A stretch of 31,263 nt of DNA, from the IMG/VR virus record IMGVR_UViG_3300031512_000008, positions 1 through 31,263 of that record; one strand, given 5' to 3'. The translations under genes and the position numbers were made by a program. This DNA comes from a virus. The number at the start of each line of letters is the position of its first letter. Position 1 is the first letter of the stretch. Positions 1 through 31,263 of the stretch are shown one piece after another. The notes beneath the pieces are model-generated. The model had not been told where the DNA came from and made no database searches. It was given only the letters and a program-made list of their open reading frames with translations.

Positions 1-127
1 TGTGGAAATGCTTCATCACGGTGTGCCGGCTGACCAGCAGGGGCAAAAGCGTTCGGTTCCCTTCATAGAGATGGTTCGGGAGTTCGACACGAGCTCGCGA
101 CAGGCGTTCATTCAGGATGCGTACGAC
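1..127. repeat. Terminal direct repeat, left copy
   Basis: Bases 1-127 are identical to the last 127 bases of the window. They lie inside the giant polyvalent gene and keep its reading frame across the join. An exact overlap of this odd length is typical of a de Bruijn assembler closing a circle, so the contig is circular or comes from a circularly permuted or terminally redundant molecule. It is not evidence of a biological 127-bp terminal repeat. Confidence 0.95.
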
Positions 128-2482
128 GTGTTTGCGTTCATGGGTGCGGAGCGTGCCATTGAGTTGATGGAGCGGAAGCAGGCGCAGGCGTACAACCAAT
201 TCCGCAAGAACATCGGTCTACCGGATAAAGAAACGGACGCGCATGACTCGTCGGACATTGAGCAACGGCTATCGCAGATGAGCGGAGATGAGGCAGAGCG
301 TTTTCGCAACGGGTGGCGTAGGGTTCAGCAGGGCTTGGAGCTTCAGGCAAGGCGGATAACGGGCTGGGGTGGTGGTATCCTGCGCGATGATGACATAGCG
401 CGTGAGCATCTGGAGACGCTGAAGCGTGAAGAACCTGACCGTTATGAGAAGCTACGGCGCATTGCGGGGATGTATCGTGAGATTTCTGACCATGTGCTGC
501 AGTATGCGGTGTCTTCGGGGCGTATTACGCAGGAGCAGTACGACGCCATAAAGGCGAGCAACAGGTATTACGTGGACTTCCATCGCGTCTTCGGATGGGA
601 GGCCCCAAAAGTGGAGGTATCGCGTTCGGGCAACGTTTCTCGCGTGAGCGCAATCACGTGGGAGATTCAGGGCTCGACTCGGCGCATACACAATCCGCTT
701 GTGTCACTCATGGAAAGCATCGCACGCGCGATAGCAGAGTGCGACCGCAACTATGCGCTGGCGCAGTTCGTTAACGCATTGGAGTTGGAGCGGCACATTT
801 ACGAAGGCGAGCCGACGCTGTTGGCGGACATTGGTCGACGGGTAAACGGCCCGACGACAAACGCCATTCTGGTGTTCCGCAAGGGCGAAGGTCAGTGGTG
901 GGAGTTTCATCCGGAGGTGATGAGGGCGTTTAACGCTTGGCAGGACGCGTATGCTTCGAATGGGTGGAACATTTTCGCGAAGGTCTGGGGTGCAGTGGCA
1001 CGGTTGGCGTATGAGGGCATAACGAAGCATCCCCGTTTCCTGTTGGGCAACGTTGTTCGTGACATGTTAGAGCGGTTGGTTCGTTCTCCGTTCCGCCCGG
1101 TGCGTGCTAAGAAGTGGCAACGTCATTGGTGGCAGTTCTTCGGTGGGTCGCACGCGGGCTTTATGCACCTGCAGCGTGAGGACTATTACGCGGAGTTAGA
1201 GAAGGTGATGGACGAGTTAGTGCGTGACAGGCGGTTTTGGGTGTTGCCGATACGGGTGTTGAAGCGGTTGTGGCGGTGGTACCTGCGCATAGCAGAGGCG
1301 AGTGAGGAGTTCGGACGGCTAAACGAGTTCGCGTCAGCGCAGCGGTATGCGGAGCAGACATTAGGTTATTCGACTTGGGACGCGATGCTGTTCGCTGCGT
1401 TCGCGAGCAGGCGGTACATGGATTTCCGTGTGGCAGGTTCGCTGGTGCGCGTCTTAAACCGCCTCGTCCCGTTTACGAGCGCGTCGGTTCGCGGGTTAAG
1501 CATGGGTGTGGAGGCGTTGATAGGTGCTGGCGGTGGCGGTGGAGGCAAGCGGGGCAAGGGCGGTGACGTTGGCGCAGGAGGCGACATGCCGTGGCACTAT
1601 CGCCGATGGGGCGTAGAGGGTATGGTAACGGATTCCCATCGGGCGTGGTCAACGTGGATACGGTTGCTGTTGTTCGTGGGCATACCGTCCATACTGGTGT
1701 ATTTATGGAACAACCGCGATGAGGAAACGGGTAGGGAATATCGGGAGTTTCCGCCGTACTTGCGTTACATGTTCTGGCTGGTGCATACTCCGTTCGGTTG
1801 GGTGAGCATATGGAAGCCTTACGACTATGGCGTGATTGCAAGCATTTTTGAGGCCGCAATAGACGGCGACATGGATGATTGGGCGAAGGCTTTGTCTCGT
1901 GTTGCGTTACCGTTGGATGAAGGCGACCTTGCGCTCGGGTTTGCGGGCATCGTGGGCGCGATAGCAAACTACGATTTCTTCCGCGGCCGCTGGATAGTGC
2001 CTCCAATTGAGGAGCGTCGGGCGTTAAAGGATTCTCGTGGCAGGTGGGCGCGGGACGTGTATGCGGCCAGCCCATTGGCCCAGGCGATAGGCGATGAGCT
2101 GAACGTGGACCCGAGGAAGGTAGATTATCTGTTGCGGACGCAGTTTGGGCACACCGGTGCGATGTTGGGCGAGGCGAGCAGGATGGCTGCTGGCGAGCGC
2201 ACGCTGTGGGACTTCATCCTGTGGCAATTCGGAACCAAGAGAGAATTGACCCCGTACATGGCGGAAAGCGTGCAGGAGGTATTAGACAAGGCGGCGCAGA
2301 CGGGACGCGATAGCAAGGTTCGCGGGTTGCGTGAGTTGATAGAGCGTTGGTATCGCCAGCGGGCGCGTGGTGCGTCCACTGAGGAGTTGCGTCCCCTGTT
2401 GCACCGGATTATTCGTATGGCCGGCAGGCAGGAGCGCAGGGTGAGCAGGCCCTTCCGCAGTAAGGTGCGGCCGCCCAAGTAG
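2..2482 (+). CDS. Giant polyvalent protein, 3' part (LPD38-like C-terminus)
   Basis: Continuation of the gene that starts at 23893; position 2 is codon 2416. It is not an independent gene: the apparent GTG start at 2 is internal and has no ribosome site. The segment is helical and rich in Trp, Arg and Tyr. It contains a Gly-rich stretch near 1530-1590 (residues about 2925-2945), one hydrophobic, possibly membrane-interacting segment near 1650-1715 (WIRLLLFVGIPSILVYLW), and a C-terminal block near 2104-2166 (VDPRKVDYLLRTQFGHTGAM). That block resembles the large polyvalent-protein-associated domain LPD38, in which a 'DYLL/I..GG.G' pattern is usual. The hydrophobic segment could help translocation or pore formation during ejection, which is inference. 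It ends with a basic tail and TAG, directly before the decamer array. Confidence 0.85.
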   Translation: MEMLHHGVPADQQGQKRSVPFIEMVREFDTSSRQAFIQDAYDVFAFMGAERAIELMERKQAQAYNQFRKNIGLPDKETDAHDSSDIEQRLSQMSGDEAERFRNGWRRVQQGLELQARRITGWGGGILRDDDIAREHLETLKREEPDRYEKLRRIAGMYREISDHVLQYAVSSGRITQEQYDAIKASNRYYVDFHRVFGWEAPKVEVSRSGNVSRVSAITWEIQGSTRRIHNPLVSLMESIARAIAECDRNYALAQFVNALELERHIYEGEPTLLADIGRRVNGPTTNAILVFRKGEGQWWEFHPEVMRAFNAWQDAYASNGWNIFAKVWGAVARLAYEGITKHPRFLLGNVVRDMLERLVRSPFRPVRAKKWQRHWWQFFGGSHAGFMHLQREDYYAELEKVMDELVRDRRFWVLPIRVLKRLWRWYLRIAEASEEFGRLNEFASAQRYAEQTLGYSTWDAMLFAAFASRRYMDFRVAGSLVRVLNRLVPFTSASVRGLSMGVEALIGAGGGGGGKRGKGGDVGAGGDMPWHYRRWGVEGMVTDSHRAWSTWIRLLLFVGIPSILVYLWNNRDEETGREYREFPPYLRYMFWLVHTPFGWVSIWKPYDYGVIASIFEAAIDGDMDDWAKALSRVALPLDEGDLALGFAGIVGAIANYDFFRGRWIVPPIEERRALKDSRGRWARDVYAASPLAQAIGDELNVDPRKVDYLLRTQFGHTGAMLGEASRMAAGERTLWDFILWQFGTKRELTPYMAESVQEVLDKAAQTGRDSKVRGLRELIERWYRQRARGASTEELRPLLHRIIRMAGRQERRVSRPFRSKVRPPK

Positions 2483-2490
2483 TGGAAGCG

Positions 2491-2632
2491 TTTGAATTCC
2501 AGAGTTTTCCGGGACTTTCCAAACTTTTCCAGGACGTTCCAATCTTTTCCAACGAGTTCCAAATTTTTCCACCGCATTCCAAACTTTTCCAGGACGTTCC
2601 AATCTTTTCCAACGAGTTCCAAATTTTTCCAC
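2491..2632. repeat. Helically phased TTCC decamer array with 60-bp duplication
   Basis: TTCC occurs exactly every 10 bp from 2497 to 2630, fourteen times without a slip, nearly always followed by A. On top of this a 56-bp segment is perfectly duplicated with a 60-bp period (2517-2572 and 2577-2632), covering six decamers. Units such as AAATTTTTCC contain A/T tracts, so the DNA may be bent in phase with the helix. The array starts 15 bp after the stop of the giant gene and ends about 120 bp before the early promoter. Possible roles are an iteron-like origin, a partition or packaging site, or a protein-loading platform. The sequence alone cannot choose between these. Confidence 0.9.
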
Positions 2633-2636
2633 TATA

Positions 2637-2666
2637 GACTAAGACTAAGAGTAAGAATAAGAATCT
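2637..2666. repeat. Short hexamer tandem repeat
   Basis: Five hexamers in a row: GACTAA, GACTAA, GAGTAA, GAATAA, GAATCT. It directly follows the decamer array and extends the A/T-rich, purine-biased stretch upstream of the early promoter. Role unknown. Confidence 0.7.
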
Positions 2667-2695
2667 AGGGGCCCGCCATTTTTTCACGCGAGACT

Positions 2696-2720
2696 TTTCC
2701 TATAGAGGAAATGCTTTTTT
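2696..2720 (+). terminator. Possible weak terminator after the late operon
   Basis: TTTCCT (2696-2701), loop ATAG, AGGAAA (2706-2711), then TGC and six T. The stem is short and A/T-rich, so termination would be weak. The position, between the end of the late transcript and the early promoter, is where a terminator is expected. Confidence 0.35.
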
Positions 2721-2752
2721 CAAAAATTTGTAGCAAGAAGGTGTACTATGTG

Positions 2753-2781
2753 TTGAAATAGCGCGAAATGTGTGGTATAAT
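2753..2781 (+). promoter_or_regulatory. Early promoter (sigma-70 type, extended -10)
   Basis: -35 TTGAAA (2753-2758), 17-bp spacer, -10 TATAAT (2776-2781) preceded by TGG, making an extended -10. It reads into the early operon, whose first start codon is at 2842. It shares TGTGGTATRATG and an upstream GAAAT with the promoter at 8355-8383. Confidence 0.85.
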
Positions 2782-2841
2782 GCAGACAGCACTCCTGAGC
2801 GAAGCAAAAGAGAGGCTGATAACTGTATCGGAGGTGTTGCC

Positions 2842-3051
2842 ATGAGCATCTTCATGACGGCTGACGAAGTAGCACAGATTCTTGGCGTGTCGCGGCGCCA
2901 CGTGTACAAGCTGATGACCATGGGCATTGTGCCGTCGGTGCGGCCCTGGGGTACCAGGCGCAAGATTCTGCGCAAGGACTTCGAGGCGTGGTTACAAACT
3001 ATAAACGAGGACTTAGGGGAAGGAGAATACGCAAATGGAGCGCATACTTAA
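2842..3051 (+). CDS. Excisionase-like helix-turn-helix protein
   Basis: 69 residues. Residues 5-25 (TADEVAQILGVSRRHVYKLM) form the winged helix-turn-helix of the MerR/excisionase 'HTH_17' type, followed by a basic wing and the usual RKDFEAWL ending. Such proteins bind DNA as excisionases or as regulators. ATG 2842 is chosen because GGAGG lies 7 bases upstream; the open frame extends back to 2770 but would then start before the promoter's -10 is cleared. It is the first gene after the early promoter. No integrase is visible, so a regulatory role, perhaps at the nearby repeat array, is more likely than excision. Confidence 0.8.
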   Translation: MSIFMTADEVAQILGVSRRHVYKLMTMGIVPSVRPWGTRRKILRKDFEAWLQTINEDLGEGEYANGAHT

Positions 3052-3433
3052 TCTGACGCAACACACCCCAACGGACGAGCAGGTGGCTGCAGGCGTGGTG
3101 GAGCCGGAGCCTGCGGACAAGGAGCGGATTGAGTCGCTTCTCACCTTCGACGAGTTGCCGACGCCGAGAGAGCTTCGCACAAGGGCGACGGAGTGCGCAT
3201 TGCTGGCCTGCGTCCTGCTAAAGAAATACGACTGCGGTGCGATTTTGGTCGGCGGGGCACCCTTCTTTATGTCTGTTCTGGAATCGGCTCTGCGTTCGTT
3301 GGGGATTGCCTTCTGCTATGCCTTTTCCAAGCGAGTCACGCAGGAGGAATCTCTGCAGGACGGTAGCGTTCGAAAGACCCACGTGTTCAAGCACGAAGGC
3401 TTCATCTTTCCCGATGAGGAGGAAAACGCATGA
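3035..3433 (+). CDS. Conserved phage protein, 'NLTQH' family, function unknown
   Basis: 132 residues, starting inside the end of the HTH gene with AAGGAGA upstream. Recognisable features are the N-terminal RILNLTQHTPTDEQ, the central LLTFDELPTPRELRTRA, a hydrophobic strand ending in VGGAPFFM (about 71-80), and a C-terminal DGSVRKTHVFKHEGFIF. I recall this pattern from uncharacterised phage and mobile-element proteins. The hydrophobic strand followed by GGAPF and a helix suggests a small alpha/beta (Rossmann-like) fold, which is inference. It is expressed early and translationally coupled to its neighbours. Confidence 0.7.
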   Translation: MERILNLTQHTPTDEQVAAGVVEPEPADKERIESLLTFDELPTPRELRTRATECALLACVLLKKYDCGAILVGGAPFFMSVLESALRSLGIAFCYAFSKRVTQEESLQDGSVRKTHVFKHEGFIFPDEEENA

Positions 3434-3732
3434 AGACCTACTACAAAGAAGCGTGCATGTGCAGGTCTCCGATGCCGAGCAGATTCGACCGTTCGCGGTG
3501 CGCATGGTGCGGTGGGATCCTTCCTCCGTCTGTGCGTGTGATGTATGCCATCGAGCAGGAGTTGGACGGTATGGCGTCAAGTGGGGCGGTTCTGGCTGTC
3601 GTGGTATTGGCGATTGCGCTGATGGTGATGATTGCCATCGGGCGCATTACGCTAGTAGCCATCCAGCACGACCCGAATCCGCCGAGCCTGTCGGCGCCTT
3701 ACGAGGTGGAAACAGGAGGTGCGCACAGATGA
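3430..3732 (+). CDS. Small zinc-ribbon membrane protein, unknown
   Basis: 100 residues, ATGA overlap with the preceding gene. An N-terminal CxC (C9, C11) and CAWCGG (C24, C27) could form a small zinc site. A single strongly hydrophobic helix follows at about residues 52-71, then a polar tail. It is probably a one-span inner-membrane protein with a zinc-binding head. I recognise no family. Its place among early genes suggests a host-takeover or membrane-linked role, but nothing proves this. Confidence 0.65.
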   Translation: MKTYYKEACMCRSPMPSRFDRSRCAWCGGILPPSVRVMYAIEQELDGMASSGAVLAVVVLAIALMVMIAIGRITLVAIQHDPNPPSLSAPYEVETGGAHR

Positions 3733-4034
3733 TAGCCCTTGTCAAAACAGTCGAGGGTATCGTAGAGGCGATTCCAATGGAGCGAATCATAGCGGTTAAG
3801 CGCGGTGAGAGGTTCATGAGCCTGTGGGTGGATTACGGCGACGGTGCGTATCCGTGCTTCCTAAGGGGTGATGAGGATGCAATCAAGCGTGCCTTCGGGT
3901 GTTACCTCGAGCACTACGGGGAGAAGTTCTGTATTTGGGATTTGACGCAGCTAGACTGCATCTCTTTTTATCCTGGGTGGCGGGAAGTTGAGGAGTGGAA
4001 GTCCCGATTACTGGTCGAGGAGGATGAGACATGA
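3729..4034 (+). CDS. Hypothetical early protein
   Basis: 101 residues. The frame is open far upstream (to 3237), but ATG 3729 is the real start: it has AGGAGGT upstream and forms an ATGA overlap with the preceding gene, and the upstream part is only a shadow of other genes. The product is mixed alpha/beta with several aromatic residues (FCIWDLTQLDCISFYPGW) and an acidic end. No family recognised. Confidence 0.65.
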   Translation: MIALVKTVEGIVEAIPMERIIAVKRGERFMSLWVDYGDGAYPCFLRGDEDAIKRAFGCYLEHYGEKFCIWDLTQLDCISFYPGWREVEEWKSRLLVEEDET

Positions 4035-4675
4035 CAGAGTTCAAATTGCTTTGCAGTTACTGCGACGGCAACGGGTTCGTCGAGACACCAGACCCTGATT
4101 TTCAGGAGCGGTGTCGCGTGTGTCAAGGCACAGGTACCGACCCGCAGACGCATCAGAAAATGCTTACCGTTTTGTTGAGGCGGACTTACGTGTGTTACGC
4201 AGACTGTGACCCATATTGGCGTATGCCGAGCAGTCGCACGCTGAGCCTGCTTCAGGAACTTCCGGTGTCGGCTGATCACTACGAATGGCATGAGGTTCGT
4301 CGGGACCCGCAGACCGGCAGACCTGTCTGCAGTTGCCCTGCGTTCCGTTATTCCGCTAGCCGTCAGTGCAAGCATGTGCTGTTTCCACTGTGGCTAAGTT
4401 GGTTTCGGGTGGCAGAGAACCAGTTTGAGGTTCCCGCGCAGTGTGGATCCCTGCGCGTGTACTTCGAGCCAGACAGACACGCGCCGGTGTGGCATTACCG
4501 CGTTTACGTAGAACCACGAACGTATTGGAACGGGGCTATGCCAGACTGGCTTTACCGCTCCGCTTTGCGCATACATCGCCCAGCGGTGCGGATTGGTGGA
4601 CATTCAGCGATTTCATTTGACCACATCAGGAGGCAGGAGAATGGAAAGCGCAACGACCCGCGAATATCTTCCTGA
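4031..4675 (+). CDS. DnaJ-type zinc finger plus SWIM zinc finger protein
   Basis: 214 residues, ATGA overlap upstream. The N-terminus carries two CxxCxGxG motifs (C8-C11 and C28-C31), the pattern of the DnaJ cysteine-rich zinc domain. A SWIM finger follows: C100-x-C102-x10-C113-x-H115. SWIM fingers bind nucleic acid or protein partners and often accompany SWI2/SNF2 helicases or recombination factors. The rest (120-200) is rich in Trp, Tyr and Arg. Its neighbour is a recombination-type protein. A role as a DNA-binding accessory or adaptor is plausible. The combination in one short phage protein is unusual. The end overlaps the next gene by 35 bases. Confidence 0.75.
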   Translation: MTEFKLLCSYCDGNGFVETPDPDFQERCRVCQGTGTDPQTHQKMLTVLLRRTYVCYADCDPYWRMPSSRTLSLLQELPVSADHYEWHEVRRDPQTGRPVCSCPAFRYSASRQCKHVLFPLWLSWFRVAENQFEVPAQCGSLRVYFEPDRHAPVWHYRVYVEPRTYWNGAMPDWLYRSALRIHRPAVRIGGHSAISFDHIRRQENGKRNDPRISS

Positions 4676-5486
4676 ACCGGTGTCTGAAGACCCGGTGCTG
4701 CTGGAGACGCTTCCGTTGGCAAAGCTCATCGAGCAACAGAACGCAATCAACGACGTGGTGGCAAAATTGCTTCAAGAGGGCACGGACTTCGGCGTTGTTC
4801 CCAACACAGACAAGCCCAGCTTGCTCAAGCCTGGAGCGGAACGCATCCTGTGGGCGTTTAACTGCGGTGCGCACTACGAAATACTGGACAAGGAGATAGA
4901 CCATGACCGTGAGGTGACGTACCAGACTCGTGACGGGCGTACCTTGACGTCTGTTGGGCTGTACCGCTTCATCGTGCTGTGCCGTGTTGTGACGCGGTCG
5001 GCAAGGCCGCAGTGCATCGGCACAGGAATCGGCTCGGCTTCCACGTTGGAGAGCAAGTACATCTCGCGACCCCGCGACGTGGAGAATACCGTTTTGAAGA
5101 TGGCGCAAAAGCGTGCGTTGGTGGCTGCGGTGCTAAACGCTTTTGCTCTAAGCGGTAGGTTCACGCAGGACGTGGAGGACATGCCGTCTGAGTCTGTGCA
5201 GACGCCGTCACCGCAGGAGCGGTTTGCAAGGGCGCTTGGGCATCTGCATGGCAATTGGAAGCCGAAGGAAAAACTCGCTTTGTTCAAGGCACTGAAGCGA
5301 ACTCTGAACACGCACGAGGCAGTGGCGGACTTTGTGGAACGTGCGCGTGAGCCGAAGGAGGTGCTATCGCAGGCGTTAAAGGGACTTGACCAGGAGTGGA
5401 TACTGGCAAACGCGCCATGTCCACCGCAGCTCATGCAGGTGGATGAGCTGACGGAGCTAATAGTGAGGGCTGTGCAAGGTGGATAG
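4641..5486 (+). CDS. Phage recombination/annealing-type protein (putative)
   Basis: 281 residues. ATG 4641 has AGGAGG 7 bases upstream; an in-frame ATG at 4593 lacks one. The core (about 25-190) shows features I associate with a phage family linked to single-strand annealing and repair: GTDFGVVP, KPSLLKPGAERI, a strand-rich centre, and ENTVLKMAQKRALVAAVL followed by FTQDVED. The C-terminal 90 residues are helical. The likely role is homologous recombination or annealing during DNA replication. Position with the SWIM protein, replisome organiser and nuclease supports this. A Rad52/Erf-like fold is a guess. Confidence 0.6.
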   Translation: MESATTREYLPEPVSEDPVLLETLPLAKLIEQQNAINDVVAKLLQEGTDFGVVPNTDKPSLLKPGAERILWAFNCGAHYEILDKEIDHDREVTYQTRDGRTLTSVGLYRFIVLCRVVTRSARPQCIGTGIGSASTLESKYISRPRDVENTVLKMAQKRALVAAVLNAFALSGRFTQDVEDMPSESVQTPSPQERFARALGHLHGNWKPKEKLALFKALKRTLNTHEAVADFVERAREPKEVLSQALKGLDQEWILANAPCPPQLMQVDELTELIVRAVQGG

Positions 5487-5547
5487 AGACTCCATCCAAT
5501 TCATCGTCATCAATGCCCATTGGAAATAAACGGGAAGGAGGTGAAGC

Positions 5548-5805
5548 ATGATGCAGTTCATCGTTCTGCGTCACCAGACCGGGAACGGGTTGTTCGCCAT
5601 ACCCGCTACCGCCGTGCGGTTCATAGGGGTGACGCAGGGGGCAGACGGCTACCTGCTGTCGGTGGATACGGTAGACGCGTGGTATGTCGCCCGCAAGGAC
5701 AGTGACCGCGAATCGTTGGAGAAACAGCTCGAGGCGATGGTCGAAGTCTTGGCAGGAGGCAGGTCAGTCGATATATCGAAGCCCGGCGCCGTTTGCCCGT
5801 TCTAG
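5548..5805 (+). CDS. Hypothetical small protein
   Basis: 85 residues with AAGGAGGTG just upstream; the second codon is also ATG. The first 50 residues are strand-rich (FIVLRHQTGNGLFAIPATAV) and resemble a small beta fold; a short acidic helix follows (DRESLEKQLEAMVEVL). No family recognised. The 185 bp to the next gene hold no convincing gene; they contain a small GCGTT/AACGC inverted repeat (5913-5924). Confidence 0.65.
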   Translation: MMQFIVLRHQTGNGLFAIPATAVRFIGVTQGADGYLLSVDTVDAWYVARKDSDRESLEKQLEAMVEVLAGGRSVDISKPGAVCPF

Positions 5806-5990
5806 GCACAGATGTCTGCCTATTCGCCGGCATGTTGGTTCTCCCTCCCATGAAAACACCTCCTCAGGGTTGCTGGCGATGCAGCAGACAGGGGTGGGGC
5901 GCACCCGTTCAGGCGTTGTAACGCGAAAGCCGTCGGGCAAACGCCCCATCCCGAAATGCATGACAACCATGACGAAAGGAGTGTTGCGCT

Positions 5991-6398
5991 ATGGAGAACA
6001 TCGAGGCTACTCAGCGTCTGATGGAGTTGCTGTCTGCCATACAGACCTTTGACGAGCAACTTCGGATGCTTCGCGAAAGCAAACAGGCTGCCGAGCTGGA
6101 AGCACGCGCCCTGTTCGAGGAGGTAGCCCGGCAGCTTGGAATCGAGCAATTTACGACGGGCATGTACCGGATTCGGTATGCTCGAGAGGTAGTGGTTCTC
6201 AACCCCGAACGGTTACACGAGGTCGCCCCCGATTTGGTCGAAGTGGTTGTCACCAAGGCCTACAAGCCGGATAAGTCTCGCCTGCGTGCCTTGCTGGAAA
6301 GTCCAGCGGCTCATGAGCTGGCAGACATCGCTCGGATTGAGCGACAGGTGGTGATTGAGAAGGAGACGCGGAAGTCGGCGAAGGACGTGGCAAAATGA
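5991..6398 (+). CDS. Coiled-coil phage protein (Gp157/Gam-like in appearance)
   Basis: 135 residues, AAAGGAG upstream. The N-terminal half is a long charged helix (about 1-50: LMELLSAIQTFDEQLRMLRE, then KQAAELEARALFEEVARQ), likely a coiled coil. A strand segment follows (YRIRYAREVVVLN), then a helical end. Gp157-like and Gam-like phage proteins share this layout and interfere with host nucleases or resistance, but I cannot confirm membership. It is coupled by ATGA to the replisome-organiser gene. Confidence 0.6.
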   Translation: MENIEATQRLMELLSAIQTFDEQLRMLRESKQAAELEARALFEEVARQLGIEQFTTGMYRIRYAREVVVLNPERLHEVAPDLVEVVVTKAYKPDKSRLRALLESPAAHELADIARIERQVVIEKETRKSAKDVAK

Positions 6399-7138
6399 AA
6401 GAGAGCTGGTTTCGCGTTCATACGTCGATTTTGGACAGTCGGAAGTTCGAGCAGGTCACGCTAGCCGCGCGTGGGCTGTGGGTGACGCTATGTGCGCTGG
6501 CTAAGGAGCGTGACGCTGGTGGCCGTCTGGTGAGACGTGATGGTTCTCCGCTGGACAGGGCTCGGCTCGCGCGTGAAGTAGGGTACAATTTGGACGAGGT
6601 GTCGGCCGCACTCGATGAGCTGGTCGAGGCAGGGCTGCTCGACGTCAGTGAGGACGGCGCCTTCTGCCTGCACGATTGGGCAGAGTGGCAGTGCAGAGAA
6701 GACGAAAGGTTGCGATGGAGGCAGTACAAGCGTCGTCGAGACGGTTCCGAGTCAGGCTGTCAGGATATTCCAGAGGCGGAGACCGAGTCGGAAAACGGCA
6801 GTCCTTCAGACGAGCTTCTGGCGTCTATGGTGAAGGACGCATACGCGGAGGCGGGTTTAGAGCCCCCGAACGAGCGTTCTCTGGCGCAGGGGAAGAAGGC
6901 ATTCGCGGTGATATTAAATAAGTCGCCCGCGCCATCGTTAGAAGAAGCGAAGCGAACGGCAGTACACTGCCTGCGAACGTGGCGTTCGTTCTCGTGGGCG
7001 TCGTTCGCGGAACAGTTCGAGCGTGAGATGGCGCGGCTGCGCGGTGAGCTGCCTGTCCCGCAGCCAAAATCGCGAGCGGAGCCGAGCTACTTCCGTGTAA
7101 TTAATCCGCCGGCTGACTGGTGCGGATTGCGGATATAA
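6395..7138 (+). CDS. Replisome-organiser-like replication protein
   Basis: 247 residues, ATGA overlap. The N-terminal 110 residues look like the winged-helix replication-initiator domain of phage replisome organisers: ARGLWVTLCALAKERDAGG, a helix pair, EVGYNLDEVSAALDELVEAG, then FCLHDWAEWQ followed by an Arg-rich stretch (RWRQYKRRRDG). A disordered acidic linker (about 115-140) leads to a second helical domain that may recruit host helicase loader, in the manner of DnaD-like proteins. No phage polymerase or helicase loader is visible, so this protein would direct host replication to the phage origin (inference). Confidence 0.7.
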   Translation: MKESWFRVHTSILDSRKFEQVTLAARGLWVTLCALAKERDAGGRLVRRDGSPLDRARLAREVGYNLDEVSAALDELVEAGLLDVSEDGAFCLHDWAEWQCREDERLRWRQYKRRRDGSESGCQDIPEAETESENGSPSDELLASMVKDAYAEAGLEPPNERSLAQGKKAFAVILNKSPAPSLEEAKRTAVHCLRTWRSFSWASFAEQFEREMARLRGELPVPQPKSRAEPSYFRVINPPADWCGLRI

Positions 7139-7187
7139 TCATGGTGAACGCCTCCTAAAACTTAATGTCTGGATTGGAGGACAGAAG

Positions 7188-7226
7188 CCTGCGCATGGGG
7201 TGGGAAAGCCTGCGCAGGTATTTTTA
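7188..7226 (+). terminator. Hairpin with T-rich tail before the nuclease gene
   Basis: CCTGCGCA (7188-7195) pairs with TGCGCAGG (7211-7218), followed by TATTTTTAT. This looks like a weak intrinsic terminator or attenuator. AAGCCTGCGCA is also directly repeated here (7186 and 7208), and CCTGCGCAGG (7209-7218) is a perfect 10-bp palindrome, so a protein-binding site is possible. Confidence 0.45.
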
Positions 7227-7231
7227 TCGTT

Positions 7232-7528
7232 ATGGTGCGCGTTATCCGAATGCGGGAAAAGGATTTTCTGCAGGCGGTGCGGGATTATGCGCGGATAAAA
7301 AAGTGGGAAGACTATCACACATGGCACAGTCTGCACTCGCCAGCAGGTTTCCCTGACCTGGTGCTGGTTCGTCCTCCGCGGGTCGTGTTTGCGGAATTGA
7401 AGGTCGGGGGTCGGCCACCGACAGCGGCGCAGGAACGGTGGCACTCCCTGCTTCGCCAGTGTCCTGGTGTAGAGTTCTATCTGTGGACGCCCGATGACTG
7501 GAATCAGATTGAGGAGGTGCTATCGTGA
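7232..7528 (+). CDS. VRR-NUC domain nuclease
   Basis: 98 residues from ATG 7232; ATG 7250 (92 residues) is an equally possible start, since neither has a clear ribosome site. The sequence is a complete minimal VRR-NUC domain: an N-terminal helix with E9, then AGFPDLVLVRPPRVVFAELK with the PD-(D/E)xK residues D42, E55 and K57, and the usual C-terminal EFYLWTPDDWNQI. Stand-alone VRR-NUC proteins are structure-specific nucleases, often acting on branched DNA or Holliday junctions. Here it may resolve replication or recombination intermediates before packaging. Confidence 0.85.
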   Translation: MVRVIRMREKDFLQAVRDYARIKKWEDYHTWHSLHSPAGFPDLVLVRPPRVVFAELKVGGRPPTAAQERWHSLLRQCPGVEFYLWTPDDWNQIEEVLS

Positions 7529-7555
7529 TGTGGTCGCTTGAGGGAATAACAGCAT

Positions 7556-7849
7556 GTGATGGTCGAGTGGAACAGCCAGCACGAAGATGCTTTGCGGGCC
7601 GCACTGAGATTGCCCAGCAACCGACGGATGGCCGAGGTGCTGGTGCGGCGCTACGGCTGGGAGTCTGCGGATTTGCTGCAGGAGCTTCGCGTACGCGCTT
7701 TTTTGGCACTCCTTCGTAAACCGCAGTTTGCTTTCTCCACCGTTATCTTCAATTCTGTCCGCTTTGGGTTAATGCATATCTGCCGGTACGAAGGTAAGAG
7801 GCATTGTTTAGGGTATCGTGATAGCAATGAAAGCCTTTCTGTTGGATGA
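7556..7849 (+). CDS. Sigma-70-like factor, region 2 half
   Basis: 97 residues from GTG 7556 (next codon ATG), with GAGGG about 11 bases upstream. Residues about 33-77 match sigma region 2: WESADLLQELRVRAFLALL, then FAFSTVIFNSVRFGLMHICR, comparable to the 'D-LxQE ... FsTyly..lRn.i.d..R' pattern. There is no region 4 in this frame; it ends with an unrelated tail over the start of the next ORF. The following ORF supplies a region-4-like helix-turn-helix in another frame. The two together have the size of a small phage sigma factor. Confidence 0.6.
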   Translation: MMVEWNSQHEDALRAALRLPSNRRMAEVLVRRYGWESADLLQELRVRAFLALLRKPQFAFSTVIFNSVRFGLMHICRYEGKRHCLGYRDSNESLSVG

Positions 7850-8069
7850 TGGGTCGGTGGTATGCATAGTCGATGAGGACGGCTACGTCGAAGCCGAGCT
7901 GTACGCGAGTCTGGAGACTGCACTCAGAGGCTACCCGCTTGGGCAAGAGTGGCTTGCGCTGATACGAGAAGGGTATACGGGCGAAGAGGCAAGGCGAAGG
8001 CTGGGGCTAAGCCGTCGCTGGCTGGCGAAGGCGAGGGAGGTTTGTCGTCGCGCCTTGGCGCTTGAGTGA
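7818..8069 (+). CDS. Sigma-70-like factor, region 4 half
   Basis: 83 residues from GTG 7818 (ATG 7827 also possible), overlapping the region-2 ORF by 32 bases in a different frame. After a strand-rich 30 residues it ends in a helix-turn-helix typical of sigma region 4: WLALIREGYTGEEARRRLGL, then SRRWLAKAREVCRRAL. There is no strong ribosome site, which fits either translational coupling, a programmed +1 frameshift from the upstream ORF, or an assembly error. If joined, it would be a late-transcription sigma or sigma-like regulator, placed just before the control region. Confidence 0.6.
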   Translation: MIAMKAFLLDDGSVVCIVDEDGYVEAELYASLETALRGYPLGQEWLALIREGYTGEEARRRLGLSRRWLAKAREVCRRALALE

Positions 8070-8089
8070 TATTGGTCTGGTAGAGGGGC

Positions 8090-8119
8090 GCACCCCGCGT
8101 GGGGGGGCACACGGGGTGC
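8090..8119. promoter_or_regulatory. GC hairpin at the end of the early operon
   Basis: GCACCCCG (8090-8097) pairs with CGGGGTGC (8112-8119), with GTG/CAC able to pair further inside. No T-run follows, so it is not a standard intrinsic terminator. It could be a factor-dependent terminator, an RNA-stability hairpin or an operator. Confidence 0.55.
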
Positions 8120-8137
8120 AATAATCACGAGCCGTTT

Positions 8138-8181
8138 ACGGAACCCGTATGTTGGTTCGGGTATGTCTACCCGCGTTCCGT
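8138..8181. promoter_or_regulatory. Nested and alternative inverted repeats (possible structured RNA)
   Basis: Outer arms are ACGGAAC (8138-8144) and GTTCCGT (8175-8181). Inside, CGGGTA (8158-8163) pairs with TACCCG (8168-8173) around a TGTC loop. ACCCG (8143-8147) can instead pair with CGGGT (8158-8162). The last pairing excludes the other two, which is the arrangement of an attenuator or RNA switch. A compound operator would look similar. Confidence 0.5.
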
Positions 8182-8188
8182 TTGCAGT

Positions 8189-8221
8189 ATACCACATTTG
8201 GTAGGTCACCGCAAGTGGTAT
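8189..8221. promoter_or_regulatory. ATACCAC/GTGGTAT inverted repeat
   Basis: ATACCAC (8189-8195) and GTGGTAT (8215-8221), 19 bp apart. GTGGTAT is also the upstream edge and first half of both promoter -10 elements, so the repeat may be an operator or a decoy of promoter sequence. Followed by an A/T-rich stretch (8281-8385). Confidence 0.4.
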
Positions 8222-8354
8222 GGCACATCTTCCGGGAATTGGAATCATTGCTGTATGTGTCTGTCGGGTGTCGCTTGGACTACAAAGCAAGTAATTACAC
8301 TAGGTCTTTCAAGCAATTTTTTTGGATTTTCTTGGGAAAATTTGCGAAATTATG

Positions 8355-8383
8355 TTGCAGAATGTGAAATATTGTGGTATGAT
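8355..8383 (+). promoter_or_regulatory. Second promoter (sigma-70 type, extended -10)
   Basis: -35 TTGCAG (8355-8360), 17-bp spacer, -10 TATGAT (8378-8383) preceded by TGG. It reads into the gene at 8415. It shares TGTGGTATRATG and a GAAAT in the spacer with the early promoter at 2753-2781. Confidence 0.8.
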
Positions 8384-8414
8384 GTAGGTGAAAGCAATGA
8401 AGGAGGTGAGGACG

Positions 8415-8798
8415 ATGCTGACGCGACAGCAAGTCTCTATTCTGACGGGGTGGACGGAAGGACGCCTGAGAAGGATGATCGAGGCCGGCAAGGTGTTCGA
8501 ACACCCAGAGGACGGGATCCATCCGGCTGATGTCTACGTGGTGTCCCGCAAGGGCCGCGAGGCACTTCGCCAGCTGCTGGCGATGCCGTGGTATGGTGAA
8601 TGGTGGGCGAAATACCGGCGTTACTTGGACTTGGAACAAGCCGGGTTGATCGGGATTGAGAAGCCGGTCCATTGCCAGACCGGTATTCCCTATGACGTTG
8701 CCTACTGGAGGCCCACGTTTACCGAACTTGGCTGGGAGGTGGCTCGCGAACTCTGGGATTTGATTGAGCACCACGGACTCGATCAGGAGGTGAGGTAA
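8415..8798 (+). CDS. HTH-like small protein, unknown
   Basis: 127 residues. ATG 8415 has AGGAGGTG 6 bases upstream and lies about 30 bp after the -10; an in-frame ATG at 8388 would sit almost on the transcription start. The N-terminus (TRQQVSILTGWTEGRLRRMI) reads as a helix-turn-helix of MerR-like type. The rest is rich in Trp and Tyr and helical (WYGEWWAKYRRYLDLEQAGL). It may regulate the switch to late expression or be a small-terminase accessory. No family recognised. Confidence 0.6.
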   Translation: MLTRQQVSILTGWTEGRLRRMIEAGKVFEHPEDGIHPADVYVVSRKGREALRQLLAMPWYGEWWAKYRRYLDLEQAGLIGIEKPVHCQTGIPYDVAYWRPTFTELGWEVARELWDLIEHHGLDQEVR

Positions 8799-8810
8799 GT
8801 AGCAGGCGAA

Positions 8811-8833
8811 ACCCGGCCTGTGTTGGGCCGGGT
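8811..8833 (+). promoter_or_regulatory. GC-rich hairpin 1 between small genes
   Basis: ACCCGGCC (8811-8818), 7-base loop, GGCCGGGT (8826-8833). It is followed by CTCCCCCC, not T. A stable RNA stem-loop, possibly a processing or stability element. Confidence 0.6.
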
Positions 8834-8847
8834 CTCCCCCCAAACAA

Positions 8848-8883
8848 CCCCGCCGTCCGGGGGGACTGAAGAGCAGGGCGGGG
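8848..8883 (+). promoter_or_regulatory. GC-rich hairpin 2, adjoining a ribosome site
   Basis: CCCCGCC (8848-8854) pairs with GGCGGGG (8877-8883). The right arm ends just before the AAGGAGGAGG ribosome site of the gene at 8901, so folding could affect its translation. Confidence 0.5.
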
Positions 8884-8900
8884 AAGAAGGAGGAGGCGAG

Positions 8901-9236
8901 ATGCGAATTGTCGATATCGTGTGGGAGATGGTGAACCAGAATCTGCCGGGCAACGAGTTCCTGGCACTGGACGGGAACGTTTACGAGTTCCCGTTCAGCG
9001 AAGCCGTAGCGCTCGCGCACAGCGGTCATGAGGCCGTTTTCAAGCTTAACCGCGATTACGGATGGGGTGTGCCTTGGTACGCCCTTCATCGTGTTGGGAC
9101 CTGCTACATTTTTACCGTCGGTCACGGTTACTGGCATCAACGTAGGGAGGTTCCGGTGGAGCTCGTTCCGGCGCTGCTTCGTCGCTATTTCAACCGCAGC
9201 GAGGTCACAGACGAGGGCAAAGCTTTGCTGAAATAG
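8901..9236 (+). CDS. Hypothetical small protein
   Basis: 111 residues. ATG 8901 follows AAGGAGGAGG; the frame extends upstream to 8820, but that part is the hairpin region. The product is mixed alpha/beta with many aromatics (GWGVPWYALHRVGTCYIFTV). No family recognised. It is the last gene before a strong terminator. Confidence 0.65.
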   Translation: MRIVDIVWEMVNQNLPGNEFLALDGNVYEFPFSEAVALAHSGHEAVFKLNRDYGWGVPWYALHRVGTCYIFTVGHGYWHQRREVPVELVPALLRRYFNRSEVTDEGKALLK

Positions 9237-9259
9237 CCTGTTCCTCCGTTGTTTTCCAT

Positions 9260-9286
9260 TCCCGCCTTCGGGCGGGATTTTTTTTT
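9260..9286 (+). terminator. Intrinsic terminator before the packaging genes
   Basis: TCCCGCC (9260-9266), TTCG tetraloop, GGCGGGA (9271-9277), then nine T (9278-9286). This is a classic rho-independent terminator that closes the transcription unit starting at 8415. No consensus promoter is visible between it and the small-terminase gene, so the late genes either use readthrough/antitermination or a promoter of a different type. Confidence 0.92.
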
Positions 9287-9368
9287 GCCCCGTAATGGGA
9301 AATCGCCAAATTTGCAACGCTGGTGGGGTGTGTGGTGGCGGGAATAATCCCATGCGGAGGTGGCAGGC

Positions 9369-9695
9369 ATGGGCCGGCTGCGCAAGGTTGGCGTGCACCA
9401 GATGGAGCAGGCACTGGTGGAGGCGCGGGGCTGTGTGGCTGCCGCGGCGCAAGCACTCGGCATCGATAAATCTACATTGTATCGGCATATTCGCGGTTCC
9501 AAGCGGTTGCAGGTTGCGGTGGAAAATGGGCGGGCTTCGGTGGTGGCCGCGGCGCATTCTGCCCTCGTGGAGGCAATCGAGGCATGCAGGCCCTGGGCAG
9601 TGATGTTCGCACTGCGGTACTGGGGCAGGGATGAGGGCTTCGTAGAGCGCATGGAGGTCGAGCTTGCCCATCCGCAGGCCGAATATGATTGGTAG
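9369..9695 (+). CDS. Small terminase subunit (putative)
   Basis: 108 residues. ATG 9369 has GGAGGT 7 bases upstream. The N-terminal half contains a helix-turn-helix (VEARGCVAAAAQALGIDKST, then LYRHIRGSKRL) of the type small terminases use to recognise the packaging site; the rest is helical (oligomerisation). It lies directly upstream of the large terminase, the standard order. Confidence 0.75.
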   Translation: MGRLRKVGVHQMEQALVEARGCVAAAAQALGIDKSTLYRHIRGSKRLQVAVENGRASVVAAAHSALVEAIEACRPWAVMFALRYWGRDEGFVERMEVELAHPQAEYDW

Positions 9696-9714
9696 CGCTG
9701 GCAGGTAGGGGCAG

Positions 9715-11094
9715 ATGGCGGGATTATCAGAGCTGATTGGCTGGTGTCCGCAGCCTCGTCAGGCGGATTTCCTCCGCAGCTTGGGCATTCCGCGGGGTTC
9801 TCCCATTGCTGATCTGGTGGGCTATGGCGGTGCTGCCGGCGGTGGCAAATCCGATGCCCTGCTGGCAGGCGCGATTGCCATCTGCATCCTGCATCCTGGT
9901 GCGCAGGTGGGCATATTCCGTCGGCGGTTGTCGGATATGGCAGGCGCGGGCGGGCTAATCCAGCGGTCCCATGAGCTGCTGGCGCGGTTGCGGAAGTCGG
10001 CGCGGTGGTCTGCGCAGCGGTATTCGTGGCGGATTGGTCAATCGTTGCTGCAGTTCGCCTACTGCGAGTCGGAGCAGGACGTATACCGCTATCAAGGTTG
10101 GCAGTTTGATGGGCTGTTCGTGGATGAGGCTACTCACTTCTCCGAGCGACAGGTCGCGTACCTGATGTCGCGGGCGCGTCTGAATGTGTCCACCATGCGG
10201 AAGCCCATCGTGGCGGTCGCGTCCAACCCAGGCAACATTGGGCATGAATGGTTTTCCCGCGTCTTCGCGCCGATGAAGCCGTCGGAGGTCAGGCAGGCAC
10301 AGTGGCGCGGAAGCACAGCGTCGTTCACCTCGTATTTCATCCCAGCCAAGCTCGCGGACAATGCCATCCTGATGAGGCGCGACCCGACCTATCTGGAGCG
10401 GTTGCAGTCGCTGGACGAGGTTCTCCGCCTTCAGCTGCTGGATGGACGCTGGGATGTGTTCGAGGGTGTCGCCTTCCCGCACCAGCCTGTGGTGGTAGGG
10501 CACGCGCCAGAGGGCATTCAATGGGCGCGGTGGGCAATCGGCATTGACTGGGGCTATGCCAAGCCGTTTGCAGCAGTGCTGGTTGCCAAGCTGCCTGATG
10601 ATTCCTACTACGTCGCTGATGAGGTGTACGAGGCGGGCCTCACTCCGGCCGAGCAGGCTCAGCGGGTCTTCCAACTTCGGGCGGGGATCGAGCGTTTGCA
10701 CTCCATCTCCGCAGACGCCAGCACCTTCAGCAAGATGGATGGCGTGTCCAGCATAGCGGACTTGTGGCAGGATGCGGGTCTGATTGTGTCTCCGGCCACA
10801 CGCGACAGGATTGGTTCGCTGTCGCTTCTGCGTTCGATTTTCAGGCAGGAGCTGGTGCGGGTGCATCGGCGTTGCGGGAATCTGCTGTCGGAGCTGCGCA
10901 ATGCGCAGGTGGACGCCACCAAAGCCAAGCCAGAGGATATCGTGGGCGAAGACCATGCCATAGACGCCTTGCGGTATGCCATTTCCGCTTTGGTTCCGGT
11001 GCGGTGTGAGGTGCCACCGCCAACATGGTCAGTCGCGTGGGTGAAGGAGCAGGCGGAGCTGGCGCGGCGTATGCAGGCGCGGGATTGGGAATAA
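9715..11094 (+). CDS. terL: Terminase large subunit
   Basis: 459 residues. It is the ATPase-nuclease motor that pumps DNA into the prohead and cuts it. The ATPase domain has Walker A GGAAGGGKS (38-46) and Walker B LFVDEAT (D137, E138), followed by VAVASNPG as coupling motif. The C-terminal RNase H-like nuclease has D278 (IGIDWGYA), D334 (SADAS) and D413/D417 (GEDHAIDALRY). Length and all motifs look intact. Confidence 0.95.
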   Translation: MAGLSELIGWCPQPRQADFLRSLGIPRGSPIADLVGYGGAAGGGKSDALLAGAIAICILHPGAQVGIFRRRLSDMAGAGGLIQRSHELLARLRKSARWSAQRYSWRIGQSLLQFAYCESEQDVYRYQGWQFDGLFVDEATHFSERQVAYLMSRARLNVSTMRKPIVAVASNPGNIGHEWFSRVFAPMKPSEVRQAQWRGSTASFTSYFIPAKLADNAILMRRDPTYLERLQSLDEVLRLQLLDGRWDVFEGVAFPHQPVVVGHAPEGIQWARWAIGIDWGYAKPFAAVLVAKLPDDSYYVADEVYEAGLTPAEQAQRVFQLRAGIERLHSISADASTFSKMDGVSSIADLWQDAGLIVSPATRDRIGSLSLLRSIFRQELVRVHRRCGNLLSELRNAQVDATKAKPEDIVGEDHAIDALRYAISALVPVRCEVPPPTWSVAWVKEQAELARRMQARDWE

Positions 11095-11115
11095 TTGCTT
11101 GCGGAGGTGCGGGAA

Positions 11116-11388
11116 ATGCCTGTCTATCGGTTTCGGTGCGATTGTGGTAGCGAATTTGATGCGCTGGTGGCGATGTCTGCGTCGCAGCAGCGTTGCGAAA
11201 ATTGCGGCGGCATTGCTTTACGCCAGTTTTCCCCAACCCGCTACCTGTTCCTGCCCTATGCCCATTCCGATGACAAGGACTACTTCGCTAAGCGGGTCAT
11301 CCTTCACGGGAACACTCCGCAGGGCAGGAAGGTAGCCGAGATAGCCGACAGGCTCAATCGGATGCCAAAGTTGGAGGATGTCGCATGA
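11116..11388 (+). CDS. FmdB-like zinc-ribbon protein
   Basis: 90 residues. ATG 11116 has GGAGGT upstream; an upstream in-frame start at 11095 lacks one. The N-terminus MPVYRFRCDCGSEFDAL with C8, C10 and later C27, C30 (RCENCGG) is an FmdB-type zinc ribbon; such small ribbons are common between terminase and portal in phages of Gram-positive and related bacteria. Role unknown, perhaps regulatory. It is coupled by ATGA to the portal. Confidence 0.8.
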   Translation: MPVYRFRCDCGSEFDALVAMSASQQRCENCGGIALRQFSPTRYLFLPYAHSDDKDYFAKRVILHGNTPQGRKVAEIADRLNRMPKLEDVA

Positions 11389-12731
11389 GGCGCGAATTAC
11401 CAGAGCCGGTCGAGCGCTATCTGCAGAGCGGATTGTCCCTGATCGATCAGCGCCGGGGTTTAGTGGAAACACTGCGGGAGCAGGCTCAGGTTGCGTACAT
11501 GCACTCGTTGCTAGACACGCTTGTAGCGAAGGTCGCAGGCAAGTCAGACTTCCGTATCGAGGGCGAACACCACAGGCAAGAGCTGGCAGATGCCGTTTTC
11601 ACCACAGCATGGGCAAAGATGGCGAAACGGCGCGTGGAGGCTGCTATACGCGATTTTGCCGTCTCAGGATTCGGTGGTGTGTTCGTCTCGCCATACGGGC
11701 CGCGCCGACTGCCTCCCGAAGACGCAACATGGCTGGGCGAAACGGCTGAGCCGTTCGGTCACGTTCGGCGGTTCTCTATGCCTCTCGCGGATGCACGCCA
11801 AATCTACGGGAACCAGTGGCCGGACTTGACTGACTTAGAAGAGACCTTAGACTTCGTGGAGGTTCACCTTCAGCACACCGGCGAGTTGTACCACGTCTGC
11901 CTAACGGGTGAGCGAACGGTTGTCGAGCAGTGGGAAGCCTACCCCTACGAAGCACGCTGGTTGTTCGGCACGGAGCGTCCGAGAACGGACGCCTATTGGG
12001 CAACGGGATTGCCTGTCGGCGTGGTCGAGCTATGCCAGGAATGGCTGGACGCAGAGCGCTTCCTCGCGGAAGCGGTCAAGTTCCGGGCGAAGCGGTCGCG
12101 GTTGGCACAGCTAAATACTTCTGCCCTTACCGACATGGACACGCCCGAGGTGCTTTCCCAGTCCTACCGGCTAATTCCCGCCAGTGCGGACGTGCCCATC
12201 ATTCGTCCCCTCGACGAAGTATCGCTGGCGGATATCCACCTGGCAACAGAATTGTCGGAACGCAAGATTTCCGCAGTGTCTGGCGTCAGCCTCTTTGACC
12301 AAAATCTACTGCCAGACACCAAGACGGCGACGGAGGCGATGTATTACGCGCAGCTCGGTTCCGCACGCAGTCAGTTCCTGCTGGAGCAGGTTCGGCAATG
12401 GATGAATGGCATAGCGCAGGATTTGCGACACTGGCTAGTGCGTCTGCCAGACGAGCGTGTCCCGTTCCTGCGTGTGATGGTAGGCGAGGCGGAAGAGACT
12501 TACGGCCCACACCGGCACGTTCGCGATGCGCTGGAGGGAATGCGGGTAACCCTTCTGGGTGCAGGTTGGGAAGATGTGCTCTCCCGCCAACAGAAGGCGC
12601 AAGCGTTGCTTCAGCTGGCTGTGGCTCTGCCTAATGCGTTCGACATCGACAAAGTGATACAATATTATCTGCATTCGCTGGGCTTTGACGCTCGCGAGTT
12701 TCTCATGGTCGTCCAACCTCCTGCCCGGTAG
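11385..12731 (+). CDS. Portal protein
   Basis: 448 residues. It forms the dodecameric ring at the capsid vertex through which DNA passes. Evidence is position (between terminase and scaffold/capsid), length, and typical portal layout: a long helical N-terminus, a strand-rich body with a 'FAVSGFGGVFVSPYG' turn (about 90-105), the crown/stem region with SERKISAVSGVSLFDQNLLP (about 297-316), and TEAMYYAQLGSARSQFLLEQ before the C-terminal helices. No catalytic motif is expected. Confidence 0.85.
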   Translation: MRRELPEPVERYLQSGLSLIDQRRGLVETLREQAQVAYMHSLLDTLVAKVAGKSDFRIEGEHHRQELADAVFTTAWAKMAKRRVEAAIRDFAVSGFGGVFVSPYGPRRLPPEDATWLGETAEPFGHVRRFSMPLADARQIYGNQWPDLTDLEETLDFVEVHLQHTGELYHVCLTGERTVVEQWEAYPYEARWLFGTERPRTDAYWATGLPVGVVELCQEWLDAERFLAEAVKFRAKRSRLAQLNTSALTDMDTPEVLSQSYRLIPASADVPIIRPLDEVSLADIHLATELSERKISAVSGVSLFDQNLLPDTKTATEAMYYAQLGSARSQFLLEQVRQWMNGIAQDLRHWLVRLPDERVPFLRVMVGEAEETYGPHRHVRDALEGMRVTLLGAGWEDVLSRQQKAQALLQLAVALPNAFDIDKVIQYYLHSLGFDAREFLMVVQPPAR

Positions 12732-12777
12732 CAACCAATACTGTCTGTGCCGTCGGAATGGCGGGTCGTTTGATTCT

Positions 12778-12808
12778 GGGGCAGTTGCGCACTGCCCCGA
12801 TTTTTTTT
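12778..12808 (+). terminator. Intrinsic terminator between portal and scaffold genes
   Basis: GGGGCAGT (12778-12785), 5-base loop, ACTGCCCC (12791-12798), GA, then eight T (12801-12808). A strong terminator inside the morphogenesis cluster. It would lower or separate portal and capsid expression. No consensus promoter is visible in the 50 bp that follow. Confidence 0.9.
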
Positions 12809-12860
12809 GGCTCCATTTGGGAATAAATACACACGGATTTTCACGGAGGAGGCATCGTTC

Positions 12861-13436
12861 ATGGATGAACGCGACCTTAACCCCTTCCTGGGCGCTATTG
12901 GCGAACAGGAGGCCGCAGAACCGGAACAGCAGGAAGAGCAGCGAACAATAGCTTCTTCGCTGTTCGCCAAGATTCGAGCGGCGCTTGCCGGTGCGTCCGC
13001 AGAGACTGCCGAGCAGTCTGACACTGAATCCCCAATCCAATCGGAAACCGAAGGAGAGGACCTGACTGCTTTTGAGGATTTCTCCGAAGAGGTTACAGAG
13101 TCTGAAGCGGAGCAGACACAGGAACAGACGTCCGAACCTACGTTTCCGCAACCGACAGATGAGGAGATTGAGCAGGCTGCGAAGGCGGTAACGCAGGCAA
13201 TCCGTGAGGCAAGCAACCTGTTCGGCGTCGAGCTTTCTGACGACAAGGTGCTGACGTACGCCCTCGCTGTGCTTGGTCAGGCATACTCGCTCGAACAGGC
13301 CGAGCTTCTCGCCTACGGTCTGCTGGCACGCGAAGCGCAACGGCAGGGCGTCGGCGTACGACCGAACAGGACGCGGGAATTCGAACATGGCAAGCGGGAC
13401 ACACTGGAAGAGTTCATCGAGATGGTGTCGCGCTGA
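12861..13436 (+). CDS. Scaffolding protein (putative)
   Basis: 191 residues. ATG 12861 has GGAGGAGG 7-8 bases upstream; the in-frame ATG at 12807 lies in the terminator T-run. The protein is very acidic and rich in Glu, Gln, Thr and Ser over residues 1-110, with predicted helices (EEIEQAAKAVTQAIREASNL, then a second helix) and a basic, aromatic C-terminus. That composition and the position directly before the major capsid gene fit a capsid scaffold removed during maturation. Confidence 0.75.
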   Translation: MDERDLNPFLGAIGEQEAAEPEQQEEQRTIASSLFAKIRAALAGASAETAEQSDTESPIQSETEGEDLTAFEDFSEEVTESEAEQTQEQTSEPTFPQPTDEEIEQAAKAVTQAIREASNLFGVELSDDKVLTYALAVLGQAYSLEQAELLAYGLLAREAQRQGVGVRPNRTREFEHGKRDTLEEFIEMVSR

Positions 13437-13460
13437 CTTTAGCGAAAGGAGGGACTTACA

Positions 13461-14468
13461 ATGCCTGCAAACAGCAAATACGACAATGCGTTATCGGTAG
13501 CGATACCGCGTTGGACGCTCGAGTTTCGGGACAACATCTGCAACGTCAAGCCGTTTCTCGCTGCGATGCGTCAGCTGGGCGGTGTGGCGGTGGAGCCCGG
13601 CGGTTCCGAAATCGTCATGAACCTGCGCTACGCCTCCGTCGGCGCACACGTCGTCAACAACCCCCTAGACGCCGTGTATGACAACCTCGCTGCGCAAGCG
13701 AACCCGGCTATGTCGGGCGAAGACGACACCGTGTCGGCCGCCAACTACGATTGGGCCGAAGTATACGGGCGTATCATCCTTTCGGAACGCACCTTGAACA
13801 AGCTGCGCAATGACGCGCGTCGCATGGGTATCTATGTGCGTGGCGTCACACAGGGCGCGGTTGAAGACATCGGTCGAATGCTGAACAACTGGGTGCTTGC
13901 CAACACGGGGGCCGGTTCGGAGACCGCAATCGGTGGTTTGCCGTACTACATCGCGGACTATGCAACCGCCGTCGGTTCGTTCGGTGCAAACACGGCGAAA
14001 CCGCTAGGCGGTATCACAAACAATAACGCAGCGCACTTCTGGAACGCATACGTGGTGACCAGTGTAGGCGCAATCACGTGGGCCGTGCTGGACAAGCACC
14101 TCTCCAACATCTTTGCCAATACCGGCGAAACTCCGCGTCTTGCAGTAATGCCTGCTGCGCTTTACGCTAAGCTGAAGAGCTCGGCAGTCAACCTGCAGGC
14201 ACTGAACCAGCAGGGTGGGAAGGTAACTGTCGGCTTCAACGCCATCGCCTACGGCGACACGCTTATCGTTCCCGATAATGCGTGTCCTTCTGGCACGGTT
14301 TTCCTTATAAACCCGAACACCATGAAGGTGTACGTGGACGCGAACGAACCGACGGTAGAGCAGGTTCCCGTTCGGCAACCGGTTCGTTTCTACAAGATTC
14401 TGATGCACGCTCAGCTTGCAACGAATGGCCGCAAATACAACGGCAAACTGCTGGGGGTGACGGAATGA
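13461..14468 (+). CDS. Major capsid protein (HK97-like)
   Basis: 335 residues, strong AAAGGAGGG ribosome site. Sequence and position fit an HK97-fold capsid protein: an N-arm, GGSEIVMNLRYASVGAHVV, a long backbone helix around IILSERTLNKLRNDARRMGI, the A-domain with TPRLAVMPAALYAKLKSSAV, and a beta-rich end with GDTLIVPDNACPSGTVFLIN. It probably has no processed delta domain, since a separate scaffold gene precedes it. Confidence 0.88.
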   Translation: MPANSKYDNALSVAIPRWTLEFRDNICNVKPFLAAMRQLGGVAVEPGGSEIVMNLRYASVGAHVVNNPLDAVYDNLAAQANPAMSGEDDTVSAANYDWAEVYGRIILSERTLNKLRNDARRMGIYVRGVTQGAVEDIGRMLNNWVLANTGAGSETAIGGLPYYIADYATAVGSFGANTAKPLGGITNNNAAHFWNAYVVTSVGAITWAVLDKHLSNIFANTGETPRLAVMPAALYAKLKSSAVNLQALNQQGGKVTVGFNAIAYGDTLIVPDNACPSGTVFLINPNTMKVYVDANEPTVEQVPVRQPVRFYKILMHAQLATNGRKYNGKLLGVTE

Positions 14469-14689
14469 GCAGCAACAAGCTCACTCGCGACGAGTGTCTT
14501 GAGCAGGCTTTTCGCGCTCATTGTGAGGCTGGCTACATCACGGACGAGGCAGCCAGCCTCCTGAACACGGCTACCGCCGGTATTCCAGATGCGGAAGCGT
14601 ACGCCGAAACGCTGTTGACGCGGGGAGTTATTACCGAATTGGATGAGCGGAATCTGCGCTTGCTGATCGAGACGTCGTCTGCGCAATAG
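14465..14689 (+). CDS. Small helical protein after the capsid gene
   Basis: 74 residues, ATGA overlap with the capsid gene. Wholly helical and acidic (LTRDECLEQAFRAHCEAGYI, ELDERNLRLLIETSSAQ). It may be a head-assembly or connector accessory. No family recognised. Confidence 0.65.
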   Translation: MSSNKLTRDECLEQAFRAHCEAGYITDEAASLLNTATAGIPDAEAYAETLLTRGVITELDERNLRLLIETSSAQ

Positions 14690-14699
14690 GAGGTAGCCC

Positions 14700-15731
14700 A
14701 TGCCGTTTCCAGACCGAATTGAACCATCTTCTCAGGTGGTCAAGTGGCTGTCCGACGACTTCAACGGGAGTATGATAGACAGCACCAACTGGGATGTTAC
14801 CGGCACACCATCGGTCACCAGCAGCGAGCTGACGCTATCTGCAGGACAGGCACTGTTGAGCAAACAAGGGTTCCAACCGCCGTGCTTGATTGAAGTCGTC
14901 TGCACCATGAATTGGCGTGCCAGCGGCGACGATTTTAGGTTGGGCTTCTACACCGACGATAACAACCTTGTGGAATGGCGAGCGGCTGGAAACACCGGTT
15001 CCAACATGGACGCGGTCATGCGTGCTGGTGGGGTTGCAGACGACCAGACCGGTATCAACGTCGGAGCGGTGAACGGGCAGTACCGGCTTGCCAGTGTCTA
15101 CGTCGGTGTCGGGGAAGCGGTCTGGTCGTTTCGTACGCTGGGCGGGATCAACCAGCGTAATGAAGTGTATCGCATTCGGGAGCACGGCATTCCGGACGGT
15201 CCGTTCCGAGTACGGCTGGCGGGGTTGGCAACGGGCGGGTCTAGCCAGCTTAAGGTTCATAGGGTCCAGGCGTACCAGCTGGCGGACTTAATGCCCGTGG
15301 GCGCGTTGGGACACCACGTTGACGGCATGGCTATTCCCGTGCGGTTGACGAACACTCCGTTCGCAGCGTCGCCGAGCAGCCCCGCGCTTGGCGCTGTTCA
15401 AATAACCACTGACGTGATCAGCGCGTTAGGTGCTGGTGCCGTGCAGACGGGATCAAACCGGAACCCGTTTACCGAGCAGGCGCACGTGCAGGCGTATTTC
15501 AGTGGCGACCAGCCGTTCACGTGCTGGCTGGAAGCGCAGCTGGACACCAGCAACTGGGTCGTGATTTGGTACGGTTCCAGCACAGACGCCACTACGGATG
15601 GCGTTACCCGTTACTATGCGGTCTCGCCGATACTGCAGTGCATGGGCGGCCGCAACTATCGGGTCAAGGTGCGCAACGGTGGTAGTGCTGCTGGTAACTT
15701 CCGCGCGAGCATCTCGTTTGCCATTCTGTAA
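14700..15731 (+). CDS. Beta-rich virion surface protein (LamG-like)
   Basis: 343 residues, ATAGGAGGT ribosome site. The first 195 residues look like a concanavalin/LamG-type jelly roll: DDFNGSMIDSTNWDVTG, strand pairs, FRLGFYTDDNNLVEWR. A second beta domain follows (about 200-343: QAYFSGDQPFTCWLEAQLDT). It is probably a capsid decoration or host-attachment protein. The opening is like that of many carbohydrate-binding virion proteins. The 17125 gene has a comparable jelly-roll-like opening. Confidence 0.6.
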   Translation: MPFPDRIEPSSQVVKWLSDDFNGSMIDSTNWDVTGTPSVTSSELTLSAGQALLSKQGFQPPCLIEVVCTMNWRASGDDFRLGFYTDDNNLVEWRAAGNTGSNMDAVMRAGGVADDQTGINVGAVNGQYRLASVYVGVGEAVWSFRTLGGINQRNEVYRIREHGIPDGPFRVRLAGLATGGSSQLKVHRVQAYQLADLMPVGALGHHVDGMAIPVRLTNTPFAASPSSPALGAVQITTDVISALGAGAVQTGSNRNPFTEQAHVQAYFSGDQPFTCWLEAQLDTSNWVVIWYGSSTDATTDGVTRYYAVSPILQCMGGRNYRVKVRNGGSAAGNFRASISFAIL

Positions 15732-15743
15732 GGAGGTAACGGC

Positions 15744-15947
15744 ATGAGAGCATACGTTAAGGCAGTAGGTAGCAACGTAACATTGGTGGACATTGACACT
15801 GGCGACAAGTTCACGGTATCTGCCAGTGCGCTGGAGAAGCTGTTTGGGGTGGTTCCCGCGCAGGGCGAAGTATGGGAGTATCGCGGGGCGCGGTTGGACG
15901 ACATTGCCGAGACGTTCCGCAAATGGCAGGCAGTGCAATCGGCGTAA
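15744..15947 (+). CDS. Small hypothetical protein
   Basis: 67 residues, TAAGGAGGT ribosome site. Strand-rich first half (YVKAVGSNVTLVDIDTGDKF), helical end (DDIAETFRKWQAVQ). Likely a minor virion or assembly protein by position. No family recognised. Confidence 0.6.
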   Translation: MRAYVKAVGSNVTLVDIDTGDKFTVSASALEKLFGVVPAQGEVWEYRGARLDDIAETFRKWQAVQSA

Positions 15948-15959
15948 GGGGAGTGTCCA

Positions 15960-16163
15960 ATGGCCAGCACATACAAGGGCAAGAGTCTGAGACCAGGTGG
16001 CGGCGGTCGGTTCGCGCGGCTGGTTGATCAGCTTCGGGCGCGTGGCTATTCCGAGAAGCGAGCCCGAGCCATTGCGGCTAGCGTAGGGCGCAGGAAGTAC
16101 GGTGCGACGCAGATGGCAGCTTGGTCTGCAGCAGGACGCAGTCGCAGGAGTAGGAAGGGATAG
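15960..16163 (+). CDS. Small basic phage protein
   Basis: 67 residues, very rich in Arg, Gly and Ala, with GGGGRFARLVDQLRARGYSE and IAASVGRRKYG. I recall this short pattern from small phage proteins of unknown role. The charge suggests binding to packaged DNA or RNA. It follows AAGGGGAG. Confidence 0.6.
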   Translation: MASTYKGKSLRPGGGGRFARLVDQLRARGYSEKRARAIAASVGRRKYGATQMAAWSAAGRSRRSRKG

Positions 16164-16166
16164 GCG

Positions 16167-16592
16167 GTGCTGAATGGGTGGCAGTATAAGTCATTGTTGG
16201 CGGCGCTGGCTTCTCTGTTCTGTGCGCTTATAGGGGGTTGGGACGTGTTGGCACAAGCGCTGGTGCTGCTTATTGGGCTTGACGTGCTGGGCGGACTGGC
16301 GCAAGCGTTCTACGAGAAACGGCTGAACAGTTCAATCATGCGCCGCGGACTCATTCGCAAAACCGGCTATTTCGCTGCCATTGCGCTTGCCGTTTTAATC
16401 GACCGCGCCTTGTTCCAATCCGCACCCGCGTTTCGAACACTCGTGCTGAGCTATCTCTGTGTCAATGAAGCGCTCAGCGTACTCGAACACCTTGCCGCTA
16501 TGGGTGTACCGCTGCCAGCGCAACTCAAACACACACTGGAAAAGCTGCGCCATGACATGGAGACTGACGACCAGAGACAATCTACTCAATGA
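16167..16592 (+). CDS. Phage holin
   Basis: 141 residues, GTG start 4 bases after the preceding gene. Three hydrophobic segments: about 9-25, 28-45 and 66-82, then a charged C-terminal helix. The pattern 'VLLIGLDVLGGLAQAFYEKR ... SIMRRGLIRKTGYFAAIALA' is that of the toxin-secretion/phage-lysis holin family (TcdE/Cph1-like). It makes the inner-membrane holes that release the endolysin encoded next. Confidence 0.88.
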   Translation: MLNGWQYKSLLAALASLFCALIGGWDVLAQALVLLIGLDVLGGLAQAFYEKRLNSSIMRRGLIRKTGYFAAIALAVLIDRALFQSAPAFRTLVLSYLCVNEALSVLEHLAAMGVPLPAQLKHTLEKLRHDMETDDQRQSTQ

Positions 16593-17016
16593 CCCGCGAG
16601 TCAATGCCACCGCCAAACGCAAGTTCCAGGCTGTGCTGAACGACGTGCGCAGCAAGGGACTGCCACTCATGGTCTGGGAAGTATTCAGGAGCCGAGAGCA
16701 GCAGCGAGCCCTATACGCGCAAGGCAGGACGGACGCCGAGCTGCGCAAGGTCGGGTTCACCGACGAAGAGATAGCCAAGTACCGCAAGCAGGGGTATTTG
16801 AGCAGCAAGCCCGTCGTGACGAAGATCCTCAACCCCAAATACCACGGCACGGGTAGGGCAATGGATTGCTGTTGGCTGGTGGACGGCAAGCCAACATGGA
16901 ACGTGCCTGAAGAGTGGTGGAACACTTACGGGCGTGCTGCCGAAGCGCATGGGTTGGTTTGGGGTGGACGCTGGAAAATGCGGGACCTGCCACATGTGCA
17001 GTATGAAGGTGAGTAG
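16552..17016 (+). CDS. Endolysin, M15-type peptidase
   Basis: 154 residues from ATG 16552, inside the end of the holin gene in another frame, so translation is coupled. Zinc residues of the VanY/M15 family are visible: H98 and D105 in HGTGRAMD and H148 in LPHVQY, with the expected WEVFRSREQQRALYAQGRT near 42-60 and GLVWGGRWKMRD before the last His. It cuts peptide bonds in peptidoglycan cross-bridges or stems (often L-Ala-D-Glu). No separate cell-wall-binding domain. Confidence 0.9.
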   Translation: MTWRLTTRDNLLNDPRVNATAKRKFQAVLNDVRSKGLPLMVWEVFRSREQQRALYAQGRTDAELRKVGFTDEEIAKYRKQGYLSSKPVVTKILNPKYHGTGRAMDCCWLVDGKPTWNVPEEWWNTYGRAAEAHGLVWGGRWKMRDLPHVQYEGE

Positions 17017-17017
17017 C

Positions 17018-17128
17018 ATGGACGCCATAACCATCAAGCTCATACTGATGTTCATCGGCGCGTTCTTGTTGGGGTTCGTGGTTGGCTATCAATACGCCAT
17101 GAATGAGCAGGGCGGAGTGGTTGAATGA
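17018..17128 (+). CDS. Tiny single-span membrane protein in the lysis cassette
   Basis: 36 residues, GAAGGTGAG upstream. Nearly all is one membrane helix (IKLILMFIGAFLLGFVVGYQ) with an acidic tail. It follows the endolysin and overlaps the next gene by ATGA. It could be an i-spanin-like or holin-modulating peptide; too short to assign. Confidence 0.6.
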   Translation: MDAITIKLILMFIGAFLLGFVVGYQYAMNEQGGVVE

Positions 17129-18279
17129 GATTCGGGCGCGTCATTAAAAGCGGAGACCAGTTATTCGCTGCGATGTGCCAGCCTAGCTCCGGCGCAGTGA
17201 TACTGTCACGGCAATCCATCGACGATTACGTGCGGTTTCGCATTCCTGATACCGACTGCCCTCCGTTGCCGAGGCCGAGTAGTCCTTTAGATTCAGGCGT
17301 CGCCGACCAAGCCGAGCCGAATCGGTGGCTGGTTTCCGGTACGCCAGACACTTCCAATAAGTGGTTAATCAAGCAACAGACCGACCAGATCCAGCTATCA
17401 TACGCCTGTTATCCTGGCGATTTCGAACTGGAGTTTGAGGTTTCGGATTTATCGGTTCTCTCTGGTAGTGCGCTTGGAGTAATTTTTGACGGAATTGTCG
17501 TTGAGCTCAAGGTCGACGACAACAACTGGGCGTGTGTTGGATTTGGTTTTGTGGTGGGGGGCCTACCTGGTTTTTGTTGGCAGCGAATGGTTAACGGTCA
17601 GCTGGCGCAGGAACACGTTGGCGGTCCGTGGGAACCGTATGAATCCGTGTTCCGCGCTCGGGTTATCCGGAGCGGTAGCAGCTGGGCGGTCCAGGTTTGG
17701 TCGTCTGCAAATCCAGTCTGGTCAAATCCCATCCATATTGGGCCTATTGGTTCCGGACCGGTATGGATCCGAATTCGTGGATTACGGGCTTGGCTTGGCT
17801 CAGGGTATAACTGGTGGTCGGACAGGAACGTCCAGGGCAGAATTCGCTATCTGGTTACCAATTACGGTGCACCGAGCGCCATTTGGGTGCAAACGCCGGT
17901 GGTGGATGTTGGCGAACCCCGGCGCTTCAAGGCACGCGGTCTGCCACCTGCAGCCACTGTGCAGTGGCGAGCGAGCAACACACCATTTAACCCTGACGAC
18001 CCGAGTCCTTCTTGGACCAATCCAGAGGGCGAGTACCGGTACTGGCAGGCGCGAATGGCAACCACACAGCAACAGGTTTTGCTGGAACGGATTGAGCTTG
18101 TAGAGCTCGCCCAGAAACTGGTGTTTGAAATCATTTGCCCGACACGGACATTATACGTTCACCATGCGCAGGAAACATTTGCGCGTGGTAACGCAAAAGG
18201 TGTGGTTAGCATACATCGCACGCCAACGGATGAAGGCTATGGCATAGACTCAGAACGAGTGTTGACGGTGGACTGGTGA
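17125..18279 (+). CDS. Beta-rich tail/receptor-binding protein (putative)
   Basis: 384 residues, ATGA overlap. After about 50 residues it has a jelly-roll-like section (FELEFEVSDLSVLSGSALGV, IVVELKVDDNNWACVGFGF) rich in Gly, Trp and aromatic strands, then a C-terminal beta domain (WRASNTPFNPDDPSPSW). Such proteins bind surface polysaccharide or form short tail appendages. It resembles the layout of the 14700 protein. No enzyme motif seen. Confidence 0.6.
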   Translation: MRFGRVIKSGDQLFAAMCQPSSGAVILSRQSIDDYVRFRIPDTDCPPLPRPSSPLDSGVADQAEPNRWLVSGTPDTSNKWLIKQQTDQIQLSYACYPGDFELEFEVSDLSVLSGSALGVIFDGIVVELKVDDNNWACVGFGFVVGGLPGFCWQRMVNGQLAQEHVGGPWEPYESVFRARVIRSGSSWAVQVWSSANPVWSNPIHIGPIGSGPVWIRIRGLRAWLGSGYNWWSDRNVQGRIRYLVTNYGAPSAIWVQTPVVDVGEPRRFKARGLPPAATVQWRASNTPFNPDDPSPSWTNPEGEYRYWQARMATTQQQVLLERIELVELAQKLVFEIICPTRTLYVHHAQETFARGNAKGVVSIHRTPTDEGYGIDSERVLTVDW

Positions 18280-18935
18280 TTGCGTTCTATAACACAATCT
18301 GGCAACCGATAACGCAGTGCTACGAAGGCGATACGGTGTACGTGGCGCGTCTGATGCTATCGCCAAGTAGCCGTACCTGCACGGTTACCAACGGCGCGTT
18401 TGTCGGACAGGACGTTCAGCCGTTCCCTCCGGGCAGAGCGTTGCTGGCACAACATGCTCAGGACGCGGGTAAGGTTCTGCTCATGGGAGGCTGGAACGAA
18501 GCGGGGTATTTCAATCTGGGTAACCTGTATGCGCTTCACGATTGGTATCGCCTACGGGCGGGCACGGCAGGTACGCTGTCGGTTCAGATTGGTGGCGAGA
18601 ACGGCTCTATACCTGTGCTGGTTAAGTCGGCGGAAACCAACAGAGTTTACGTGGAATGGCGTGAGGTGCATAAGACGCGGACGCTGCCGGTGATGCTACT
18701 GCGCATTCGGTTCGAGGGCGATGTGTCCATGCCGTTCAAGCTTTATCCGCAGGATTGTGGGGTGACAAACATCGAGTGGATAGACATCGAACCTGTCGGC
18801 ACTATCCGTTTCAGTGCCGACGTGGGACGCCTGACGGCGAATAACCCGGAGGTTCCTCTGCTTGTGGAGGTTACCGGCACAGAGGATGTGATCGACCTAA
18901 GCACGGAAGCTGTCGTGTTCGGCAGCACGATGTAG
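18276..18935 (+). CDS. Beta-rich virion protein, unknown
   Basis: 219 residues, GTG start with GTGA overlap. Strand-rich throughout (VYVARLMLSPSSRTCTVTNG, GTLSVQIGGENGSIPVLVKS), with an Ig-like look at the C-terminus. Lies between the putative receptor-binding gene and the connector gene, so a tail or neck appendage is likely. No family recognised. Confidence 0.6.
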   Translation: MIAFYNTIWQPITQCYEGDTVYVARLMLSPSSRTCTVTNGAFVGQDVQPFPPGRALLAQHAQDAGKVLLMGGWNEAGYFNLGNLYALHDWYRLRAGTAGTLSVQIGGENGSIPVLVKSAETNRVYVEWREVHKTRTLPVMLLRIRFEGDVSMPFKLYPQDCGVTNIEWIDIEPVGTIRFSADVGRLTANNPEVPLLVEVTGTEDVIDLSTEAVVFGSTM

Positions 18936-18944
18936 GAGGGCATG

Positions 18945-19589
18945 ATGACGTTAGCAGAGCTGAGAGTGCTGGTTCGCAACATGCTGAAGTACGAGTTAGA
19001 GGACGAGTCCTTCACGGACGCGGACTTGCAGCCGTACATTCAGGAAGCAGTTCGTCAGTTCGCCCGCGATGCGTTCTGGCGATATACCTATACATCCGCC
19101 AACATCACCGCAGGGACGGTGGAGGTGGACTGCGCGTCCAGCACGCTGTTCAACCCGCGGCTGCTCGTGGTATCGCAGGTCTCGTGGAACGGTCGGCAGT
19201 TGGAGCCCGTTACAAGCGGAGAGCGGTGGCTATACCTGCCTGCCACAGGAACCCCGTCGCTGGCGCAAATTCAAGGCACGTTGGTACGCCTTTACCCGGT
19301 TCCATCCGAAAACGGCGTGTTGGTGGCATACGGCATACGGATGCCGAACATGCCATCGGCTGCGGGCGACGTCATCGACGTGCCGGCAGGTTACGAACAT
19401 GCCATTGTGTGCCATACCGTGTATGACCTTGCGAAGCTCAAGGGCAAGGACAATATGCCCCATGTTCAGGCGCGTTGGGCGGAGTACCTGCATCACGTTC
19501 AGCGGTATAGGGAGGCCACCGCAACCCAGCGGTTGGTGCAGCTTCCCGCACCTAGTCCCAGTCCACTTGCCCCGCGAGGTAGAAGATGA
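18945..19589 (+). CDS. Head-tail connector (adaptor) protein
   Basis: 214 residues. The second of two adjacent ATGs is chosen because AGGAGG lies 5 bases before it and only 2 before the first. The N-terminus (LAELRVLVRNMLKYELEDES, FTDADLQPYIQEAVRQFARD) is the helical pair typical of gp6/gp4-like adaptor proteins that sit under the portal; a strand-rich middle and a helical end with HAIVCHTVYDLAKLKGKDNM follow. Coupled by ATGA to the next gene. Confidence 0.75.
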   Translation: MTLAELRVLVRNMLKYELEDESFTDADLQPYIQEAVRQFARDAFWRYTYTSANITAGTVEVDCASSTLFNPRLLVVSQVSWNGRQLEPVTSGERWLYLPATGTPSLAQIQGTLVRLYPVPSENGVLVAYGIRMPNMPSAAGDVIDVPAGYEHAIVCHTVYDLAKLKGKDNMPHVQARWAEYLHHVQRYREATATQRLVQLPAPSPSPLAPRGRR

Positions 19590-21448
19590 GAATACCACTT
19601 GTTGGAGAGACAGGCGACCTGAACCCGTTTGAGTCTGTGTGCGTCTTGGCGCAAAACGTTGACCTGACGCAAGGACGCATACTGCCTCGCATGGGCGATG
19701 AGCAGCTGTCCACGAGTGCTACCCGCCGTGTGTTTGTGAAGGGTGACGGCAGTGTGGTAGGGTCTGGCTCACACGGTTACGGGTTTGTATGGGGAAATGA
19801 CGTCTACCTCATAAACGGTGAGAACCTGTGGCGCAAAAACGGGGACAGCGGTACCATTTTGCAGGCTCCGTCGGCTCCAGCTGTCACAGGTCACCAGATA
19901 AGCCTACCTTCGTTTAACGTTACTTCCGCAAACGATTTCTCGCCGCCTCCGACCATCTTCAGTGCCAACGGCTGGTGCAAGTGGTCAATCACGGCATCCG
20001 GTCAGACGACCATCCAAATCACAATGTCCACAGGCGGTAGGAATTTGTCGGATTACAGCGCACTGGCAATGTACGCCTTCCTGCCGAGTATGTTTGTGGG
20101 TAACTTTCGCGTCTTGGTCGACGGAACAACCCTTCCACTCCTGGAACGGAAGCCGTATTGGAACCTTGCCAACGGCACTGCCTATGTCATGACGTTTGAC
20201 CTCACTGTGCTGGCGTCCCGCAATAATGTAGATTCCATCGTGTTTCAATGGGAAGCAGACAGCAATCACGATTTCCTGCTTTTCAACCGCTTCAGACAGC
20301 TGTACAAACTGGTGCGCGGTAAGCACGTCTATCTTGCGACACGAACGCGAAACGGCATAGAGAGTTCTGCGAGTCAACCCTATGAGCTTCCTGTGCTTAA
20401 CGAGACGCTTTATTCGTACGGTGCGAACATCACGATAGCCGGGCTGACAAGCGGAGACGTCGTGAAGCTATATCGCTCGCAGGGCGAAGGCTATTACCTT
20501 GCTGCGCAGGGGACGGCAAGCGGTAGCACTCTCACGCTGTTAGATAAGGGCGATGTTGGTGAGCGGTATGTACCCTCTGGTGTCTTACCGTACGGCCCTG
20601 CGACGGTGTGGGGCAATCGCGTGGCTGTGGCGCAAGGGCAGGAGGTATACATCAGCGCCACGGGCGACCCTGTACGGTATTCGCAAGCCGTGATAAACGA
20701 CCTGAACGACCCGTACCGGATTGTTTTGCCCTTGCCGGTCATCGGGCTAACCGTCGTGGACGGTGTACTGATTGCACATACACGGCAGGGCGCGTGGAGC
20801 TGGAACCCTGTTCGTCCTTTGTTCGCGGAAGATGACCTCAGCAGAGTAATCCCCGTATTGTCGCCGTCGCCATGTCCCTTGAGCCACAAGAGCGTCGATG
20901 GTTCTGCTATAGCCGCGCGTGATGGGCTGTACGCCGACGGCAGGCTGGTGTTGCGCAAGGATTGGAGTAGCACTTCGCCTGTCGTTTTGGCGCGAGGCAA
21001 TACATTATGCGTAGCGGATGGGAACATGCTGTACGTGTGGCAGGAAAACGGCGTCGGCTGGGTACGCTACGGTCCGTTCTCCACCATAAACTGGCTGGCG
21101 TGGGACGGGCAATACGTGCTTGCGGGAGCGGAAGGCGGGCTGTTCCGTATCGGCTCAGGCACTTTGCGCGTCGGTGGCGCGGTATGGCGTTCGGGCTATA
21201 TCACTTCTGGGAATAAGTTTCATGTGGACTGGGTAAAAGTAATGACTCTGCAGACGTGTCAGGTTCGGCTTATCACGGATAGGGGAAACACAGGCTATCA
21301 CACGTTCGTGAGCTATGACAGATGGAAGCCTGCGGAAAGGGACGTGACGGACAGGGCGTTGCGTTGGGCGCAGGTGGAAGTGCTGCTGTCACAATCTCAG
21401 AGCTGTGAAGGCATAGAGGTGGAGTTAAAGGCTGTGCCATTAGAATAG
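19586..21448 (+). CDS. Tail nozzle/hub protein, beta-propeller-like
   Basis: 620 residues. Opening MRIPLVGETGDLNPFESVCV, then NVDLTQGRILPRMG, is a form seen in podovirus tail-tube 'B'/nozzle proteins (P22 gp10- or T7 gp12-like). Repeated beta-blade-like segments follow: GYGFVWGNDVYLINGENLWR, VWGNRVAVAQGQEVYISATG, IGLTVVDGVLIAHTRQGAWS, WLAWDGQYVLAGAEGGLFRI. This suggests a beta-propeller body closing the tail channel. Assigned from architecture and position after the adaptor. Confidence 0.65.
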   Translation: MRIPLVGETGDLNPFESVCVLAQNVDLTQGRILPRMGDEQLSTSATRRVFVKGDGSVVGSGSHGYGFVWGNDVYLINGENLWRKNGDSGTILQAPSAPAVTGHQISLPSFNVTSANDFSPPPTIFSANGWCKWSITASGQTTIQITMSTGGRNLSDYSALAMYAFLPSMFVGNFRVLVDGTTLPLLERKPYWNLANGTAYVMTFDLTVLASRNNVDSIVFQWEADSNHDFLLFNRFRQLYKLVRGKHVYLATRTRNGIESSASQPYELPVLNETLYSYGANITIAGLTSGDVVKLYRSQGEGYYLAAQGTASGSTLTLLDKGDVGERYVPSGVLPYGPATVWGNRVAVAQGQEVYISATGDPVRYSQAVINDLNDPYRIVLPLPVIGLTVVDGVLIAHTRQGAWSWNPVRPLFAEDDLSRVIPVLSPSPCPLSHKSVDGSAIAARDGLYADGRLVLRKDWSSTSPVVLARGNTLCVADGNMLYVWQENGVGWVRYGPFSTINWLAWDGQYVLAGAEGGLFRIGSGTLRVGGAVWRSGYITSGNKFHVDWVKVMTLQTCQVRLITDRGNTGYHTFVSYDRWKPAERDVTDRALRWAQVEVLLSQSQSCEGIEVELKAVPLE

Positions 21449-21503
21449 CCCACACTGCTGGGCTCATGGATAAGCAATTCACTCTCAGGGATGAGGTGCT
21501 GCA

Positions 21504-22202
21504 GTGAGCTTCTGGAAGCAGCTATTCAAATGGGGAAGCATATTAGCCGCACCTTTGGGTGCGCCTGCTTGGGTTAGCACATTGGCGACCGTTGGCGCGG
21601 CTGTGACGCAGGTTAGCGAGGCCGAAAGGGCAGCAAGGGAGCAAAGGAAGTTGCTGCAATCAATGCACGGCGCTTCTGACGACGTGCGTCGTATTTTGCT
21701 TGCGTTATCATCGCTTCCTCCGCCCCCTGCGCTTGCACCGCGCGTGGAGGCCGCCATGCGTGCGAACCTTCAGACCATGCTGTCCCAGTATGCCCGTACG
21801 GCGCAGCCGGGAGTGGATATTTCAGGCGCCAGCAATATGCTGCTTGCGCGTGGCTTGGCTCAAATTGCGGACGTTTATAACCGGCAAATGCTTGCTGACC
21901 AACAGGCTCAGTATCAGCACCAGTTGAACATACTGCAGATGCAGCTTGGCGGATTTAGTCAGCTGCCGGGCATGTATGCGCAACCTCTGGCCGCTTGGCA
22001 GAACATGGCACAGACGTATTCGGCAGGAGCAGCAAATGCGGTACAGCTTCTCAGTCAGTTGATGCCTGCGCCACGAGTTAATCCGCAGGCGCAGCTGGGC
22101 AGCCAGTTGGCGATGTACGGCGCGTCGGCAGGGTTGGCGGGTGCTGGACTGTTGGGGCCAAGCTTGCTCACGCAGATGATGGCCAGGGGATTGCGTGCAT
22201 GA
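21504..22202 (+). CDS. Internal virion / ejection protein 1 (putative)
   Basis: 232 residues, GTG start after GATGAGGTG. Hydrophobic N-terminus (about 8-33: KWGSILAAPLGAPAWVSTLA), a long Gln/Ala-rich helical body (YNRQMLADQQAQYQHQLNIL), and a Gly/Ala-rich hydrophobic end. This is the usual look of podovirus ejection proteins that leave the head first and line the channel through the cell envelope. Overlaps the next gene by ATGA. Confidence 0.6.
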   Translation: MSFWKQLFKWGSILAAPLGAPAWVSTLATVGAAVTQVSEAERAAREQRKLLQSMHGASDDVRRILLALSSLPPPPALAPRVEAAMRANLQTMLSQYARTAQPGVDISGASNMLLARGLAQIADVYNRQMLADQQAQYQHQLNILQMQLGGFSQLPGMYAQPLAAWQNMAQTYSAGAANAVQLLSQLMPAPRVNPQAQLGSQLAMYGASAGLAGAGLLGPSLLTQMMARGLRA

Positions 22203-23893
22203 ATCCATTCTATCAGGCGTTGATGCAGATGATAGACCAATCTACGGCGTATTCGCCACCGCCGTGGCCTGCGCTGGCTTCGCCGTCTCCACAGGCATAC
22301 GGGCAGAGAATCCGCCGTCCCGACCGTCAGCCCGGGCAGGGTGGCACGTATCACATGCCGTGGGAGGTACCGGCGGTTGCAACGACGGGGCAGGCTGAAC
22401 AGCCTCCTGTCGCGCAGGCGCAGGAAGATGACCCACTGGTGCAGTTGTACAAGGAGATAGACAAGCTGTGGACACAGTACTATGCGTTGGGCGAACAGAT
22501 AGCAAGCAGCTCACCAGAGGATGTAGAGGAGCCAGAGCTTTTGGACATACCGCTGTCCATGCCGATGTTGCCCATGCCTCAGCCAGCACCGCTGGACAGG
22601 ACGGCGGTCACTCTGGCGTCTCTGGCGACACTGTTTAACCCTGCGGGAGGGGCGCAGTATTTGGCCGTTCCCCTGCAGATGCAGGAACGGGCTACGCGCA
22701 CAGAACAGGAACGTTGGGCGACCCTTCAGCAGATGGTGGCTACGCAGTACCGCAACGTCGTTGCGGGCATTGAGGCAATGAACCGCCTAAAGGTGCAGAT
22801 GTACAACCTGAAAAAGAGCAAAGCAGAAGACCTGTATCGCCAGCGTATGACCGTACTGGAGCAACAGCGAATGCGGATTTTGGACAGAATATCGCAGATG
22901 GAGCAGCTAGCGGCGCGTCTGCGTGAAGAGCGTGCGTATCGCCAAGCAACGGCACAGGCGCGAATGACGCAGGCGGAGGCTGCGATGCTTCGTGCGCAGA
23001 CCGGACAGGAGGCGTTAGAGGCGCGAAAACCCGTTTTGGAGGCACAGGCGGATTACCTGAAGGCACGGGCGGAGGCAACCCGAACGCTGTTGCCGGAACA
23101 GGTGCGTGTGCTGCGGGCCAGGGTCGAGCAGTTGTCGGCAAGTTCGCTTAAGCTGTTGAAGCAAGCAAGCGAGATAGCGACTCGCGTATCTGCCAAGCAA
23201 AACGCGATTGTGCGTACCGGACGCAGTTACATGAGCGCGGAGGATGTGGACGTGCGCAACCTGAACAAGACGTTTTACCAGTTGCTGGCTATGCGTGAGA
23301 AAGCAGTTCAGCAGATGTTAGGCGAGGGCTATTCGATGGCTGACGCTCAGGACCGTGCCGAGATTGATAGCCTGATAGCCACTCACGATGATGCGCTGGC
23401 ACGTCTTGCGTACCAGTTGTACGTCTCTACGGGTGGGGCACTCAATAAGTTTTCGTTGTTGCGCAACAGCGCAATGGCTACCGAGTGGGAACAGCGTGCC
23501 AAGAGTGCGGTTCGCCAGTTGGAGACGCGGAAGGCAGCTGCTTCTGTGCCGACAGTCAGCGTATCGGCTCCGATGGGCGCACAGAAACAGCACAAGAAAC
23601 CCGAACAGAAGTCAACGGTTCGTCGTTGGCTGGAGGCAGCTGGTGGATGGCTATCTCGCCTATTGGGTCGCTCGAAGCCAGCAACGTCGGGTGAGCAACC
23701 GCCGAAAGCGCAACAACAGTCACGGCAACCGCCGAAGGAACAGCCACAGGCACAGGGCGCCAAGAATACGCAGAAGTCTTCCCGTGTAGAGCTGGTGGTA
23801 ACGGATAAGGAATTAACGAAGACGCAACAACAGAAAAAGGCGCAACCGCAAAAGCCGAAAATCACCGTGAAATCGTTCGAAGAGGTGCGTTAG
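22199..23893 (+). CDS. Internal virion / ejection protein 2, coiled coil
   Basis: 564 residues. Pro/Gln-rich N-terminus (1-80), a hydrophobic stretch near 140, then a long coiled coil (about 165-340) rich in Gln, Arg, Glu and Met, then a disordered Gln/Lys/Pro-rich tail (about 450-564). No enzyme motif. Composition and place directly before the giant gene fit an ejected internal protein. The stop shares its last base with the GTG of the giant gene, so their translation is coupled. Confidence 0.6.
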   Translation: MNPFYQALMQMIDQSTAYSPPPWPALASPSPQAYGQRIRRPDRQPGQGGTYHMPWEVPAVATTGQAEQPPVAQAQEDDPLVQLYKEIDKLWTQYYALGEQIASSSPEDVEEPELLDIPLSMPMLPMPQPAPLDRTAVTLASLATLFNPAGGAQYLAVPLQMQERATRTEQERWATLQQMVATQYRNVVAGIEAMNRLKVQMYNLKKSKAEDLYRQRMTVLEQQRMRILDRISQMEQLAARLREERAYRQATAQARMTQAEAAMLRAQTGQEALEARKPVLEAQADYLKARAEATRTLLPEQVRVLRARVEQLSASSLKLLKQASEIATRVSAKQNAIVRTGRSYMSAEDVDVRNLNKTFYQLLAMREKAVQQMLGEGYSMADAQDRAEIDSLIATHDDALARLAYQLYVSTGGALNKFSLLRNSAMATEWEQRAKSAVRQLETRKAAASVPTVSVSAPMGAQKQHKKPEQKSTVRRWLEAAGGWLSRLLGRSKPATSGEQPPKAQQQSRQPPKEQPQAQGAKNTQKSSRVELVVTDKELTKTQQQKKAQPQKPKITVKSFEEVR

Positions 23894-26800
23894 TGCCAGA
23901 ACAAGAAGTTGTCATCACATACAGGGGCAACCGCTATCCTGCCTACACAGGCAGGAAGTTCCGTCTGGTGTTGGACGTACCTGACGGGTATAAGCTAAAG
24001 CCTGACGACGTAGCCCCTTTGCTGGAACAGCAGCTGCAACGTCTACGCACGGAGGAACGGAAGCGTGCGACTGCCCTTGCTTCCGAGCTTACCGCCCTGC
24101 CGTCGCTGGGGGAGCTGGTCGCGGAAGCCTTGCGCACGCCGGTCAGTCCGGGTAACGTTCCGCGCGGTGGCGTTGATGTGTTTGCTGGGCTACGGGACAA
24201 AAGCCAGTCCAAGACGGATTTTCAGCCGCCGGTCATAGCTCGGTCTCTGCCGACATCTGTGAAGGAGGTGGCGGAACGGGCACATCTGGCATCGCAAATG
24301 CCGAAGGCGACACCGAAGGACCTGAAGAAGGTATCGCAATACTTCTCACCCATAGCCAATTGGCTGGGTTTTTATCCCACTACTCCCCAACAATATCTGG
24401 ATGCAGCGAAAAGCGCAGTTCGCGAAGGGATAAACCTGTACGACATCAACAAGTGGATGGAAGGACAGGGTCTGAGTGCAGCGACTCGCGCGTACATCCT
24501 GAAGGAAGTTAGCCCTATCGTGGACTTGGAGACAACGGGCAATCTGGCAACCAAGATATACCGCGAGGGTTCGTTCTTCCTCTGGCGATTGTCGCAATTC
24601 GTCGGGGCTATACCGCGCTTTGTTGGTCAGATGATTCACGACGTCGCAGTAGTGAATTCGGAATATAGCGGCCCCAACACGTGGTTACGGGAAGCCATAG
24701 AGAACACGTTAGGCGTTCGTGGCGTAAAGCCTACGCAGTCGGAGGTCAACCAAGCGGAGAAGCGTCTGAAGGACGTAGCGAAGGGGTTGTCTCAGGACAT
24801 TCGCAGGCTGCTGCCACACAAGGGCTGGACAAAGGACATGGAGGAGTGGTATCGGCGTGACAGCATCGTGGGGCCTGCCGTGACGTTGGCGATACTGTTG
24901 GATGGTGTGTCGCTTGCGCTGAGAGGCACGGGTCAAGCGGTGGGTGCAGCCGCGGAGCGTACATTGCGTCAGGCGATTGAGCAGCTGCGGAAGCAACCTG
25001 TTAAAGTTGGGACGCCTGAGCATGTACAGGCAGAGTTGGTGGCTCGGGCGATTGTCAACGTGATTCGGGAGCGTCTGTCCCAGATAGAGAAGCGAGACGT
25101 CTCGGCATCAGAGGTGTTGGAGCGCATACGTGGCAAGTCGGAGTCGGAAGTGGCTCGCATGTTGCATCCAACGGCGAAGACGGTTGCTGAGGGCTTGGAG
25201 AAGGCAGGCTACTCCGTCGGGCTGTTGACGCGGTTTGTGAACCCGTTGGAATGGATGAGGATGACCGAAGAGCAGTTTGTGAGTGCGATGGAGAAGACGT
25301 TCGGCATCTCCAGAGATGTATGGGAGCGGTATTGGCAGGAAGCGTCGGCAGCACGTCAACGGGCGCAGTGGGCGCAGGAGATGAAAGCGAAGGCGACGGG
25401 CGGTACTCCACCGCCGACGGAGCAACCATCCTCGGGAAAGACTTGGGAGATGGAACCGCCGAAGCCGTTGCCCGCACCAGAGCGACCTGCGACGGCAGAA
25501 AGTAAGGCCGGGCCACAACCGCCGGTAGCACCCGAACCGCAACCGCAAACGCCGAAGCCACAAACGCCAGAAACGCTACGTATTGAAGAACCTGCGAAAA
25601 CTGGCGTGGAAACGAAGCCGACGGAGAAAATAGTTGCGGAGACCCAGCAACCCATCCCTGCTGAGGAGTATATCCCGAAGCGGATGGACTTGGGTCCAGA
25701 ACAGCTGGGCACGGAGAACCTGTCGTACACTGCCAAGCATACGCAGGTGCGTACACAGTGGGCAGTGGTGGAGTTAGACGACCTGAAGGTATCCCATAAC
25801 CCGCTGACATGGCACGAAAATCCGGAGTACCCGCAGGTGTTGCAACCGCGAGACCGGTCGGCAGCAGCCATGCAGCAGCAGGTCAAGGAGATAGCCCAGA
25901 ATCTGGTACCAGAGAAACTGGGCGATTCTGCCTCGACGTCCAGCGGTGCGCCGATAGTGGGCGAAGACGGTATTGTCGAGTCGGGCAACGGGCGAACGCT
26001 GGCGTTGTTGCTGGCGTATCAATACAACCCGTCGGCAGCGGAAAAGTACCGCCGCTGGCTTTTGGAGAACGCAGAGCGGTTCGGTATTAATCCGTTGGTG
26101 GTTCAGCAGTTACGTCGTCCCGTGTTGGTGCGTATCCGTCCGGTAGAACGGGAGCTCGGGGCACGTGCGTCGCTGGTGCTGGAGATGGGGCTGTCGGACG
26201 TAGCCCAGTTCAGTCCTGTCGACCGTGCGATGGCGGACGCGCGAATCATTGAGAAGCATATCAACCTGTTTAATCCGGATTTTGATTTGGACGCCAAAGA
26301 GAATAAGCGGTTTGTGGATGCCGTGCTGAAGGATATGCCGACGTCGGAAGTGTCGCAGCTGTTGCTAAGTGGAGGTGAGCTATCTCTGACGGGCATAAAC
26401 CGCCTCTATTCAGCCCTGTTGGCGTACGGCTATGGCAGTCCTGCGCTGTTAGGCAAGCTGGAGAGTCCTGACCTTGAGGTTCAGCGTCTGGCGAAAGGAG
26501 TAGCTGCCGCGGCAGCCGACATGGCTGCCCTGCGTTCTGGTCTGTCCATTATACGTCACCGCAATCCCGAGGCGGCGGATGCCTATGATATTGGCAACGA
26601 CATCGCGCAGGCGGTTCTGTGGATGGAACAGTTGCGGAAGGGTGGACGGAACGTGCGCGACTTCGTTGAGCAGGGGGAGTTGTTCGGTGGTGATTATGCA
26701 ATTCCGCGCGTTGTGAAGTTGCTATTGCTGGCGTTTGACCGGATGCGCAGTATAAAGGCAGTTCGCGTGTTCCTGAAGACCTATGCCGACCTTGCTTCAC

Positions 26801-29800
26801 GTGCAGCAGCGTTGGCGGCCGCGCCGGAAGAATCGCTGTCCAAGCAGCTATTGGAGCAAAAGAGGGATTTGCCAGACAAGGAGAAGCTTTTGCTGTTCGC
26901 GCTTCGGCAGGCAGAGGGCGGAGGCACGGCAGGGCTGTTCGATGATGAAGAAGGCGTACCCGACCTGCCGACGGCAGAAGAGCTGCTGTCGGGTATTACG
27001 ACGGAGGCTGCTGCCCAAACGGAGCAGAAACAGCGAAAGGCGACGGCGACATCTGAGGAGGGAGTGAGCGTCGATGTCAGGGTACCAGGCGTTTCTCGAT
27101 TCGGTAGCGCAGAATCCGCTGAACGCGCTGGAGGCGAGTCTAGCGCAGAGCCTGAAGAACCGTCCGGCGTACCTGCTGGAAGGGAACCCGTCGCTTCCGC
27201 GCCAGCTGGCGGAGTTGCAGGTACTGTCGAGTCTGGGGGTGGGGGAGTTGGAACGGCTGAATCTGCGGAACGACCAGTGGTGGGAGCCGGTGAGTCTGGC
27301 GACGGCGGGGCACCTGGAACACCTGCAATGGAAGGGCGTCGAGGAACGGCTTCTGCCGGCGGTGGACAGGTACCTGCTGAACATGAGCAAGTCGCTGGAC
27401 AAATTGAGCAAGGGGCTGGACGCGATGCAGGTGGACTATCGGAAGTTGGGACTACCGGTGGTGAAGGTGAGCCTACCGCAGAGCACGGGCGAGGGCGAGC
27501 TGGAGTTGTTCCTTCCGAATCTGGCGCAGTTCGAGCAGACGCTGAAGATTTGGACGAGCAACGTCGACGTGAGATTCTCGAACAGGATATCGCTAGTCTC
27601 GGTTATGACCCTAGACTCTATACTGCCTATAGCCCTCGGTTTACCGCTTCCTTAGTACCCCATCCCCGTCAGGTTCTTTTGCCTGCGTCGCTGGCAGGGA
27701 TTGAGCCTGACCCGATTACGGTTGAGGTTCCCGACATTCTCAAACGGATGCAGCTTGACGGCGTTATCTCGGACGCGCAGTTTGACGCTGTCATGTTGAT
27801 GCTAAATGCGTTCGAGAACAATCACGGCTTCGTGCTGGCAGATGACGTAGGGTTGGGTAAGACGCGGGAGATTGGGGCGTACCTGTATTCGCTATTCGGG
27901 CTCGGCAAAATTAACCGCGCTCTGGTAACGACGTTTAGCGGAACAAACGTCGCGGACATGATTTCTGTGCTGCAAGAGACGTTTTCGCGGTATGACCGCG
28001 GCGTGTCCATCATCGACCTGCGCCAGCTGCGGTCGGACACTACAGGTGGTCTGAAGGACTTTCCGATAGCGGACAGGGCTATATACGTGGTGGACGCTCT
28101 TGGCAAGTTCAAGGACGCGGTGTGGACTATCACAGGCATGGGGCGCGAGAGCGTAAAGGTTCCCATTGACGTATGGGTATCGGATGAGGCGCACACGACC
28201 CGTGGCACTGCGGAGTCGGTGAAGAACCAAGCTTGGCGTGCGATGCACGCGCACATGTTTATGAATGAGAACTACCGCATTGTGTACTCAACGGCTACGC
28301 CAGCGCAGTCTCCGACGGAGCTTCGCGAATTCTATGCGCTTCGTTTGTGGACGCTGGACCCCAATAGCTGGCACTCGTTTATCGGGATGCTTCAGGCGGA
28401 CTTGATTTCGACCACGACATGGGAGAATTTGCAGGAACAGGCACATTCGGCTGCTTCCATGACGTGGCAGGAGATAGCAAGAGAGCGGGGCAGCAAAACT
28501 AAGGAACAACGGCGTGGCGATGACACGACGGTGGAACGTCGTGTGCTGAAATATGATGAGATGGAACAGCTCATGCGCGAGCTGTATGCCTCGAACCGCT
28601 ACACGTCGCGTGACTTGGCACGCGGTGGCGTGACGTTCGAGGTGCGGGATGTGCCTTTGACTGCCGAAGAGGAGAACCTCATAGACAAGCTGGCGGAAAC
28701 GATTCGCCTCGCGGTGTATTGGCATTACATCGGGCGAAGGATTGACGTTAGGTCGCATCGCCCATTTCCGTGGGCTCACGCGCAGTTTCTGATGAAGCGG
28801 GTGTATCAGGGGCTGCGTCTGAAAAAGATTTTGCCGGAGATACAGCGGTTGGTTTCCGAAGGCAAGCAGGTAGTTTTGTATGTGGAAAGTGTGACGCCGA
28901 CGTGGGGACAGAGCGGTTCTGCCAAAGCGATTTTGGACAGTATCAACACAGAGCAGTGGACACGCGACGATTCAGGTTCCTATTCGTTTGTCCGCGAACA
29001 TACCGACGTGGTGATAGCCAAACAGGAGCTAAACGAGAGGTTCTCCGAATTGCTGGACATACCTGCCCCTATTGACGTGCTGGAGTCGGAGTTTGGCGAA
29101 GACCGGGTGGCGAACATCACTGGCGAAAGCTCTCCGTCGCAGCGCATGCGGCTGATTGACGAGTTTCAGAGTGGCAAGCGACGGATAGCGTTGCTGTCGT
29201 CGGCAGGGCAGGCGGGTATCAGCCTGCACCATGACTCTGCGGGCACTGGTCAGCGTGTTTTGTTATTCCTTGACATCCCGTGGCGTTCGGATTCGTTCCG
29301 TCAGATACTTGGGCGCGTGGACAGAACGGGACAGCTGACGTCTCCGCATGTGATTCTGGTTAAGAGCGGACTGGCGGGCGAGAACAAGATTATTGCGACG
29401 GTGGCGGCACGTCTGGCGTCTTTGGGTGCGTTATCAAAAGCGGAAAGCGAAGCGGTAGCCGGTGCGGAGTCGCTAGCGGAATACGAGATTGACCCCGTGA
29501 TCGGAGGTTCGGCTGTACGCAGGTTGTGGTCTGAGCTTGACCGTGCCGAGAAGGTGTTCTACATGAGGGAGGACTTCGCGTCGGACTTTAAGCGGAATGG
29601 CACGATAGAGCCTTTAGGTCACATTACCGCTGATTACAACAGGTGGGCATTGACGGTTTTGTCGTCTCTGCCGGCGCGTCTTCAGGCGAGGCATTACGAG
29701 AGGTTCATGGAGATATATGAGGAGTTGGCAGGAGTGCAGCGGGCGCGTGCGTCGCGCCATCGTGGGGTGATAGAAGAAGAGAGTCAGTTGACTGCGTCCG

Positions 29801-31263
29801 TGCGCTTATACACGGTGCGAACGGAGCAGAACCTGCGTTATGGCATTTTGTCCGGACGGCTTTTGTTGCCGGTAAGAGGTACGGCTCCGCTGATTCATCT
29901 GGTGAGCAAGGTAGAAGACTCGGGCGCGGATACAGGGTTTGTGACGTTCCGCGACGTTCGTTCGGGCGCGGTGGTATCAGGGCTACGGATTGGCATCACG
30001 GCTTTGGGCAGACTGATGGGACTGCTGAGCGCGGAAGGGGAGTTTAACGTTGAAAAGGCGTGGCTATTTCTGCAGGTTGGACGTGTGGTACTGACGCAGT
30101 CTCCTGACCCCGCCAAGCCGTATGTTCTGCGACGTACTAGTACCCGGGAGGGGTATGAGCGCATTCGGATTGATAATGCGTTGATGTCTCAGCGTGATGT
30201 TCTTATGTCCGCTGGAGCGCGTTTTGACGCGCGGTTGGGTTACTGGTATCTGAATTGGAACGTGTTGGACTTTGAGGAATTCGTGAAGAGGTTCCCGCTG
30301 CAGCCGTATAGCGAGGTGAAGAAGTGGGAAGAGGAGCAGTCGGCGCGTCGCGGTAGGAAGGGCGGTGAGACGCCGTCGAGCGGGGCGGGCAAGGGCGTGT
30401 TCTATCGCGACGACGTTCCGCCGATACCGAATATTGGGCAAGGTGTTGCTGGTCGTGGCGAACATCCGCAGGGTATCATTCTGCGTTTGGGCAGGTGGAT
30501 ACGTGTTGGACGTACTCCGAAGCGGGCGGCTGGGTACTATGACCCTCGTACGGCAGACGTGGTGATACGCCGTTGGGGCGACATACCTACGGCTGTCCAT
30601 GAGCTTGCCCATGCGATAGATGATGAGTTCGGGATTTTGGCGGAGTGGGCGGAACCGCGCAAGCATTCACCGTTTGATGAGGAGTTGTTTGAGTTTCTGC
30701 CGGAAGCTAGTCGGAAGCGGGGAAGCCTGCGGGATAAGCGAGCGGAAGCGTTCGCGCATTGGATGGAAGCTTACGTGCTGAATCCGGATGTTGCAGCCGG
30801 TTCAGCTCCGCAGTTTTACGCTCACCTACAGATGATGTTACCTGGGGACATGTGGGACGCGATAGAAACGTGGGCAAAGGAGATTCGGGATTGGGTTTAC
30901 TCGCCTGCAGGAGAGAAGATTCGGGCGCAGTTCGTGTTTGACAAGCCGAAGCCAGAACACATACCGGACACGTTCAGGGTTCATTGGGTAGACCAGTTGG
31001 TTCGGATATTCATAGATGACCGGTGGCCGGCGATAAAGGCATGGCGTGAGGCGAAGCGACGGCGTGGGTTGCAGCCGAAACCGTCAGAGGACTTCGAGTT
31101 GCTGATAAGCCTGTGGGCAGGGCGTTATGGAAAGTTTGTGGAAATGCTTCATCACGGTGTGCCGGCTGACCAGCAGGGGCAAAAGCGTTCGGTTCCCTTC
31201 ATAGAGATGGTTCGGGAGTTCGACACGAGCTCGCGACAGGCGTTCATTCAGGATGCGTACGAC
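23893..31263 (+). CDS. Giant polyvalent protein (ParB-like, strawberry-notch helicase, zincin), 5' part
   Basis: The frame is open from GTG 23893 to the window edge and continues at position 2 to the stop at 2482, giving 3,241 residues in total. The GTG shares one base with the preceding TAG stop and has GAGGTG upstream. Domains in order: helical N-terminus (1-500); Pro/Gln linker (about 503-595); DdrB/ParB-like domain (about 596-960) with ESGNGRT near 696-702; Gly/Ala/Glu/Ser spacer (about 1061-1235); SF2 helicase with Walker A DDVGLGKT (1317-1324), DEAH (1431-1434), STATP (1466-1470), GISLH (1775) and QILGRVDRTGQ (1804-1814); zincin-like HELAH (2236-2240) followed by an EAFAHWMEA segment that could supply the third zinc ligand. 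GISLH plus the GRxxRxGQ motif fits the strawberry-notch/SNF2 group used by phage polyvalent and DarB-like antirestriction proteins. Position after the ejection-protein genes suggests virion packaging and injection (inference). The spacer overlaps another candidate gene. Confidence 0.88.
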   Translation, partial: MPEQEVVITYRGNRYPAYTGRKFRLVLDVPDGYKLKPDDVAPLLEQQLQRLRTEERKRATALASELTALPSLGELVAEALRTPVSPGNVPRGGVDVFAGLRDKSQSKTDFQPPVIARSLPTSVKEVAERAHLASQMPKATPKDLKKVSQYFSPIANWLGFYPTTPQQYLDAAKSAVREGINLYDINKWMEGQGLSAATRAYILKEVSPIVDLETTGNLATKIYREGSFFLWRLSQFVGAIPRFVGQMIHDVAVVNSEYSGPNTWLREAIENTLGVRGVKPTQSEVNQAEKRLKDVAKGLSQDIRRLLPHKGWTKDMEEWYRRDSIVGPAVTLAILLDGVSLALRGTGQAVGAAAERTLRQAIEQLRKQPVKVGTPEHVQAELVARAIVNVIRERLSQIEKRDVSASEVLERIRGKSESEVARMLHPTAKTVAEGLEKAGYSVGLLTRFVNPLEWMRMTEEQFVSAMEKTFGISRDVWERYWQEASAARQRAQWAQEMKAKATGGTPPPTEQPSSGKTWEMEPPKPLPAPERPATAESKAGPQPPVAPEPQPQTPKPQTPETLRIEEPAKTGVETKPTEKIVAETQQPIPAEEYIPKRMDLGPEQLGTENLSYTAKHTQVRTQWAVVELDDLKVSHNPLTWHENPEYPQVLQPRDRSAAAMQQQVKEIAQNLVPEKLGDSASTSSGAPIVGEDGIVESGNGRTLALLLAYQYNPSAAEKYRRWLLENAERFGINPLVVQQLRRPVLVRIRPVERELGARASLVLEMGLSDVAQFSPVDRAMADARIIEKHINLFNPDFDLDAKENKRFVDAVLKDMPTSEVSQLLLSGGELSLTGINRLYSALLAYGYGSPALLGKLESPDLEVQRLAKGVAAAAADMAALRSGLSIIRHRNPEAADAYDIGNDIAQAVLWMEQLRKGGRNVRDFVEQGELFGGDYAIPRVVKLLLLAFDRMRSIKAVRVFLKTYADLASRAAALAAAPEESLSKQLLEQKRDLPDKEKLLLFALRQAEGGGTAGLFDDEEGVPDLPTAEELLSGITTEAAAQTEQKQRKATATSEEGVSVDVRVPGVSRFGSAESAERAGGESSAEPEEPSGVPAGREPVASAPAGGVAGTVESGGGGVGTAESAERPVVGAGESGDGGAPGTPAMEGRRGTASAGGGQVPAEHEQVAGQIEQGAGRDAGGLSEVGTTGGEGEPTAEHGRGRAGVVPSESGAVRADAEDLDEQRRREILEQDIASLGYDPRLYTAYSPRFTASLVPHPRQVLLPASLAGIEPDPITVEVPDILKRMQLDGVISDAQFDAVMLMLNAFENNHGFVLADDVGLGKTREIGAYLYSLFGLGKINRALVTTFSGTNVADMISVLQETFSRYDRGVSIIDLRQLRSDTTGGLKDFPIADRAIYVVDALGKFKDAVWTITGMGRESVKVPIDVWVSDEAHTTRGTAESVKNQAWRAMHAHMFMNENYRIVYSTATPAQSPTELREFYALRLWTLDPNSWHSFIGMLQADLISTTTWENLQEQAHSAASMTWQEIARERGSKTKEQRRGDDTTVERRVLKYDEMEQLMRELYASNRYTSRDLARGGVTFEVRDVPLTAEEENLIDKLAETIRLAVYWHYIGRRIDVRSHRPFPWAHAQFLMKRVYQGLRLKKILPEIQRLVSEGKQVVLYVESVTPTWGQSGSAKAILDSINTEQWTRDDSGSYSFVREHTDVVIAKQELNERFSELLDIPAPIDVLESEFGEDRVANITGESSPSQRMRLIDEFQSGKRRIALLSSAGQAGISLHHDSAGTGQRVLLFLDIPWRSDSFRQILGRVDRTGQLTSPHVILVKSGLAGENKIIATVAARLASLGALSKAESEAVAGAESLAEYEIDPVIGGSAVRRLWSELDRAEKVFYMREDFASDFKRNGTIEPLGHITADYNRWALTVLSSLPARLQARHYERFMEIYEELAGVQRARASRHRGVIEEESQLTASVRLYTVRTEQNLRYGILSGRLLLPVRGTAPLIHLVSKVEDSGADTGFVTFRDVRSGAVVSGLRIGITALGRLMGLLSAEGEFNVEKAWLFLQVGRVVLTQSPDPAKPYVLRRTSTREGYERIRIDNALMSQRDVLMSAGARFDARLGYWYLNWNVLDFEEFVKRFPLQPYSEVKKWEEEQSARRGRKGGETPSSGAGKGVFYRDDVPPIPNIGQGVAGRGEHPQGIILRLGRWIRVGRTPKRAAGYYDPRTADVVIRRWGDIPTAVHELAHAIDDEFGILAEWAEPRKHSPFDEELFEFLPEASRKRGSLRDKRAEAFAHWMEAYVLNPDVAAGSAPQFYAHLQMMLPGDMWDAIETWAKEIRDWVYSPAGEKIRAQFVFDKPKPEHIPDTFRVHWVDQLVRIFIDDRWPAIKAWREAKRRRGLQPKPSEDFELLISLWAGRYGKFVEMLHHGVPADQQGQKRSVPFIEMVREFDTSSRQAFIQDAYD
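27074..27655 (+). CDS. Candidate overprinted gene nested in the giant ORF
   Basis: 193 residues in the frame one base later than the giant gene. ATG 27074 is preceded by AGGAGGGAG at 27056-27064, a strong ribosome site. The codons are dominated by CTG, GCG, CAG, GAG, CCG and AAG, with G or C in the third position as in the other genes here. The giant frame over the same bases uses GCT, GGA, CCT and GGT and yields a Gly/Ala/Glu/Ser-rich spacer. The product looks like a normal, mainly helical soluble protein, with DQWWEPVSLATAGHLEHL in the middle and LPNLAQFEQTLKIWTSN towards the end. The last 30 or so residues run over frame-1 helicase sequence and look less natural. I do not recognise the family. 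Either the gene is expressed from inside the giant gene, or it is an older gene over which the giant frame was fused. Confidence 0.5.
   Translation: MSGYQAFLDSVAQNPLNALEASLAQSLKNRPAYLLEGNPSLPRQLAELQVLSSLGVGELERLNLRNDQWWEPVSLATAGHLEHLQWKGVEERLLPAVDRYLLNMSKSLDKLSKGLDAMQVDYRKLGLPVVKVSLPQSTGEGELELFLPNLAQFEQTLKIWTSNVDVRFSNRISLVSVMTLDSILPIALGLPLP
31137..31263. repeat. Terminal direct repeat, right copy
   Basis: Exact copy of bases 1-127. Position 31138 corresponds to position 2, and both are in the frame of the giant ORF, so the gene reads straight through the join. Confidence 0.95.

Follow-up and report, generated by a model that had tools for sequence, protein, structure and literature searches.

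Does the DNA that connects two modules of a giant phage gene encode a second protein in a shifted reading frame? The question is raised by positions 27074 to 27655 of the virus record IMGVR_UViG_3300031512_000008, whose whole length of 31,263 nt is the window of the current study. An exact 127-nt repeat at both ends of the window (1–127 and 31137–31263) indicates that the record represents a complete circular (or circularly permuted) genome, whose size is 31,136 nt once the terminal repeat is removed. PHROGs recognises a terminase, a major head protein and tail proteins, i.e. the gene content of a small tailed phage. The longest gene, a giant polyvalent ORF on the plus strand, occupies the last third of the genome, starts with GTG at 23893, reaches the end of the record at 31263 and proceeds over the junction to 2482. 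Its 3' part (2–2482, plus strand) is recognizable from the exact 127-nt repeat and the in-frame continuation; the gene is hence split by the record ends because they represent a circular junction, and the full ORF comprises 3241 aa. Searches for a sister phage via the ParB module (nearest match 40% identity), the terminase (top matches about 30–36%) and the whole giant ORF retrieved no close relative.

The giant protein harbors a ddrB-like ParB module (25708–26778, plus strand; residues ~606–962), which is recognized by PF18763 with an E value of 3e-35 and 121 bits against a cut-off of 27.6, and the ORF exhibits 32% identity to DdrB of phage P1 (tblastn). A strawberry-notch type helicase module follows at 27658–29745 (plus strand; residues 1256–1951), and the scores of its N-terminal (PF13872, 48.2 bits) and C-terminal part (PF13871, 98.2 bits) both exceed the cut-off. 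The combination of ddrB-ParB and strawberry-notch modules is a hallmark of polyvalent antirestriction-type proteins (Iyer et al. 2017, PMC5512222). According to PMC9024508, DarB and DdrB of P1 are among the proteins of the virion head, and by likeness to them the giant protein is presumably packaged in the virion and injected. Beyond the helicase module we observed a HELAH motif of the HExxH type, which suggests a zinc metallopeptidase domain, although no such domain was among those reported by Pfam. Between the ParB and helicase modules lies a linker (27073–27648, plus strand; residues ~1061–1252), whose giant-frame translation had been described as rich in Gly, Ala, Glu and Ser; the measured proportions of 24% Gly, 16% Ala, 13% Glu and 9% Ser agree with this description.

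The linker DNA contains the ORF in question. It is located on the same strand in the +1 frame relative to the giant ORF, extends from an ATG at 27074 to a TAG stop codon at 27653–27655 and encodes a leucine-rich protein of 193 aa. Its stop is situated at giant residue 1255, the edge of the helicase module. The ORF analysis bears out that both frames are open over these 582 bases, as the preliminary description of the locus had claimed. At the sequence level the nested ORF has its own ATG and a ribosome-binding-like word: the Shine-Dalgarno-like word AGGAGGGAG (27056–27064, plus strand) was correctly noticed before, but it ends 9 nt upstream of the ATG rather than the 10–12 reported. Such words precede only 4 of 173 out-of-frame ATGs within the genes. 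A nested-frame TGA (27065–27067, plus strand) is found just 5' of the ATG, and the nested stretch can accordingly not be entered by a change of frame upstream of this stop.

The codon usage of the two frames differs strikingly from 27074 to about 27550. The GC content of third positions is 0.83 in the nested frame and 0.36 in the giant frame, with true genes ranging from 0.54 to 0.79. Synonymous preference over the same bases amounts to +0.30 for the nested and −0.19 for the giant frame, while the values of the 259 comparable true-gene windows range from −0.04 to +0.23 (maximum 0.226); the nested frame thus ranks above every true-gene window and the giant frame below every one. The Spearman correlation with the codon usage of the genome is 0.655 for the nested and −0.21 for the giant frame (Hotelling t 3.4, p 0.0016), compared with an average of 0.65 and a minimum of 0.29 in true-gene windows. 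In a sliding window, genome-like codon use quits the giant frame at 27074 and is back near 27550–27700. The earlier statements about G/C-rich third positions in the nested frame and atypical codons in the giant frame hold for the stretch up to about 27550, where the nested signal is strongest; over the remaining bases up to 27655, neither of the two frames gives a clean picture.

By its length the ORF does not stand out, since antisense nested ORFs of this genome reach 333 aa. Among the 51 nested ORFs of at least 80 aa in the window, however, the one at 27074–27655 has the highest codon score (z = 5.3; next best 3.0) and is alone in surpassing its host stretch in codon preference. The second-highest score belongs to a +1-frame ORF of 205 codons (17486–18103) within the gene at 17125–18279; its codon preference is no better than that of the host, and it is probably a chance occurrence.

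A G-rich low-complexity linker might mimic coding in the +1 frame without any protein being made, and the GNN-rich codons of the giant frame indeed put G at the third positions of nested codons. We consider this purely compositional explanation highly unlikely. When the giant protein was held fixed and its codons were resampled from the usage of the genome, which preserves the composition, the nested likelihood still lay 5.3–5.6 sd over the expectation. Moreover, the signal is missing from an ordinary linker of the same protein (residues 495–600), whose third-position GC content of 0.59 is normal, and low scores were obtained for GC-rich strawberry-notch genes that lack a nested gene.

The reverse calculation, with the nested protein fixed, asks how readily the giant frame stays open. 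Over 27074–27550 we expected 6.7 giant-frame stops and observed none, which corresponds to a P(open) of 0.0008; with the G-rich third bases of the region itself the expectation is 3.7 stops and P(open) 0.018, values that serve as guides rather than formal tests because the open giant frame is how the case was noticed. The proposal that a high G content at third positions makes it easier for the shifted frame to stay open was therefore right in direction, as shown by the decrease from 6.7 to 3.7 stops, but this bias still does not make the openness of the giant frame free. Nested codons ending in T are completely missing where a giant-frame stop would arise, i.e. before AA, AG or GA (0 of 44 versus 7.2 expected), and occur 13 times at the 114 other places (18.9 expected). 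The two frames are open over the same bases beyond chance (z 5.3; P 0.0008–0.018), and the lack of giant stops together with the T-ending codons missing at stop-making sites makes the stretch look dual-coded.

The sharp flip of codon preference at both ends of the stretch would also be compatible with an artefact, namely that the nested stretch actually belongs to the giant protein and has been shifted in frame by two compensating indels through assembly error or mutation. This scenario is very improbable. It requires indels on both sides, and the TGA at 27065 confines the first of them to ~27067–27074, exactly at the Shine-Dalgarno-like word and the ATG; furthermore, the openness of the giant frame and the lack of T-ending codons would be coincidental, and the same layout recurs in relatives that represent dozens of independent assemblies.

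The nested 193-aa protein has no homologue in the phages, plasmids, viral contigs, Pfam, PHROGs, NCBIfam, PADLOC and PDB that we searched, nor did 18 related virus records or the 398 genomes searched from a single phylum contain one. The best plasmid match (E 8) is a chance match in an unrelated locus, Pfam including the TnpV family PF14198 gave no match up to E 1, and a single-sequence AlphaFold model is uninformative (pLDDT 34.5). A profile of the nested family from Acinetobacter described below aligned with an hhalign probability of 0.1%, which indicates no homology. Without a homologue and with this mismatch, the case of the window is built on the codon statistics of the ORF itself together with analogy.

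This analogy is provided by plasmids and prophages of Acinetobacter with a strawberry-notch helicase, which contain a +1-frame ORF of 119–121 aa in the linker directly before the helicase. The family comprises the loci L002 (7625–7990), L003 (8009–8368), L018 (12806–13165), L024, L028, L037, L067, L094 and L098 as well as the viral contigs L215–L263 (from 3001). All 49 viral-contig loci, corresponding to 22 distinct sequences, possess the ATG and a nested ORF of no less than 110 aa, and their giant frame is open; with six of the ten compared loci also among these 49 records, the total is 53 loci, and the nested ORF is intact in all of them. The comparison of the ten loci yielded 120/79/164 minimum changes at the first, second and third nested codon positions (p 3e-7 against equality), counts that represent minimum state changes without a phylogenetic model and include some near-identical loci. 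In every pair the identity of the nested protein exceeds that of the giant, and the third frame has 12–18 stops versus none in both coding frames. For five of these genes 6.5–8.6 giant-frame stops were expected and none was observed. Substitutions thus track the nested frame and not that of the giant, a pattern from which we conclude that the Acinetobacter ORF is under purifying selection.

No convincing match for the Acinetobacter family was found in Pfam or PHROGs. Its predicted fold is a helical protein (pLDDT 68.8), for which neither BFVD nor PDB (best Z 4.0) contains a convincing structural match, and the PLSDB gene tables of L002 and L003, which are incomplete, do not list the nested ORF. 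Three alphaproteobacterial strawberry-notch genes used as controls (L264, L265 and L266) reached z values of at most 2.1, and the Acinetobacter phage gene L267 gave no nested-gene signal, thus indicating that the signal is not a general by-product of the gene family. The Acinetobacter ORFs resemble that of the window in their location in the linker before the helicase, the +1 frame, the Shine-Dalgarno-like start and the openness of both frames, and they likewise end at or just inside the helicase module; their proteins of 119–121 aa, however, have no detectable similarity to the 193-aa protein of the window.

The relatives also bear on the idea that the nested frame is a relic, i.e. a former gene that was later overrun by the giant frame and has ceased to be expressed. 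The asymmetric codon usage and the absence of homologues would fit such a history, but a relic is expected to gather stops, and here the start codon, the Shine-Dalgarno-like word and all 193 codons are intact. Together with the purifying selection that the relatives maintain on their nested frames, this makes an unexpressed remnant hardly credible.

The phenomenon is apparently not restricted to the linker in front of the helicase. We ranked the nested ORFs of 75 non-redundant long ORFs of related loci by their resampling score and supplemented this survey with a follow-up scan of Gly-rich linkers. In L009 (13104–13424) and L013 (13164–13484) the nested protein, encoded in the +1 frame of the giant, is a TnpV protein (PF14198; 30.8 bits versus a cut-off of 27), and its ATG is preceded by the Shine-Dalgarno-like GGAGA. 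A further copy in L114 (from 5144) is 56% identical, and the giant frame is open there as well. All three loci share with the window a small +1-frame protein in the linker of a ParB-containing giant, but TnpV is a known family in a later linker and the window protein does not match PF14198. Another small nested protein is located just after the ParB module in L009, L013, L025 and three further loci (the L112–L117 family). Its nested identity (0.65–0.98) is higher than that of the giant frame (0.33–0.90) in every pair, and the minimum changes of 28/15/48 by nested codon position show that the silent position of the giant is the least variable one; to judge from these substitutions, the family is under purifying selection in the nested frame.

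Two additional ORFs are worth mentioning. A 114-aa +1-frame ORF with a CPEC motif (L100, 13041–13385; z 3.5) is nested in a giant with DarB-like similarity from a Verrucomicrobia MAG; it looks like another hidden gene, and a search for a relative found none. In L101 (7404–7973) a 189-aa +1-frame ORF is preceded by AAGGAGAA, a strong Shine-Dalgarno-like word, and, like the ORF of the window, extends up to the beginning of the helicase module; its searches returned chance matches only. Three loci were discarded: in L108, which the survey had flagged, it is the flagged frame that encodes ParB, so that the supposed “main” frame is not the real gene; the stretch flagged in L107, at the 5' end of its ORF, is probably a case of the same kind; and L004 has no convincing nested gene (z 1.9).

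Taken together, the ORF at 27074–27655 very probably represents a real same-strand nested gene whose bases also encode a disordered linker of the giant protein, a conclusion based on the codon statistics of the window and the analogy with its relatives. The DNA between the ParB and helicase modules would then specify the 193-aa protein in its +1 frame and the disordered Gly/Ala/Glu/Ser-rich linker in the giant frame. One message would give rise to two products: ribosomes that translate the giant would read through the nested region, and others, directed by AGGAGGGAG, would begin at the nested ATG and finish at the border of the helicase module. Internal initiation at 27074 is the most likely way of expression, and the nested product is presumably stable. 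Such a dual use would be cheap, because the linker needs only openness and hydrophilicity. We can only guess that the product is a small accessory protein that is made together with the antirestriction-type giant and perhaps acts on it; it might serve the giant as a chaperone, in loading or in regulation.

The relative age of the two frames can be approached with the codon-usage criterion for the ancestry of overlapping genes (PMC3744397). The preliminary description had regarded the nested frame as selected and older; the selected appearance is supported by the codon statistics, and the greater age is what this criterion predicts, so that the nested frame is likely older than the giant frame in this stretch. 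The associated proposal that the giant arose when a ParB and a helicase gene were joined across a third gene gained no direction from the relatives, since ParB and helicase are adjacent separate genes in L003 and reside in one ORF in L002. A fusion of the two is plausible. In both loci, however, the linker at the N-terminus of the helicase already doubles as the coding sequence of a small gene that differs from the one of the window. This arrangement speaks more for hidden genes that move along with the helicase module than for a single trapping event during a fusion in the window phage.

Alternatively, the disordered linker may have come first and the nested gene may have arisen within it de novo by overprinting, a scenario that concerns the origin of the gene and not its existence. 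A linker that tolerates almost any residue could later have allowed the nested frame to acquire genome-like codons. When codons are resampled under a constant giant protein, 4–9% of the draws leave the +1 frame open by chance, compared with a P of 0.0008–0.018 for a giant frame that is open over an ordinary gene; the linker would hence provide the easier start, and the openness of the giant frame would need less explanation. Relatives have Gly/Ser-rich linkers in front of their helicase, and the failure to find homologues of the nested protein points in the same direction. The codon-usage criterion, on the other hand, marks the nested frame as ancestral, and the nested product of one relative is TnpV, a known family, which documents that, in this relative at least, the nested gene is an entity of its own. 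We therefore regard the prior existence of the linker as possible, but rather doubtful.

There is about an even chance that small +1-frame genes are commonly concealed in the inter-module linkers of giant polyvalent genes from phages and plasmids, and that at least four unrelated ones (those of the window and Acinetobacter, TnpV and the L112–L117 family) have been taken in independently. If this is true, Gly-rich “disordered linkers” are often the shifted-frame reading of small genes, and the hidden products are overlooked co-expressed accessory or counter-defence proteins. To our knowledge, gene-calling programs reject long overlaps on the same strand, and such genes are thus invisible in most annotation. 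If the genes are real, each of the examined Acinetobacter elements with the helicase encodes an unlisted conserved protein, and the window phage another one at the same spot. They would explain concretely where the low-complexity linkers of giant phage proteins come from and provide natural material for studying the translation of a single message in two frames, and the class can be tested in laboratory Acinetobacter strains that carry such prophages.

Overlapping genes are an already-known kind, and overprinting in viruses gives two proteins per stretch (PMC8227390, PMC3744397). In our search of open-licence papers we found no description of same-strand genes hidden in the linkers of polyvalent proteins, and a term search of Iyer et al. 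2017 (PMC5512222) gave no mention of overlapping frames. With its ddrB-ParB and strawberry-notch modules the giant ORF of the window resembles the DdrB/DarB-type polyvalent proteins of P1, but it differs from the proteins of that study in that the linker itself appears to be dual-coded. A known arrangement of a similar kind is iddB of phage P1 (NC_005856), “internal to ddrB”, an annotated ORF that, like the one of the window, is nested in a ddrB gene (PMC10695390). However, iddB runs antisense to ddrB inside the ParB match, whereas the window ORF is located on the same strand in the linker. Compared with overprinted virus genes, the newer-looking frame of the window is not a small gene but the linker of a giant multi-domain protein.
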